Source: Shinella sp. H4-D48 (GTDB taxonomy: Bacteria > Pseudomonadota > Alphaproteobacteria > Rhizobiales > Rhizobiaceae). From it: a DNA stretch of 64,000 bases. Below, piece by piece: positions 1 through 64,000 of this stretch. Positions within the stretch are counted from its first letter, which is position 1. Each line of letters opens with the position of its first letter. Under the pieces are notes generated by a model, which worked only from the letters and a program-made list of their open reading frames with translations, ran no database searches and was not told the DNA's origin. Position numbers and translations under genes: made by a program. Location: contig NZ_CP093337.1 of NCBI RefSeq assembly GCF_022637395.1, positions 2,092,001 to 2,156,000 on the forward strand, in the 5' to 3' direction.

Positions 1-252
1 GATCTCTTCCAGCCGCACAGCGGAGCCGACGAACCGGACGAGGACATCGCATCCGCCGAGCGGCTGCCGCCGAGCGAAAGCGACCGTGAACGGCTGACGG
101 AGGCTTTGAGCCCTGTCCCGACCGAGATCGATGAGATCATTCGGTACACCGGCATCACCCCGTCTGCCGCCTATCTCATTCTGCTAGAACTTGACCTTGC
201 GGGGCGATTGGAACGCCATGTCGATGGGCGCGTCTCGATGACCGCGGACTGA
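1..252 (+). CDS. dprA: DNA-processing protein DprA, 3' end (partial)
   Basis: Frame 1 is open from the window edge to a TGA and encodes 83 residues. DprA loads RecA on incoming single-stranded DNA during transformation. What is visible is the C-terminal winged-helix region typical of DprA: an acidic linker, then PVPTEIDEIIRYTGITPSAA and a helix AYLILLELDLAGRLERH. Position directly upstream of topA is the usual rhizobial order and supports the call. The Rossmann-fold core lies outside the window. The last 69 bases overlap a convergent small gene. Confidence 0.85.
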   Translation, partial: DLFQPHSGADEPDEDIASAERLPPSESDRERLTEALSPVPTEIDEIIRYTGITPSAAYLILLELDLAGRLERHVDGRVSMTAD

Positions 253-438
253 GAGCGGCCTCACGCCGGACTGGATGTCTCCGGCTTCGACATAGGCCAT
301 CTCGATCAGGTAGCGCAGCATGTCCGCGCCGTCATTGTTTGCGATGCTGCGCAATTCGCCGAGCATCTGGCGTATATAAGCTATGTTGTCCTCCGCAGTG
401 CGCGGCGGCATGCTTGGCGTGGCTGTTTTCGGGTTCAT
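184..438 (-). CDS. small conserved hypothetical protein, convergent with dprA
   Basis: An 84-residue protein beginning MNPKTATPSMPPRTAEDNI. The middle is an amphipathic helix (AYIRQMLGELRSIANNDGADMLRYLIEMAYVE, interrupted here only by description) followed by a basic tail ending SPRKVKF. I chose the ATG at 438 because a G-rich ribosome site (GGGGGTG) lies 2-8 bases before it; a start 19 codons upstream at 495 is in frame but lacks one. No family function is recognised; I believe similar short proteins occur beside dprA in other rhizobia. The 3' end overlaps the last 23 codons of dprA on the other strand. Confidence 0.6.
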   Translation of the reverse strand: MNPKTATPSMPPRTAEDNIAYIRQMLGELRSIANNDGADMLRYLIEMAYVEAGDIQSGVRPLSVRGHRDAPIDMAFQSPRKVKF

Positions 439-696
439 GGCACCCCCGTTGCATCCGTGACGAATCATCACTTCAGGTTGCAATTCCTGTACCACTCAAA
501 CGATAATACGATTATTTATAATTGCAATAAATTATTAGTCGACCACTGGTTGTATTGCGTTGTAACCGACTTATTTCAACCCTACCTCTTGACCGGAACG
601 CTTTCCCTGTTCATGTCGAAACACACTTTGCGGCGCGGGACGCCTTCTTTTTTGCCGCGCGGTCAAGCCGCGGCACCTGGTATCAGAGAAATGACG
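439..696. other. topA upstream region, AT-rich island
   Basis: The 258 bases between the small minus-strand gene and topA include an AT-rich island at about 495-545 (ATTATTTATAATTGC and so on) that contrasts with the GC-rich surroundings. It contains an imperfect dyad (ATTATTTAT against ATAAATTAT). It presumably holds promoters for both divergent genes. I could not place a convincing -35/-10 pair. Confidence 0.4.
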
Positions 697-3372
697 ATGA
701 ATGTTGTAGTTGTGGAATCGCCTTCCAAGGCCAAGACGATCAACAAGTATCTCGGGCCTGGTTACACGGTGCTCGCCTCCTTCGGCCATGTCCGCGACCT
801 GCCGGCCAAGGACGGTTCCGTGCGGCCGGACGAGGACTTCGAGATGTCCTGGGAAGTCGACACGGCCTCCGCAAAACGCATCAAGGATATCGCCGACGCG
901 ATGAAGTCCTCCGATGGCCTTATCCTCGCGACCGACCCGGATCGCGAAGGTGAAGCGATCTCCTGGCACGTCCTCGATGTGCTCAACAAGAAGAAGGTGA
1001 TCGGCGACAAGCCGGTGAAGCGCGTGGTTTTCAACGCCATCACCAAGTCGGCCGTGCTGGATGCGATGAAACATCCGCGCGACATCGACATATCGCTTGT
1101 CGATGCCTATCTGGCGCGCCGCGCGCTCGACTATCTCGTCGGCTTCAATCTTTCGCCGGTGCTGTGGCGCAAGCTGCCGGGCGCCCGTTCCGCCGGGCGC
1201 GTGCAGTCGGTGGCGCTTCGCCTCGTCTGCGACCGGGAATCCGAGATCGAGCGCTTCGTCTCGGAAGAGTACTGGAACCTCTCGACCACCCTGAAGACGC
1301 CGCGCGGCGACGAGTTCGAGGCGCGTCTCGTGTCTGCGGAGGGCAAGCGCCTGACGCCGAAGGCCATCGGCAATGCCGAAGAGGCAAACCGCCTGAAAAC
1401 CCTGCTCGACGGCGCGGCCTATCGCGTGGAAAGCGTGGAGGCAAAGCCCACCAAGCGCAATCCCGCCCCGCCTTTCACCACGTCGACCCTTCAGCAGGCC
1501 GCGTCTTCCAAGCTCGGCTTCTCGGCATCACGCACCATGCAGGTGGCACAGAAGCTCTATGAAGGCATCGATATCGGCGGCGAGACCGTCGGTCTCATCA
1601 CCTATATGCGTACCGACGGCGTGCAGATGGCGCCCGAGGCGATCGACGCCGCCCGCCGGGCCGTCGCAAGCCAGTTCGGCGAGCGTTATGTGCCGGAAAA
1701 GCCGCGCCTCTATTCCACCAAGGCGAAGAATGCCCAGGAAGCGCACGAGGCCATTCGCCCGACATCATTCGATCGTACGCCCGACGAGGTGCGCCGTTTC
1801 CTCGATGCGGATCAGCTGAAGCTTTACGATCTCGTCTGGAAGCGCGGCATCGCAAGCCAGATGGCCTCCGCCGAAATCGAGCGTACGACTGTCGAGATCG
1901 AAGCTGACAATGGCGGCCGCAAGGCCGGTGTGCGCGCCACCGGCTCGGTCATCCGCTTCGACGGCTTCATCGCCGCCTATACGGACCAGAAGGAAGACGG
2001 CGAGCAATCGGACGACGGCGACGAGGATGGCCGCCTGCCGGAAATCAACGCGCAGGAAAAGCTCGACAAGCAGAAGGTGAACGCCACGCAGCACTTCACC
2101 GAGCCGCCGCCGCGCTATTCCGAAGCAACGCTCATCAAGAAAATGGAAGAGCTCGGCATCGGCCGTCCCTCCACCTATGCCGCGACGCTCGCCACGCTGC
2201 GTGACCGCGAATACATCATCATCGACAAGCGCAAGCTGATCCCCGAGACCAAGGGCCGCCTCGTCACGGCTTTCCTCGAAAGCTTCTTCACGCGCTATGT
2301 CGAATACGATTTCACGGCCGATCTTGAAGAGAAGCTCGACAAGATCTCAGCCGGCGAGCTCGACTGGAAGCAGGTTCTGCGGGACTTCTGGAAGGATTTC
2401 TTCGCACAGATCGAGGAAACCAAGGAGCTGCGCGTCACCAATGTTCTCGACGCGCTGAACGAGGAACTGGCACCGCTCGTCTTCCCCAAGCGCGAAGACG
2501 GCAGCGATCCGCGCATCTGCCAGGTCTGCGGCACTGGCAAGCTTTCGCTGAAGCTCGGCAAGTTCGGCGCCTTCGTCGGCTGCTCGAACTATCCGGAATG
2601 CAACTATACTCGCCAGCTTTCCGCCGACGGCGGTTCCGATGCGGATGCGTCCGTCTCCAACGAACCGCAGAGCCTCGGCAAGGATCCCCATACCGGCGAG
2701 GAAATCACCCTGCGCTCCGGCCGTTTCGGGCCTTATGTGCAGCGCGGCGACGGCAAGGAAGCCAAGCGGTCGAGCTTGCCGAAGGGCTGGGCGCCGGCCA
2801 CCATCGACCATGAGAAGGCGGTCGCCCTGCTCTCGTTGCCGCGCGATATCGGCCAGCATCCGGAAACGGGCAAGATGATTTCGGCCGGGCTTGGCCGCTA
2901 CGGGCCGTTCCTGCTGCACGACGGCGGCTACGCCAATCTGGAAACGGTGGAAGACGTGTTCTCGATCGGTCTCAACCGGGCCGTAACAGTGATCGCGGAC
3001 AAGGCATCGAAGGGCCCGGGCGGCCGCGGCCGCGGTACACCGGCCGCGCTGAAGACGCTGGGCGACCACCCGGACGGCGGCCCCATCACGGTACGCGACG
3101 GCAAGTATGGACCCTATGTCAACTGGGGCAAGGTCAACGCGACCCTGCCGAAGGACAAGTCCGCCGACAGCGTCACGCTGGAGGAAGCGCTCGTGCTGAT
3201 CGCCGACAAGGCCGGCAAGACGCCTGCCAAGGGCGGCAGGGCCAAGGCGGCGAAGTCCACGAAGACGGCAAAGACCGGCGAGACGAAGACGGCGAAGCCC
3301 AAGGCAAAGGCCGCCGCCAAGCCGAAAGCCGCCGCCAAGCCGAAGACAGCTCCCAAGGCAAAGAAGGCCTGA
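697..3372 (+). CDS. topA: DNA topoisomerase I
   Basis: Type IA topoisomerase that relaxes negative supercoils through a tyrosine-linked single-strand break. 891 residues, the usual size for rhizobia. The Toprim domain starts at once (VVVVESPSKAKTINKYL, Glu7) and carries the metal-binding DPDREGE motif at residues 80-86. The active-site tyrosine is Tyr303 in GLITYMRTDG. A C-terminal zinc ribbon has Cys608/611/629/635, followed by several glycine-rich repeats (GRFGPYVQ, GRYGPF, GKYGPYV). The tail is a Lys/Ala/Pro-rich DNA-binding extension. The ATG at 697 is preferred over 691 because AGAGAA at 685-690 is spaced correctly only for 697. It sits 4 bases before rnr, so the two are probably co-transcribed. 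Confidence 0.97.
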   Translation: MNVVVVESPSKAKTINKYLGPGYTVLASFGHVRDLPAKDGSVRPDEDFEMSWEVDTASAKRIKDIADAMKSSDGLILATDPDREGEAISWHVLDVLNKKKVIGDKPVKRVVFNAITKSAVLDAMKHPRDIDISLVDAYLARRALDYLVGFNLSPVLWRKLPGARSAGRVQSVALRLVCDRESEIERFVSEEYWNLSTTLKTPRGDEFEARLVSAEGKRLTPKAIGNAEEANRLKTLLDGAAYRVESVEAKPTKRNPAPPFTTSTLQQAASSKLGFSASRTMQVAQKLYEGIDIGGETVGLITYMRTDGVQMAPEAIDAARRAVASQFGERYVPEKPRLYSTKAKNAQEAHEAIRPTSFDRTPDEVRRFLDADQLKLYDLVWKRGIASQMASAEIERTTVEIEADNGGRKAGVRATGSVIRFDGFIAAYTDQKEDGEQSDDGDEDGRLPEINAQEKLDKQKVNATQHFTEPPPRYSEATLIKKMEELGIGRPSTYAATLATLRDREYIIIDKRKLIPETKGRLVTAFLESFFTRYVEYDFTADLEEKLDKISAGELDWKQVLRDFWKDFFAQIEETKELRVTNVLDALNEELAPLVFPKREDGSDPRICQVCGTGKLSLKLGKFGAFVGCSNYPECNYTRQLSADGGSDADASVSNEPQSLGKDPHTGEEITLRSGRFGPYVQRGDGKEAKRSSLPKGWAPATIDHEKAVALLSLPRDIGQHPETGKMISAGLGRYGPFLLHDGGYANLETVEDVFSIGLNRAVTVIADKASKGPGGRGRGTPAALKTLGDHPDGGPITVRDGKYGPYVNWGKVNATLPKDKSADSVTLEEALVLIADKAGKTPAKGGRAKAAKSTKTAKTGETKTAKPKAKAAAKPKAAAKPKTAPKAKKA

Positions 3373-3376
3373 TCGA

Positions 3377-5728
3377 ATGACCAGAGAACCACGCAGCCGG
3401 TCGGGACAATCCAGGCGGCCCGGCCGCGCGGGTCGTGATGCCCCGGCGGCAGACGATACGTCGATCATCCACGGCGTCGTGCCGCCGCGCGACGTTCTCC
3501 TGCGCTTCATCGCCGATCATCCCGAGCAGGCCTCCAAGCGCGAAATCTCCAAGGCCTTCGGCTTGAAGGGCGAAGCGCGCGTCGAACTGAAGGCGCTGCT
3601 GAAGTCCTTCGAGGAGGACGGTCTCCTGGAAAAGCGCCGCAAGTCGCTGGTGCGCCCTGGCGCCCTGCCCCCGGTCGCCGTGCTCGACATAACAACCCGC
3701 GATGTCGATGGTGAACTGATCGGGCGCCCTGCCGAATGGCTCGACGACGCGGGCGTGGCGCCGGCCGTGCTGATCCGCCAGTCCGGCGGACCGCGCAAGG
3801 ACAAGGCACCCGTCGCCGGCCTCGGCGACCGGGTTCTCGCGAAGATCTTTCCGGCCAAGGAACGCGGCGGGCCGGCCTATACCGGTCGCGTCATCAAGGT
3901 TCTCGACAAGAAGAAGAACTCCGGCATGGGCGTCTTCCGCTCCATGCCCGGCGGCAATGGGCGCATCCTGCCGATCGACCGACGCGGCGAGGAGATGGAC
4001 GTCGATGCCGGATCCACAGCCGGCGCCAAGGACGGTGACCTCGTTGAGATCGATGTCGTGCGCATCGGCCGGTTTGGCCTGCCGCGCGCGCAGATCAAGG
4101 GCGTGATCGGCTCCGTGGCGTCGGAGAAGGCGATCTCCATGATTGCCATCCATGCCCACGGCATCCCGTACATCTTTCCCGACGCGGTCATCCGCGAGGC
4201 GGAAGCGGCAGGCCCGGCGTCCATGTCGCATCGCGAGGATTGGCGCAGCCTGCCCCTCATCACCATCGATCCTGCTGACGCAAAGGACCACGACGATGCC
4301 GTGCACGCCGAGCCGGATACCTCGCCGGACAATCCCGGCGGCGTGATCGTCACCGTCGCCATCGCCGATGTCAGCTACTATGTTCGCCCGAAATCCGCGC
4401 TCGACCGCGAGGCGCTGAAGCGCGGCAACTCGGTCTACTTCCCCGACCGCGTCGTGCCGATGCTGCCGGAGCGCATTTCCAACGACCTCTGCTCGCTGAA
4501 GGAAGGCGTCGACCGCCCGGCCCTCGCCGTGCGTATGGTGTTTTCGAAGGAAGGCCGCAAGGCGGGCCACACCTTCCACCGTATCATGATGAAGAGCGCG
4601 GGGAAGCTGTCCTACCAGCAGGCGCAGGCCGCCATAAACGGCGCACCCGATGACAAGAGCGGCCCGATCCTCGAGACGATCCTGAAACCGCTCTGGGAAG
4701 CCTACCGCATCATGACGATCGGCAGGAACCGCAGGCAGCCGCTCGAACTCGACATGCCGGAACGCAAGATCCTGCTGAAACCCGATGGCACGGTCGACCG
4801 GGTCTTCGTGCCGCCGCGCCTCGATGCGCACAAGCTCATCGAAGAGATGATGATCCAGGCGAACGTTTCGGCCGCCGAAACGCTGGAGAAAAAGAAGCAG
4901 GTCCTCGTCTACCGCGTGCACGACGCCCCCTCGCTTGCCAAGCAGGAAACGCTGCGCGAATTCCTCCAGACGCTCGACATTTCGCTGGTGAAGGGCGGCA
5001 ACATGCGCTCCAACCATTTCAATGGCGTGCTGGCCAAGGCGAAGGAGACACCCTTCGAGCAGATGGTCAACCAGATGGTGCTGCGCTCACAGAGTCAGGC
5101 AATCTACAGCCCGGAGAATATCGGCCATTTCGGCCTGAACCTGATGAAGTATGCCCACTTCACGTCGCCGATCCGCCGCTATGCGGACCTGATCGTACAT
5201 CGCGCGCTGGTGGGCTCGCTCGGCTTCGGCGAAGGCGGCATCACGCCGGACGAAGAAGCCGTTCTGGACGACATCGCTGCCGAAATCTCGACCTTCGAGC
5301 GCCGTGCCATGGCGGCGGAGCGCGATACGGTGGACCGGCTGATCGCCCATCACCTCGCGGGGCGCCTCGGCGAGGAATTCGACGGCCGCGTTTCCGGCGT
5401 CACCAAGGCGGGACTTTTTGTCACCCTGCCCGAATATGGCGCGGATGGTTTCGTACCGATATCGATGCTCGGCCAGGATTACTTCATCTACGACGAGGCC
5501 CATCAGGCGCTGTCCGGTGAGAAGACCGGGCTCGGCTATCGCCTCGGCGACGAGGTGCGCGTCAAGCTTGCCGAAGCCGTGCCGCTTGCCGGCGCGTTGC
5601 GCTTCGACATGGTCAGCGAAGGCCGCAAGATGCCGACCGCCGTGCGTTCGTTCCACAAGTCGGGCCGCCGTAAGGGTTCCGGTCCACGCCGCCAGCCGGG
5701 CACGCGCCCGCCCCGCGGTAAGCGCTAG
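3377..5728 (+). CDS. rnr: ribonuclease R
   Basis: Processive 3'-5' exoribonuclease of the RNase II/R (RNB) family that degrades structured RNA. 783 residues. An N-terminal winged-helix/OB region is followed by the RNB catalytic domain, with the metal-binding aspartates in DPADAKDHDDAVHAE (Asp298, 304, 306, 307), the HFTSPIRRYADLIVHR motif near residue 600, then an S1 domain (FDGRVSGVTKAGLFVTL) and a basic Arg/Lys/Gly tail typical of RNase R rather than RNase II. The ATG follows the topA stop by 4 bases, and topA-rnr linkage is standard in rhizobia. Confidence 0.96.
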   Translation: MTREPRSRSGQSRRPGRAGRDAPAADDTSIIHGVVPPRDVLLRFIADHPEQASKREISKAFGLKGEARVELKALLKSFEEDGLLEKRRKSLVRPGALPPVAVLDITTRDVDGELIGRPAEWLDDAGVAPAVLIRQSGGPRKDKAPVAGLGDRVLAKIFPAKERGGPAYTGRVIKVLDKKKNSGMGVFRSMPGGNGRILPIDRRGEEMDVDAGSTAGAKDGDLVEIDVVRIGRFGLPRAQIKGVIGSVASEKAISMIAIHAHGIPYIFPDAVIREAEAAGPASMSHREDWRSLPLITIDPADAKDHDDAVHAEPDTSPDNPGGVIVTVAIADVSYYVRPKSALDREALKRGNSVYFPDRVVPMLPERISNDLCSLKEGVDRPALAVRMVFSKEGRKAGHTFHRIMMKSAGKLSYQQAQAAINGAPDDKSGPILETILKPLWEAYRIMTIGRNRRQPLELDMPERKILLKPDGTVDRVFVPPRLDAHKLIEEMMIQANVSAAETLEKKKQVLVYRVHDAPSLAKQETLREFLQTLDISLVKGGNMRSNHFNGVLAKAKETPFEQMVNQMVLRSQSQAIYSPENIGHFGLNLMKYAHFTSPIRRYADLIVHRALVGSLGFGEGGITPDEEAVLDDIAAEISTFERRAMAAERDTVDRLIAHHLAGRLGEEFDGRVSGVTKAGLFVTLPEYGADGFVPISMLGQDYFIYDEAHQALSGEKTGLGYRLGDEVRVKLAEAVPLAGALRFDMVSEGRKMPTAVRSFHKSGRRKGSGPRRQPGTRPPRGKR

Positions 5729-5805
5729 GCCTGATAGAATATCCGTGTTCGCCCCTGTGCGGGCGCGGTTTGCCGGAGCGACCTTCGGCGGGAAGGACAT
5801 GTGAG

Positions 5806-6276
5806 ATGCAGGCCGAAGAGACCGGCGAAACGACGCAGCATTTCGGCGAGAGCGGACATTCCGTTCCGAACGATAGACCCGTGTGGCGCTCCATCCGGCG
5901 CGGCATGCTCAACCGCTGCCCGGCCTGCGGCACCGGCCGCCTGTTCCGTGCCTTCGTCAAGCCTGCCGATCATTGCGCGGCCTGCGGCCAGGATTTCACG
6001 CCCCAGCGCTCAGACGACCTGCCGCCTTATATCGTTATCACCATCGTCGGCCACATCGTCGTTGGCGGCTACATGGCGACGGATCTGATCCTGCCCCTGA
6101 ACACATGGCAGCATCTTATGATCTGGGTGCCGATCACCATCATCATGGCGATCGTCCTGCTCCAGCCCGTCAAGGGCGGCACCATCGGCCTGCAATGGGC
6201 GCTGAAGATGCACGGTTTCGGTGACAAGCCCACCGATGACGAGGAATCGCCGGCGCGCGGCGACAGCGTGGCATGA
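5806..6276 (+). CDS. DUF983 family membrane protein
   Basis: 156 residues. The N-terminal part has a CPAC...CAAC zinc-ribbon-like quartet (Cys38, 41, 57, 60) in a segment starting RRGMLNRCPACGTGRLF, which is the DUF983 signature. Two membrane spans follow (about residues 72-93 and 100-122), then an acidic tail. Function is unknown; the family is alphaproteobacterial. The ATG at 5806 is chosen because GGAAGGA at 5791-5797 precedes it at good spacing; an upstream in-frame TTG at 5770 has no such site. Its TGA overlaps the ATG of the next gene by four bases (ATGA), indicating translational coupling with the NUDIX gene. Confidence 0.88.
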   Translation: MQAEETGETTQHFGESGHSVPNDRPVWRSIRRGMLNRCPACGTGRLFRAFVKPADHCAACGQDFTPQRSDDLPPYIVITIVGHIVVGGYMATDLILPLNTWQHLMIWVPITIIMAIVLLQPVKGGTIGLQWALKMHGFGDKPTDDEESPARGDSVA

Positions 6277-6935
6277 CGGCCATCCGGCCCGTCGACGCCG
6301 CCTCGATCCTGCTTCTCGACCGGACGGGCGGAAACATTCGCGTCCTCGTGGGACGGCGCAGCAGCAGGCATGTCTTCATGCCGGATGTCTATGTCTTTCC
6401 GGGCGGCCGGCGCGATGCCCGCGACCGGCTTTTACCCATCGCCAGCCCGCTGCATGCGCTCGCCTCCGAGAGGCTGGCGATTCGCGCAGGCGCGCGGTGC
6501 TCCGATTCGCGGCTGCGGGCGCTGGCCGTCGCGGCTATCCGCGAACTCTACGAGGAGACGGGCATCAGCGTCGGCATGCCGCTCGCCAATCCCGCAGGCG
6601 ACGCCCTGCCCTTTCTGCCCGACCTGTCGCGGCTGCGATTCCTCGCCCGCGCCATCACGCCCGCCGGCATGGTTCGCCGGTTCGACACGCGCTTCTTCAC
6701 GCTTTTCACCGATGAAGCCGGCATCGATCCGGCCTCGGCGACAGCCAGTCACGAGCTGGAGGACCTGCGATGGGTCAATATTTTTGATCAGACATGCGTT
6801 GAGATGCCCGACATAACCGTCTTGATCCTTGAAGAGCTTCAAAAATGCCTTCAGGAAGACCTATCTCTGCCTTTCGGAAGGGCCGTGCCACTGTATCACA
6901 CCCGGCACGGGCGCTTCCTTAGGGACCTGCTTTGA
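6273..6935 (+). CDS. NUDIX hydrolase with a long insertion in the Nudix box
   Basis: 220 residues. NUDIX enzymes hydrolyse nucleoside diphosphates linked to another moiety. The FPGGRRD half of the Nudix box is at about residues 45-51, but the catalytic REXXEEXG half (RELYEETGI) follows only after about 45 extra residues, an arrangement known from the NUDT19-like subfamily, whose characterised members act on CoA derivatives. Substrate here is not known. The start overlaps the DUF983 gene by ATGA, so the two are coupled. The 3' end abuts the ribosome site of the MFS gene, suggesting one operon from topA or from DUF983 onward. Confidence 0.88.
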   Translation: MTAIRPVDAASILLLDRTGGNIRVLVGRRSSRHVFMPDVYVFPGGRRDARDRLLPIASPLHALASERLAIRAGARCSDSRLRALAVAAIRELYEETGISVGMPLANPAGDALPFLPDLSRLRFLARAITPAGMVRRFDTRFFTLFTDEAGIDPASATASHELEDLRWVNIFDQTCVEMPDITVLILEELQKCLQEDLSLPFGRAVPLYHTRHGRFLRDLL

Positions 6936-6948
6936 GGACAGACCACAT

Positions 6949-8133
6949 ATGACGCAGCCGCAATCCGGCACATCCGGCCCGGTGGAACACATTCACTGGC
7001 GTTCTCTTATTGCAGCCGTCGCCGCGATCTCCGCCGTGGGACTGGCCATCGGCCTCGGGCTTCCGCTGCTGTCGATCATTATGGAGAAGCGCGGCATCTC
7101 TCCGACTCTCATCGGCATCAATTCCGCCATGGCGGGCGTGGCGGCGATGGTAGCCGCGCCCTTCACCACGCGCCTTGCGCATGGACTGGGCACGTCTAAC
7201 ACGATGCTGCTGGCTATCGTGCTGGCCGCCATCAGCGGGCTCGGCTTTTATTATATCGAGAATTTCTGGCTATGGTTTCCGCTGCGCCTCGTCTTCCACG
7301 GGGCCATCACCACCCTGTTCATCCTCTCAGAATTCTGGATCAACGCCGCCGCGCCACCCCGCCGGCGCGGGTTGGTGCTGGGCATCTATGCGACGGTGCT
7401 GTCGCTCGGTTTCGCCGCCGGCCCCCTGCTCTTCTCCCTGCTCGGCAGCCAGGGCGTGTTGCCGTTTGCGGTGGGTGCCATGATCATCCTTGTCGCAGCC
7501 GTTCCGATCTTTATCGCGAGACGGGAGAGCCCGATCATCACCGAGAAGCCGGATGCCCACTTCATGCGCTATGTGTTGCTCGTGCCGACGGCGACGGCCG
7601 CCGTCTTCGTGTTCGGCGCCGTCGAGGTGGGCGGACTGTCCCTGTTCCCGATCTATGCCACCCGTGCGGGCTTCAGCGAGCCGCAGGCCGCCCTTCTTCT
7701 CACCGTCATGGGCATCGGCAACATGGCGTTCCAGATCCCCCTCGGCATGATCTCCGACCGCATGCGCGACCGCCGGGGCCTGCTCACGATCATGGCCGTC
7801 GTCGGCCTGATTGGTGCGCTGTCGCTGCCCTTGGTGTCACAGAACTGGATGCTGATGGCGGTCGTGCTGTTCGTATGGGGCGGCTGCGTTGCGGGGCTCT
7901 ATACGGTTGGCCTCAGCCATCTTGGCTCGCGACTCGTCGGAGCGGACCTTGCCGCGGCGAATGCGGCCTTCATCTTCTGTTATGCGGTTGGCACGGTGAT
8001 CGGCCCGCAAGCCATCGGCGGGGCTATGGACGTCTCGGGCAATGACGGTTTTGCCTGGGCAATCGTTGGCTTCTTCGTGCTTTACCTCATACTTTCTCTT
8101 GGTCGGATGGTTTTCCGGCCAAAACAGGGTTGA
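6949..8133 (+). CDS. major facilitator superfamily transporter (YcaD-like)
   Basis: 394 residues, about 12 hydrophobic spans, with the MFS loop motif between TM8 and TM9 visible as [14 protein letters not shown] and an early [16 protein letters not shown] loop. Best resembles the YcaD-type group of small-molecule exporters; substrate unknown. The ATG at 6949 is taken because GAGGA at 6934-6938 is correctly spaced and because residues upstream would overlap the NUDIX gene. The stop codon lies inside the -35 element of rpmG, so there is no room for a terminator. Confidence 0.85.
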
Positions 8134-8157
8134 CTTTTCGGGCGCTATTTGTAGTTT
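8130..8157 (+). promoter_or_regulatory. rpmG promoter
   Basis: TTGACT at 8130-8135 matches the rhizobial -35 (CTTGAC). Seventeen bases after the TTGAC core, TAGTTT at 8152-8157 serves as -10. The predicted start near 8164 leaves a leader of about 64 bases before rpmG. The -35 overlaps the stop codon of the MFS gene. Confidence 0.55.
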
Positions 8158-8227
8158 CCGCGCAGATTTAAAGCCGTGGAGCAGACTGGCTGTCCGCGGC
8201 TTCGTTTTTCATAAAGGCAGGACGACC

Positions 8228-8395
8228 ATGGCCAAGGCTACCACCATCAAGATCAAGCTGCTGTCGACGGCCGACACCGGTTTCTTCTACGTAACCAAGA
8301 AGAACAGCCGTACGATGACGGACAAGATGTCCAAGACGAAGTACGATCCCGTCGTAAAGAAGCACGTTGAATTCAAGGAAACCAAGATCAAGTAA
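8228..8395 (+). CDS. rpmG: 50S ribosomal protein L33
   Basis: 55-residue large-subunit protein beginning [20 protein letters not shown] and ending EFKETKIK, the standard alphaproteobacterial L33 length and sequence. It lacks the CxxC zinc pairs, so it is the zinc-independent form. AGGACGACC precedes the ATG. It has its own promoter and a strong downstream terminator, making it a single-gene transcription unit. Confidence 0.97.
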
Positions 8396-8417
8396 TCTTG
8401 GGACCCGACAGGTTCGC

Positions 8418-8455
8418 AAAGGCGCGGGGCGGAAACGCCCGGCGCCTTTTTCTTT
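8418..8455 (+). terminator. rho-independent terminator of rpmG
   Basis: Stem AAAGGCGC pairs with GCGCCTTT, with one G-G mismatch and an inner GGGCG/CGCCC helix closed by a GAAA tetraloop. A T-rich tract (TTTTTCTTT) follows on the plus strand. Confidence 0.9.
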
Positions 8456-8489
8456 GGGGGAAATTACGGCACTCTTCCGTAGCGCGAAT

Positions 8490-8663
8490 CGAAAACGCCG
8501 CCCTCCTCTCGGAGAGCGGCGCTAAATTGGGGGTCGGTCAGGAACGACGACGGCACGAGGATTCCGTAGTTGTCGTTACTGACCGACCGACCCCACGACC
8601 CAGGAGATGCGGCGGACCTAGCATCATGGGGTAACCGGTTGTACGGGATCATTTCCCGTCCAT
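8490..8663 (-). ncRNA. candidate small RNA between rpmG and pleD
   Basis: The minus strand shows three ordered structures: a 5' hairpin ACGGGA-AATGA-TCCCGT (8645-8661), a long stem GGTCGGTCAG against CTGACCGACC with an inner AACGAC/GTCGTT helix (about 8530-8591), and an intrinsic terminator CGCCGCTCTCC-GAGA-GGAGGGCGGCG followed by TTTTC (8491-8522). A -35-like TTGATT (8693-8698) with a weak -10 17 bases on would start the RNA near 8663, giving about 170 nt. No codon-like pattern or ribosome site is seen. Rhizobia carry several conserved trans-acting sRNA families (alpha-r series); membership here is possible but not checked. The 5' end is uncertain. Confidence 0.55.
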
Positions 8664-9046
8664 GAGTTGAGCATTGCGCGGAAACGAAAATAAATCAACG
8701 ATTTCTTAACGCTCGGCGGCCGGCGCGTTGTCTCATAGTTAATCGCTGTCCGGTTTTCTGTCACGAAAACGAGACAATTTGCAAAGGCAATGCAACCGAC
8801 CGGCGATCAGCACAAAAGCCGAACACGCCATAAGCCTGCGCACGGTCTGATTGCAGAATATGCAAGACCTTGATAAGTTTCGGCAAAATCAAATCGTAGC
8901 GACATGGCTAGATTTCGCTACAGCGGCACGCGCTCCAGCGACATATTCACGGCTCATGAGCCGGCTTCCTAATTTCCGTCAACCGGCGAAAAAATCCACA
9001 CGATCTAAGATCTCGAGATGGCTGTGGACAAGTCTAAGCGCGCCGC
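8664..9046. other. gene-free interval downstream of pleD
   Basis: No convincing coding sequence on either strand. It holds the presumed promoter of the small RNA, a dispersed inverted pair TTGTCTC/GAGACAA (about 8729-8775), a hairpin GTAGCGA/TCGCTAC at 8897-8920 followed on the minus strand by GATTTGATTTT, which could be a weak pleD terminator, and a perfect palindrome GGCTCATGAGCC near 8951-8962. Confidence 0.4.
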
Positions 9047-10414
9047 TCATGCCGCCGCGGCCACGACCCGATTGCGGCCCGAACGCTTGGCCTCATAGAG
9101 CGCGGTGTCGGCTCGTTTCAGCAGCGCGTCCGGCGTGTCGCCGCCTGGCAACATGGCAGCGATGCCCAGCGATGCCGTCACGGAAAGCGCGATATCCTTG
9201 CCCGGAATCTGGAACGGCTCGGACTCGACGATCGCACGCAGACGTTCGGCAACGCCGGCAGCCATTTCCGGTGTCGTATCCGGCATTACCAGCACGAATT
9301 CCTCCCCGCCATAGCGGCAGGCCAGATCCGCGCCACGCACGGCCGAGCGAACGCGGCTTGCAAATTCCCGGAGCACGACATCGCCGGCATCGTGGCCATA
9401 GGTGTCGTTGACCAGCTTGAAGCGATCGATATCGGTGATGCAGACGGAGAGCGCCCTGCCCCGTGCAGTCGCGCGATCGATCAGAAGCTTGAGATGGTTG
9501 TCGAGATAACGACGGTTATGCAGCCCGGTCAGGCCGTCCGTGACCGCCAGTTCAATCGTCTGGCGCACGCTGGCACGCAGGCGATCGTTGCAGCGCTTGC
9601 GGCGAATCTGTGTGAGGCTGCGCGCGATCAGCTCGTTGGGATCGATCGGGCGCATGACGTAGTCCGTCACCCCCAGATCGAGCGCGCGTACGATCAGATC
9701 GTCATCGCCCTGCTCGGCGATCAGCAGAATCGGCAGGAAGCGCGTGCGCTCCAGCGAGCGCAGCTGCGAGCAGAGGCGCAGCGGATCGTAATCCTCGAAA
9801 TTGGCATTGACGATGACGAGTTCGAAATTGCTCTCTGCGGCCTGAAACACCGCTGCCTGCGGATCGGACATGCAGGTGACCTCGGCAATCGGCTTCAGGG
9901 CGCGCGCGATGCGGTCCTGCGAGCTGCCGCGCCCATCGACGAGCAGGATGTCGCCTGGTTCATCGCCCAGCCCGGTTTCCAACCCGTCTTCCAATGATAT
10001 GGCGCGCGCGGTCGCTGCGCGCAGGCGCAACTCATCCGTCAGCATCTTCAGGCGCACGAGGCTCTTGACCCGCGACATGAGTTGCAGGTCGTTGACGGGT
10101 TTGGTCAGAAAATCATCCGCGCCGGCCTTGAGACCACGCACGCGGTCAGACGGCTGGTCGAGCGCCGTAACCATGACGACAGGAATATGCGCGGTCCGTG
10201 GATTGGCCTTCAGCCGCTCGCAGACCTCGAAACCATCGATGCCCGGCATCATGATGTCGAGCAGGATCAGATCGACCTGGGTGCGCTCGCAGATCGCCAA
10301 TGCATCGTAACCGTTCTCGGCCGTCAGGACATCGAAGTATTCCGCCAGCAGCCGCGCTTCGAGCAGCTTCACGTTTGCGGGTATGTCATCGACGACGAGG
10401 ATGCGTGCGGTCAT
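9047..10414 (-). CDS. pleD: response regulator diguanylate cyclase PleD
   Basis: 455 residues arranged REC-REC-GGDEF, as in Caulobacter PleD. It makes cyclic di-GMP when phosphorylated, dimerising through the receiver domains to control the motile-to-sessile transition at the pole. The phospho-acceptor is Asp53 in LILLDIMMPG. The second receiver (about residues 155-270) lacks a clean phosphorylation site, as expected for the adaptor. The active site is GGEEF at 369-373, preceded by an inhibitory site RGAD (360-363) five residues upstream, so product inhibition should be intact. It follows divK by 15 bases on the same strand; this pair is the conserved divK-pleD operon. Confidence 0.97.
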   Translation of the reverse strand: MTARILVVDDIPANVKLLEARLLAEYFDVLTAENGYDALAICERTQVDLILLDIMMPGIDGFEVCERLKANPRTAHIPVVMVTALDQPSDRVRGLKAGADDFLTKPVNDLQLMSRVKSLVRLKMLTDELRLRAATARAISLEDGLETGLGDEPGDILLVDGRGSSQDRIARALKPIAEVTCMSDPQAAVFQAAESNFELVIVNANFEDYDPLRLCSQLRSLERTRFLPILLIAEQGDDDLIVRALDLGVTDYVMRPIDPNELIARSLTQIRRKRCNDRLRASVRQTIELAVTDGLTGLHNRRYLDNHLKLLIDRATARGRALSVCITDIDRFKLVNDTYGHDAGDVVLREFASRVRSAVRGADLACRYGGEEFVLVMPDTTPEMAAGVAERLRAIVESEPFQIPGKDIALSVTASLGIAAMLPGGDTPDALLKRADTALYEAKRSGRNRVVAAAA

Positions 10415-10429
10415 TCTGCGTCCCCTCGC

Positions 10430-10801
10430 TCAGGCGTCGCCGAGATAGGTCTTGATGGTTTCGATGAACTTCGGCACTGAAATGGGTTTGGAGACATAGG
10501 CCTCGCACCCGCCCTGCCGGATTCGCTCCTCGTCGCCCTTCATCGCGAATGCCGTGACGGCGATGACGGGAATGACGTGAAGCTCGTCATCTTCCTTCAG
10601 CCACTTGGTGACTTCAAGCCCGGACACTTCCGGAAGCTGGATGTCCATCAGGATCAGATCCGGGCGGTGTTTACGAGCCAGTTCAAGGGCTTCCATACCG
10701 TTCCGGGTCTGAATGGTCGCATAACCGGATGCCTCGATAAGGTCCCGGAAGAGCTTCATATTCAGCTCGTTGTCCTCGACAATCATGACCTGTTTGGGCA
10801 T
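10430..10801 (-). CDS. divK: single-domain response regulator DivK
   Basis: 123-residue receiver domain without an output domain. In alphaproteobacteria DivK is phosphorylated by DivJ and dephosphorylated by PleC, and controls CtrA activity through DivL/CckA. Phospho-acceptor Asp53 in [10 protein letters not shown]; the conserved Thr and Lys are in [11 protein letters not shown] and YVSKPIS. The ATG at 10801 gives the canonical [18 protein letters not shown] start with an AGGGAC ribosome site; longer in-frame extensions upstream lack family similarity. First gene of divK-pleD. Confidence 0.97.
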
Positions 10802-10942
10802 CGTGCGTCCCTGTTCCTCTGACCGGCCTTGCAACCGTCGGGCAGATAGATAAGTTGCGGCGGAACCGAATTCAGCCAGCCGTACCGCATTCACATTAGC
10901 GGCACTTGGTTGATTAAAAGGTAAATTTCCCGAGGAAAAACG

Positions 10943-11242
10943 ATGAAGAGCCAGAAAGAGACAGCGGCGGTAGAGAACGCCGAAGCGACTGCCATCTCGA
11001 TCCTCGGCTGGCTCGCCGGTGAACCCGAACTTCTTTCGCGTTTCCTCTCGCTGACGGGTGTCCTGCCATCGGACGTGCGTCATGCGATGGCCGACCCCGG
11101 CTTTCGCGCCGGCCTCGTCGATTTCCTGATGGCGCATGAGCCCACCCTTCTCGCCTTTTGCGCGGCAACCGGCACGCAGCCGGAAACCGTTGTGGCGGCC
11201 CATGCTGTCCTTTCGGGACCGCACGGTGACATCGATTTCTGA
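10943..11242 (+). CDS. DUF3572 family protein
   Basis: 99 residues, cytoplasmic, no signal or membrane segment. The core ([20 protein letters not shown]... [30 protein letters not shown]) matches the DUF3572 family, which is limited to alphaproteobacteria and has no known function. CGAGGAAAAA precedes the ATG. It is divergent from divK, sharing a 141-base upstream region; this arrangement recurs in rhizobia. Confidence 0.88.
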
Positions 11243-11299
11243 ACGGCAAATAACGCCGCCTTTGCCTGTGCACCGCGCGCAATCGGGGCGTGGTCCGTC

Positions 11300-11349
11300 T
11301 TGAGACTCATGAACTTACGCTGTAATGTCGCGATGTTCAACTTTTGTTC
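11300..11349 (+). promoter_or_regulatory. dinB promoter with LexA (SOS) box
   Basis: TTGAGA at 11300-11305 and TAATGT at 11323-11328 form a promoter with a 17-base spacer. Directly after the -10 lies GTTC-AACTTTT-GTTC at 11335-11349, a perfect alphaproteobacterial SOS box (GTTC-N7-GTTC). LexA bound there would cover the transcription start. The box overlaps a theoretical upstream start codon, which is why dinB is started downstream. Confidence 0.85.
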
Positions 11350-11354
11350 CTGAC

Positions 11355-12701
11355 ATGCACTCCGCTGCCACGCGATTACCGGGTTTTTGCCGTGACTGCC
11401 TCTCCGGGCAGACCGCCGACCTGCGCCGTTGTCGTGCCTGCGGCAGCCCGCGCCTCGTCTACCACACTGAACTCGATGACCTGACCCTCGCCCATATCGA
11501 CTGCGACGCGTTCTATGCGGCAATTGAAAAGCGCGATAATCCCGAACTGGCGGATCGGCCCGTCATTATCGGTGGCGGCAAGCGCGGCGTGGTGTCGACG
11601 GCCTGTTACGTCGCGCGCATTCATGGCGTGCGATCGGCCATGCCGATGTTCAAGGCGCTGGAAGCCTGCCCGGACGCGGTGGTGATCCGGCCCGACATGG
11701 AAAAGTATGTGCGCGTCGGCCGGCAGATACGCACCATGATGCAGGAACTGACGCCGCTGGTGCAACCGCTTTCGATCGACGAAGCCTTCCTGGAGCTCAA
11801 AGGCACCGAGCGGCTGCACCACGACACCCCTGCCCGCGTGCTTGCCCGCTTCGCGCAGCGGGTCGAGAAGGAGGTGGGCATTACCATCTCCATCGGCCTG
11901 TCCTATTGCAAGTTTCTGGCCAAGGTCGCCTCCGACCTCAACAAGCCGCGCGGCTTTTCCGTCATCGGCCAGACGGAAGCGCTCGCCTTCCTGAAGGACA
12001 AGCCTGTTCGCATCATATGGGGCGTCGGCAAGGCTTTCGCGCAGACGCTGGAAAGCGACGGTATCCGCACGGTCGGCCAGCTTCAGACCATGGAGGAAAC
12101 CGACCTGATGCGCCGCTACGGCATTATGGGCAAACGCCTGTTCAACCTCTCGCGCGGGCAGGACGACCGGGAAGTCCACGCCAATGAGGCGGCCAAGAGC
12201 GTATCGGCCGAAACCACGTTCTTCGACGATATCTCACGCTATGACGACCTTGTCGCGCATCTGCGCCAGCTCAGCGAAAAGGTCGCGACCCGCCTGCGCA
12301 AATCACAGATCGCCGGCCATACCGTGGTGCTCAAGCTCAAGACTGCCGATTTCAAGAGCCGGACGCGCAACCGCAAGCTCGAGGACCCCACCATGCTGGC
12401 CGACCGGATTTTCCGCACCGGCATCGAGCTTCTGCGCAAGGAAGCCGACGGCACGAAGTACCGGCTGATCGGCATCGGCGTCAGCGACCTCACGGATTCC
12501 AGCCGCGCCGACCCGCCCGATCTTGTCGATCCCGCAGCCAGCCGCCGCGCCGCCGCCGAAGCGGCAATGAACACGCTGCGCGACAAGTTCGGCAAGGCAA
12601 GCGTTGAGACCGGCTACACGTTCGGCCGTTCCGGCCCTGAGCGCACTCACGGAAAAGTGAGCCTGAAAGCCGTCGGGAAACTCGAAGACCCAAGCGAATA
12701 A
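11355..12701 (+). CDS. dinB: DNA polymerase IV (Y family)
   Basis: 448-residue error-prone translesion polymerase. Catalytic residues are Asp49 in [12 protein letters not shown] and Asp142-Glu143 in SIDEAFLEL; HhH and little-finger regions follow. The first 30 residues carry Cys12/15 and Cys26/29 (FCRDC and CRACG), a zinc-ribbon-like extension also seen, as far as I recall, in other rhizobial DinB proteins but not in E. coli DinB. The ATG at 11355 is preferred to 11325 because the latter lies upstream of the SOS box. No strong ribosome site is seen for either. SOS control is predicted from the upstream box. Confidence 0.93.
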
Positions 12702-12832
12702 ATCCCCGCAAACCGGCGTTTTCCTGTGTATCGGGATGAGACGGGCGGGGACGTCGGCGCGATGCATCAAGTGTTCCTTAAACCGGATGCGTTAGATTTT
12801 TCCCCGGTTTGTATTGCGTACGGGTGAGTTAC

Positions 12833-14143
12833 ATGAAGTTTCGTCTTGCCACTGGCATGAGCATTCTGGGCCTGATGCTGAGTTGCACCAGCGCCCTCGG
12901 CGGCACGCTCGAAGGGCCGCTGCAGATCGTGGTCTCCAAGGATCTCCAGGAACTGAAGATCTACGATGGCGGCGTCGTGGTGGCGACCTCGCGCGTTTCG
13001 ACCGGCAAGGCCGGCCACTCGACGCCAACAGGCATCTTCTCCATTCTCGAAAAGAAGCGTACGCACTTCTCCAATATATATGACAGCGCGCCGATGCCCT
13101 TCATGCAGCGGCTGACCTGGTCGGGTATCGCGCTGCACGCCTCCAACAGCGTGCCGTCCTACCCGGCCTCGCACGGTTGTGTGCGCCTGCCCAACGATTT
13201 TGCCAAGACGCTTTTCTCCGCCACCCGTCGCGGGGGGCATGTCCTGATCTCCGACCGCGAAGTAGCGCCGCAGCGCGTGGTACATGCCGCGCTCTTCAAG
13301 CCCTCCATCGTCGTTCCGGATACGCCACTGCTCTCCGATGCCGGCCTGCGGCCCGCGCTGATCGAGGCCGGCGACAAGAGCGTCGAGGTCGCGATGACCG
13401 AGCCCAAGCCGTCGGTCATCGAACCCGTCGTCGTCAAGACCGAGCAGGACCCGATCCGCATCCTGATCACCCGCCGCGGCGAGCGCGAAGCGCTGCTGGA
13501 CCTGCAAACGCTGCTCAACACGCTGGGTTACGACGCCGGCGTACCGGATGGCCGCCACGGCAAGCAGACGATCACGGCCATCCGCGCCTTCCAGCTGGCA
13601 GAGGGATTGAAGGAAGACGGCATGATGACAGCCGATCTCGTTGCTGCCGTCTATGCCAAGGCAGGAAAGGGCGCGCCGCCGAACGGCCAGATCCTCGTGC
13701 GCCAGAAGTTCAAGCCGCTCGTCGAGGAAGCGATCACCATCCGTGAGCCGGAGGTGGCCCTGGGGACGCATTTCCTGCTGGCGCGCGCGGTCGATGCCGA
13801 CAAGGGTACCGCCGAATGGTATGGTGTGAGCATGGACAACCAGTTGCCGCAATCGACCCTGAAGCGGCTCGGCATCACCACGGAGGCGGATGCGGGCGCG
13901 CCGGATGCGCTTGCCCGCACGCTGGATCGGCTGGATATCCCTGAGGACATGCGCAACCGTATTTCCGGCCTGATGAGCGAAGGTGCGTCGCTGTCCATTT
14001 CAGACACGGGGCTTGGCCCGGAAACCGGCGACGGAACGGACTTCATCACCGTCACACGCAAGGTGCAGAAGGCGGATGTGTCGGTCACACAGGGCAGCAG
14101 GAAATCGAAAAAGAAGAAGTCGTCGGTGACGGTCATCAACTGA
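12833..14143 (+). CDS. L,D-transpeptidase with peptidoglycan-binding domain
   Basis: 436 residues. An N-terminal signal peptide (MKFRLATGMSILGLMLSC region) sends it to the periplasm. The YkuD catalytic domain spans about residues 32-155; HASNSVP and SHGCVRLPN contain the catalytic His/Cys, with Cys116 as nucleophile. A peptidoglycan-binding type 1 domain follows (LLDLQTLLNTLGYDAG to IRAFQLAEGL, about 220-265). The C-terminal third is unassigned and ends in a Lys/Ser-rich tail. L,D-transpeptidases form 3-3 cross-links or anchor outer-membrane proteins, and are prominent in polar-growing Rhizobiales. The ATG at 12833 begins the signal peptide. Confidence 0.9.
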   Translation: MKFRLATGMSILGLMLSCTSALGGTLEGPLQIVVSKDLQELKIYDGGVVVATSRVSTGKAGHSTPTGIFSILEKKRTHFSNIYDSAPMPFMQRLTWSGIALHASNSVPSYPASHGCVRLPNDFAKTLFSATRRGGHVLISDREVAPQRVVHAALFKPSIVVPDTPLLSDAGLRPALIEAGDKSVEVAMTEPKPSVIEPVVVKTEQDPIRILITRRGEREALLDLQTLLNTLGYDAGVPDGRHGKQTITAIRAFQLAEGLKEDGMMTADLVAAVYAKAGKGAPPNGQILVRQKFKPLVEEAITIREPEVALGTHFLLARAVDADKGTAEWYGVSMDNQLPQSTLKRLGITTEADAGAPDALARTLDRLDIPEDMRNRISGLMSEGASLSISDTGLGPETGDGTDFITVTRKVQKADVSVTQGSRKSKKKKSSVTVIN

Positions 14144-14167
14144 CCTGTTGCAAACACACTTTATCTT

Positions 14168-14196
14168 AAGGCCACCCCTCGGGTGGCCTTTTCTTT
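14168..14196. terminator. terminator shared by the L,D-transpeptidase and TPR genes
   Basis: AAGGCCACCC-CTC-GGGTGGCCTT, a 10-bp perfect stem with a three-base loop, followed by TTCTTT on the plus strand. It lies between two convergent genes; the minus side has only an A/T-mixed tail, so it works mainly for the plus strand. Confidence 0.85.
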
Positions 14197-14203
14197 GCGT
14201 GTC

Positions 14204-15154
14204 TCACTCGCCAAGGCGACGCAGCAGCTCGTCGTAATCCTCCTGTGCCGTCGCCAAGCGGGCGTCCTCACCCGCAGCACGCAGACGCTCGATCCGGGTC
14301 CGCATGAAGGCCTTGGCGTCCTCCTTCCGCCCCAGCTCGTAGGCGAGTACGCCGCGCTGGAACAGCAGATCCTGCACGGTATCGAGGTCGTTGTCCGCCT
14401 CGGCGATGGCCAGGACACGCTCCAAATACGGCTCGGCCTCCGGCTTTCGGCCCATCGCGTGAAGGTTCTGGGCAAGGTTTGTCAGCACTGTCGTGAGATT
14501 GGGGTGGCTTTTGCCAAAGATCTTCTCGCCGCGGGCGAGCACATCGAGATTGAGCGTATAGGCCTGCTCGTAGAGCTTTGCCTCATGCAACTCGTAGGCC
14601 TGTTTCTGGCGCACGCCGGCACGCTGGTCGTCGCTGTAGCCGTCGTAGCGGTCGGCCATCAGCGCCGCCTTGCCGTATTGTTCGGCGGACAGCGCGTGCC
14701 TGGCGCTGTTGCCGGGAATTTTCGCGTAGCCGCCAAGCAGTTCGGCGTAGAGATAGCGATCGCCAAGCTGGCGCTTGAGTGGGCGGCGGTCATCGTCCGC
14801 CAGCGTCATCAGCTCTGCCAATGCGTCGATTCCGTCTTCAAACGGAACAACAGACGAGCGGCTCGTGACGAGACCGATCATCGACAGGATATCGCGTCGT
14901 TCGTCGATCAGATCCTGCCGCTTGCCAACATAGGCGCGCAAGACCTTCAGCTCTTCCATCGCGTCGGTGCCGCTGAACTCTACGTTTTCATCATCGATGC
15001 GGCTGCGCATCAGCGTGACGCGCTGGCGCAATTGCGCATCATTGGCAGGTGCGCCCTGCTTTTCGATAATGATCGTCTCGCGTTCTGCCATGGCGATAGA
15101 CGGAAGTGCCAGGACGGCGACGAGGCAGTACACGATGGCAGCGCGAAATCGCAT
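14204..15154 (-). CDS. exported TPR-repeat protein
   Basis: 316 residues with a signal peptide (MRFRAAIVYCLVAVLALPSIAMA). The second half contains tetratricopeptide-like helices (KLYEQAYTLNLDVLARGEKIFG, HPNLTTVLTNLAQNLHAMGR, EAEPYLERVLAIAEADND, DLLFQRGVLAYELGRKEDA), giving about four repeats. TPR proteins mediate protein contacts; the partner is not identifiable. The reverse-strand reading is a shadow, since the minus frame alone has the signal sequence and the repeat periodicity. Transcribed alone, convergent with the L,D-transpeptidase gene. Confidence 0.82.
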   Translation of the reverse strand: MRFRAAIVYCLVAVLALPSIAMAERETIIIEKQGAPANDAQLRQRVTLMRSRIDDENVEFSGTDAMEELKVLRAYVGKRQDLIDERRDILSMIGLVTSRSSVVPFEDGIDALAELMTLADDDRRPLKRQLGDRYLYAELLGGYAKIPGNSARHALSAEQYGKAALMADRYDGYSDDQRAGVRQKQAYELHEAKLYEQAYTLNLDVLARGEKIFGKSHPNLTTVLTNLAQNLHAMGRKPEAEPYLERVLAIAEADNDLDTVQDLLFQRGVLAYELGRKEDAKAFMRTRIERLRAAGEDARLATAQEDYDELLRRLGE

Positions 15155-15296
15155 CCGTTTCCTCCGGCTCCCTGTTGATTATCCTGGTTCAGGAACTGGC
15201 AAACGGAGCCATTAAGATCAAGACCGCAGACGATCTTTTTCGACCGACTGCGGGGCGTTAGCGCGGTGCGAGTGATGAGCGGCCGGGCTCGCGCGC

Positions 15297-18791
<3,495 letters not shown>

Positions 18792-18919
18792 CTGCTTCGT
18801 CCTTTCAATCAGACAGGAAGCTTAAGCGGATTCGCACCAGCCTCGTCCAGACGGTTCTTGCCCTTGCACCCGATATCCACGCGGCAAGGCGCATTCAGTT
18901 GGGGGATGCGACGAAAATG

Positions 18920-19006
18920 TCAGATGCCGAAGAGAATGACGGAGAAGCTGGCGACGAACATTGCCATGGTGGTGAATGCGGCGAGATCGCGAAGAAAGTC
19001 GGTCAT
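18920..19006 (-). CDS. SOS-controlled 28-aa membrane peptide (SidA-like candidate)
   Basis: A 28-codon gene beginning MTDFLRDLAAFTTMAM and ending SVILFGI, then TGA. A near-ideal ribosome site (AAAGGGAGA) lies before the ATG. A short charged head (Asp, Arg, Asp) is followed by about 20 hydrophobic residues, predicting one inner-membrane span with almost no C-terminal tail. It has its own promoter with a perfect SOS box. Caulobacter SidA, known from the literature, is a 29-aa, SOS-induced inner-membrane inhibitor of cell division acting on FtsW/FtsN; size, topology and regulation match, but homology is not shown here. Alternatives are a toxin-like peptide or a leader for dnaE. Confidence 0.72.
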   Translation of the reverse strand: MTDFLRDLAAFTTMAMFVASFSVILFGI

Positions 19007-19033
19007 GGTGTCTCCCTTTCCGTTTATGTTTTT

Positions 19034-19062
19034 ATTTTGTTCCACTCTTGTTCTCATGTCAA
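19034..19062 (-). promoter_or_regulatory. promoter with LexA (SOS) box for the 28-aa peptide gene
   Basis: On the minus strand TTGACA (19057-19062) is followed after 17 bases by CAAAAT (19034-19039). Between them lies GAAC-AAGAGTG-GAAC, which on the plus strand reads GTTC-CACTCTT-GTTC (19039-19053), a perfect alphaproteobacterial SOS box filling the -35/-10 spacer. Bound LexA would block RNA polymerase directly. The leader is about 20 bases. The adjacent TTTTCCACA (about 19066-19074) differs from a DnaA box by one base. Confidence 0.85.
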
Positions 19063-19134
19063 CAGTTTTCCACAGCCCCTCTGGACCGTCGCTTCCAAGC
19101 GCAATACGGTCTGGCCGATCAACGGAGAATTGAA

Positions 19135-19713
19135 ATGAAATCGTTTGCCGCCGCGCTGCTGTTTTCCACCACCGTTCTGCCCGCGGGCGCCATCGCCGCC
19201 GACTTTCCGGCAGAGCGCATCATTGCCATGGCGAGCGGTGATTGGGACAAGGACGGGACTGCGGATCTTGCCGTTATCGCGACGCCGGAAAACGACGGCG
19301 ACGACAACGGACTTTATGTCTATCTCGCCAAACCGAACGAGAACCGGCTGAAACTCGCTCTTTCACTGCCCAACACGGTCTGGGGGAACCTCAGCCTGTT
19401 CGGTCAGGAGCCCGAACTTGTCGCGCTCGCCAACGGCTCCTTCACGCTGACGACGAAGAATGAAGCCGTCGGCCGCGAGCGCTGGCGCCAGTCGCTCACC
19501 ATCGCCTATCGGAATTTCGATTTCATCGTGGCGGGCTACACCTTCTCATCCTACGACACGCTGAACCCGGACGGCGCGCAGGAATGCGACCTGAACGTTC
19601 TGACCGGCAAGGGAAAGAGCAGCGGGCGGCCGGTCGCCGGCCAAGCGCAGTTCGTTCTGCTGAAGGACTGGAAGGACGATGTCGGCCGCTCGATCTGCGG
19701 TCTCGACAACTGA
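19135..19713 (+). CDS. exported hypothetical protein with a Ca-binding-like repeat
   Basis: 192 residues with a signal peptide (MKSFAAALLFSTTVLPAGAIAA). Residues about 35-48 read GDWDKDGTADLAVI, the DxDxDG pattern of FG-GAP/VCBS-type calcium-binding blades, but only one clear copy is visible. Two cysteines near the C-terminus (QECDL, SICGL) may form a disulphide. Function unknown. CGGAGAA precedes the ATG at 19135; longer in-frame reading would run through the SOS promoter of the divergent gene. Ends 34 bases from the convergent lolD. Confidence 0.78.
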   Translation: MKSFAAALLFSTTVLPAGAIAADFPAERIIAMASGDWDKDGTADLAVIATPENDGDDNGLYVYLAKPNENRLKLALSLPNTVWGNLSLFGQEPELVALANGSFTLTTKNEAVGRERWRQSLTIAYRNFDFIVAGYTFSSYDTLNPDGAQECDLNVLTGKGKSSGRPVAGQAQFVLLKDWKDDVGRSICGLDN

Positions 19714-19747
19714 TCTTGGAGCGTGCCACACGCGCCGGAGATGAGCC

Positions 19748-20434
19748 TCAGGCGAGTTCGCGCACGAGGCCGTCTTCGATCGTCACGCGACGATCCATCA
19801 GGCCCGCAAGCTCATGGTTGTGCGTGGCGATCATCGCCGCAAGGCCGGACTGGCGGGCAAGGGCCTCCAGCGCCTCGAAGACGTAGCCTGCGGTTTCCGG
19901 GTCGAGATTGCCGGTGGGCTCGTCGGCAAGCAGCAGAAGCGGCGCATTGGCCACGGCGCGGGCAATCGCCACGCGCTGCTGTTCGCCACCCGACAGCTCG
20001 GAGGGACGATGGTCGGCGCGGTGGCCGATGCGCATGTAATCGAGCAGCTGTGCTGCGCGCTCGCGCGCTTCCGCCTTGGTAAGGCCGGAGATCAGCTGCG
20101 GCATCATGATGTTTTCGAGCGCCGTGAATTCCGGCAGCAGGTGGTGGAACTGGTAGACGAAGCCGATCTCGCCGCGACGAATGGCCGTGCGTTCGTCATC
20201 GCCGAGCGTCGCGCAGGAATGGCCGTTGACGAGGACCTCGCCCGCATCGGGCTTTTCCAGCAGGCCGGCTATGTGCAGCAGCGTCGATTTGCCGGTTCCT
20301 GACGGAGCGACCAGCGCGACCGTCTCGCCGCTTCTCAGCGTGAAATCGGCGCCGCGCAAGATCGACAGCGTGGTTTCGCCCTGGCCATAGTGCCGTTCGA
20401 TGCCCTTCAGTTCCAAAGCGACGCGCGCATTCAT
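19748..20434 (-). CDS. lolD: lipoprotein-releasing ABC transporter, ATP-binding subunit
   Basis: 228 residues; powers extraction of outer-membrane lipoproteins from the inner membrane. Walker [10 protein letters not shown] (43-51), Q-loop [10 protein letters not shown], signature [14 protein letters not shown], Walker [14 protein letters not shown] and H-loop ATHNHEL are all intact. [13 protein letters not shown] after the Q-loop is characteristic of LolD. It follows the permease gene by 11 bases, in the order proS-lolC-lolD. Confidence 0.95.
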
Positions 20435-20445
20435 GCGTTCTGTTC

Positions 20446-21750
20446 CTATTCGTACCGAAGGGCCTGGACGGGATCGAGCTTGGAGGCGCGCCAGGCGGGA
20501 AAGATCGTCGCGAGGAACGACAGCGCCAGAGCCATGACCACCACCGATACCGTTTCGCCGGCATTCATGTCGGCCGGCAGCTGGCTCAGGAAGTAGAGTT
20601 CCGGATTGAACAGTGTCGTGCCCGATATCCAGGAGAAGAACTGGCGGATGGATTCAACGTTCAGGCAGACGATGACGCCGAGCAGCACGCCGGCGAACGT
20701 GCCGACGGTGCCGATGGCCGCGCCCGTCATGAAGAAGATACGCATGATCGCGCCCGATGTCGCCCCCATGGTGCGCAGGATCGCGATGTCGCTCCCCTTG
20801 TCCTTCACCAGCATGATCAGGCCGGAAATGATGTTGAGCGCCGCGACAAGCACGATGAGCGTCAGGATCATGAACATGACGTTTCGCTCGACCTCGAGCG
20901 CCGAGAAGAAGGTCTTGTTGCGCTGGCGCCAGTCTGTGATGAAGATCTGTCGCTCCGCCGCCGCCTCAAGCGGCTGACGAAGCTCGTCGACCGCATCCGG
21001 GTTGGACACGAACAACTCGATCGACTGCACGATGCCTTCGGCATTGAAATAGAGCTGCGCCTCTTCAAGTGGCATGTAGATGATCGACGCATCGTATTCC
21101 GACATGCCGATCTCGAAGATGGCCGAGACCGTATAGGTCTTCACGCGCGGGTTGACGCCAAGCGGCGTCACGTCCCCTTCCGGCGCGACGAGCGTGATCT
21201 GCCCGCCTGCGCTGAGGCCCAGCTGCTCGGCCATGCGCGCACCGATCGCCACGCCGCCGGTGGCAAAGCCGACGAGATCACCTTCCTTGATATGATCGGA
21301 GACCGCCTTCATCTTGGCCAGGTCTTCGGGGCGCACGCCGCGCACCAGCGCGCCAGTGCCGGCCCCTGCCGTGCCCGAGGCCAGTGTCTGGCCCTCGACG
21401 AGCGGTATCGCCATGGTGACACCAGCAACTTTCGAAAGCCGCTCGGCCAGCTGGCCGTAATTGGTCAGCGGCGTATCGATGGGCTGAACGATCATATGGC
21501 CGTTGATGCCGAGGATGCGGGAGATCAGCTCCGTGCGGAAACCATTCATGACGGCCATGACGATGATGAGCGTCGCGACGCCCAGCATGATGCCGATGAA
21601 GGAAAACCCGGCGATGACCGAGATGAAGGCTTCCTTGCGCCGGGAGCGCAGGTAGCGCCAGGCGACCATCCGCTCGAAAGCGGAAAACGGGCGGTTCTTC
21701 TTGAAGGCCTGTGCCTCGGATGCAGATGCACCGCTCGCTGCGTCAGCCAT
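20446..21750 (-). CDS. lolC: lipoprotein-releasing ABC transporter, permease subunit
   Basis: 434 residues of the LolC/LolE family. The N-terminal cytoplasmic [30 protein letters not shown] motif is diagnostic (first span about 40-65); a large periplasmic domain is followed by three spans (about 295-325, 340-375, 395-420). Only one permease gene is present, so the transporter is probably a homodimer with LolD, as in bacteria with LolF-type permeases; lolC versus lolE naming is therefore conventional. It starts 36 bases after proS. Confidence 0.93.
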
Positions 21751-21786
21751 GATCTCTCCCGTTGCACCCGGCGCTCGTGCGCCGCA

Positions 21787-23115
21787 TCAATTCCCGGACG
21801 TCAGGCGGTTGATGGCCGCCTCGATGGTCAGCGTCTCGCGTTCGCCGGTCTTGCGATCCTTGATCTCGACCTCGCCATTGGCCACGCCGCGCGGTCCGGC
21901 AATGACCTGGACCGGCGCGCCGATCAGGTCGGCGGTCGCGAATTTCGCACCCGCCCGCTCGTCCTTGTCGTCGTAGAGAACGTCGATGCCGGCCTTCAGG
22001 AGCGCATTGTAGATCGTTTCGCAGGCCGCGTCGCAGGCCGCGTCACCCGACTTCATGTTGATGACGATGGCCTCGAAGGGCGCGATCGCCTTGGGCCAGA
22101 TAATGCCGTTCTCGTCATGCGAGGCTTCGATGATCGCCGGCACGAGGCGCGTCGGGCCGATGCCGTAGGAGCCCATATGCACAGCATGTTCCTTGCCGTC
22201 GGGGCCCTGAACCTTGGCGCCCATCGCTTCGGAATACTTGGTGCCGAAATAGAAGATATGGCCGACCTCGATGCCGCGGGCGGACAGGCGATCGCCTTCC
22301 GGGATGGCATCGAAGGCTGCGGCGTCGTGCATTTCGGAGGTCGCCGCATAGCGCGACGTCCACTTGTCGAAGATGCCCTGCAGGCTTGCGGCATCCTCGA
22401 AGTTGGTGTCTTCCGACGGAATGTCGAGGTCCAGGAAGTCCTTGTGGCAGAACACTTCAGACTCGCCCGTATCGGCCAGGATGATGAATTCGTGGCTGAG
22501 ATCACCACCGATCGGGCCGGTGTCGGCACGCATTGGAATGGCGCGCAGGCCCATGCGCGTGAAGGTGCGCAGATAGGCGGCGAACATGCGGTTATAGGCG
22601 TGGACCGCGCCCTCGCGGTTCAGGTCGAAGGAATAGGCGTCCTTCATCAGGAATTCGCGCGAACGCATGGTGCCGAAACGCGGGCGGATCTCATCGCGGA
22701 ACTTCAGCTGGATATGATAGAGATTGAGCGGCAGGTCCTTGTAGGACTTCACGAACGAGCGGAAGACGTCCGTGATCATTTCCTCGTTGGTCGGGCCGTA
22801 GAGCATCGGCCGCTCCTGGCGGTCCTTGATGCGCAGCATTTCCTTGCCATAGGCGTCATAGCGGCCGCTTTCCTGCCAGAGTTCGGCGGACTGCAGCGTC
22901 GGCATCAGAAGCTCGACGGCGCCAGCACGGTTCTGCTCCTCGCGGATGATCGCGTTCACCTTGTCCAGCACGCGCTTGCCAAGCGGCAGCCAGGTATAGA
23001 TGCCCTGGGATTGCTGCTTGATCATACCCGCACGCAGCATCAGCCGGTGGGAGACGATTTCAGCCTCCTTGGGGTTTTCCTTGAGGATGGGCAGGAAGAA
23101 GCGGGAAAGACGCAT
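21787..23115 (-). CDS. proS: prolyl-tRNA synthetase
   Basis: 442 residues, the short bacterial type without the editing insertion domain, as in alphaproteobacteria. Class II motifs: motif 2 [26 protein letters not shown], and motif 3 [13 protein letters not shown]. The C-terminal anticodon-binding domain starts near residue 340. The ATG at 23115 gives the family start [19 protein letters not shown]. No clear ribosome site precedes it; an in-frame extension to 23280 crosses the predicted promoter leader and is unlike the family. Heads the proS-lolC-lolD unit. Confidence 0.95.
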
Positions 23116-23305
23116 AAGACAAGGGTTCCGAACTGACCGAACCGCCCTATTGGGGGAATCGGGCAAAATGACGTTGATTTTCACGCGTTCATAAACGCTT
23201 CGCGGAAGGAAGGGAACCCGGAAGGCCTCATGGGCGCGACGGTGCGAAGCACTGTCCACCGCTCTTGGCAGCCATGACAAATGTGGCGAAAAAATGGGGC
23301 GGTCA

Positions 23306-23333
23306 ATAACAGAAATTGCGCGCAGCTTGTCAA
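23306..23333 (-). promoter_or_regulatory. probable proS promoter
   Basis: On the minus strand TTGACA (23328-23333) and TGTTAT (23306-23311) are separated by 16 bases. Transcription would start near 23299, giving a leader of about 180 bases before proS, unusually long for a gene with no visible riboswitch or T-box. Confidence 0.45.
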
Positions 23334-23533
23334 CGGAAAAATTTTATTCCACTGTAGCAGAAATGCAAAAAAACCGGATGACAACGCCTAAGCTTTGGGC
23401 TAATTTCAGGTCACAAAACAGGCAGGAAGTACAAATTCCAGCCAAATTCGCGGTCAAGTCTTGGGAGGATCAGATCTTTGGCGCGCGCAGACGCTGCCAC
23501 CGCAAAACGGATAGAGATCACGCGATACCTGTA

Positions 23534-23563
23534 AAACAAGGCTTTACGCCTTGTTTTTTTTTG
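23534..23563. terminator. strong bidirectional terminator
   Basis: AACAAGGC-TTTAC-GCCTTGTT, flanked by A and T so the stem extends to 10-11 bp, followed by nine T on the plus strand and TTTTAC on the minus strand. On the minus strand it may end the nuo-birA-rnj-epimerase-DUF1467 array. On the plus strand no gene upstream needs it, which hints at a plus-strand RNA. Confidence 0.85.
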
Positions 23564-23836
23564 ACTTCCTGACGGCACCTTCCTTTACGTCAGCGTTTTT
23601 CGTCGATGTCCATGAGACATTGGCGCGCACCGGCTAACGCTGCGACACTCAGCCTCACACATGTATCTGGACGCGCCCATCGGGAGATTTGCGAAAACCC
23701 GCCCTCCCGCGCCGTTTGCAAGACGTGCGCGACGCGGCAATGCGCGTGACGCAAAAGGAACCGTTTTCCTGGATATCCGCCAAACAGGAATGCCGTGCTT
23801 CACCGCTCTTCAGGCCGTTAACACATGCGGCAGAGG

Positions 23837-24106
23837 CTATTCGAAGTTCGGGTAGAGCTGCGGAAGGGAATCGATGCCGTAGCCGAAGCGCACGGATAGA
23901 ATATACCAGCCGCCATAGATGAGTGCCGAGACAATGGTCGTGGTCAGCACCACGCGACCGCCGCGAAAGCGCGCCGGTGCGCTTTCCACGGAACCCGGCA
24001 CCACCTCGTTCGCCTCGGCCTGCGTGCGCAGCCCGAACGGCAGAACGGCGAAGAGCGTCATCCACCAGACGATGAAATAAACGGCAAAGTAGGAAACGAA
24101 CTGCAT
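23837..24106 (-). CDS. DUF1467 family membrane protein
   Basis: 89 residues with two membrane spans (about 3-25 and 53-75) separated by a polar loop. FVSYFAVYFIVWWMTLFAVLPFGLRTQ is the DUF1467 signature. The family is alphaproteobacterial and of unknown function, commonly found beside proS and the methylmalonyl-CoA epimerase gene. GAGGGT precedes the ATG. It is the last gene of the long minus-strand array. Confidence 0.9.
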   Translation of the reverse strand: MQFVSYFAVYFIVWWMTLFAVLPFGLRTQAEANEVVPGSVESAPARFRGGRVVLTTTIVSALIYGGWYILSVRFGYGIDSLPQLYPNFE

Positions 24107-24181
24107 GGGCGACCCTCGTGCGACAGCGCTCTTTTACGCCGAGCAAACGAGAAGTTCAAATGGAAGACAGGCGACGCGCTG

Positions 24182-24586
24182 TCACACCTGTTCGAGCTCG
24201 ACCAAAGTGCCTAGAAAATCCTTGGGATGCAGGAAAAGCACCGGCTTGCCGTGGGCGCCGATCCTGGGATTTCCGTCGCCCAGCACGCGCGCGCCACCGG
24301 CAACCAGCCTGTCACGCGCTGCGAGAATGTCGTCCACCTCGTAGCAGATGTGGTGCATACCGCCCGCCGGCGCTTTTTCGAGGAAGGCGGCGATCGCCGA
24401 TGCCTCGCCCAGCGGCTCGAGCAGTTCTACCTTGGTGTTCGGCAGTTCGACAAACACCACCGTCACGCCATGTTCGGGCAGCGCCTGCGCCTCCGACACC
24501 TTGGCACCCAGCGTGTCACGATAGACCGCCGTGGCGGCGGCGAGGTCCGGCACGGCAATGGCGATGTGGTTGACTTTTCCGAGCAC
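24182..24586 (-). CDS. mce: methylmalonyl-CoA epimerase
   Basis: 134 residues, a vicinal-oxygen-chelate fold protein that interconverts (R)- and (S)-methylmalonyl-CoA in propionyl-CoA metabolism. Begins LGKVNHIAIAVPDLAAATAVYRDTLGA; metal ligands include the His of NHIAIAV, the His pair in GGMHHICYEVDD, and Glu in GTLVELEQV. The start is a GTG at 24586 with an excellent GGGAGG ribosome site seven bases away; an ATG further upstream at 24661 would add 25 residues unlike the family. Confidence 0.92.
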   Translation of the reverse strand: MLGKVNHIAIAVPDLAAATAVYRDTLGAKVSEAQALPEHGVTVVFVELPNTKVELLEPLGEASAIAAFLEKAPAGGMHHICYEVDDILAARDRLVAGGARVLGDGNPRIGAHGKPVLFLHPKDFLGTLVELEQV

Positions 24587-24721
24587 GGTATCCTCCCGGC
24601 GTTGAACGACTGCGACCGCCTCATCCATGTCGCGACTACTTCTCGGCGAAGAGGATGCCATTCTACGGCGTGATGGCGGGCAATCTCTCGCCCGCTATCA
24701 TCCCCTGCCCGTGCCGGGCAA

Positions 24722-26389
24722 TCAGACTTTCGTCAGGAACACCGTCACAACGGGCTTTTTGCCCCAGATCTCGTTTGCGGTGGAGCGCACGGCGCGGCGC
24801 ACGGCTTCCCGCACCATTTCCAGATCCTTGCGGCGGGCGCGCGGAATGCTTTCGACAGCACCCAGAATGGCGTCATAGAGCGTATCGCCCATGTCCTCGC
24901 CCTCGTCGTCGAACTGCGGCAGGCCGAACGGTTCCACTTCGGGATCGCCCATGAAATCGTAGCGGCTGTCGAGCAGAACGCTGACGGCGACGTGCCCGAC
25001 AAAGGCCAGCTTGCGCCGCTCGCCGATGCCCATCTCCTCGAAGTCACCGATCAGGTTGCCATCCTTGAAGATGCGGCCGAACGGGGCGTGGTCGACGACT
25101 TCGGGCTCGCCCGGGGCGAGTTTCAGGACATCACCGTTGCGCACGCGCGGGACCTTGCCGATGCCGGACTGCTCCGCAAGCTCTGCATGTGCCGTCAGAT
25201 GCGCGGCTTCGCCATGCACGGGCACCACAATCTTGGGGCGCACCCAGCCATACATCTGCTGCAGCTCATGGCGACGGGGATGGCCCGACACATGCACCAG
25301 CGCCTCGGAATCGGTGATGATGTGGATGCCCTGCTCGATCAGGCCGTTCTTGATATCGTTGATCGCCTTCTCGTTGCCGGGAATGGCGCGCGAGGAGAAG
25401 ATGATCGTATCGCCTGCGGTGAAAGCGACGTTGCGCATCTCATCGCGGGCGATCTTGGCAAGCGCCGCGCGCGGCTCGCCCTGGCTGCCGGTGAGGATCA
25501 CCACGACCTTGTCTCGGGGAATGTAGCCGAATTCGTCCTCGGCGATGAAGGTCTTGATGCCTTCCATCAGGCCGATGTCGCGCGCCACATCCGTCACGCG
25601 CTTCATAGAACTGCCGAGCAGCAGCACCTCGCGGCCGGCGGCCTCGGCGGCGCGCGCAATCGAGCGGATACGCCCGACATTCGACGAGAAGGTGGTGATG
25701 CCCACCCGGCCTTCGGAGGCCTCGATGATCTTGGTCAGGCTTTCGGAGACCTCGCGCTCGGAGGGCGAGACGCCGTCACGCAACGCGTTGGTGCTGTCGC
25801 AGATCAGCGCCAGCACACCATCGTCGCCAAGCTTGCGGAAACGGGTTTCGTCTGTCAGCGGACCAAGAGACGGTTCAAGGTCGATCTTCCAGTCACCGGT
25901 ATGGACGACCGTGCCGAGCGGTGTCTTGATCGCCAGCGACATCGGCTCAGGGATCGAGTGGTTCACGCCGATCGCCTCGATCTCGAAGGGGCCGACATTG
26001 ATGCGGTCGCCCTGCTTGAAGATCGTCACGGGGATTTCGACGCGGCTGCGCTCGTAATCACGCTTGGCCTCCAGCATGCCGGCCGTGAAGGGCGAGGCAT
26101 AAACCGGTACGTTGAGGCTGGGCCACAGATCGTTCAGCGCGCCGTAATGGTCCTCGTGCGCGTGGGTGATGATGATGCCCTTCAGCCGGTCGCGTTCCTT
26201 GGCCAGAAAGCGGATATCGGGGAGGACGAGGTCGACGCCCGGCAAATCCGGTCCCGGGAAGGTGACGCCGCAATCGACCATGATCCACTGGCGGTCGGCT
26301 TTCGGGCCGTAGCCGTAAAGCGCCAGGTTCATGCCGATTTCGCCGACGCCGCCAAGCGGCAGGAACACCAGTTCGTCTTCTTTTGCCAT
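24722..26389 (-). CDS. rnj: ribonuclease J
   Basis: 555-residue metallo-beta-lactamase/beta-CASP nuclease with 5'-3' exo- and endonuclease activity, used in rRNA and mRNA processing. Motifs: LPLGGVGEIGMN at the start, zinc-binding THAHEDHYGAL, HTGDWKID, beta-CASP motifs GSQGEPRAAL and VHVSGHPRRHEL, and HGEAAHL. The ATG at 26389 gives MAKEDELVFLPLGG, the usual start; a TTG three codons upstream (26398) is better spaced from AGGA and is an alternative. Lies 15 bases after birA, same strand. Confidence 0.94.
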   Translation of the reverse strand: MAKEDELVFLPLGGVGEIGMNLALYGYGPKADRQWIMVDCGVTFPGPDLPGVDLVLPDIRFLAKERDRLKGIIITHAHEDHYGALNDLWPSLNVPVYASPFTAGMLEAKRDYERSRVEIPVTIFKQGDRINVGPFEIEAIGVNHSIPEPMSLAIKTPLGTVVHTGDWKIDLEPSLGPLTDETRFRKLGDDGVLALICDSTNALRDGVSPSEREVSESLTKIIEASEGRVGITTFSSNVGRIRSIARAAEAAGREVLLLGSSMKRVTDVARDIGLMEGIKTFIAEDEFGYIPRDKVVVILTGSQGEPRAALAKIARDEMRNVAFTAGDTIIFSSRAIPGNEKAINDIKNGLIEQGIHIITDSEALVHVSGHPRRHELQQMYGWVRPKIVVPVHGEAAHLTAHAELAEQSGIGKVPRVRNGDVLKLAPGEPEVVDHAPFGRIFKDGNLIGDFEEMGIGERRKLAFVGHVAVSVLLDSRYDFMGDPEVEPFGLPQFDDEGEDMGDTLYDAILGAVESIPRARRKDLEMVREAVRRAVRSTANEIWGKKPVVTVFLTKV

Positions 26390-26404
26390 CGTGTTCAAAA
26401 CATC

Positions 26405-27172
26405 CTATCCAAAAAATACGTCGCCGGCCGCTATCAAGCGCGTGCCGCCGTCATCCGTCTCCAACTTGAGGAGACCTGTATCATCAATTCCGGCAAAGCG
26501 CCCGGAAATCGAACGGTCCGGAAGATTGACCGTTATGTTCTCACCGATCCCGCCGGCAACCTGCTTCCAGCGTTCGATGATCAATGCAATGCCCTGCCCG
26601 CCGTTCCATAGCGACAGCGTCTCGGCCATTGACTGAAACAGATGGGCGAAAAGCTCCTCGGGAGAAGCGGCCACGCCGAATTCGCGCAGCGTTGCCACGG
26701 GATAGAGACCGACCTCCGGAGCCACGGCCACATTGATGCCTATGCCGATAACCAGCGCATGCCGGCCGTCGGGAAGCATCTCGCCTTCGACAAGGATGCC
26801 GCAGACCTTAAGGCGCTCGATGAGGATATCGTTCGGCCACTTGATCAGCACATCGGGCGCGTCGAGCGGCATGACGCGGCTGATTGCGTCCTGCACGGCA
26901 ACGGCGACGGCAAGCGGCAGGGAGCCGAGACGGTCCATCGGTGCCGCATCGATCAGCATCAGTGATGCGTAGAGATTGCCAGGCTCGGAAAACCAGGCGC
27001 GGCCGCGCCGCCCGCGACCGCCGGTCTGACGCACGGCGGTCACCCAGAGACCGGAAAGCGCGCCCTTTCGGGCGCGCTCCAGGCATTCCGTATTGGTCGA
27101 ACTCACATCCGTGAGCGCCTCATGCCGGAAGTCGTCAAGCGACATCAGGCGAGGATGATCGGACCGGCTCAA
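26405..27172 (-). CDS. birA: biotin--[acetyl-CoA-carboxylase] ligase
   Basis: 255 residues. Attaches biotin to biotin carboxyl carrier protein through biotinyl-AMP. The ligase motif [10 protein letters not shown], the IKWPNDILI loop and [10 protein letters not shown] are present, along with the small C-terminal domain. There is no N-terminal helix-turn-helix, so it cannot act as a repressor like E. coli BirA. The start codon overlaps the nuoN stop (ATGA), giving translational coupling and fixing the start at 27172. Its place at the tail of the complex I operon is common in rhizobia. Confidence 0.94.
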
Positions 27173-28611
27173 AAGAAGGTCCGCGCCGCCGCTTCGGCTG
27201 CGTTGCCGATCGGCCCGCCGATCAGGATGTAGCCGAGAACGAACAGGCCGGAGAGACCGAATACCAGCTTCAGCTCACCCGACGTACGTGCGAATTCGCC
27301 GGTCGGCTCATCGAACCACATCACCTTGATGACGCGCAGGTAGTAGTAGGCGCCGACGACCGACGACAGGACACCGATGATGGCAAGCGCATAGAGATGC
27401 GCCTCGATCGCCGCCATGAACACGAAGTACTTGGCGAAGAAGCCAGCCATGGGCGGAATGCCGGCAAGCGAGAACATGAGGACGGTCAGAACGGTCGCCA
27501 TGAAGGGGTTGGTCGAGGACAGGCCTGCGAGGTCATTGATATCCTCGACATTGCCGCCTTCCTTGCGGCGCATGGCCAGGATGCAGGCGAAGGTGCCAAG
27601 CGTCATGACCATGTAGATGAGCATATAGAGCGCAACGCCGCGCACACCTGCCATGGAGCCGGCCGCAAGACCGACCAGTGCATAGCCCATGTGACCGATG
27701 GAGGAATAGGCCATCAGGCGCTTTATGTTCTTCTGGCCGATGGCAGCGAACGAACCGAGCAGCATCGAGGCGATCGAGATGAAGACGATGACCTGCTGCC
27801 AGTCGGCAACGACGGGCTCGAAGGCATCGATGACGATGCGTACGAGCATGGCCATGGCGGCGACCTTCGGAGCGGCTGCGAAGAAGGCCGTGACCGGGGT
27901 CGGAGCACCTTCATAAACGTCCGGCGTCCACATGTGGAACGGCACGGCCGAGATCTTGAACGCAAGGCCGGCGAGAATGAAGACCAGGCCGAAGACGAGA
28001 CCGAGCGAGCGGCCCTCTGCGGTGAGCGCGGAGGCGATTTCCTGGAAGCCGATCTGGCCGGTGAAGCCGTAGACCAGCGACATGCCGTAAAGCAGCATGC
28101 CCGAGGACAGCGCGCCGAGCACGAAGTACTTCAGGCCGGCTTCCGTCGAGCGCAGGCTTTCGCGGTTGATCGCGGCGACGACATAAAGCGCGAGCGACTG
28201 GAGTTCCAGCGCCAGATACAGCGACAGCAGGCTGTTGGCGGAGATCATCAGCAGCATGCCAAGCGTCGACAGCACGATCAGCACCGGGAACTCGAAGCGG
28301 TCGAGCTGGTCGGAGCGGGCGTGACCGACCGTCATGACCATGGCGGTGATCGAGCCGATCAGCGCCAGCACCTTCATGAACCGCGCGAACGGGTCGGAGA
28401 CGAAGGCGCCGCCATAGGCCTGGCCCTCGCCGGTGGCGAGCACCAGCCAGAGGCCGGAGATGATGAGCAGCGCGACGGCAAGCCCCGTGACCGTCGTCCC
28501 GGAGCGTTCGCCCGAGAAGACACCGATCATCAGCAGGGCCAGGGCGCCAACGGCCAGAATGATCTCCGGCATCGAGAGCTGCAGGCTGGCGAGGATTGTA
28601 TCAGCAGTCAT
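27169..28611 (-). CDS. nuoN: NADH-quinone oxidoreductase subunit N
   Basis: 480 residues, about 14 transmembrane helices, one of the three antiporter-like proton-pumping subunits of complex I. The proton-antiporter domain contains [28 protein letters not shown] with the conserved Lys and Pro. The ATG at 28611 follows nuoM by 16 bases; longer reading overlaps nuoM and is rejected. Ends in a four-base overlap with birA. Confidence 0.96.
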
Positions 28612-28627
28612 GTCTAGGGTCCCGTCG

Positions 28628-30142
28628 TCAGTTCGCCAGAAGCGCAACAGATTGCTGCGCCGCTTGCAGAGCCGCGGAATATTGGTTGAGCAGGGCGTCG
28701 ACCGAAGCCGCCGTCACATCGAAGACCGGTGCCGGATAGACACCGAAGAAGATGGTCAGGATGCCGAGCGGATACAGCAGAAGCTTTTCACGGCCCGAGA
28801 GATCGAGCAGCGCCTTGAGGCTTTCCTTCTCAAGTGCACCGAAAATCACCCGGCGATAGAGCCAGAGCGCATAGGCGGCAGAGAGGATGACGCCCGTGGT
28901 CGCAAAAAGCGCAACCCAGGTGTTGGCGCGGAAGACGCCGAGCAACGTCATGAATTCGCCGACGAAGCCCGACGTGCCGGGAAGGCCGACATTCGCCATG
29001 GTGAACAGCATGAAGGCGACGGCGTATTTCGGCATGTTGTTGACGAGACCGCCATAAGCCGAGATCTCGCGGGTATGCAGCCGGTCATAGACCACGCCGA
29101 CGCAGAGGAAGAGCGCGCCGGACACGATACCATGCGACAGCATCTGGAAGATGGCGCCCTGCAGGCCCTGCGCATTCGCCGCGAAGATGCCCATGGTGAC
29201 GTAACCCATATGGGCGACCGACGAATAGGCGATCAACTTCTTGATGTCGTCCTGCATCATCGCGACCAGCGAGGTGTAGATGATGGCGATGACCGACAGC
29301 GTGAAGACGAAGGGCGCGAAATAGTCGGAGGCGAGCGGGAACATGGCCAGCGAGAAGCGGATGAAACCGTAGCCGCCGAGCTTCAGGAGCACGCCTGCCA
29401 GGATGACCGAACCCGCCGTCGGCGCCTGAACGTGCGCGTCGGGAAGCCAGGTATGCACCGGCCACATCGGCATCTTCACCGCGAAGGACGCGAAGAAGGC
29501 GAGCCACAGCCACGTCTGCATATGAGCCGGGAAGTTGTAGGCAAGCAGTTCCGTGATGTCGGTCGTGCCGGCCTGCCAGTACATCGCCATGATGGCGAGC
29601 AGCATCAGCACCGAGCCGAGCAGCGTGTAGAGGAAGAACTTGTAGGATGCGTAGACGCGATCCTTGCCGCCCCACACGCCGATGATGATGAACATCGGAA
29701 TGAGGCCCGCTTCGAAGAACACGTAGAACAGCACGATGTCGAGCGAAACGAAGACGCCGACCATGAACACTTCCAGAAGCAGGAAGGCGATCATGTAGGC
29801 CTTCAGGCGCTTCTCGATGGTGTTCCAGCTAGCAAGCACGCAGAAGGGCATCAGGAAGGTCGAGAGGATGACGAACAGCATGGAGATGCCGTCGACGCCC
29901 AGATGGTAGGAGATGCCGGTGCCGAGCCATTCATGCTTCTCGGTCATCTGGAAGCCGGGGTTCGAATAGTCGAACCCGATCCAGATGAAGAGCGAGAGCA
30001 CGAAGGTGAAAACCGTCGTCAGCAGCGCGACATTCAGGATGTTGCGGCGGCCATACGGGCTGTCCTCACGCGTCAGCAGCAGAAGCGCCACGCCGACGAG
30101 CGGGAGAAAGGTGACCGCTGAAAGAATGGGCCAATCGGTCAT
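28628..30142 (-). CDS. nuoM: NADH-quinone oxidoreductase subunit M
   Basis: 504 residues, about 14 transmembrane helices, antiporter-like membrane subunit. Recognised by [29 protein letters not shown], with the pumping lysine and conserved glutamate, and by [18 protein letters not shown]. Start ATG overlaps the nuoL stop (TGATG). Normal length. Confidence 0.97.
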
Positions 30143-32139
30143 CAGAGGGAACTCCCGAGCATCATCCAGGTGACGAGTGCTGCAATACCCAGCAGCATCG
30201 CGAATGCGTAGTGATAGAGGTAACCGGTCTGGAGACGTACGACACGGTCGGTGACGTCGACGACGCGAGCGGCAACACCGTTCGGGCCAAAACCGTCGAT
30301 GACGGCGCCGTCACCCTTCTTCCAGAGGAACCTCCCCAGCGCCTTTGCCGAACGAACGAAGAGGAAATCGTACAGTTCGTCGAAGTACCACTTGTTGAGC
30401 AGGAACTGGTAGAGACCGCGGTGCTGCTCTGCGAGGTACTTCGGGGTCTCCGGCGAACGGATGTACATGTACCAGGCGGTGACGAAGCCAAGCGCCATGG
30501 CGGCGAACGGGCTCCACTTCACCCACAGCGGAACGTGGTGGTACTCGTTGACCAGGTCGTTGCCCGGCAGCGTGAAGAGAGCGCCCTGCCAGAACTCGCC
30601 GTAATGGTGACCGTAGAAATACTCCACGAAGATCACACCCGCGCCAATCGCGCCCGCACCGAGAATGTAGAGCGGGATGAGCATGACGGCCGGCGACTCG
30701 TGCACATGGTGCATGACGTCTGCCGAAGCGCGGGGCTTGCCGAAGAACGTCATGAAGGCCAGGCGCCAGGAGTAGAAGCTCGTGAAGAGCGCGGCAATGA
30801 CCAGCAGCACGAAGGCGAAGCCGGCAACCGGGCTGTGCGACGCAAACGTCGATTCGATGATCGCATCCTTCGAGAAGAAGCCGGCAAAGCCGATGACGGT
30901 GCCCGGGATGCCGACGCCGGTCAGCGCGAGCGTGCCGATCGTCATCATCCAGAAGGTGATGGGGATGTGCTTGCGCAGGCCACCCATGTAGCGCATGTCC
31001 TGCTCGCCATCGACGGCGTGAATGACGGAACCCGCGCCAAGGAACAGCAGAGCCTTGAAGAAGGCGTGCGTGAACAGGTGGAAGACGGCCGCGCCATAGG
31101 CGCCGATGCCGAGCGCCACGAACATGTAGCCGAGCTGCGAGCAGGTCGAATAGGCGATGACGCGCTTGATGTCGTTCTGCACGAGGCCGACCGTCGCGGC
31201 GAAGAAGGCCGTGATCGCGCCGACGAGCGTGACGACCATCAGGGCGTCATGCGACAGTTCGAAGACCGGCGACATGCGTGCGACGAGGAAGACGCCGGCG
31301 GTGACCATGGTGGCGGCGTGAATGAGCGCCGAAACCGGGGTCGGGCCTTCCATGGCGTCCGGAAGCCAGGTGTGCAGCAGGAACTGCGCCGACTTGCCCA
31401 TCGCGCCCATGAAGAGCAGCAGGCAGGTGGCGGTCAGCGCATGCGACTTGTCGAGCGACATGCCGAACAGGTTGATGACGGGTTCAGCGGCATTCGCGGC
31501 CCCTTCGGCCGGCAGATAGGTCGCGGCGGTCGCGAAGATCGTTTCGAAATTGATCGAGCCGAACAGCACGAAGACGCAGGAAATGCCGAGAATGAAGCCG
31601 AAGTCACCGACGCGGTTGACGATGAACGCCTTCATGGCGGCCGCGCTGGCCGACGGCTTCTTGTACCAGAAACCGATCAGCAGGTAGGAGGCCAGACCCA
31701 CGCCTTCCCAGCCGAAGAACATCTGCAGCAGGTTGTCGGCGGTCACCAGCATGAGCATGGCGAAGGTGAAGAGCGACAGATAGGCGAAGAAGCGCGGCCG
31801 ATGCGGATCGTGGTGCATGTAGCCGATCGAGTAGATGTGCACGAGCGTCGAAACGGTGTTGACCACGACGAACATGACGGCCGTCAGCGTGTCGACGCGG
31901 AACGCCCATTCGACATCGAGATTACCCGACTGGATCCAGCGCAGCACGCTGACCTTGATCATCTCCGTCTCGCCCATGGCGACGTCGAAGAAGACGATCC
32001 ACGACAGCACGGCGGCGATGATCATGAAGCCGGAGGTGACGTATTCCGATGCCTTGGCGCCGATGGCGTTGCCGCCGATGCCGGCGATCAGGAAGCCGAT
32101 CAGCGGAAGAAAGACGATTGCCTTGATGATGGTATCCAT
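30142..32139 (-). CDS. nuoL: NADH-quinone oxidoreductase subunit L
   Basis: 665 residues, the largest antiporter-like subunit, with about 16 helices and the C-terminal amphipathic lateral helix plus final anchor. Motifs [35 protein letters not shown] and [20 protein letters not shown] are intact. Full family length. Seven bases after nuoK and overlapping nuoM. Confidence 0.97.
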
Positions 32140-32146
32140 GACCCGA

Positions 32147-32455
32147 TCAGCCCTTCATCACGTTGACGTCTTCGACGGCGATCGAACCGCGGTTACGATA
32201 GAAGACGACGAGAATTGCAAGACCGATGGCCGCTTCCGCAGCCGCGACGGTCAGAATGAACAGCGCGAAGACCTGGCCGACGATGTCGTTCAGGAACGCC
32301 GAGAACGCGATCATGTTGATGTTGACCGCAAGCAGGATCAGTTCGATCGACATCAGGATGACGATGACGTTCTTCCGGTTGAGGAAGATGCCGAAGACGC
32401 CGAGAACGAAGAGGATGGCGCTGACCGTGAGATAGTGGGAAATACCGATTTCCAT
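32147..32455 (-). CDS. nuoK: NADH-quinone oxidoreductase subunit K
   Basis: 102 residues, three transmembrane helices. The two conserved membrane glutamates are in [10 protein letters not shown] and [13 protein letters not shown]. Starts [16 protein letters not shown], standard for alphaproteobacteria. Lies between nuoJ and nuoL. Confidence 0.97.
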
Positions 32456-32480
32456 GATGCTTTTCCTTGTCCGCGCGGCC

Positions 32481-33095
32481 TCAGATGCCCTGTCCGGGCT
32501 TCACCTTGACCACCTCGACGGCGGTTTCCGGCGTGCGGGCAACCTGCTGCGAGATGTTCTGGCGCTTGATGTTTGGCTTGTGGCGCAGCGTCAGCACGAT
32601 CGCGCCGATCATGGCGACGAGCAGCACGAGGCCGGCGATCTGGAAGTAGTAGGCGTAGTGCGTATAGAGCACGTCACCGAGCGCTGCCGTGTTGGTGCGT
32701 TCCGATACCGGCGGGATCGGCATCGACACGTTCGAGGCGATTTCCGGCGAAAGCGTCGAACCGCCGATGACCACGACGAGTTCGATGGCCAGGATAACGC
32801 CGATCAGCGCGCCGACCGGAGCATATTCAAGAACGCCCGCGCGCAAGGCGGCGAAGTCGATGTCCAGCATCATGACGACGAAGAGGAAGAGAACCGCGAC
32901 GGCGCCGACATAGACGACCAGCAGGATCATCGCCAGGAACTCGGCGCCCGTCAAAAGGAACAGGCCCGCCGCGTTGAAGAAGGTGAGGATCAGGAACAGC
33001 ACGGAGTAAACCGGGTTCCTCGACGCGATCACCATGAAGGCGGACGCCACCGCCACGAAGGCGAACAGATAGAAGAATAGAGCCTGCAGACCCAT
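32481..33095 (-). CDS. nuoJ: NADH-quinone oxidoreductase subunit J
   Basis: 204 residues, five transmembrane helices. Carries the [47 protein letters not shown] region that forms the pi-bulge helix TM3. The C-terminal soluble tail is about 35 residues. A 98-base gap containing a hairpin separates it from nuoI. Confidence 0.96.
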
Positions 33096-33144
33096 TTTGG
33101 TGCCTTTTCGTCTTCCCCGGAGAAGGTCCCCCTTCCCCGTCGAA

Positions 33145-33167
33145 GCCTGACGACCCTCTCGTCAGGC
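33145..33167. other. hairpin in the nuoI-nuoJ gap
   Basis: GCCTGACGA-CCCTC-TCGTCAGGC, a 9-bp perfect stem with a five-base loop in the widest spacer of the nuo array. No T tract follows on the minus strand, so it is not a classical terminator; a processing or stability element is possible. Confidence 0.5.
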
Positions 33168-33193
33168 ACTTGAAATTCAATACGCCCAGCCGA

Positions 33194-33685
33194 TCAGCGG
33201 TAAGGCGAGTCCATCGCGATGTTGCGGGCGATTTCCCGCTCCCAGCGATCGCCGTTCTCGAGGAGCTTCTGCTTGTCGTAGTAGAGCTCTTCGCGCGTCT
33301 CGGTCGAGAACTCGAAGTTCGGACCTTCGACGATGGCGTCAACCGGGCAGGCTTCCTGGCAGAAGCCGCAATAGATGCACTTCACCATGTCGATATCGTA
33401 ACGCACCGTGCGGCGGGTGCCATCGTTGCGGCGCGGGCCGGCCTCGATGGTGATGGCCTGAGCAGGACAGATCGCTTCGCACAGCTTGCAGGCGATGCAG
33501 CGCTCTTCACCGTTCGGGTAACGGCGCAGCGCATGCTCGCCGCGGAAGCGCGGAGAGACAGGGCCCTTTTCGAAGGGATAGTTCACCGTTGCCTTCGGGC
33601 GGAAGAAGTAACGCATCGACAGGAAGAACGCGCCGACGAATTCCTTGAGGAACAGCGAATTTACGGCTTGCGAAAGACTAGCCAT
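33194..33685 (-). CDS. nuoI: NADH-quinone oxidoreductase subunit I
   Basis: 163 residues. Binds two [4Fe-4S] clusters (N6a, N6b) that carry electrons toward N2: [12 protein letters not shown] (Cys63/66/69/73) and [12 protein letters not shown] (Cys103/106/109/113). An N-terminal amphipathic helix lies on the membrane. The ATG at 33685 yields [16 protein letters not shown], the alphaproteobacterial start. Confidence 0.97.
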
Positions 33686-33721
33686 TTCAAGCTCCAATGC
33701 TGCTGAGGCGAGAGACGGTCA

Positions 33722-34768
33722 TCATGGCGACCAGCCCGTGAGCTTCAGCACGAATGCGGTAATGACGACCATGGCAAGCGAGATCGGAAGGAAGACCTTC
33801 CAGCCCAGACGCATGAGCTGATCGTAGCGGTAGCGCGGCACGAAGGCCTTCACCATCGCGAACATGAAGAAGACGAGAAGCGCCTTCAGGACGAACCATA
33901 CGATGCCCGGAACCCAGTTCAGGAACCAGACGTCGACCGGAGGCAGCCAGCCTCCGAGGAAGAGGATCGTGGTCAGCGCGCACATCAGGCAGATGGCGGC
34001 ATATTCGCCGAGCATGAACATCATGTACGGGGTGGAGCCGTACTCGACCATGAAGCCGGCGACGAGTTCGGATTCCGCTTCCGGAAGGTCGAAAGGCGGG
34101 CGGTTCGTCTCGGCCAGCGCCGAGATGAAGAAGATCACGAACATCGGGAACAGCGCCAGCCAATGCCAATCGAGGAACGACGGCGGCAGGCCGAGACGGG
34201 TGCCGAGACCATCGCTCTGGGCGTTGACGATATCAGACAGGTTCAGCGAACCGACGCAGAGCAGCACGGTCACAATGACGAAGCCGATCGACACTTCGTA
34301 GGACACCATCTGCGCCGCGGAACGCAGCGCACCAAGGAACGGGTACTTCGAGTTCGAAGCCCAGCCGCCCATGATGATGCCATACACTTCGAGCGACGAG
34401 ATCGCGAAGATGTAGAGAATGCCGACATTGATGTTGGCGATCATCCAGCCGTCATTGACCGGGATCACCGCCCAGGTCGCCAGCGCCAGCGTCACGGAAA
34501 CCAGCGGAGCGAGCAGGAAGATGACTTTGTTGGCCGTGGCCGGGATCACCGGCTCCTTGAAGACGAACTTCAGAAGGTCGGCAAACGACTGGAGAAGACC
34601 GAAGGGGCCGACGACGTTCGGGCCGCGGCGCAGCTGTACCGCCGCCCAGATCTTGCGGTCTGCCAGAAGGATGAAGGCGATCGACACCAGAAGCAGCACC
34701 AGCAGCAGAAGCGACTGGGCCACCATGATGAGACCGGGCCAGACATAGGTCGAAATGAAAGCGTCCAT
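33722..34768 (-). CDS. nuoH: NADH-quinone oxidoreductase subunit H
   Basis: 348 residues, eight transmembrane helices; forms part of the quinone chamber. [50 protein letters not shown] and [21 protein letters not shown] contain the conserved acidic residues lining the channel. Normal length. Lies 20 bases from nuoG. Confidence 0.97.
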
Positions 34769-34788
34769 AACGTCTTATTCCTTCGCGC

Positions 34789-36867
34789 TCATTCCGCCGC
34801 GGCTTTGAAATTGTTGCGGGCAAGCGCCGAGCATTCGGCCATGACCGCGGAGGCGCGCGCTATCGGGTTCGTCAAATAGAAGTCTTTGATCGGAGACGCA
34901 AACCCGGAATTCGCCATCGTCCCGCCTTTTTTCGCAAGGGCCGAGAGATCGGCGATTTCGCTTGGTGCGATCTCGTCGATCGCGGCGAAATGCGGGTGCG
35001 CGGCATAGAGTTTTGCGCGCAGCTGGACGAGCGAATCGAACGGCAGCTTCTTGCCGAGCACGTCGGAAAGCGCACGCAGGATCGCCCAGTCCTCGCGGGC
35101 ATCGCCCGGTGCGAAGCCGGCGCGGTTGCCCATCTGGACGCGGCCTTCGGTGTTGACCCAGGTGCCCGACTTTTCGGTATAGGTCGCGCCCGGCAGGATG
35201 ACGTCGGCGACATGCGCCGCGTTGTCGCCGTGCGAGCCAATATAGACCGTGAAGGCGGACTTCTTCGAGAAGTCCATCTCGTCGGCGCCGAGCAGGAAGA
35301 GCACGTCCGTGCCGTCCAGCATCTCGGCAGCCGTCTTGCCGCCCTCGCCCGGCACGAAACCGAGGTCGAGCGCACCGACGCGGGCAGCGGCGGTGTGAAG
35401 CACGGCAAGACCGTTCCAGTCGGCCGTGACCGCGCCGACCTTGTCGGCGAGTGCAGAGACGGCCGAGAGAACGGCCAGACCATCGGCGCGCGACAGTGCG
35501 CCCTGGCCGACGATGATCATCGGACGCTCGGCCTTCTTCAGCGTTTCGGCAAACGAGATCGAACCGTTGACGAGGCCGGACAGCGTATCCGTGCCGGCGC
35601 CGAGATATTCGTAGCCGTAGCGCAGTTCACCCTGCTCGCCGATCACACCGATCGGGAAGTTGTCCATGCGCCAACGCTTGCGAATGCGGGCGTTGAGCAC
35701 GGCGGCTTCGAGACGCGGGTTGGAGCCGACGATGAGCAGCGCGTCGGCCTGCTCGATACCTTCGATGGTCGGGTTGAAGATGTAGCTGGCGCGACCGAGC
35801 GACGGGTCGAGCACCGACCCGTCCTGGCGGCAATCGATGTTCGTCGAACCGAGCGACGTCATCAGTTCGCGCAGCGCGTAGATTTCCTCGACGGAGGCCA
35901 GATCGCCGGCGATGGCGCCGATGCGGTCGCCCGGCTTGCCGGCAACGGCAGCCTTGATGGCGCCGAAGGCCTCGGCCCAGGAGGCAGGCTGCAGACGGCC
36001 GTCCTTGCGAACATACGGGCGGTCGAGACGCTGGGTCTTCAGGCCGTCCCAGATGAAGCGGGTCTTGTCGGAGATCCACTCTTCGTTGATCTCTTCATTG
36101 ACGCGCGGCAGGATGCGCATGACTTCGCGGCCGCGCGTATCGACGCGGATCGCCGAGCCGACGGCATCCATCACGTCGATGGATTCGGTCTTGTTCAGTT
36201 CCCACGGCCGCGCCGTAAAGGCGAAGGGCTTGGAGGTCAGCGCGCCGACCGGGCAAAGATCGACCACGTTGCCCTGAAGCTCCGAGGTCATTGCCTGCTC
36301 GAGATAGGTGGTTATCTCGGCATCTTCACCGCGGCCGATGAGGCCGAGTTCGGTAATGCCGGCAACCTCGGTCGTGAAGCGAACGCAACGCGTGCAGTGA
36401 ATGCAGCGGTTCATGATCGTCTTGACGAGCGGGCCGATATACTTGTCTTCGACTGCGCGCTTGTTTTCAGCGTAGCGCGACGAGTCGATACCGAAGGCCA
36501 TCGCCTGGTCCTGCAGGTCGCATTCCCCGCCCTGGTCGCAGATCGGGCAATCCAGCGGGTGGTTGATGAGCAGGAACTCCATCACGCCTTCGCGGGCCTT
36601 CTTGACCATTGGCGTGGTCGTGAAGACTTCCGGCGCTTCGCCGTTCGGGCCGGGGCGCAGGTCGCGCACGCTCATGGCGCAAGAGGCCGCCGGCTTCGGC
36701 GGGCCGCCCTTCACCTCGACGAGGCACATGCGGCAGTTGCCGGCGACCGAAAGCCGCTCGTGGAAACAGAAGCGCGGAACTTCGGCGCCCGCCTCCTCGC
36801 ACGCCTGAAGCAGCGTGAAGTGGTCAGGGACTTCGATTTCTTTTCCGTCGACGATCAGCTTTGCCAT
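34789..36867 (-). CDS. nuoG: NADH-quinone oxidoreductase subunit G
   Basis: 692 residues, the large iron-sulphur subunit of the peripheral arm. The N-terminal [2Fe-2S] ferredoxin domain (CFHERL, CRMC...CAMS), a His-ligated cluster segment ([18 protein letters not shown]) and CIHCTRC are present. The C-terminal two thirds is an inactive molybdopterin-oxidoreductase fold. The size matches alphaproteobacterial NuoG, shorter than the E. coli protein. A 99-base spacer precedes it. Confidence 0.96.
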
Positions 36868-36966
36868 ATCTCAATCCCGCTTTGACGCGAAACCGCGTCT
36901 TACCAGCGCCATTCTCTCTCCGGCCTTCGGCCCGGGTCGTATGCCCCAGGCCTCCGCCCTTCGTTT

Positions 36967-37647
36967 CTACTGCCGGTCCGGGCGGGTCTTTCCCCTGCCC
37001 TTCGCCAGCGTTCTTGCCTGCTCCACCCAGCCATCGCGGGCAATCCGCCCGCCGGCGCCAAGTTCGGCCTCTATCCTTGCCACATCCGCGTCCCCAAGGG
37101 CTGCGATGTCGGCGTAGCGAGTGAAGCCCATGCCGTTCAGCACCTGCTCCAGCTTCGGCCCGATGCCCGAAATCATCTTCAGGTCATCGGCCTTGGCGGT
37201 CTTCTTCACCGGCACCTTGCGCACCGGCTTTGCTTCCACCGTGCTCGGCGTCGCGGTCTTTTCCCGCGCCACCTTCGCCTTCAGTTCGGCCGCAGGCGTT
37301 TCCGCCTTCGCCGCCGGTTCCTTCGGCACAACCCTCAGCACCGGCTTTGCCCTGACCGACTCTGTCCTGGCCTTGGCGGCGAGATCCGCCGCCTCGTCCA
37401 GCACCGCCTTGGCCTGCCCCGCCGCGCCCTGCATCAGCCCCAGCATCGCACCGGCCATCTGGCCGGCTAGTCCGAAACCGATAGCCGCCGTCGCCGCCAT
37501 TGCCGCAACCGGATGCGCCATCAGCGGATGCAGCGGCACATCGGGCACTTCCTTCAGCCACTGCGCCATCCCGAAAGGATCGTCGCCGGCTGCTTCGGCC
37601 GGCGGGACATTGGTGGCATTTGCATCCTGTCCGGCCGGCGTCTTCAT
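36967..37647 (-). CDS. H3TH (COG3743-like) accessory protein inside the nuo operon
   Basis: 226 residues. The middle has an Ala/Gly-rich hydrophobic segment (PVAAMAATAAIGFGLAGQMAGAML, about 43-70), then a Lys/Ala/Pro linker. The C-terminal domain begins DDLKMISGIGPKLEQVLNGMGF and ends GWVEQARTLAKG, the helix-hairpin-helix pattern of the COG3743 group, named after flap-endonuclease-like proteins but without visible nuclease residues. The same domain closes NuoE in this operon. Role in complex I unknown. The ATG at 37647 lies four bases after nuoF, coupling the two. Confidence 0.78.
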   Translation of the reverse strand: MKTPAGQDANATNVPPAEAAGDDPFGMAQWLKEVPDVPLHPLMAHPVAAMAATAAIGFGLAGQMAGAMLGLMQGAAGQAKAVLDEAADLAAKARTESVRAKPVLRVVPKEPAAKAETPAAELKAKVAREKTATPSTVEAKPVRKVPVKKTAKADDLKMISGIGPKLEQVLNGMGFTRYADIAALGDADVARIEAELGAGGRIARDGWVEQARTLAKGRGKTRPDRQ

Positions 37648-37651
37648 CGTC

Positions 37652-38956
37652 TTACTCCGCTGCTTCCAGCACCGCGCCATGCGCCATGGCATTGGCGGTG
37701 TACTGGTCGATCCGCGCCTCGATCTCGGGGCGGAAGTTGCGGATGAGGCCCTGGATCGGCCAGGCGGCCGCGTCGCCGAGCGCGCAGATCGTGTGACCTT
37801 CGATCTGCTTGGTGACGTCGAATAGCATGTCGATCTCGCGCTTCTGCGCGTTGCCGCGAACCATGCGCTCCATGACGCGCATCATCCAGCCCGTGCCTTC
37901 ACGGCACGGCGTGCACTGGCCGCAGCTCTCATGCTTGAAGAAGGCCGAGATACGCCAGATCGCCTTGATGATATCGGTCGAGCGATCCATGATGATCATG
38001 CCGCCGGTGCCGAACGAGGACTTAACCTCGCGCAGGCCGTCGAAATCGAGCGTGACGTTCATCATGTCCTCGGCCTTGACGACCGGGCAGGATGCGCCGC
38101 CGGGAATGACCGCAAGCAGGTTGTCCCAGCCGCCGCGAATGCCGCCGCCGTGCTTTTCGACCATCTCCTTGAAGGAGATGCCCATGCTTTCCTCAACGGT
38201 GCAGGGCGTGTTGACGTGGCCCGACATCATGAACAGCTTGGTGCCGACATTGTTCGGACGGCCGAACGACGAGAACCAGCCAGCGCCGCGGCGCAGGATC
38301 GTCGGGGTAACGGCGATCGATTCGACGTTGTTGACGGTGGTGGGGCAGCCGTAGAGGCCCATATTGGCCGGGAACGGCGGCTTCAGGCGCGGCTGGCCCT
38401 TCTTGCCCTCGAGGCTTTCGAGCAGTGCGGTCTCTTCGCCGCAGATATAGGCGCCGGCGCCATGGTGGACAAAGACGTCGATGTCGTAGCCGAGCTTGTT
38501 GTTCTTGCCGAGAAGGCCCGCGTCATAGCACTCGTCAATGGCCGCCTGAAGCGCCTCGCGCTCGCGCATGAACTCGCCGCGCACATAGATGTAGGCGGCG
38601 TTAGCCCCCATGGCGAAGGACGCCACGACGCAACCCTCGATCAGCGTATGCGGATCGTGGCGCAGGATATCGCGGTCCTTGCACGTGCCGGGTTCGGATT
38701 CGTCGGCATTCACGACGAGGTAATGCGGACGGCCGTCCGATTCCTTCGGCATGAAAGACCACTTGAGACCGGTCGGGAAGCCGGCGCCGCCGCGGCCGCG
38801 AAGGCCGGATGCCTTGATCTCGTTGATGATCCAGTCACGGCCCTTTTCGAGAAGCTGCTTGGTGCCGTCCCAATGGCCGCGCGCCATGGCGCCCTTCAGC
38901 GACTTGTCCTTGGTGCCGTAGATATTGGTGAAGATGCGATCCTGATCTTTAAGCAT
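37652..38956 (-). CDS. nuoF: NADH-quinone oxidoreductase subunit F
   Basis: 434 residues, the NADH-oxidising flavoprotein subunit. FMN/NADH-binding motifs [18 protein letters not shown] and [19 protein letters not shown]; the N3 [4Fe-4S] ligands are in [12 protein letters not shown] with a distal Cys in [13 protein letters not shown]. Standard length. It lies 11 bases after nuoE. Confidence 0.97.
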
Positions 38957-38967
38957 GGTTCACCTCT

Positions 38968-40101
38968 TTACCGCGGCTTCTTGCCGAAAACGCGGATGTA
39001 TTCCGCTTCGCCACCCTTTGCGAGCGCCTTGGCCTGCTTGACCCAGTCGTCGCGCTCGATGCGGCCTTTGAAGTTCAGATAGCCGTCGACCCAGTCGCGC
39101 TCGCCCTTCTTCCACGATGCGACCTGCGCAAAGGTGAAGATGCCGAGTTCGTGCAGGATACCCTCGATCTTCGGTCCGACGCCGGAGATCAGCTTGAGGT
39201 CGTCGACCGCTGCCGGACGCTCGATGCCGGCCGGACGGTTCTTGTCGTCCAGCGAGCGCTTCGCAACAGCAGCAGTTGACTGCTTGTCGGCGGCGTCGCC
39301 ACCTTCGGCGCGCGTTTCACCCTTCACCTTGGCATTGGCGGCGGCTTCTGCCTTGGCAGTCAGCGGCGTCTTGACCGTCGGATCGGTTTCGGCAGCATCC
39401 GTCTTGGGCTTGGCGGCATTCGACGGGGGAACGCTTACGCTTTCATCCGCCGTCTTGCGGCTGCGGCCAGTCGTCTTGCCGACGGCGGCGTCCGGCGCCG
39501 TGAGGCTGGTGAGACCACCGGCAGGCGCGGAGAAGACACGCTCGACCTGTGGGCCGGTCGACACTTCAGCGCCCTTGCCCGCATCGAAGCGATCGATAAT
39601 GGTCTCGAGTTGATCGGGCGTCAGATCTTCGTAGCTGTCCTTGAAGATCATGATCATCGGCGCGTTGACGCAGGCCCCCTGACACTCGACCTCTTCCCAG
39701 GAGAGCGTGCCGCTCTCGTTGCGGTGGAAGGGCTCCGGATGGATGCGCTTCTTGCAGACTTTGATCAGATCTTCCGCGCCGCGCAGCATGCAGGGCGTGG
39801 TGCCGCACACCTGGATATGGGCACGCGTACCGACCGGCAGAAGCTGGAATTGCGTGTAGAAGGTCGCGACCTCGAGCACACGGATATAGGCCATGTCGAG
39901 CATGTCGGCGACGGATTCGATTGCCGCCTTGGTAACCCAGCCATCCTGTTCCTGTGCCCGCATGAGCAGCGGGATCACGGCCGACTGCTGGCGACCCTGC
40001 GGATACTTGTTGATGGTCGCCTTGGCCCAGGCCGCATTCTCCTCGGTGAAGGCGAAGCTGGCGGGCTGAACATTATCATCGGCTAGTCGACGAACGGACA
40101 T
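38968..40101 (-). CDS. nuoE: NADH-quinone oxidoreductase subunit E with C-terminal H3TH extension
   Basis: 377 residues, about twice the length of E. coli NuoE. Residues 1-175 are the thioredoxin-like [2Fe-2S] (N1a) domain with the Cys pairs in CGTTPC and ECQGAC. A low-complexity Ala/Lys/Thr linker (about 190-300) follows, then a helix-hairpin-helix domain ([23 protein letters not shown] to [13 protein letters not shown]) like that of the protein encoded between nuoF and nuoG. Extended NuoE proteins are known in rhizobia. The ATG at 40101 begins MSVRRLADD; upstream reading has no family similarity. Confidence 0.94.
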
Positions 40102-40117
40102 TCTGTAACGCCTTGTC

Positions 40118-40357
40118 TCAGTTAATCTGCCGGCACTGCGTTCTCGTCGTGTTGACGAATTCGCAGGCGTAGACAGACTTCTCTTTCTGCATGAATAGGA
40201 CGTAACGGCTGCCATTCGGCGCCGCCGCCTTGATCTCATAGCCCTGACCTGCCAGCTGGCCGATCGTCGTGGACGCATTGCCTTCGCCGCCCTCCTGCGC
40301 AAGCGCAGGCGTGGCGGCCAGGACAGCGGCGACGATGGCAAGGGCGGCTTTCGGCAT
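40118..40357 (-). CDS. small exported protein between nuoD and nuoE
   Basis: 79 residues with a clear signal peptide ([21 protein letters not shown]). The mature part is about 58 residues with two cysteines (YACEF, TQCRQIN) that could pair. No family is recognised. The start overlaps the nuoD stop, so it is translated as part of the operon, but its periplasmic location puts it away from the catalytic arm. It could contact the membrane arm; that is inference. Confidence 0.75.
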
Positions 40358-41547
40358 CAGCGGTCAACCTCGCCGAACACGATATCCAGCGAACCCAGGA
40401 TCGCCGAGACGTCGGCGAGCTGATGGCCGCGACAGATGAAATCCATCGCCTGCAGGTGGGCATAGCCCGGGGCGCGGATCTTGCAGCGATACGGCTTGTT
40501 GGTGCCGTCTGCGACGAGGTAGACGCCGAATTCGCCCTTCGGCGCTTCGACGGCTGCATATACCTCGCCGGCTGGCACGTGATAGCCTTCGGTATAGAGC
40601 TTGAAGTGGTGGATGAGCGCTTCCATCGAGCGCTTCATCTGGCCGCGCTTCGGCGGAACCATCTTACCGTCGATGGAGGAGACCGGGCCGACCTTGGCAT
40701 CGCCGAGCAGGCGATCGACGCACTGGCGCATGATCTTGGCCGATTCGCGCATCTCGATCATGCGGATGACGTAGCGGTCATAGCAGTCGCCGTTCTTGCC
40801 GATCGGAATGTCGAAGTCGAGGTCAGAGTAGCACTCGTAAGGCTGCGAACGACGCAGGTCCCAGGCCGCACCCGAACCGCGCACCATGACGCCGGAGAAG
40901 CCCCAGGCCCAGCAGTCTTCAAGCTTCACGACGCCGATATCGACGTTACGCTGCTTGAAGATACGGTTGCCGGTCAGAAGCGCGTCGATATCGTCGACGG
41001 TCTTGAGGAACGGGTCGATCCACTTGCCGATGTCTTCCACCAGCTCGTGCGGCAGGTCCTGATGCACGCCGCCCGGACGGATATAGGCCGAGTGCATGCG
41101 CGCGCCGCAGGCGCGCTCGTAGAACACCATAAGCTTTTCACGCTCTTCGAAGCCCCAGAGCGGCGGCGTCAGCGCGCCGACGTCCATGGCCTGGGTCGTC
41201 ACGTTGAGCAGATGCGACAGGATGCGGCCGATTTCGGAATAGAGCACACGGATCAGCTGCCCGCGGATCGGAACTTCCGTACCCGTCAGCTTCTCGACGG
41301 CCAGAGCGAAGGCGTGCTCCTGGTTCATCGGCGCCACGTAGTCGAGGCGGTCGAAATAGGGAACCGCCTGAAGATAGGTCTTCGTCTCGATCAGCTTCTC
41401 GGTGCCGCGGTGCAGCAGGCCGATATGCGGATCGACGCGCTCGACGATTTCGCCGTCCAGCTCGAGAACCAGACGAAGAACCCCGTGCGCCGCAGGGTGC
41501 TGCGGGCCGAAGTTGATGTTGAAATTGCGAACGTTGTGCTCGTTCAT
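40357..41547 (-). CDS. nuoD: NADH-quinone oxidoreductase subunit D
   Basis: 396 residues, homologous to the large subunit of [NiFe] hydrogenases, forming the quinone-binding site with Nuo[24 protein letters not shown] carries the quinone-site His; [15 protein letters not shown] supplies the Tyr/His region. Normal length, separate from nuoC. Transcribed after nuoC with a 48-base gap. Confidence 0.97.
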
Positions 41548-41595
41548 ACCGCTTGCTCCAGAGGCCGGCGCCCTATCGGGCCACGTGACCCAAAA

Positions 41596-42201
41596 TCAGT
41601 TCGTCTTCGCCTTCTCATCGCCCGGAAGCACGTAGTCCGTGCCTTCCCAGGGGGAGAGGAAATCGAAGTTACGGAATTCCTGCTTCAGCTCGACCGGCTC
41701 GTAAACGACGCGCTTGACCTCGTCGTCATAGCGCACTTCCACGAAACCGGTCGTCGGGAAGTCCTTGCGCAGCGGGTGCCCCTCGAAACCGTAGTCGGTG
41801 AGGATGCGGCGCAGGTCCGGATGGCCGGTAAAGAGAATGCCGTACATGTCGTAGGCTTCGCGCTCGAACCAGTCCGCGCCCGCATAGACGGAACAGGCCG
41901 AAGGAACTGGAACGTCCTCGCCGGTCGCGACCTTGATGCGGATGCGCAGGTTCTGGCGCGGCGACAGGAGATGATAGACAATGTCGAAGCGCTCGGCCCG
42001 CGCCGGCCAGTCGACGCCGCAGATATCGATAAGATTGACAAAACCGCACTGCACGTCATCGCGCAGGAACGTCAGAAGCTCGATGACGCGCGTGCCGTCG
42101 GTCTTCAAGGTGAGTTCGCCATAGGCGATGTCGGCGGACGAAACCAGACCGCCGGCAACTTCGCCGATGTGGGAGGAGAGCTCCCGCAGAGCTTCGCTCA
42201 T
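41596..42201 (-). CDS. nuoC: NADH-quinone oxidoreductase subunit C
   Basis: 201 residues, 30-kDa subunit of the peripheral arm. The diagnostic segment is [37 protein letters not shown]. Unlike E. coli it is not fused to nuoD, the normal alphaproteobacterial state. It begins 17 bases after nuoB. Confidence 0.97.
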
Positions 42202-42218
42202 ATCTAAGTCCCCTGCCC

Positions 42219-42794
42219 TTAACGCTCGATCGTACCGGTCCGGCGAATCTTCTTCTGCAGCAGGAGCACGCCGTAAAGGAGCGCTTCCGCCGTGGGAGGA
42301 CAGCCTGGTACATAAATGTCGACCGGCACCACGCGGTCACAGCCGCGCACCACCGAATAGGAATAGTGATAGTAGCCGCCGCCATTGGCGCAGGAGCCCA
42401 TCGAGATGACGTAGCGCGGCTCCGGCATCTGGTCATAGACCTTGCGGAGCGCAGGCGCCATCTTGTTGGTCAGCGTGCCGGCGACGATCATCACGTCGGA
42501 CTGACGCGGGCTGGCGCGCGGCGCAAAGCCGAAGCGTTCGACGTCGTAACGCGGCATGGAAAGCTGCATCATCTCGACGGCGCAACAGGCCAGGCCGAAG
42601 GTCATCCACATCAGCGAGCCGGTACGGGCCCAGGTGATGAGTTCATCCGTGGAGGTGACGAGAAAACCCTTGTCGGCGAGTTCGTTGTTGATCTCGCCGA
42701 AGAAGGCATCGTTGCTGCCAATGGGCTTGCCGGTCGAGGGATCGATGATCCCCTTCGGCTGCGGCGCGACGAGCGTGCTGGATGCTACTCCCAT
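42219..42794 (-). CDS. nuoB: NADH-quinone oxidoreductase subunit B
   Basis: 191 residues; carries the terminal cluster N2, which reduces quinone. The ligands are the tandem cysteines in [11 protein letters not shown] plus Cys in GSCANGGG and [10 protein letters not shown]. The ATG at 42794 overlaps the last codons of nuoA by ten bases. An N-terminal extension of about 20 residues before the core is usual in rhizobia. Confidence 0.97.
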
Positions 42795-43150
42795 TCGAGT
42801 GCTCCCTTCTTCCATTCGTAGATGAAGCCGATGGTCAGGACACCGAGGAAAACCATCATCGACCAGAAGCCGAACCAGCCCATGTCGCCGAAGGAGACGG
42901 CCCACGGGAAGAGGAAGGCCACTTCGAGGTCGAAGATGATGAAGAGGATCGACACCAGATAGAAGCGGATGTCGAATTTCATGCGCGCATCGTCAAAAGC
43001 GTTGAAGCCGCACTCGTAAGCGGAAAGCTTTTCCGAATCAGGGGCCTTGTATGCGACGGCAAACGGCGCGACCAGCAGCGCAAGGCCGATCACAAGCGCG
43101 ATACCGATGAAGATGGCGATCGGAATATAGGAACCGAGAAGTTCAGTCAT
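42785..43150 (-). CDS. nuoA: NADH-quinone oxidoreductase subunit A
   Basis: 121 residues, three transmembrane helices. [43 protein letters not shown] has the conserved Cys loop and the membrane Asp-Glu pair. The ATG at 43150 gives [16 protein letters not shown]; upstream in-frame codons are unlike the family. First gene of the 14-subunit operon. Confidence 0.96.
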
Positions 43151-43451
43151 TGGCGTCCATCCTGCCTGCGATCGGCGCCGGAGAGACGCCTGTTGGTTCA
43201 AGACCTGCAAGCCGATAAAGTATGTTGCAACGCCCTGTCGTTAGCGCAGCGAGCGCCCCCGCGCAAGGCTTTGTCCCGCTTTCGCCGTAATCAATCTGCG
43301 CTTTTGAGACAGGAGTGACACAAGCCCGCGGGAAGCCGTTTAAATCGTTACGATTTCATGACGGGCGGCGTTCGGGGCGTTTCGCCGCAGGCGCGGCCTG
43401 AAAACCGCGCCTGCGCGTTTGTTGCCCTAGACGGGGGCCGCAGTTCGGCTC
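43151..43451. other. nuo upstream region with palindrome and hairpin
   Basis: No gene. It should hold the nuo operon promoter on the minus strand, but no strong -35/-10 pair stands out. Two structures are clear: a perfect dyad AAATCG-TTA-CGATTT at 43342-43356, and an 11-bp hairpin CGCAGGCGCGG/CCGCGCCTGCG at 43386-43415 with an eight-base loop, downstream of the SPFH gene and lacking a good T tract. Confidence 0.5.
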
Positions 43452-44339
43452 TTAATTAGGATTGAGGTTGAGCATGGGGACGGCGCCGCCCGGCAGCATG
43501 GTGCGCGGCAGCTGGCCATCCCACTTTTCCGCCTGCGTCAGCGCCACGAGGCCCGGATTGTCCTTCAGCGCATCGCCGCGCGCCTTGATCGCTTCGGCCT
43601 CGGCCTCACCGCGCAGGCGGATCGCTTCCGATTCGGCCTGCGCCGCCAGCCTGACGGCATCGGCCTGCGCCTGGGCCTCCGCACGCCGCGCATCGGCCTG
43701 GGCGCGCGCCTGCGTCACGGTGATTTCCGCCTGCACCTTTTCACGCTCGGCGTTCTGCCGCAGGCGCTGCACTTCCACCTCGGCCAGCATGCGCTGCTCG
43801 ATGCTCGCCTCATAGGCATCCGAAAAATCGATATTCTCGATCTGAACGCTATCTATAAGGACAGGACCTGAGACGCCCTGCTGGATGGCAGACGCGATTT
43901 CCGCGTTGAGCCGCCCGCGCTCCTGGATCGCCGTGACCGCATTGAAGCGGCCGAACACCGTCTTCGTCTCCTCGAAGACCTTGCGCTCGATCAGACGCGA
44001 CAGAAGACCGTCCTCCCCGCCATAGGTGGCATAGACTTCCTGCACGCGGTCCGCGGGGATGCGATAGTTCACGGAAAGACGAATCTCGGCCGGCTGCTGG
44101 TCACGGCTGTAGGCCTCCATCTTTTCATAGACCACGGCCTTGGACTGCACGGACACACGCACGATCGAATCGATGAGCGGCAGCTTGAAGCCGAGGCCGG
44201 GCTCGGCCGTGCCGGAAATGGCGCCGTAGCGCAGGATCACCCCGCGCTCCCCCTGGTCGACGGTGAACCAGGAGCCGAACAGAATGCTGAGCGCGACAAG
44301 CGCAGCGCACCCGGCCAGAATCATCGTGACGTTTCGCAT
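43452..44339 (-). CDS. SPFH (prohibitin/HflC-like) membrane protein
   Basis: 295 residues. One N-terminal span (about 5-25), then the SPFH/band-7 domain (FTVDQGERGVILRYGAISGTAEPGLGFKLPLIDS...), a long Ala/Glu/Arg/Gln heptad-rich coiled coil (about 185-260) and a short tail ending MLNLNPN. Such proteins form membrane-associated rings that scaffold proteases or lipid domains. It appears alone rather than as an hflK-hflC pair, so a prohibitin-like name is safer than hflC. Start at 44339. Confidence 0.85.
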   Translation of the reverse strand: MRNVTMILAGCAALVALSILFGSWFTVDQGERGVILRYGAISGTAEPGLGFKLPLIDSIVRVSVQSKAVVYEKMEAYSRDQQPAEIRLSVNYRIPADRVQEVYATYGGEDGLLSRLIERKVFEETKTVFGRFNAVTAIQERGRLNAEIASAIQQGVSGPVLIDSVQIENIDFSDAYEASIEQRMLAEVEVQRLRQNAEREKVQAEITVTQARAQADARRAEAQAQADAVRLAAQAESEAIRLRGEAEAEAIKARGDALKDNPGLVALTQAEKWDGQLPRTMLPGGAVPMLNLNPN

Positions 44340-44487
44340 GCGAATCCTCTCTCGTTTTTGACGCGTCGCTATATCCAGACGGAGAGAGGCCCGCAAACAT
44401 TCAGCTTAAGGGGAGAAAAACAAACCGAATCGCAGCTCGTTCTTAACATGAAGAAAAAGCTGGAAGAAACTGGAAGAAAAAGAAGAA

Positions 44488-44564
44488 TGGCGCGAGTGAC
44501 GGGGCTCGAACCCGCGACCTCCGGCGTGACAGGCCGGCACTCTAACCGACTGAGCTACACCCGC
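44488..44564 (-). tRNA. tRNA-Asp (GTC), downstream copy
   Basis: 77 bases including an encoded CCA. Acceptor GCGGGTG pairs with CACTCGC (one G-U); the D arm GCTCAGTCGGTTAGAGT, anticodon loop CTGTCAC (anticodon GTC) and T arm GGTTCGAGCC are canonical. Identical to the copy 47 bases upstream. Confidence 0.95.
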
Positions 44565-44610
44565 GCATCTTTTGGACCTTAAGTCCCGGATGATGTTCCG
44601 GCCTTTCGAG

Positions 44611-44687
44611 TGGCGCGAGTGACGGGGCTCGAACCCGCGACCTCCGGCGTGACAGGCCGGCACTCTAACCGACTGAGCTACACCCGC
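44611..44687 (-). tRNA. tRNA-Asp (GTC), upstream copy
   Basis: Identical in all 77 bases to the second tRNA-Asp. Anticodon GTC, encoded CCA. The tandem pair is probably transcribed together toward the SPFH gene. Confidence 0.95.
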
Positions 44688-44931
44688 ATCCTCGAAAGCG
44701 ACCGGATGACAAGGCATCCGTCCCGAGCGGCCTTGGCCGTTCGATGAGCGGCTAACTACGGGGTTCGCCTTTGGGTGTCAAGCAGGTTTCAAGACAAAAG
44801 AATGACGCCGCACGAAATGTTTCCACACCCTCCTGCATCATCAGCGCGCCCTTCAAAAAAATGCAGAAAACTTTGCAATTGCCTCTTGCGGTTCGATCCG
44901 GTTCCGCATAGATCACAGCCACCAACGCGGC

Positions 44932-45007
44932 GGGCGATTAGCTCAGTTGGTAGAGCGCCTCGTTTACACCGAGGATGTCGGGAGTTCGAGTCTCTCATCG
45001 CCCACCA
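44932..45007 (+). tRNA. tRNA-Val (TAC)
   Basis: 76 bases with encoded CCA. Acceptor GGGCGAT/ATCGCCC is perfect; anticodon loop TTTACAC gives anticodon TAC, closed by CCTCG/CGAGG; T arm GAGTTCGAGTCTC. Divergent from the tRNA-Asp pair and followed by a terminator. Confidence 0.95.
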
Positions 45008-45020
45008 TATCCATTCGCGC

Positions 45021-45050
45021 AAGGCTCTGTTTACAGGGCCTTTTTGCTTT
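45021..45050 (+). terminator. terminator after tRNA-Val
   Basis: AAGGCTCTG-TTTA-CAGGGCCTT, a 9-bp stem with one T-G pair and a four-base loop, then TTTTTGCTTTTT. Confidence 0.85.
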
Positions 45051-45191
45051 TTGGGGTTTCGGAACTCCTCATCTCCTCTGACGCGATCTTGAGGTTTCCA
45101 CCTCGCCTATTGTGTTTCTGGCTCCATGTCATGCGGTGCCAGCCAGCGTGAGGCCGCGGATGGTCGGCACCTGGACGGAATGGCCGTGCGC

Positions 45192-45443
45192 CTACGGCTG
45201 CGCTGGGAAAATCTCGTAGTTCGCCCACACGCTTCGGCCGATGTCTGCGGCGGTCGCCCATTGCGCGTCAGAAGGGTTGAGCAAGGTCAGGAAGCCGCTT
45301 TTTGCGTCGATTTCATCGGGGCTTCGAAAGCCTTGTTCGCACTCCTCGTAATGACCGTACACGTCACCGGTATCGGTCTTGCGGAAGAGAAACAGCCGTC
45401 CATTGCGGCACGCGGGGCAATTGCCAGCATGATACGTGGTCAT
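45192..45443 (-). CDS. small zinc-ribbon-like hypothetical protein
   Basis: 83 residues beginning MTTYHAGNCPACRNGRLFLF, with CPAC near the start and CEQGF about 25 residues on, a partial zinc-ribbon pattern; then ending in a polar segment with ATAADIGRSVW. I recall similar short proteins scattered in accessory regions of other proteobacteria, with no known function. No ribosome site is evident before the ATG, which lowers confidence. It lies just beyond tRNA-Val in a gene-sparse stretch. Confidence 0.55.
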   Translation of the reverse strand: MTTYHAGNCPACRNGRLFLFRKTDTGDVYGHYEECEQGFRSPDEIDAKSGFLTLLNPSDAQWATAADIGRSVWANYEIFPAQP

Positions 45444-45610
45444 GGAGGCTATGGTGGATGGGGCGGAACGGAAAGTCCAGGCACGAAAACCGGACGTCCT
45501 GAAGGACGGTTCCCCGCTGGAAGTTCTGATGGTGGAAGGACCTCCACCTGATCAGCGCTTTCGCGAACCACATGAGCCCCGCACCCAATATGGCCGCAGA
45601 CTCATCAGTA

Positions 45611-45760
45611 TTATTCCACCGGCCCGACGGCCGGCGCCGGTACGATGGCGCCATCGCCGGTCTCGGGAGATCGCGGGTCAACCTCGATGAGAAGAACGCT
45701 CACCACGAGGGCCGCGAGGGCGATGAGGAGAGCGGTGAAAGCGATGCCGGTTCTGTCCAT
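45611..45760 (-). CDS. single-span small membrane protein
   Basis: 49 residues: MDRTGIAFTALLIALAALVV, continuing the span to VSVLLIEVD, then an Asp/Pro/Glu-rich tail ending APAVGPVE. One transmembrane helix with a short head. The start at 45760 is chosen because AGGA lies seven bases before it; upstream in-frame ATGs at 45766 and 45775 are worse. No family recognised. Confidence 0.5.
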   Translation of the reverse strand: MDRTGIAFTALLIALAALVVSVLLIEVDPRSPETGDGAIVPAPAVGPVE

Positions 45761-45909
45761 GCCCATATCCTGCATTGTAATGTGCAAAAGCTGAGGCGAC
45801 GCGACGATATATCCACGCAACTCCACAGAATGGAATTGCACTGCCCAGCGATTACAACTTTATGTAATCATTACACCGCCGCGAAACATCCCTCGGCTAT
45901 CGTGGCGGC

Positions 45910-46167
45910 ATGAGCAACTTCACCTATCTCGTTGTCGGCGCCTCGATCGCCAGCGCTGCGGGCGGACACGCACTCATTCCGCGCGAAGCCTACGATCCCG
46001 CCTGCAATATCAAGGGCAACACCTCCTATAATGGTGGCGCACGGATCTACCATGTACCCGGCCAGCATTATTATCAGAACACCAAAATCAGCTACGGCAG
46101 GGGCGAGCGGTGGTTCTGTACGGAAGCCGAAGCACAGGCTGCCGGCTGGCGCCGCGCGGGCTACTGA
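45910..46167 (+). CDS. sunset-domain-type small exported protein
   Basis: 85 residues. The N-terminal 20 residues are weakly hydrophobic. From residue 32 the sequence CNIKGNTSYNGGARIYHVPG, the Tyr-rich QHYYQNTKI and ERWFCTEAEAQAAGWRRA match the small two-cysteine domain often found alone or at the C-terminus of nuclease-like proteins in rhizobia (called the sunset domain). The two Cys probably pair outside the cytoplasm. Function unknown. Confidence 0.78.
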   Translation: MSNFTYLVVGASIASAAGGHALIPREAYDPACNIKGNTSYNGGARIYHVPGQHYYQNTKISYGRGERWFCTEAEAQAAGWRRAGY

Positions 46168-46389
46168 TTCCATTGCCCGCAGCACTTGCCGTTGGTCCTG
46201 GGTGGCTGGCGGACCGAGCGCCGGTCTTTCTTTTTCGGAACCAAATCGGCACCGGCGTGTTCATACTGCATTGCAATATGAAATCTGCTGGCCTTGCCTC
46301 TCCTGGCGCGGTCGTGCCGTCATCATGGATTGCCTTCCGGAGGTTTTCCTGCCGAGCGATGGGCCAGCCCAGACATGGTTCAAAAGCTC

Positions 46390-47814
46390 ATGAGTCGTCT
46401 CATCGTCGTTTCCAATCGCGTCCCTCTTCCCTCAAAGAGCGGGGCAGCGTCCGCCGGCGGCCTCGCGGTCGCGCTTCAATCGGCTCTGGCCGCGCGCGGC
46501 GGGCTGTGGCTCGGCTGGTCGGGAAAGATATGCAGTGACGAGCCCGTGGGGCCGCTGACAATGCTCAAGGACGGCAATATCGAATATGCCTTGACCGATC
46601 TCACGGATCTGGACGTCGAGGAATATTATCAGGGTTTTGCCAATCGCGTGCTTTGGCCGATCTGCCATTATCGGCTGGACCTTGCCGAATATGGCCGCCG
46701 GGAGATGACGGGATACTTTCGCGTCAACCAGTTCTTTGCCAGCCGCCTGCTTCCGCTGATCCAGAAGGACGATGTCATCTGGATCCACGATTACCACCTC
46801 ATTCCCCTTGCGGAGGAACTTCGCCGACAAGGCGTGAAAAACCGGATAGGCTTCTTCCTGCACATACCATGGCCGGCGCCGGACGTTTTCCTGGCGATGC
46901 CGGTTCATGACGAATTGTTAAAGAGCCTGACGGCCTATGATGTCGTCGGCTTCCAGACCCGACAGGATCGCGAAAATTTCGCGGAATGCCTGTCGCGGCA
47001 GGATATCGGTGAGCGGCACGGCAAGGAGGCGTTCACCGCCGCAGGTCGCAGCTTCATCGCACGGCCCTACCCGATCGGCATCGAGACCGACGAATTCGCA
47101 AAACTGGCGCGCCAGGCGGCCAACACCACGCTGCACAAGCGCATGCGCCAGAGCCTCGACGGCAAGGAACTCATCATCGGCGTCGACCGTCTTGATTATT
47201 CCAAGGGCATCACCCAGCGCATCGATGCCTTCGAGACGTTTCTGACGCGGCATCCTGATTATCAGCGCAAGGTCACCCTGTTGCAGATCACGCCGAAATC
47301 GCGCTCCGAGGTACCGGAATATGAGGCGATGCAGAAAACGGTCGCGGAACAGGCAGGGCGCGTGAACGGGGCGCTCGGCACGGTGGACTGGGTGCCCATC
47401 CGCTATGTCAACCGCTCCCTGCGCCGGCCCGCTCTCGCGGGCCTGTACCGCATGGCCAAGGTGGCGCTCGTCACTCCGCTTCGCGACGGCATGAACCTTG
47501 TCGCCAAGGAATTCGTCGCGGCGCAGGATGAGGATGATCCCGGCGTTCTGCTTCTTTCACGCTTCGCAGGCGCTGCCCATGAACTGAAGGAAGCGGTGCT
47601 GGTCAATCCTTACGATGTCGAGGGAACCGCAGATGTCATCGCACGCAGCCTCGCCATGCCTCTTGAAGAGCGTCAGGCGCGCTGGAGAGGCATGATGACG
47701 ACGCTGCGAGAAAACAACGTGTTCACCTGGTGCGACACCTTCCTCGGAGATCTCGCCGGAAACGGCGAGATTGCGAGTGGTGAACAGCCCGCTTTGAAAC
47801 GGGTCAGTTGCTGA
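46390..47814 (+). CDS. otsA: trehalose-6-phosphate synthase
   Basis: 474-residue GT20 glycosyltransferase joining UDP-glucose and glucose-6-phosphate to make trehalose-6-phosphate, for osmotic and desiccation protection. Substrate motifs: [13 protein letters not shown] at the start, [37 protein letters not shown] and [18 protein letters not shown]. Length is normal. The ATG at 46390 gives the family N-terminus; ATG at 46375 would add five residues. No otsB phosphatase lies beside it. The 3' end overlaps the convergent next gene by 11 bases. Confidence 0.95.
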
Positions 47815-48076
47815 CGGGACCGTAGAGGCGCCGGCTCACAATCTCGAGCGAACGGTCAGGCGCAATTCGATAAATCTCGACATATTGCTGCCCCGTCACC
47901 ACATCGGTCAGACTGTGGATAAAGGTACTGCCGATCGGCGCCCTGGTCAGTTTCGTATGAGGCTGGCCATTATAGGTAATGCTGCCAGGCACCGGAGTTA
48001 ACCCCTGTGCAGAGGCGTACGATGACGCAAGTAGTGCGGCACAGCCGAAGATCGAGAACATGGCGATATGAAACAT
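47804..48076 (-). CDS. small exported hypothetical protein
   Basis: 90 residues with a signal peptide (MFHIAMFSIFGCAALLASSY, cut near ASAQ). The mature part (GLTPVPGSITYNGQPHTKL... RLYGPVSN) is about 66 residues, beta-rich by composition, with no cysteines. AAAGGATG precedes the ATG. No family recognised. Confidence 0.7.
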   Translation of the reverse strand: MFHIAMFSIFGCAALLASSYASAQGLTPVPGSITYNGQPHTKLTRAPIGSTFIHSLTDVVTGQQYVEIYRIAPDRSLEIVSRRLYGPVSN

Positions 48077-48213
48077 CAGAGCATCCTTTCGTCTCTGATC
48101 TGGAACGCTTTGATAGGTTCAGGGCCAGCCAGAATTTGCGTTCTGCGCGCCCCTTGTGGAACTTCATCCCACGCAGGTCGTTTCATGTCTGCAATTGAAA
48201 TGGAGTGTGAACG

Positions 48214-48471
48214 ATGAAAAGAGCCGTCATCCTTATTGGCCTTCTCGCAGCCTTTCCCGCCGCCGCCCAGCAGGCCGACAAACCGACACCCGAAGCAGGC
48301 AAGAAGCCCTCGGAAATCCTGGCGATGATCGAGCAACGGCCGGATTTCGCCCGCCTGGACGAGATGTCATGGGAAGATGAAGGTTACTACGAAATCGTCT
48401 ACCACACGAGCGACAAGGCTCGTGTTGAGGTCAATGTCGATCCGATGGGCAAACCTGTCGAGCATCGCTAA
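48214..48471 (+). CDS. small exported PepSY-like protein
   Basis: 85 residues with a signal peptide (MKRAVILIGLLAAFPAAAQ). The mature part contains EILAMIEQRPDFARLDEMSWEDEGYYEIVYHT, then VEVNVDPMGKPVEH, a layout resembling a single PepSY-type domain (short helix followed by beta strands with a D/N-x-x-G turn). Assignment is tentative. Divergent from the preceding gene; it leads into the next small gene 22 bases on. Confidence 0.7.
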   Translation: MKRAVILIGLLAAFPAAAQQADKPTPEAGKKPSEILAMIEQRPDFARLDEMSWEDEGYYEIVYHTSDKARVEVNVDPMGKPVEHR

Positions 48472-48493
48472 ACAACCACCGTCGGGAGAAAAG

Positions 48494-48643
48494 ATGCAGA
48501 TGCGATTCAGCCCGACTGGCCTGGGGCTTATCCTCACCTTCGTTGTCATCATAGGCTCGGTTCTGAGCCTCGCGGTGCTTAAAAGCCAGGGAGCGAACGC
48601 TGAGATCGTCACCGATGCAGCGGCCGAATCAAATGGCCAGTAA
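48494..48643 (+). CDS. single-span small membrane protein
   Basis: 49 residues starting MQMRFSPTGLGLILTFVVII with one transmembrane helix (about 9-30) and a short polar tail. A GGGAGAAAAG ribosome site precedes the ATG, good evidence that it is translated. Probably co-transcribed with the PepSY-like gene. No family recognised. Confidence 0.6.
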   Translation: MQMRFSPTGLGLILTFVVIIGSVLSLAVLKSQGANAEIVTDAAAESNGQ

Positions 48644-48754
48644 TCCCGACCATGGGATAAGAGGGGCGGGCCATCCCGCTGCAGTAGCGAAATACTGTTA
48701 CCTAATAGCAATCACCCTGCATCACATACGCAAGACAACAAACAAACCATCATA

Positions 48755-48797
48755 AAAATTGCATACGCCGCCGCCGGAGTACGGCGGCGGCGTATGT
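48755..48797 (-). terminator. 15-bp stem terminator
   Basis: CATACGCCGCCGCCG and CGGCGGCGGCGTATG form a perfect 15-bp stem (48763-48777 with 48783-48797) around a five-base loop. On the minus strand it is followed by CAATTTTTATG, ending the exported-protein gene at 48803. Confidence 0.85.
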
Positions 48798-48802
48798 GTA
48801 TA

Positions 48803-49132
48803 TTACTTTGCGTTCACGAACTGGCAGATCGCACCGGCGTTCGCGTCGTCCTTGTTGGTCTGAGAAGCGGCGTCGCACTTGCGCTTCACTTCCGCGCGCT
48901 GATCGTCCGACAGTTTTGTCCAGCGATCCGACCATTCAGCCTGCGGGCGCATCGTCTTGTTCGTGGAGTCACTAAAGAAGACTTCGCCGGTCGCACCCGA
49001 CCAGACCTGATGATTATCGCCGGCAGCCTGATTCACAGCCGAGTTGTCGGCTTCGCCGCCGGATGACTGTGCATAGGCAGAAACGCTCATGAATGCAGCT
49101 GCAGCCGCTACGGTTACCAGTTTCAAGTACAT
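48803..49132 (-). CDS. exported hypothetical protein
   Basis: 109 residues with a signal peptide (MYLKLVTVAAAAAFMSVSAYAQ). The mature part has the segment WSDRWTKLSDDQRAEVKRKC and a second Cys in AICQFVNAK, probably disulphide-bonded. A GGAGATAAA ribosome site lies before the ATG. Own terminator. No family function recognised. Confidence 0.75.
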   Translation of the reverse strand: MYLKLVTVAAAAAFMSVSAYAQSSGGEADNSAVNQAAGDNHQVWSGATGEVFFSDSTNKTMRPQAEWSDRWTKLSDDQRAEVKRKCDAASQTNKDDANAGAICQFVNAK

Positions 49133-49213
49133 GTTTTATCTCCTCGTTTGGCGGCCAATCCGCATGCAGGAGATAATACGGCGACCGAGCAAATGTTCCC
49201 CGGCGGATGCGGC

Positions 49214-49477
49214 CTAGTGTGTCGTTGGGATATCGTCTTCCTCGAGGAAGGAATGAATGCCGTCGCGGGCGATGGTGGCGAGGAACTCGTCGAAGGCTTC
49301 GCGATCGGTGGCGAAGGGTTCGTCCCACTCGAACAGATCTTCGTTCTGGGTGACGACTTCCAGCTTCCAGTCGTTCTGCGTGCCGGCCGGGCGGTAGATA
49401 TCGACGAGCACCGTTATATCGTCTTCGGTGTATTCTCCGGAAAGCTCGGAATGTTCCAGCTTGGGCTTATTGGTCAT
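49214..49477 (-). CDS. small acidic conserved hypothetical protein
   Basis: 87 residues, strongly acidic, with no signal or membrane span. Contains ITVLVDIYRPAGTQNDWKLEVV and a helix REAFDEFLATIARDGIHSFL. The composition and compact size suggest a folded cytoplasmic protein. I believe homologues exist in other rhizobia, without known function. AGGACGAGCC precedes the ATG. Confidence 0.72.
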   Translation of the reverse strand: MTNKPKLEHSELSGEYTEDDITVLVDIYRPAGTQNDWKLEVVTQNEDLFEWDEPFATDREAFDEFLATIARDGIHSFLEEDDIPTTH

Positions 49478-49696
49478 GGCGGCTCGTCCTGGAGGCGATG
49501 CCGGATCGTGCGCTCCGGCTCGCGTGATCGAAGGAAATTGCGGCAGGAACGGCCTGCGTGATCTCGCGGCAGCGACGTGACGTCAATCGGTCGCCCGACC
49601 CCGATCTAAAACTACCGGCAGTCGCGTTCCTGAAATTGTTCTGACAGAGCAGGCGCCGTGCGTCCACCCATTCCGTAGCGTGCCCACGGCTTCTTA

Positions 49697-50452
49697 TCAG
49701 GCGAGCTTAGGATGCGTCGGAGCGAATTCGGCAACGAGTTCATGCTTTTCACCGGGATAGGTGAGCCGCACATGGGTCACGTAGAGACCGCCGCTCCAGG
49801 TGCGGCGCTCGACCACAAGGCACGGCGTGCCCGGCGCGATAGCGAGAAGCCCGGCCACACGGCCATCAGCGCCAACGGCGCGGATACGATGCTCGGCAGC
49901 ACTCCAGGGCACGCGGCTGATCAGCCATGCACCCGGGGCGATGTCGCCGAAGGTCTCGTTTGCAACCTCCGGCACCGCGGCGTGATTGATGAGACGCTCC
50001 TCCAGGCAGAATGGCTGGGCGCCTGCAAAATGCAGCGCCATGACTTCGATCACCCGTGCCGCCTCCGGCAGATCCATCAGGCGTCGGTCAGTGGCCCTTG
50101 CGGGACGGTCGAGGCGCGCGCGCTGCTCATAGCGATAGGGAAGCCCCAGTTGCTCCACCTCCAGGCGGATGTCGTGGATCTCCAGCACTGCGGATTGTGC
50201 GTGGGGATGGGTGACGAAGCTGCCGGATTTGCGGCGGCGCTCGATCAGGCCGCGCTTCACGAGTTCGGTGATCGCCTTGTTCACCGTCATGCGCGAGCAC
50301 CCGTACTGTTCGGTCAGCTCATGCTCGAAGGGGATGCGATGGCCGGGCGGCCACTCGCCCGACAGAATCCTGCCCTCCACATCCTCCAGGATGCGGCGAT
50401 GCAGGGAGGGGGTTTTGGCCTCGGCTGCCAGGCTTTCCTCGCCGGTGGACAT
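49697..50452 (-). CDS. hutC: histidine utilisation repressor (GntR/HutC family)
   Basis: 251 residues. N-terminal GntR winged helix (LHRRILEDVEGRILSGEWPPGHRIPFEHELTEQYGCSRMTVNKAITELVKRGLIERRRKSGSFV, about 18-80) plus a UTRA effector domain. HutC represses hut genes and is released by urocanate. The ATG at 50452 is used because GGAG precedes it with proper spacing; the ATG two codons earlier sits directly on the GGAG. Downstream of hutF on the same strand. A matching operator lies in the hutF-hutI gap. Confidence 0.94.
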   Translation of the reverse strand: MSTGEESLAAEAKTPSLHRRILEDVEGRILSGEWPPGHRIPFEHELTEQYGCSRMTVNKAITELVKRGLIERRRKSGSFVTHPHAQSAVLEIHDIRLEVEQLGLPYRYEQRARLDRPARATDRRLMDLPEAARVIEVMALHFAGAQPFCLEERLINHAAVPEVANETFGDIAPGAWLISRVPWSAAEHRIRAVGADGRVAGLLAIAPGTPCLVVERRTWSGGLYVTHVRLTYPGEKHELVAEFAPTHPKLA

Positions 50453-50530
50453 GCGCATCTCCGTTGCCGGACGCAGATTCGCCGGTCTTTCAATGTCATA
50501 GAAAAGGCCGTCCCGCCTTTCAATATGCGC

Positions 50531-51877
50531 TCATGCGGCGGCGAGCGCGCGCATGACGGACGCGAAGCGTCGGCCGATCGCCTCACGTTCTGCGTGGCAT
50601 CCGGCTTCGACGCGTTTGCGGCCGTTCACCCAGACACAATCGACCATCGCGGCATTGGCAAAGATCCAGCCATCGAGAAGCGCGTCGCCCTCCAGATCGA
50701 GACCATGGCGTGCCTTCAGGCTGACGAAATCCGCCGCTTGGCCGGTTGCGATGCCGGAAGCGGCACCGAGTGCCCCGGCACCGCCTGACAGCGCGCCGTC
50801 GAACAGCGCGCGGCCTGTCGAGCCGCCGGGCGTCGCCAACACATTGCGGGCGCGATGAGCAAGACGCTGCGAGTATTCGAGCTGGCGCAATTCATCCGGC
50901 AGGCCGATCAGCACGTTCGAATCGGAGCCAACGCCGAACCGCCCACCGGCAGCGAGGAAATCGGCCGCCTGGAACGTGCCGTCCCCCAGATTGGCTTCGG
51001 TGACGGGGCACAGGCCGGCAATGGCACCGGTCCTTGCCATGCCGGCGGTTTCGGTCTCCGTCATGTGCGTGGCATGGATGAAACACCAATGGCCATCGAC
51101 AGGCTGGTTGTCGACCAGCCATTCCACCGGCCGACGTCCAGACCAGGCGATGCAGTCCTCGACCTCCTTGACCTGCTCGGCGATATGAATGTGAACCGGC
51201 GCCTCGCCCGCCATGGCGACGACGGCGGAAAGCTCGTCCGGCGTCACCGCGCGCAGGCTGTGGGGGGCGACACCGGTGATGCCGGCCGGCATCGTGTCCG
51301 TCAGCGCACGGCATCGCTCCAGCAGCAGAGCGAAGGAATCGCGATCATTGATGAACCGGCGTTGCCCTTCGCCCGGCACGGTCCCGCCGAAGCCGGCATG
51401 GGCGTAAAACACCGGCAGCAGGGTCATCGCGATGCCGGTTGCCGACGCGGCCGCGACGATGCGGGCAGCCATTTCGGCGATATCCGCATAGGGACGACCG
51501 TCCTTGTCGTGGTGCAGGTAGTGGAATTCGCCGACGCGGGTAAAGCCGGCTTCCAGCATTTCCACATAGAGCTGAGCGGCAACGGCCTCCACGTCGTCAG
51601 GCGTCATGGAGAGCGCGAACCGGTACATGACGCTGCGCCAGCTCCAGAACGAATCGCTGCCTGGTCCGCGCATTTCGGCAAGCCCGGCCATCCCGCGCTG
51701 GAAGGCGTGGCTGTGCAGGTTTGGCATGCCGGCAACGATCGTGTCGTGCCGTTCGTCGGCGACCTCAGGCGCCTTGCCCGTCTCCAGCGCCTCGATACGG
51801 CCCGCCGCGATGTGCAGCCGTACGTTCTTCACCCAGCCGCCCGTAAGCAGCGCCTGCCTTGCGTGAATGACGGACAT
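50531..51877 (-). CDS. hutF: formimidoylglutamate deiminase
   Basis: 448-residue amidohydrolase converting N-formimino-L-glutamate to N-formyl-L-glutamate plus ammonia, the first step of the HutF/HutG branch. The metal site HSH is in [15 protein letters not shown]; further ligands are in [20 protein letters not shown] and [19 protein letters not shown] precedes the ATG. Divergent from hutI across a 104-base regulatory gap and followed by hutC. Confidence 0.95.
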
Positions 51878-51915
51878 TGTTCCCTCGTTCGCTGCCTCTC
51901 GTGCGCGGCGTCAAA

Positions 51916-51955
51916 TTGACCCTTGCGCGCCTCATCATTATGTATATACATTATA
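51916..51955. promoter_or_regulatory. hutF/hutI divergent promoters with HutC-type operator
   Basis: The palindrome TGTATATACA at 51941-51950 (12 bp with flanks, ATGTATATACAT) fits the TGTA-N2-TACA site described for HutC in pseudomonads. It overlaps the -10 TATGTA (51939-51944) of a plus-strand promoter whose -35 TTGACC (51916-51921) is 17 bases away, and adjoins a minus-strand TATAAT (51950-51955) pointing to hutF. One repressor site can thus close both promoters. Confidence 0.75.
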
Positions 51956-51981
51956 ACCATCACAGGGAAGAGGCAATCGCT

Positions 51982-53205
51982 ATGACAACATCGGAAAAGG
52001 ACAAGCCCCGCGTCTGGCGCCATGCGCATCTTGCCACGCTTGATGAACGCCTCCCCGGGCTCGGCATCATCGAGAACGGCGCAATTGCCGTTGAAGATGG
52101 CCGCATCGCCTTCGCCGGCCCTGAGTCGGCGCTGCCCGCCGCATTCGCCGGCGCAGAGACCGTGGATTGCGAGGGCCGCTGGATCACGCCGGGTCTGATC
52201 GACTGCCACACCCACCTCGTGCATGCTGGCGACCGTGCCCAGGAATTCGAGCTTCGCCTCGCCGGCGCCTCGTACGAAGAGATCGCGCGGGCCGGCGGCG
52301 GCATCGTCTCCTCGGTCAAGGCGCTTCGCGCGGCGAGCGAGGACGAACTGGTGCGCCAGACGCTGCCCCGTCTCGATGCGCTGATCGCCGAGGGCGTGAC
52401 GACGGTGGAGATCAAGTCCGGCTATGGGCTCGATACCGAAAACGAGCTGAAGTCGCTGCGTGCCACGCGCCGCATCGCCGAAGAGCGTGATGTCACGGTG
52501 CGCACGACCTTTCTCGGGGCACACGCTGTTCCAACCGAGATGAACGGCGACAGGACGGCCTATATCGACAAGGTGGTGGGCGAAATGCTGCCGGCCGTCG
52601 CAGCCGAAGGACTGGCGGACGCCGTCGACGGCTTCTGCGAGGGCATCGCCTTCTCGCCCGAGGACATGGCACGGGTCTTCGACACGGCAACGGCTCATGG
52701 CCTGCCGGTCAAGCTCCATGCCGACCAGCTTTCCAACCTGCATGGCGCCGAACTTGCCGCCCGCTATGGCGCGCTTTCGGCCGATCATCTCGAATATACC
52801 GACGATGCCGGTGCTGCGGCCATGGCGAAGGCCGGCACCGTCGCCGTCATCCTGCCGGGCGCCTTCTATTTCATCCGTGAAACGAAGAAGCCGCCGGTCG
52901 AGCTTTTCCGCAAGCACGGCGTGAAAATGGCCGTCGCTACCGACAGCAACCCGGGCACCTCGCCGCTGACCTCGCTTCTCCTCACCATGAACATGGCCGC
53001 GACCCTGTTCGGCATGACCGTCGAGGAGTGCCTTGCCGGCACGACGCGCGAGGCCGCGCGCGCGCTCGGCCTGGTCGATGAAGTAGGAACGCTGGAGACC
53101 GGAAAATGGGCCGATTTCGTCCTTTGGGACATCAGCCGGCCGGCGGAACTGGTCTACCGCATGGGCTTCAATCCCATGCATGCCCGCGTTCGCAGCGGAC
53201 AATAA
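51982..53205 (+). CDS. hutI: imidazolonepropionase
   Basis: 407-residue amidohydrolase opening 4-imidazolone-5-propionate to formiminoglutamate. Metal-binding HTH in [36 protein letters not shown] and [11 protein letters not shown] give the other ligands. The ATG at 51982 follows GAAGAGG and gives the family N-terminus; an in-frame start at 51877 would overlap the promoter region. First gene of hutIHGUD. Confidence 0.96.
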
Positions 53206-53246
53206 TCGCTCTTTGCGCAGCACAGTGCTGCATCGGGGAATGAACC

Positions 53247-54782
53247 ATGACGATCACGCTTCACCCGGGCTCCGTGCCCCTGAAAACCCTTGAGACCCTT
53301 TACTGGACCGGCGAAGCCACGCGTCTCGATGCATCCTTCGACGCTGGTATCGCAAGAGCCGCCGCGCGAATTGCCGACATTGCCGCGGGCGATGAGCCGG
53401 TCTACGGCATCAATACCGGCTTCGGCAAACTCGCCTCCATCAAGATCGCGCCGGCCGATGTCGCCACACTCCAGCGCAACCTCATTCTCTCGCATTGCTG
53501 CGGCGTCGGCAAACCGCTTGCCGAAAACATCGTGCGTCTCATCATGGCGCTGAAGCTCATCTCGCTCGGCCGCGGCGCTTCGGGCGTGCGCATCGAGATC
53601 GTCCGCCTCATCGAAGCCATGCAGGAAAAGGGCGTCATCCCCGTCATTCCCGAACAGGGCTCCGTTGGCGCATCGGGTGATCTCGCTCCCCTCGCCCATA
53701 TGACGGCCGTGATGATCGGCGAAGGTGAGGCCTATTATGCCGGCGAACGCCTGCCCGGCGGCGGCGCCCTCGAAAAGGCCGGCCTCAAGCCGGTCGTGCT
53801 GGCCGCCAAGGAAGGCCTGGCGCTGATCAACGGCACGCAGGTTTCGACGGCGTTGGCGCTTGCCGGCCTGTTTCGCGCCCACCGCGCCGCCCAGGCTGCC
53901 CTTGTGACCGGCGCGCTTTCGACGGACGCCGCGATGGGTTCGTCGGCACCGTTCCATCCCGATATCCACACGCTGCGCGGCCATCAGGGCCAGATCGATG
54001 CCGCGGCGGCATTGCGGGCGCTGCTCGCAGGCTCCGTCATCCGCGAGAGCCACATCACCGGCGACGAGCGCGTGCAGGACCCCTATTGCATCCGCTGCCA
54101 GCCGCAGGTCGACGGCGCCTGCCTCGATCTCCTGCGTTCTGCCGCCCGCACGCTTGAAATCGAAGCCAATGCGGTCACCGACAATCCGCTGGTGCTCTCC
54201 GACAACAGCGTGGTGTCCGGCGGCAACTTCCACGCCGAACCGGTCGCCTTCGCCGCAGACCAGATCGCGATCGCCGTTTGCGAGATCGGCGCGATTGCCC
54301 AGCGCCGTATTGCGCTTCTGGTCGATCCTGCCCTCTCCTTCGGCCTGCCGGCCTTCCTCGCCAAAAAGCCGGGCCTCAACTCGGGCCTGATGATCGCGGA
54401 AGTGACCTCTGCCGCCCTGATGAGCGAGAACAAGCAGATGGCGCACCCGGCCTCGGTCGACTCGACGCCGACCTCCGCCAATCAGGAAGACCACGTCTCC
54501 ATGGCCTGCCACGGCGCCCGTCGCCTGCTGCGCATGACGGAAAACCTTTCCGCAATCGTCGGCATCGAAGCCCTGACAGCCGCGCAGGGGGTCGAATTCC
54601 GCACGCCCCTCGTCACCAGCCCGGAGCTGCAGAAGGTCGTCGCCGCGTTGCGTACCGTCGTCGCCACACTGGAAGAGGATCGCTACATGGCGCCGGATCT
54701 CAGCGCCGCCGGCACCTTCGTGTCGTCCGGCGCGCTCGCCGCCTCCGTCACCAAGGGCATTCTGCCGGTGCTGGGGGGCTGA
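53247..54782 (+). CDS. hutH: histidine ammonia-lyase
   Basis: 511 residues; removes ammonia from L-histidine to give trans-urocanate, entry step of the pathway. The MIO cofactor forms from Ala142-Ser143-Gly144 in [15 protein letters not shown]. Tyr in [14 protein letters not shown] and the EDHVSM motif are also conserved. GGGGAA precedes the ATG. One base separates its stop from hutG. Confidence 0.97.
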
Positions 54783-54783
54783 C

Positions 54784-55584
54784 ATGGCGGTGTTCGAGAC
54801 CCACCAGGGCACCTCGCCCCTCATCCTCGCCTTCCCGCACACGGGCACCGACGTGCCCGCCGCCATATGGGAACGCCTGAACGACAACGGCCGCATCCTC
54901 GCCGATACCGACTGGCACATCGAACGTCTCTACGACGGCCTGCTGCCGAACGTGACGACGTTGCGCGCCACATTCCACCGCTATGTCATTGACGCCAATC
55001 GTGATCCGGCCGGCGTCAGCCTCTATCCCGGCCAGAACACGACCGGTCTTGTTCCGGAAACGGATTTCGATGGCAAGCCGATCTGGAAGGACGGGCAGGC
55101 ACCGACAGAGGCAGATATCGCAGACCGGCTCGCCAGTTTCCACGCGCCGTATCATGCAGCCCTTGCCGCCGAGATAGAGCGCATCAAGGCGATCCACGGC
55201 GTGGCAATCGTCTACGATTGCCACTCGATCCGTTCGCTTATTCCCTTCCTGTTCGAAGGCAGGCTGCCGGATTTCAACGTCGGCACCGACATGGGAAGGA
55301 CTTGCGCTCGCGAAATCGAAAGGGTGGCCTGTGAGGTCTGCGCCAATGCTGAGGGCTATACGAGCGTCCTCAACGGCCGCTTCAAGGGCGGGTGGACGAC
55401 GCGCCATTACGGCAGGCCGGAAACGGGCGTGCACGCCATCCAGATGGAACTGGCGCAAATCAGCCATCTTGCGACCGAGGCCCCGCCCTTCGCCTATGAC
55501 GAAGACAAGGCCGTGCGGCTGCGGGTCCACCTCAAAGACATCCTCCACCGCATCGCGGCGCTTGCCGCCACCCTTCCACACTGA
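54784..55584 (+). CDS. hutG: N-formylglutamate deformylase
   Basis: 266 residues; hydrolyses N-formylglutamate to glutamate and formate, the step after HutF. The DUF/FGase fold is shown by [50 protein letters not shown] and YDCHSIRS. Its presence with HutF defines the five-step hut variant. Coupled to hutH by near-abutting codons. Confidence 0.95.
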
Positions 55585-55600
55585 TCCGGGAGACGCAGCC

Positions 55601-57276
<1,676 letters not shown>

Positions 57277-57277
<1 letters not shown>

Positions 57278-57864
57278 TGGCAACGCTCTTGCGCAACGCA
57301 GACCATCGCCGCATGCCGTGGAAGAACGGCGGCGGCGAGACGGTCGAGATCTTCGTGCATCCGCAAGGTGCGGGCCTTACCGATTTCGGTTGGCGTGTCA
57401 GCATGGCGACCGTCGCGAGCGACGGGCCGTTCTCCGTTTTTCCCGGCATCGACCGCACGCTGGCGGTCCTGTCGGGTGACGGCATAGCGCTGTCCATCGA
57501 CGGGTTCGGCGACAGGCTGCTGACGCCGTCCTCCGAACCGCTGGCCTTCCCCGCCGACGCGCCGACGACGGCCCGCCTTACGGGCGGCCCTATCACCGAC
57601 CTCAACGTGATGACCCGGCGTGGCCACTTCGAGCATACTCTCTCACGCCATACCGCAGACGGGTCGTTCACACTTGCCGCCGCGCCTGGCACGCGCCTGC
57701 TGCTGCCGCTTGATCCGCTCGGCGTCGCCACGCCCCAGGGCCTTGTCGGTCTCCAGGCACTGGATGCGCTGCTGATCGACGTCAATATGCAGATCGAGGT
57801 GATACCGGCGGGCGATCAGACCACGTTCTACGATATCCGCATCCTTCCCCACACGCCTTCCTGA
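57277..57864 (+). CDS. hutD: HutD family protein
   Basis: 195 residues, cupin-like. Begins MATLLRNADHRRMPWKNGGGETVEIF, the HutD signature (MPWKNGGG). HutD is thought to limit or govern hut induction by binding pathway intermediates such as formylglutamate; its exact role is unsettled. Translationally coupled to hutU, last gene of the hut plus-strand operon. Confidence 0.92.
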
Positions 57865-57899
57865 TAGGCGTCGGCCGTGTCATCCACATAAGCTGAAAT

Positions 57900-57921
57900 G
57901 ATAGCTGATATCATGGCTATC
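57900..57921. promoter_or_regulatory. inverted repeat upstream of the binding-protein gene
   Basis: GATAGC-N10-GCTATC, with TGATATCA inside, lies 66 bases before the periplasmic binding-protein gene. The symmetry and position suggest a transcription-factor operator. It differs from the TGTATATACA site, so a regulator other than HutC would be expected, possibly the LysR protein nearby. Confidence 0.45.
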
Positions 57922-57986
57922 TATTTCGTTTATGCCCGAGCGCGCGCTACCGTCACGCCAGGTCATAACACAACAGGGGAACGACC

Positions 57987-58763
57987 ATGAAAAGAACGCT
58001 GCTTGCGCTGGCTGTCGCCGGTGCCGCCTTGATCAACGGACAGGCTTTTGCCGAAACGCTGAAGATCGGGACCGAGGGCGCCTATCCGCCCTTCAACTTC
58101 CAGGATTCCACTGGCAAGCTCGGCGGTTTCGATGTCGAGATCGGCCTTGCGCTCTGCGAGAAGATGAAGGTCGAATGCGAGGTCGTGGCGCAGGACTGGG
58201 ACGGCATCATCCCGGGCCTCATCGCCAAGAAATACGACATGATCATCGCATCGATGTTCATCACCGAGGAGCGCAAGAAGCAGGTCGCTTTCAGCGATCC
58301 CTATTATCTTGCCGCCATGACCCATGCCGCGCCCAAGGGCGCCGGCATCACCGACTTCACCAATGAGGGCATGAAGGGCAAGACGATCGGCGCGCAGTCC
58401 GGCACGACCCAGGGCGACTATGTCGCGGCGGTCTATCCCGATGCGGATATCAAGCTCTATCCGACACAGGATGAGGTAAACCTCGACATGGCGAACGGGC
58501 GTCTCGACCTCCAGGTCGGCGACATGATCCCGCTTCTCGACTGGGTCACCAAGAACGAAGACGGCAAGGCCTGCTGCGAACTCATCGGCAAGCCGATCAC
58601 CGATCCGAAGTTCGTCGGCGAAGGCGTCGGCATCGCCGTGCGCCAGGACGACAACGATCTTCGCGAGAAGCTCAACGCCGCGCTCAAGGCCATCCGCGAG
58701 GACGGCACCTACCAGAAGATCAACGACAAGTACTTCTCCATCGACATCTATACGATGAAGTGA
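57987..58763 (+). CDS. periplasmic amino-acid-binding protein (ABC importer, SBP family 3)
   Basis: 258 residues with a signal peptide (MKRTLLALAVAGAALINGQA, cut near FA). The mature protein starts ETLKIGTEGAYPPFNFQDS, and GFDVEIGLALCEKM, the family 3 motif, plus MIIASMFITEERKKQVAFSDPYY, are characteristic of HisJ/LAO/ArgT-type lobes. Ligand is probably a basic or polar amino acid; the hut context makes histidine plausible. No permease or ATPase genes adjoin it, so it is an orphan here. AGGGGAACG precedes the ATG. Confidence 0.92.
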   Translation: MKRTLLALAVAGAALINGQAFAETLKIGTEGAYPPFNFQDSTGKLGGFDVEIGLALCEKMKVECEVVAQDWDGIIPGLIAKKYDMIIASMFITEERKKQVAFSDPYYLAAMTHAAPKGAGITDFTNEGMKGKTIGAQSGTTQGDYVAAVYPDADIKLYPTQDEVNLDMANGRLDLQVGDMIPLLDWVTKNEDGKACCELIGKPITDPKFVGEGVGIAVRQDDNDLREKLNAALKAIREDGTYQKINDKYFSIDIYTMK

Positions 58764-58780
58764 CGTACGGGAGGCTATAG

Positions 58781-58846
58781 CCCTCATCCGCCTATCGGCC
58801 CCTTCTCCCCGCTTGCGGGGAGAAGGTCGCGGCAGCGGGATGAGGG
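58781..58846. repeat. rhizobial intergenic palindromic repeat (RIME-like)
   Basis: CCCTCATCC at one end and GGATGAGGG at the other enclose a central hairpin CCTTCTCCCCGC-TTGC-GGGGAGAAGG. This nested palindrome is the pattern of the RIME-type intergenic elements dispersed in Rhizobiaceae genomes. It may also end transcription of the binding-protein gene. Confidence 0.75.
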
Positions 58847-58902
58847 CAATCTCGGCGCAAAAGCCGCTTGCCATTCTCCAGCCCACCGTCCTAGCTAGGG
58901 GC

Positions 58903-59859
58903 ATGCCGATCAACCGCCTCGAACGCTTCGCCCACAATCTCGACTGGAACCTGCTGCGTACCTTCGTCGTCGTGGTCGAGGAAGGCTCGATCACGCGAGC
59001 GGCGAACCGGCTTCTTCTGCAGCAGCCGGCCGTCAGCATGGCGCTAAAGCGGCTGGAGCAGTCCGTCGGCCACCGGCTCATCGACCGCAGCCCCGGCCGT
59101 TTCGAGCTGACGGAGGCCGGCGAGCGGCTGCACGATCTCTGCCACGACATCTTCACCGCCATCGTGCGCCTGCCCGAGGCGATGGAGACCTCCGGCGAGG
59201 ACATTGCCGGTCACATCACCATTCATTCCGTCAGCCATGCCATGAACCCCGGCTGGGACCGGGCCATCGCCGATTTCTTCCGGCTGCACCCGCGCGTCAC
59301 CGTGGGCGTGACCGTGGAGACGACGACGGATGTCATCCGCTCGGTGGAACGCGGCGTCGCGACACTCGGCCTGTCCGACGGGATCATTCCACCGGAGCTT
59401 GAAAAGACGCCGTTCTGCTACGAACACTACGCGCTCTTTTGCGGCCGGGGCCATCGGCTGTTCGGCGTGCCGGATGTCCGGCTGGAGGACCTGCGCGGCG
59501 AACCCTATGTGAGTTTCCTCGCCGATGTGCTCGGCGGGCCGCATATGGGACCGGTGACGGCCGTGCGCGCCATCGGCTCTTTCGGCCAGCAGGTGCGTGC
59601 CCTCGCCTTCAACGTCGAGGAAGTGCTGCGTCTGGTGGTGGCCAATGCCGGTATCGGCATGCTGCCGCTGCACCTCACGGGACCAGCCGTCGCTGCCGGC
59701 GACCTCTGGCAACTGCCGCCGTATGATGCGCTTCCCGTGGCCGAGACGTTCCGCATCACCAATCCCGGTTCGACACTCAACCCGGCGGAACGCGCCTTCC
59801 TCGCCCATATGGCAGATGTGCCCGCGTGGCACTGGGGCGAACCGCATCAATCCGACTGA
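58903..59859 (+). CDS. LysR-family transcriptional regulator
   Basis: 318 residues. N-terminal HTH (LDWNLLRTFVVVVEEGSITRAANRLLLQQPAVSMALKRLEQSVGHRLIDR, about 13-65), then a periplasmic-binding-protein-like effector domain. The target is unknown. Genes on both sides, an amino-acid-binding protein and an amine/amino-acid oxidase, are candidate targets, and both lie on the same strand. The ATG at 58903 is chosen since upstream codons run through the palindromic repeat; the ribosome site (TAGGGGC) is modest. Confidence 0.88.
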   Translation: MPINRLERFAHNLDWNLLRTFVVVVEEGSITRAANRLLLQQPAVSMALKRLEQSVGHRLIDRSPGRFELTEAGERLHDLCHDIFTAIVRLPEAMETSGEDIAGHITIHSVSHAMNPGWDRAIADFFRLHPRVTVGVTVETTTDVIRSVERGVATLGLSDGIIPPELEKTPFCYEHYALFCGRGHRLFGVPDVRLEDLRGEPYVSFLADVLGGPHMGPVTAVRAIGSFGQQVRALAFNVEEVLRLVVANAGIGMLPLHLTGPAVAAGDLWQLPPYDALPVAETFRITNPGSTLNPAERAFLAHMADVPAWHWGEPHQSD

Positions 59860-59939
59860 TATCCACCTTCACATCTATAAATTTGAAGAATGCCGGCGGC
59901 TTGCTTACGGCTTCCTGTGCACGAACGCTGGAGGACGGC

Positions 59940-61064
59940 ATGCAGACTTTCGACATCGCGATCATCGGCGGCGGCATTGCCGGCCTTTCGCTTGCCCATT
60001 TCGTCAGCCCGAACCGCTCCGTCGTCGTGCTAGAGCAGGAGGAAGCGCTCGGCTATCACAGCACCGGGCGCTCGGCCGCCGAATTCACGCTGCGCGACAA
60101 CCCGCCTTTGGTCAACGCGCTGGCCCGGGCCAGCCATGCCTTCATGATGGCGCCGCCGGAGAGTTTCGCTGCGGTTCCGCTCCTTATCCCTCGCGGCAGC
60201 ATCCTGATCGGCACGCAAGGCAAGGAAGCTCTGGTCAAAGCGCGTTTCGAGGAGGCCAGAGCGCTCGGCGTTGCCGTCGAATGGCTCGACGAGGCCGCCC
60301 TGCTGGCGCGCGCACCTCTCCTCGACCCGTCCTATGTCGCCGCCGCCTATTTCGACCCTGACTATTGGGACATCGAGGTGGATGCACTGTTGCAGGCCTA
60401 TGCAAGACACGCGCGCCGCAACGGTGCCCAGATCCTTGAGAAGCGACAGCTGACATCAGCCAAGCGAACTGGGGAAAGCTGGCTGATCGAGACGAACGAG
60501 GAGACGATCCGCGCCCACGTTCTGGTCAACGCGGCGGGCGGCTGGGCCGACACGGTCGCCGGCCGCGCCGGCGTGGCGCCGATGGGGATCGTGCCCCACC
60601 GGCGCACCGCCATCACGGTCGATCTGCCGGCAGGGACAGACGCGAATGCGCTGCCGGAAATCAACGAGATCGAGGATACGTTCTACTTCAAGCCGGAAGG
60701 CGGCCGCCTGCTCGCCTCTCCCGCCGATGCCACGCCCTGCGAGCCGGGCGACGTGCAGCCGGAAGAACTCGATATCGCCTATGCCGCCCATTATGTGGAG
60801 GAAGCGACGACGCTCGACGTGCGCCGCGTCTTCAAGAGCTGGGCCGGCATGCGCAGCTTTGCGCCCGACCATCTGCCGGTCGTTGGTTACGCCAAGGACG
60901 AGCCCGGTTTCTTCTGGCTCGCCGGTCAGGGGGGCTACGGCATCCTCACCTCGCCGGCACTCGGCAGCCTCGCCGCCGCGCTGCTGACGGAAAACCCCAT
61001 ACCGGAACCGCTCATGCGAGAGGGTATAGGGGCCGGGACGTTCAGCCCCCGACGCTTCCACTGA
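59940..61064 (+). CDS. FAD-dependent amine/amino-acid oxidoreductase (DAO family)
   Basis: 374 residues. The N-terminal FAD dinucleotide motif is IIGGGIAGLSLAHFV, followed by LGYHSTGRSAAEFT; the C-terminus has GFFWLAGQGGYGILTSPALG. This is the D-amino-acid oxidase/sarcosine-oxidase-like fold; substrate not determined. No signal peptide. GGAGGA precedes the ATG. It lies 80 bases after the LysR gene, same strand. Confidence 0.88.
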   Translation: MQTFDIAIIGGGIAGLSLAHFVSPNRSVVVLEQEEALGYHSTGRSAAEFTLRDNPPLVNALARASHAFMMAPPESFAAVPLLIPRGSILIGTQGKEALVKARFEEARALGVAVEWLDEAALLARAPLLDPSYVAAAYFDPDYWDIEVDALLQAYARHARRNGAQILEKRQLTSAKRTGESWLIETNEETIRAHVLVNAAGGWADTVAGRAGVAPMGIVPHRRTAITVDLPAGTDANALPEINEIEDTFYFKPEGGRLLASPADATPCEPGDVQPEELDIAYAAHYVEEATTLDVRRVFKSWAGMRSFAPDHLPVVGYAKDEPGFFWLAGQGGYGILTSPALGSLAAALLTENPIPEPLMREGIGAGTFSPRRFH

Positions 61065-61069
61065 AACGA

Positions 61070-61094
61070 AACGGGCGCCTCAAGGGCGCCCGTT
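61070..61094. terminator. bidirectional hairpin between the oxidoreductase gene and secDF
   Basis: AACGGGCGCC-TCAAG-GGCGCCCGTT, a 10-bp perfect stem in the 36-base gap between convergent genes. The T tracts are weak on both sides, but the position and stem strength indicate a shared terminator. Confidence 0.65.
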
Positions 61095-61100
61095 CGTATC

Positions 61101-63638
61101 TCAGGCTTCCGCAGCCGGCGTTCCGGGCGTGCCGGCCGTGCGGGTTGCGCTGCGATCCTTCCAGTACCGGTTGAGGAAGAGGAGGATCGGACCGCCGATA
61201 TAGATCGACGAGGTCGTCGCCACGATGACGCCGAACAGCATCGGCCAGGCGAAGGGCTTGACCGTGTCGCCACCCCAGATCGCCATAGGCAGCAGCGAGG
61301 CGGCAACGGCAACCGAGGTGAAGATGCATCGCATGACCACCTGGTTGATCGACAGATCAATCAGGTCCGAGAAGGGCATCGTCTTGTACTTGCGCATGTT
61401 CTCTCGCATGCGGTCATACACGACAACCTTGTCATTGACCGAATAGCCGATCAGCGTCAGCACGGCCGCGATGGCCGTCAGGTTGAAGTCGATCTGGAAC
61501 AGCGCGAAGAAGCCGATCATCTTGGTGATATCGAGGATCAGCGTCGCGATGGCGCCCACCGCGAAGTGCCACTCGAAGCGCCACCAGATGTAGATCAGGA
61601 TCGCCACCATGCCGAGGCCCACGGCGAGGAAGCCGGAGCGGGCGAGCTCGGTACTGACCGTCGGGCCCACCACTTCCGTCCGCTCGAAGCTGGCATCCGG
61701 AATGACTTCGGCGACACCGTCGCGGATCTTCTGCAAGGCTGCAGTCTGCACCTCCTCGCCGCCCGGCTGACGCTGGACGCGCACGAGAACCGACGTGCCC
61801 TGGCCGAATTCCTGCAACGCCACTTCGCCCAGGTTGAGGCCCTCCATCTTGGAACGCAGCGGCCCCAGATCGATCGGCGTCTTGGACGTTGCTTCAACCT
61901 GGATACCGCCGACGAAGTCGATGCCGTAATTGAGGCCCGGCGTGAAGAACAGGATGATGGAACTCGTCGAGATGAAGGCCGACATGGCAATCGCAATATA
62001 GCGGCCGCGCATGAAGGAGAAAGTCGGCATGCTCCAGGTCTTGCCGAAGATCGAATGAATCTCGATCTTCTTCATCTTGCGCCAGATCACCGCCTCGCGC
62101 ATCAGGAAGCGCACGAAGGTGATCGAAGTGAACATCGAGATCGCCAGACCGATGATCATGGTGATGGCGAAGCCGCGAACCGGGCCCGAGCCGAACATGA
62201 AGAGCAGGATCATGCCGACCATGGTCGTCATGTTGCCATCGACGATGGTCGCATAGGCCTTGTTGAAGCCGACATCGAGCGCCTTCATGGCGCCTGCCCC
62301 GCCCGCGGTTTCTTCTCGGATACGGGCGTTGATGAGGATGTTGGCGTCCACCGCCATGCCGATGCCGAGGATGATACCGGCAATGCCCGGCAGCGTGAGC
62401 GTCGAGCCGAGAATGCCAAGCAGGCCGATCGTCAGGATCGTGTGCAGCACCAGACCGAGATTGGCGATGAGACCCCACGAACCGTAGAGCACCTGCATCA
62501 TGACCACGACGGCGGCAAGGCCGGCAAGGCCGGTGTAGAGACCCATGCGGATCGAGTCCGAACCGAGGTTCGGGCCGACGGTGCGCTCTTCGATGATGGT
62601 GAGCGGTGCGGGCAGCGCGCCCGAACGCAGGAGCGCGGAAAGCACGGTAGCTTCCTGCGGGTTGAAGTTACCCGAGATCTGGCCCTGGCCGCCGATGATC
62701 GGCTCGCGGATGACGGGCGCGGTCAGAACCTTGCCATCGAGAACGATGGCGAAAGGCTTGCCGACATTGGCCTGCGTGATTTCCGCGAACTGGCGTGCGC
62801 CGGTGGAATCGAAGCTGAATGAAACGATCGGCTCGCTCGTACGCTGGTCAAAGCCGGCCTTGGCATCGGCCAGACGGTCGCCCGAAATAGCGACACGCTC
62901 TTCGACGGCGTATTTGTTATTGTCGTTGGCGCCGGGCAGGATCATCACGCCACGCGGCGCGACCCCGTTCGGATCCACGGTCTGGTCGACCATGTGGAAA
63001 CTCATCTGCGCGGTCGAGCCGAGCAGCTGGCGAAGACGCGTCGGGTCCTGGAGGCCGGGCAGCTGGACGAGAATGCGGTCGCCGCCGACACGCTGGATGA
63101 GCGGCTCAGCAACGCCGACCTGGTCGACGCGGCGGCGGATGATCTCCAGGCTCTGCTCAACGGCGGCAGACATGCGCTCGTTGATACCGGCTTCCGTCAG
63201 CGTGACGTTGATCACCTGGCCGCTGGTCGCCACATCAATATCGGAGGAACCGGTGCCGAAGCCGAGCGTGGATGTCGGCGTGGCGAGCTTGCGCACTTCA
63301 GGCAGGACTTTGTCGAGGGCGGCCTGGTCGGGCAGCGTCACGGTCAGCGTCGTGCCGTTCAGGCGCGCGGCGGAGGCGCGTTCGCCGGCCGTGCGCAGGA
63401 TGGCGCGCGTATCGTTCAGCAGCGCATCCATGCGCGCCTTGCGCAGGGCCGCAGAATCCACCTCCAGAACGAGGTGAGAGCCGCCCTTCAGGTCAAGCCC
63501 GAGCGTGACGGGGTTGGCGGGCAGGTAGCGCCCGTATTTCGCCTGCTGTTCAGGCGTCAGCACGTTCGGCACGGCCGCAAGCATCCCGAAGAGGATGAGA
63601 AGGGTCGAGACGATCAGTGCCCATTTGGAAGTTTTCAT
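61101..63638 (-). CDS. secDF: protein translocase fusion SecDF
   Basis: 845 residues, SecD and SecF fused in one chain with about 12 membrane spans. SecD signature LDLKGGSHLVLEVD near residue 50 and GFFNPQEATV-like and GTVGPNLG regions; SecF half begins near residue 545 with FTPGLNYGIDFVGGIQVEATS and has YIWWRFEWHFAVGAIATLILD. SecDF uses the proton gradient to pull exported proteins out of SecYEG on the periplasmic side. The fusion is the normal rhizobial form. Start MKTSKWALIVSTLLILFG is a membrane-inserting segment. Confidence 0.96.
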   Translation of the reverse strand: MKTSKWALIVSTLLILFGMLAAVPNVLTPEQQAKYGRYLPANPVTLGLDLKGGSHLVLEVDSAALRKARMDALLNDTRAILRTAGERASAARLNGTTLTVTLPDQAALDKVLPEVRKLATPTSTLGFGTGSSDIDVATSGQVINVTLTEAGINERMSAAVEQSLEIIRRRVDQVGVAEPLIQRVGGDRILVQLPGLQDPTRLRQLLGSTAQMSFHMVDQTVDPNGVAPRGVMILPGANDNNKYAVEERVAISGDRLADAKAGFDQRTSEPIVSFSFDSTGARQFAEITQANVGKPFAIVLDGKVLTAPVIREPIIGGQGQISGNFNPQEATVLSALLRSGALPAPLTIIEERTVGPNLGSDSIRMGLYTGLAGLAAVVVMMQVLYGSWGLIANLGLVLHTILTIGLLGILGSTLTLPGIAGIILGIGMAVDANILINARIREETAGGAGAMKALDVGFNKAYATIVDGNMTTMVGMILLFMFGSGPVRGFAITMIIGLAISMFTSITFVRFLMREAVIWRKMKKIEIHSIFGKTWSMPTFSFMRGRYIAIAMSAFISTSSIILFFTPGLNYGIDFVGGIQVEATSKTPIDLGPLRSKMEGLNLGEVALQEFGQGTSVLVRVQRQPGGEEVQTAALQKIRDGVAEVIPDASFERTEVVGPTVSTELARSGFLAVGLGMVAILIYIWWRFEWHFAVGAIATLILDITKMIGFFALFQIDFNLTAIAAVLTLIGYSVNDKVVVYDRMRENMRKYKTMPFSDLIDLSINQVVMRCIFTSVAVAASLLPMAIWGGDTVKPFAWPMLFGVIVATTSSIYIGGPILLFLNRYWKDRSATRTAGTPGTPAAEA

Positions 63639-63742
63639 GGGTTTGTTCCAGTTCGACTGCCGGAAAGGCGCGACTGAAAGCCGGCGCCGTCCGTGGGAGC
63701 GGTATTTATCGAATGGCGCGGCGCGGCCAGCGCCACGGAGCC

Positions 63743-64000
63743 TCAGGCAACAAGGGCCGGAGGCGCACGACTGCGGAAGGCGCTGTGGCCGGAGCGAGCC
63801 GGCGCCACATCGTCAGCAGCGTGAAAAACCACATCGAGAGCGGTTTCAAAGGGATAGAGCCACGCACCGCTCGCCGAGAGCAACGCCTTGCCGCCGGCAT
63901 CGCCCTCAGGCAGACCGGCCTTGGCCTTGGCGGCCCGCCGCTCGGCATGGCCGCTCGCGGGGAACCAAAGGTCGTCAGCGGAGGTGGATAGCGGCGACGG
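63743..64000 (-). CDS. unidentified gene, 3' end (partial)
   Basis: The minus-strand frame starting at the window edge is open for 85 codons to a TGA at 63743-63745, with the high GC third positions of coding DNA. Readable parts are DDLWFPASGHAERRAAKAKA, GDAGGKALLSASGAWLYPFE and a tail ending RAPPALVA. I do not recognise the family. A competing minus-strand frame (63706-63948) and a plus-strand frame are Arg/Pro-rich and look like shadows. Confidence 0.5.
   Translation of the reverse strand, partial: PSPLSTSADDLWFPASGHAERRAAKAKAGLPEGDAGGKALLSASGAWLYPFETALDVVFHAADDVAPARSGHSAFRSRAPPALVA

Follow-up and report, generated by a model that had tools for sequence, protein, structure and literature searches.

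Between dnaE1 and a lolD-like transporter gene, the genome of Shinella sp. H4-D48 carries a gene of 28 codons that is, in our judgement, very likely a divergent homologue of Caulobacter sidA, transcribed from a LexA-type promoter and encoding an SOS division checkpoint peptide as proposed in a preliminary description of this DNA. The window analysed is a stretch of 64,000 nt, and coordinates given below refer to it. Judging from the sequence of the gene and its relatives, the product is very probably a membrane peptide that pauses division upon DNA damage. The features of the locus are:

15297..18791, minus strand: dnaE1, DNA polymerase III alpha, the positional anchor (TIGR00594, 1207 bits)
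18792..18919, minus strand: spacer of 128 nt between the peptide gene and dnaE1, no terminator-like site found
18920..19006, minus strand: gene of the 28-aa putative SidA-type single-span membrane peptide, MTDFLRDLAAFTTMAMFVASFSVILFGI (read directly, and conserved in relatives)
19011..19019, minus strand: ribosome-binding site AAAGGGAGA (read directly; near-identical in the same-genus loci)
19034..19039, minus strand: -10 element CAAAAT (sigma-70-type promoter scan)
19039..19053, minus strand: predicted LexA (SOS) box GAAC-AAGAGTG-GAAC, that is GAACAAGAGTGGAAC (GTTCCACTCTTGTTC on the plus strand), overlapping the promoter
19057..19062, minus strand: -35 element TTGACA (sigma-70-type promoter scan)
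19748..20434, minus strand: lolD-like ABC transporter ATPase, the upstream flank (annotated in S. meliloti as ABC transporter ATP-binding protein; lolD is the name we assume for it)
20446..21750, minus strand: lolC-like permease (annotated in S. meliloti as lipoprotein-releasing ABC transporter permease subunit)

The 28-codon frame with its strong ribosome site had been described accurately to the base: it starts with an ATG at 19006 and ends with a TGA at 18920. Like SidA, with its approximately 29 residues and one hydrophobic span, the 28-aa product is predicted to have a single such span; in the peptide of locus L196, which differs from it by one residue, the best 17-residue stretch has a hydropathy of 2.00. 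Scans of the window peptide against Pfam and NCBIfam gave no match, nor did a Pfam scan of the peptides of four relatives. The ORF is a real gene, since it is kept in all 21 same-genus genomes (our own included), is under purifying selection, and loses its conservation abruptly past the stop codon. With a threshold of E<=1, 24 of the 41 relatives searched had a match to the peptide, these 21 among them, and dnaE adjoins it in all 24 loci. The exact GAAC-N7-GAAC box begins 46-50 nt before the ATG in 22 of these loci and has one mismatch in the other two (L022 and L032); close relatives thus retain both the frame and the SOS box, as would be expected of the gene first described. Differences at codon positions 1, 2 and 3 amount to 574, 76 and 1165 (pairwise counts over the 21 same-genus loci, not tree-corrected), and the dN/dS-like ratio over the ORF, also pairwise, is 0.20, which indicates purifying selection and is the synonymous-site pattern of a coding sequence. 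In the same 21 loci the mean column conservation is 0.94 within the ORF versus 0.45 past the stop, and the alternative frames are interrupted by stops in 21 (frame 1) and 17 (frame 2) of the 21 rows.

Scanning positions 18700-19200 for sigma-70-type promoters returned a single site, the peptide's own, with a score of 10/12 (mean of 0.1 in shuffles). A perfect SOS box had been placed inside the spacer between its -35 and -10 elements; the box is indeed exact, and the placement needs only the trivial correction that one base is shared with the -10 element. At the sequence level, therefore, a predicted LexA box covers the promoter. The LexA motif of Caulobacter is GTTCN7GTTC (PMC12700426), the same pattern as GAAC-N7-GAAC read on the opposite strand. 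By itself the box was rejected as evidence, its numbers not exceeding chance in the window (2 found, 1.68 expected) or genome-wide (142, versus 84 for the pattern read backwards); it gains weight because it is conserved at the loci of relatives. We took 20 of the 142 genome boxes, hand-picked for A/T-rich spacers, and named the gene for three of them (lexA, ssb, and a radical SAM gene). The same class of box lies upstream of ssb and of lexA, the latter a partial ORF matching TIGR00498 (E 6e-16, 58.6 bits, below the full-length cut-off). The putative DNA-repair radical SAM gene (L349, G000:C1:1077590-1078600) begins 19 nt downstream of the first base of its GAACATATAGTGAAC box; this partial ORF matches TIGR03916 below the full-length cut-off, and probably is a further SOS gene of the Shinella genome. 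Among the 89 boxes of the dnaE-upstream regions surveyed below, 52 have a TTGAC that starts 7-12 nt ahead of them, and 37 have none within 16 nt. From the overlap of box and promoter we infer LexA control of the peptide gene.

SidA is a 29-aa, SOS-induced division inhibitor of the inner membrane that interacts with FtsW (PMC4211646). In C. crescentus, sidA is CCNA_02004 (PMC10769358) and dnaE is CC1926 (PMC1839093). We found a 29-aa peptide just upstream of dnaE in all seven Caulobacter-titled genomes (L207, L208, L210, L211, L212, L215, and L217), the boxes at these loci being exact or one mismatch away; the L208 peptide, the one tested, scores 72.4 bits with the SidA model NF033228 (div_inhib_SidA), for which the cut-off is 35. 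Since Caulobacter SidA occupies the same place, dnaE is a positional anchor, and the thematic weight first ascribed to this neighbour turns out to have been understated. The Brevundimonas version falls below the NF033228 cut-off (26.1 versus 35 bits), and the window peptide has no match at the curated 35 bits, so it is not filed as SidA; the whole Shinella genome yields 0 matches to this model, and 1 of 14 control genomes exceeds its cut-off.

We built an HMM from 56 hand-picked peptides of Rhizobiales (22 belonging to the window's family and 34 to others), a few of their start codons being chosen by eye. With eight Caulobacterales peptides, also hand-picked (four Caulobacter, two Phenylobacterium, and two Brevundimonas), it scored 6.1-14.9 bits; of 5,000 composition-matched shuffles, 0-10 scored at least as high for seven of the eight peptides, and 113 did so for the eighth. 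Aligning the order-wide profile with the SidA side by hhalign gave a probability of 91.6% (P 8.4e-7), and the Rhizobiaceae-only profile a weaker 72.8% (P 3.2e-5). An HMM from Rhizobiaceae alone scored the Caulobacterales peptides at 4.0-11.2 bits, below the 18.0 reached by its best shuffles (whose 95th percentile is 4.4), so the bridge to SidA runs through the other Rhizobiales families. Homology beyond composition is thus found with the order-wide profile, and more weakly with Rhizobiaceae alone. The rhizobial and Caulobacterales peptides align without gaps, beginning with the initiator Met for seven Caulobacterales peptides (the eighth, that of L206, is one residue longer), and share R6-[DE]7-x-x-[AS]10-[FL]11-x-[ST]13-x-x-x-F17, with T13 in the window. 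Of the 56 peptides from Rhizobiales, all 56 have D/E at position 7, 55 have F at position 17, and 51 have A at position 10; their conservation has helical periodicity (p 0.010).

The window peptide therefore resembles SidA in length (28 versus 29 aa), in having one hydrophobic span, in its place directly upstream of dnaE with GAAC-N7-GAAC-type boxes before the gene, and in the gap-free motif; it differs in scoring below NF033228 and in its C-terminal half, which is unlike that of SidA. The earlier suggestion of a rhizobial analogue or homologue of SidA is supported by the common locus, the box type, and the order-wide profile homology, even with the window peptide unmatched by NF033228. We best read these comparisons as indicating a divergent SidA-type homologue at the same chromosomal position, outside the reach of NF033228, that most likely works like SidA.

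A survey of dnaE-upstream regions used dnaE as its anchor instead of the peptide, so that the search was not limited to expected peptides. It covered 181 regions: 23 from named genomes, 89 from a class search (29 loci, of which three belong to the window's own order, and 60 of the remaining 84 matches), and 69 from an order search (29 loci and 40 of the other 159 matches, chosen to cover families). Two regions shortened by contig ends, L241 (247 bases) and L248 (200 bases), are counted. The exact box occurs in 76 of the 181 regions (2.05 in shuffles; 1 for the backwards pattern), and is followed 18-95 nt on by a membrane ORF of 24-48 aa in 70 (mean 0.05 and maximum 1 in shuffles; 0 for the backwards pattern). 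By set, box and peptide together were found in 15/23 named, 14/89 class, and 41/69 order regions; 75 class and 28 order regions had no such combination, some of them lacking only the exact box. The opposite-strand pattern GTTC-N7-GTTC occurs in 22 of the 181 regions, 11 with a qualifying ORF, and altered spacers gave 7 regions (5 with ORF) for N6, 3 (0) for N8, and 4 (2) for N9; these may in part be the same regions. A chance origin of the dnaE-box-peptide arrangement is rejected by the shuffles and the backwards pattern; the other-strand, N6, and N9 controls are not empty. With the box not required, the Rhizobiales HMM at 12 bits or more recognised 18/23 named, 9/89 class, and 47/69 order regions, the order count being partly circular (many of its peptides are training data) and the class and Caulobacterales counts not. 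On the antisense strand it reached this threshold in 1 of the 181 regions (24.1; the next was 5.2), which we read as a real inverted homologue: it comes from L304, the one locus with homologue-like ORFs on the strand opposite to dnaE. L304 belongs to f11, a family of the order in which four other loci (L291, L296, L303, and L305) have a longer ORF whose C-terminal end is a SidA-like segment (e.g. VRDVAALGALVLFGTML); in three of them the segment is preceded by an exact SOS box. This longer ORF is apparently an extended version of the peptide.

The distribution of the peptide gene across relatives is patchy. A profile of 14 peptides found matches in 174 of 394 family genomes and none in the other 220 (E<=0.01). 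At E<=0.1 it matched 35 of 297 genomes of the order, several of these weak matches lying away from dnaE. Among 75 loci (L009-L083, a few places being included twice), 65 have peptide and dnaE together; of the remaining ten, L060 has dnaE and a peptide missed by our script, L074, L077, and L078 have weak ORFs without dnaE, and the rest gave neither. Evidently the gene is not universal, since four genomes of one genus of the family (L294, L295, L299, and L301) have neither the exact box nor such a peptide. A lolC/lolD neighbour lies within the locus in 22 of 44 large peptide-bearing loci, and so is less fixed than dnaE. TIGR00594 has a second match in the genome (525 bits, contig 2), and some of the plasmid sequences that match this one best carry the annotation error-prone DNA polymerase. 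A mobile origin of the peptide gene is unsupported: tblastn found no match in phages, and its five matches in a plasmid collection all sit in records of 3.5-4.6 Mb, the size of chromosomes. Three such plasmid-titled records carrying the peptide (CP090106.1, NZ_CP069303.1, and NZ_CP104135.1) look like chromosomes deposited under plasmid names; in CP090106.1 the peptide has annotated proS-lol-dnaE surroundings.

In Sinorhizobium meliloti Ak57 the orthologue MADFVRDLAAFASMSLFIVSISVIALGL (28 aa, 57% identical) lies between dnaE and a lolD-like gene, where TTGAC is followed by two overlapping boxes; it is the only ORF of at least 20 aa wholly on the sense strand in the box-to-dnaE interval. The Ak57 record annotates both neighbours and nothing between them (its gene table may be incomplete), which would explain why the gene was missed. 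Ribosome profiling of S. meliloti found a translated sORF25 in the 5'-UTR of dnaE1, and some 5'-UTR sORFs were suggested as possible uORFs (PMC10117765); SOS and LexA occur nowhere in the main text of that report. Given its position, the same as that of the window peptide gene, sORF25 is likely to be the 28-aa orthologue.

We propose the following working for the Shinella gene. LexA bound on GAAC-N7-GAAC between the -35 and -10 elements would block the promoter until, upon DNA damage, RecA triggers LexA cleavage; the strong ribosome site should then allow a burst of the 28-aa peptide, which would insert in the inner membrane as one helix. Its conserved face (R6/D7, A10, S/T13, F17, and S20) may dock on a membrane protein of the complex that builds the septal wall, the likeliest partner being FtsW with FtsI/FtsN, and would keep this partner inactive until repair is completed. 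This is best read as an old alphaproteobacterial SOS division checkpoint, so far known from the Caulobacter branch.

Other functions were weighed as well. The peptide could be a leader or uORF for the tuning of dnaE1 expression, in which case the act of translating 28 codons would matter and their product would not. The 128-nt gap without a terminator-like site is compatible with this, as is the placement of sORF25 in the dnaE1 5'-UTR, where some sORFs are seen as possible uORFs (PMC10117765). A mere leader fits poorly with a dN/dS-like ratio of 0.20 across the ORF, an order-wide conservation of residues with helical periodicity, homology to an effector, SidA, and a homologue-like ORF on the strand opposite to dnaE in L304, and we consider this improbable. 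The least probable alternative, in our view, is that the box serves only dnaE1, for SOS induction of the replicase, with the peptide as passenger. The two genes are close and co-oriented, and no terminator-like site was found between them, which would permit it, whereas the ORF is better conserved than its flanks, the box start keeps its distance of 46-50 nt from the ATG in the 22 exact-box loci, and the peptide is retained in many families.

A peptide of this kind might instead be an SOS-induced toxin that depolarises the membrane, as TisB and DinQ do, slowing growth and favouring persistence. Type I toxins of the TisB/DinQ kind have an antisense RNA antitoxin adjoining their gene. Positions 17800-20500 have no Rfam match above threshold (a mir-245 match at E 0.72, with 20.4 bits against a gathering score of 70, was taken as chance), and the strong ribosome site and the lack of a second promoter in 18700-19200, where only the sigma-70 type was scanned for, give no sign of an antisense brake. 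The peptide is of the same size class as such toxins, and like them has one hydrophobic span and a promoter of SOS type: DinQ is toxic, SOS-regulated, and crosses the membrane once (PMC3567139), and TisB depolarises the inner membrane (PMC8145889). That the peptide aligns with SidA without gaps, and shares its locus, argues for the division inhibitor, and we rate the toxin as slightly less probable than the leader peptide.

A division checkpoint would place the peptide beside several known inhibitors, to which we liken it by description only. YneA, SosA, DivS, and ChiZ, the SOS division inhibitors of Gram-positive bacteria, are work-alikes, being damage-induced small membrane proteins: YneA interacts with FtsW (PMC13396833), SosA is an SOS division inhibitor (PMC6851548), and yneA, divS, chiZ, and sidA were called unrelated genes (PMC4211646). 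DidA of Caulobacter, likened by description as well, is likewise induced by damage and inhibits division at the FtsW/FtsI/FtsN complex, and differs in being SOS-independent and driven by DriD (PMC4211646). Among the open-access literature matches listed, no title or beginning of an abstract names an SOS division inhibitor of rhizobia or SidA outside Caulobacter.

The sequence comparisons suggest that the dnaE1 locus of alphaproteobacteria houses a peptide family of which SidA, hitherto of Caulobacter, is one branch. A broader reading is held only tentatively, with somewhat more doubt than belief: this family would be an old SOS checkpoint that alphaproteobacteria have kept at dnaE1, SidA being one of its branches, with lineage versions including that of f11, and the rhizobial SOS transcript may enter dnaE1. 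If true, division arrest would be tied to the supply of the replicative polymerase. The peptide gene would explain the LexA box before dnaE1, and its locus is a ready candidate for the division stop in damaged rhizobia and in many Rhizobiales families; the diverged peptides offer a natural set for mapping how a helix of approximately 28 residues might silence the divisome.

Three further observations concern the sequences around the locus. The window's other exact LexA-type box (11335-11349) overlaps an ORF of 458 aa (11325-12701, plus strand) at its 5' end; we presume this ORF to resemble DNA polymerase IV, DinB. Between the peptide gene and dnaE1 (18820-18880, minus strand) a stretch GGGTGCAA...AAGAACCGTCTGGACGAG recurs in several same-genus loci, and possibly is dnaE1's own promoter or control site. 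Just upstream of the -35 element (19066-19075), a CTGTGGAAA-like motif recurs in most same-genus loci; its version in L013, TGTGGATAA, presumably resembles a DnaA box, and through such a motif the SOS promoter could also come under replication control.
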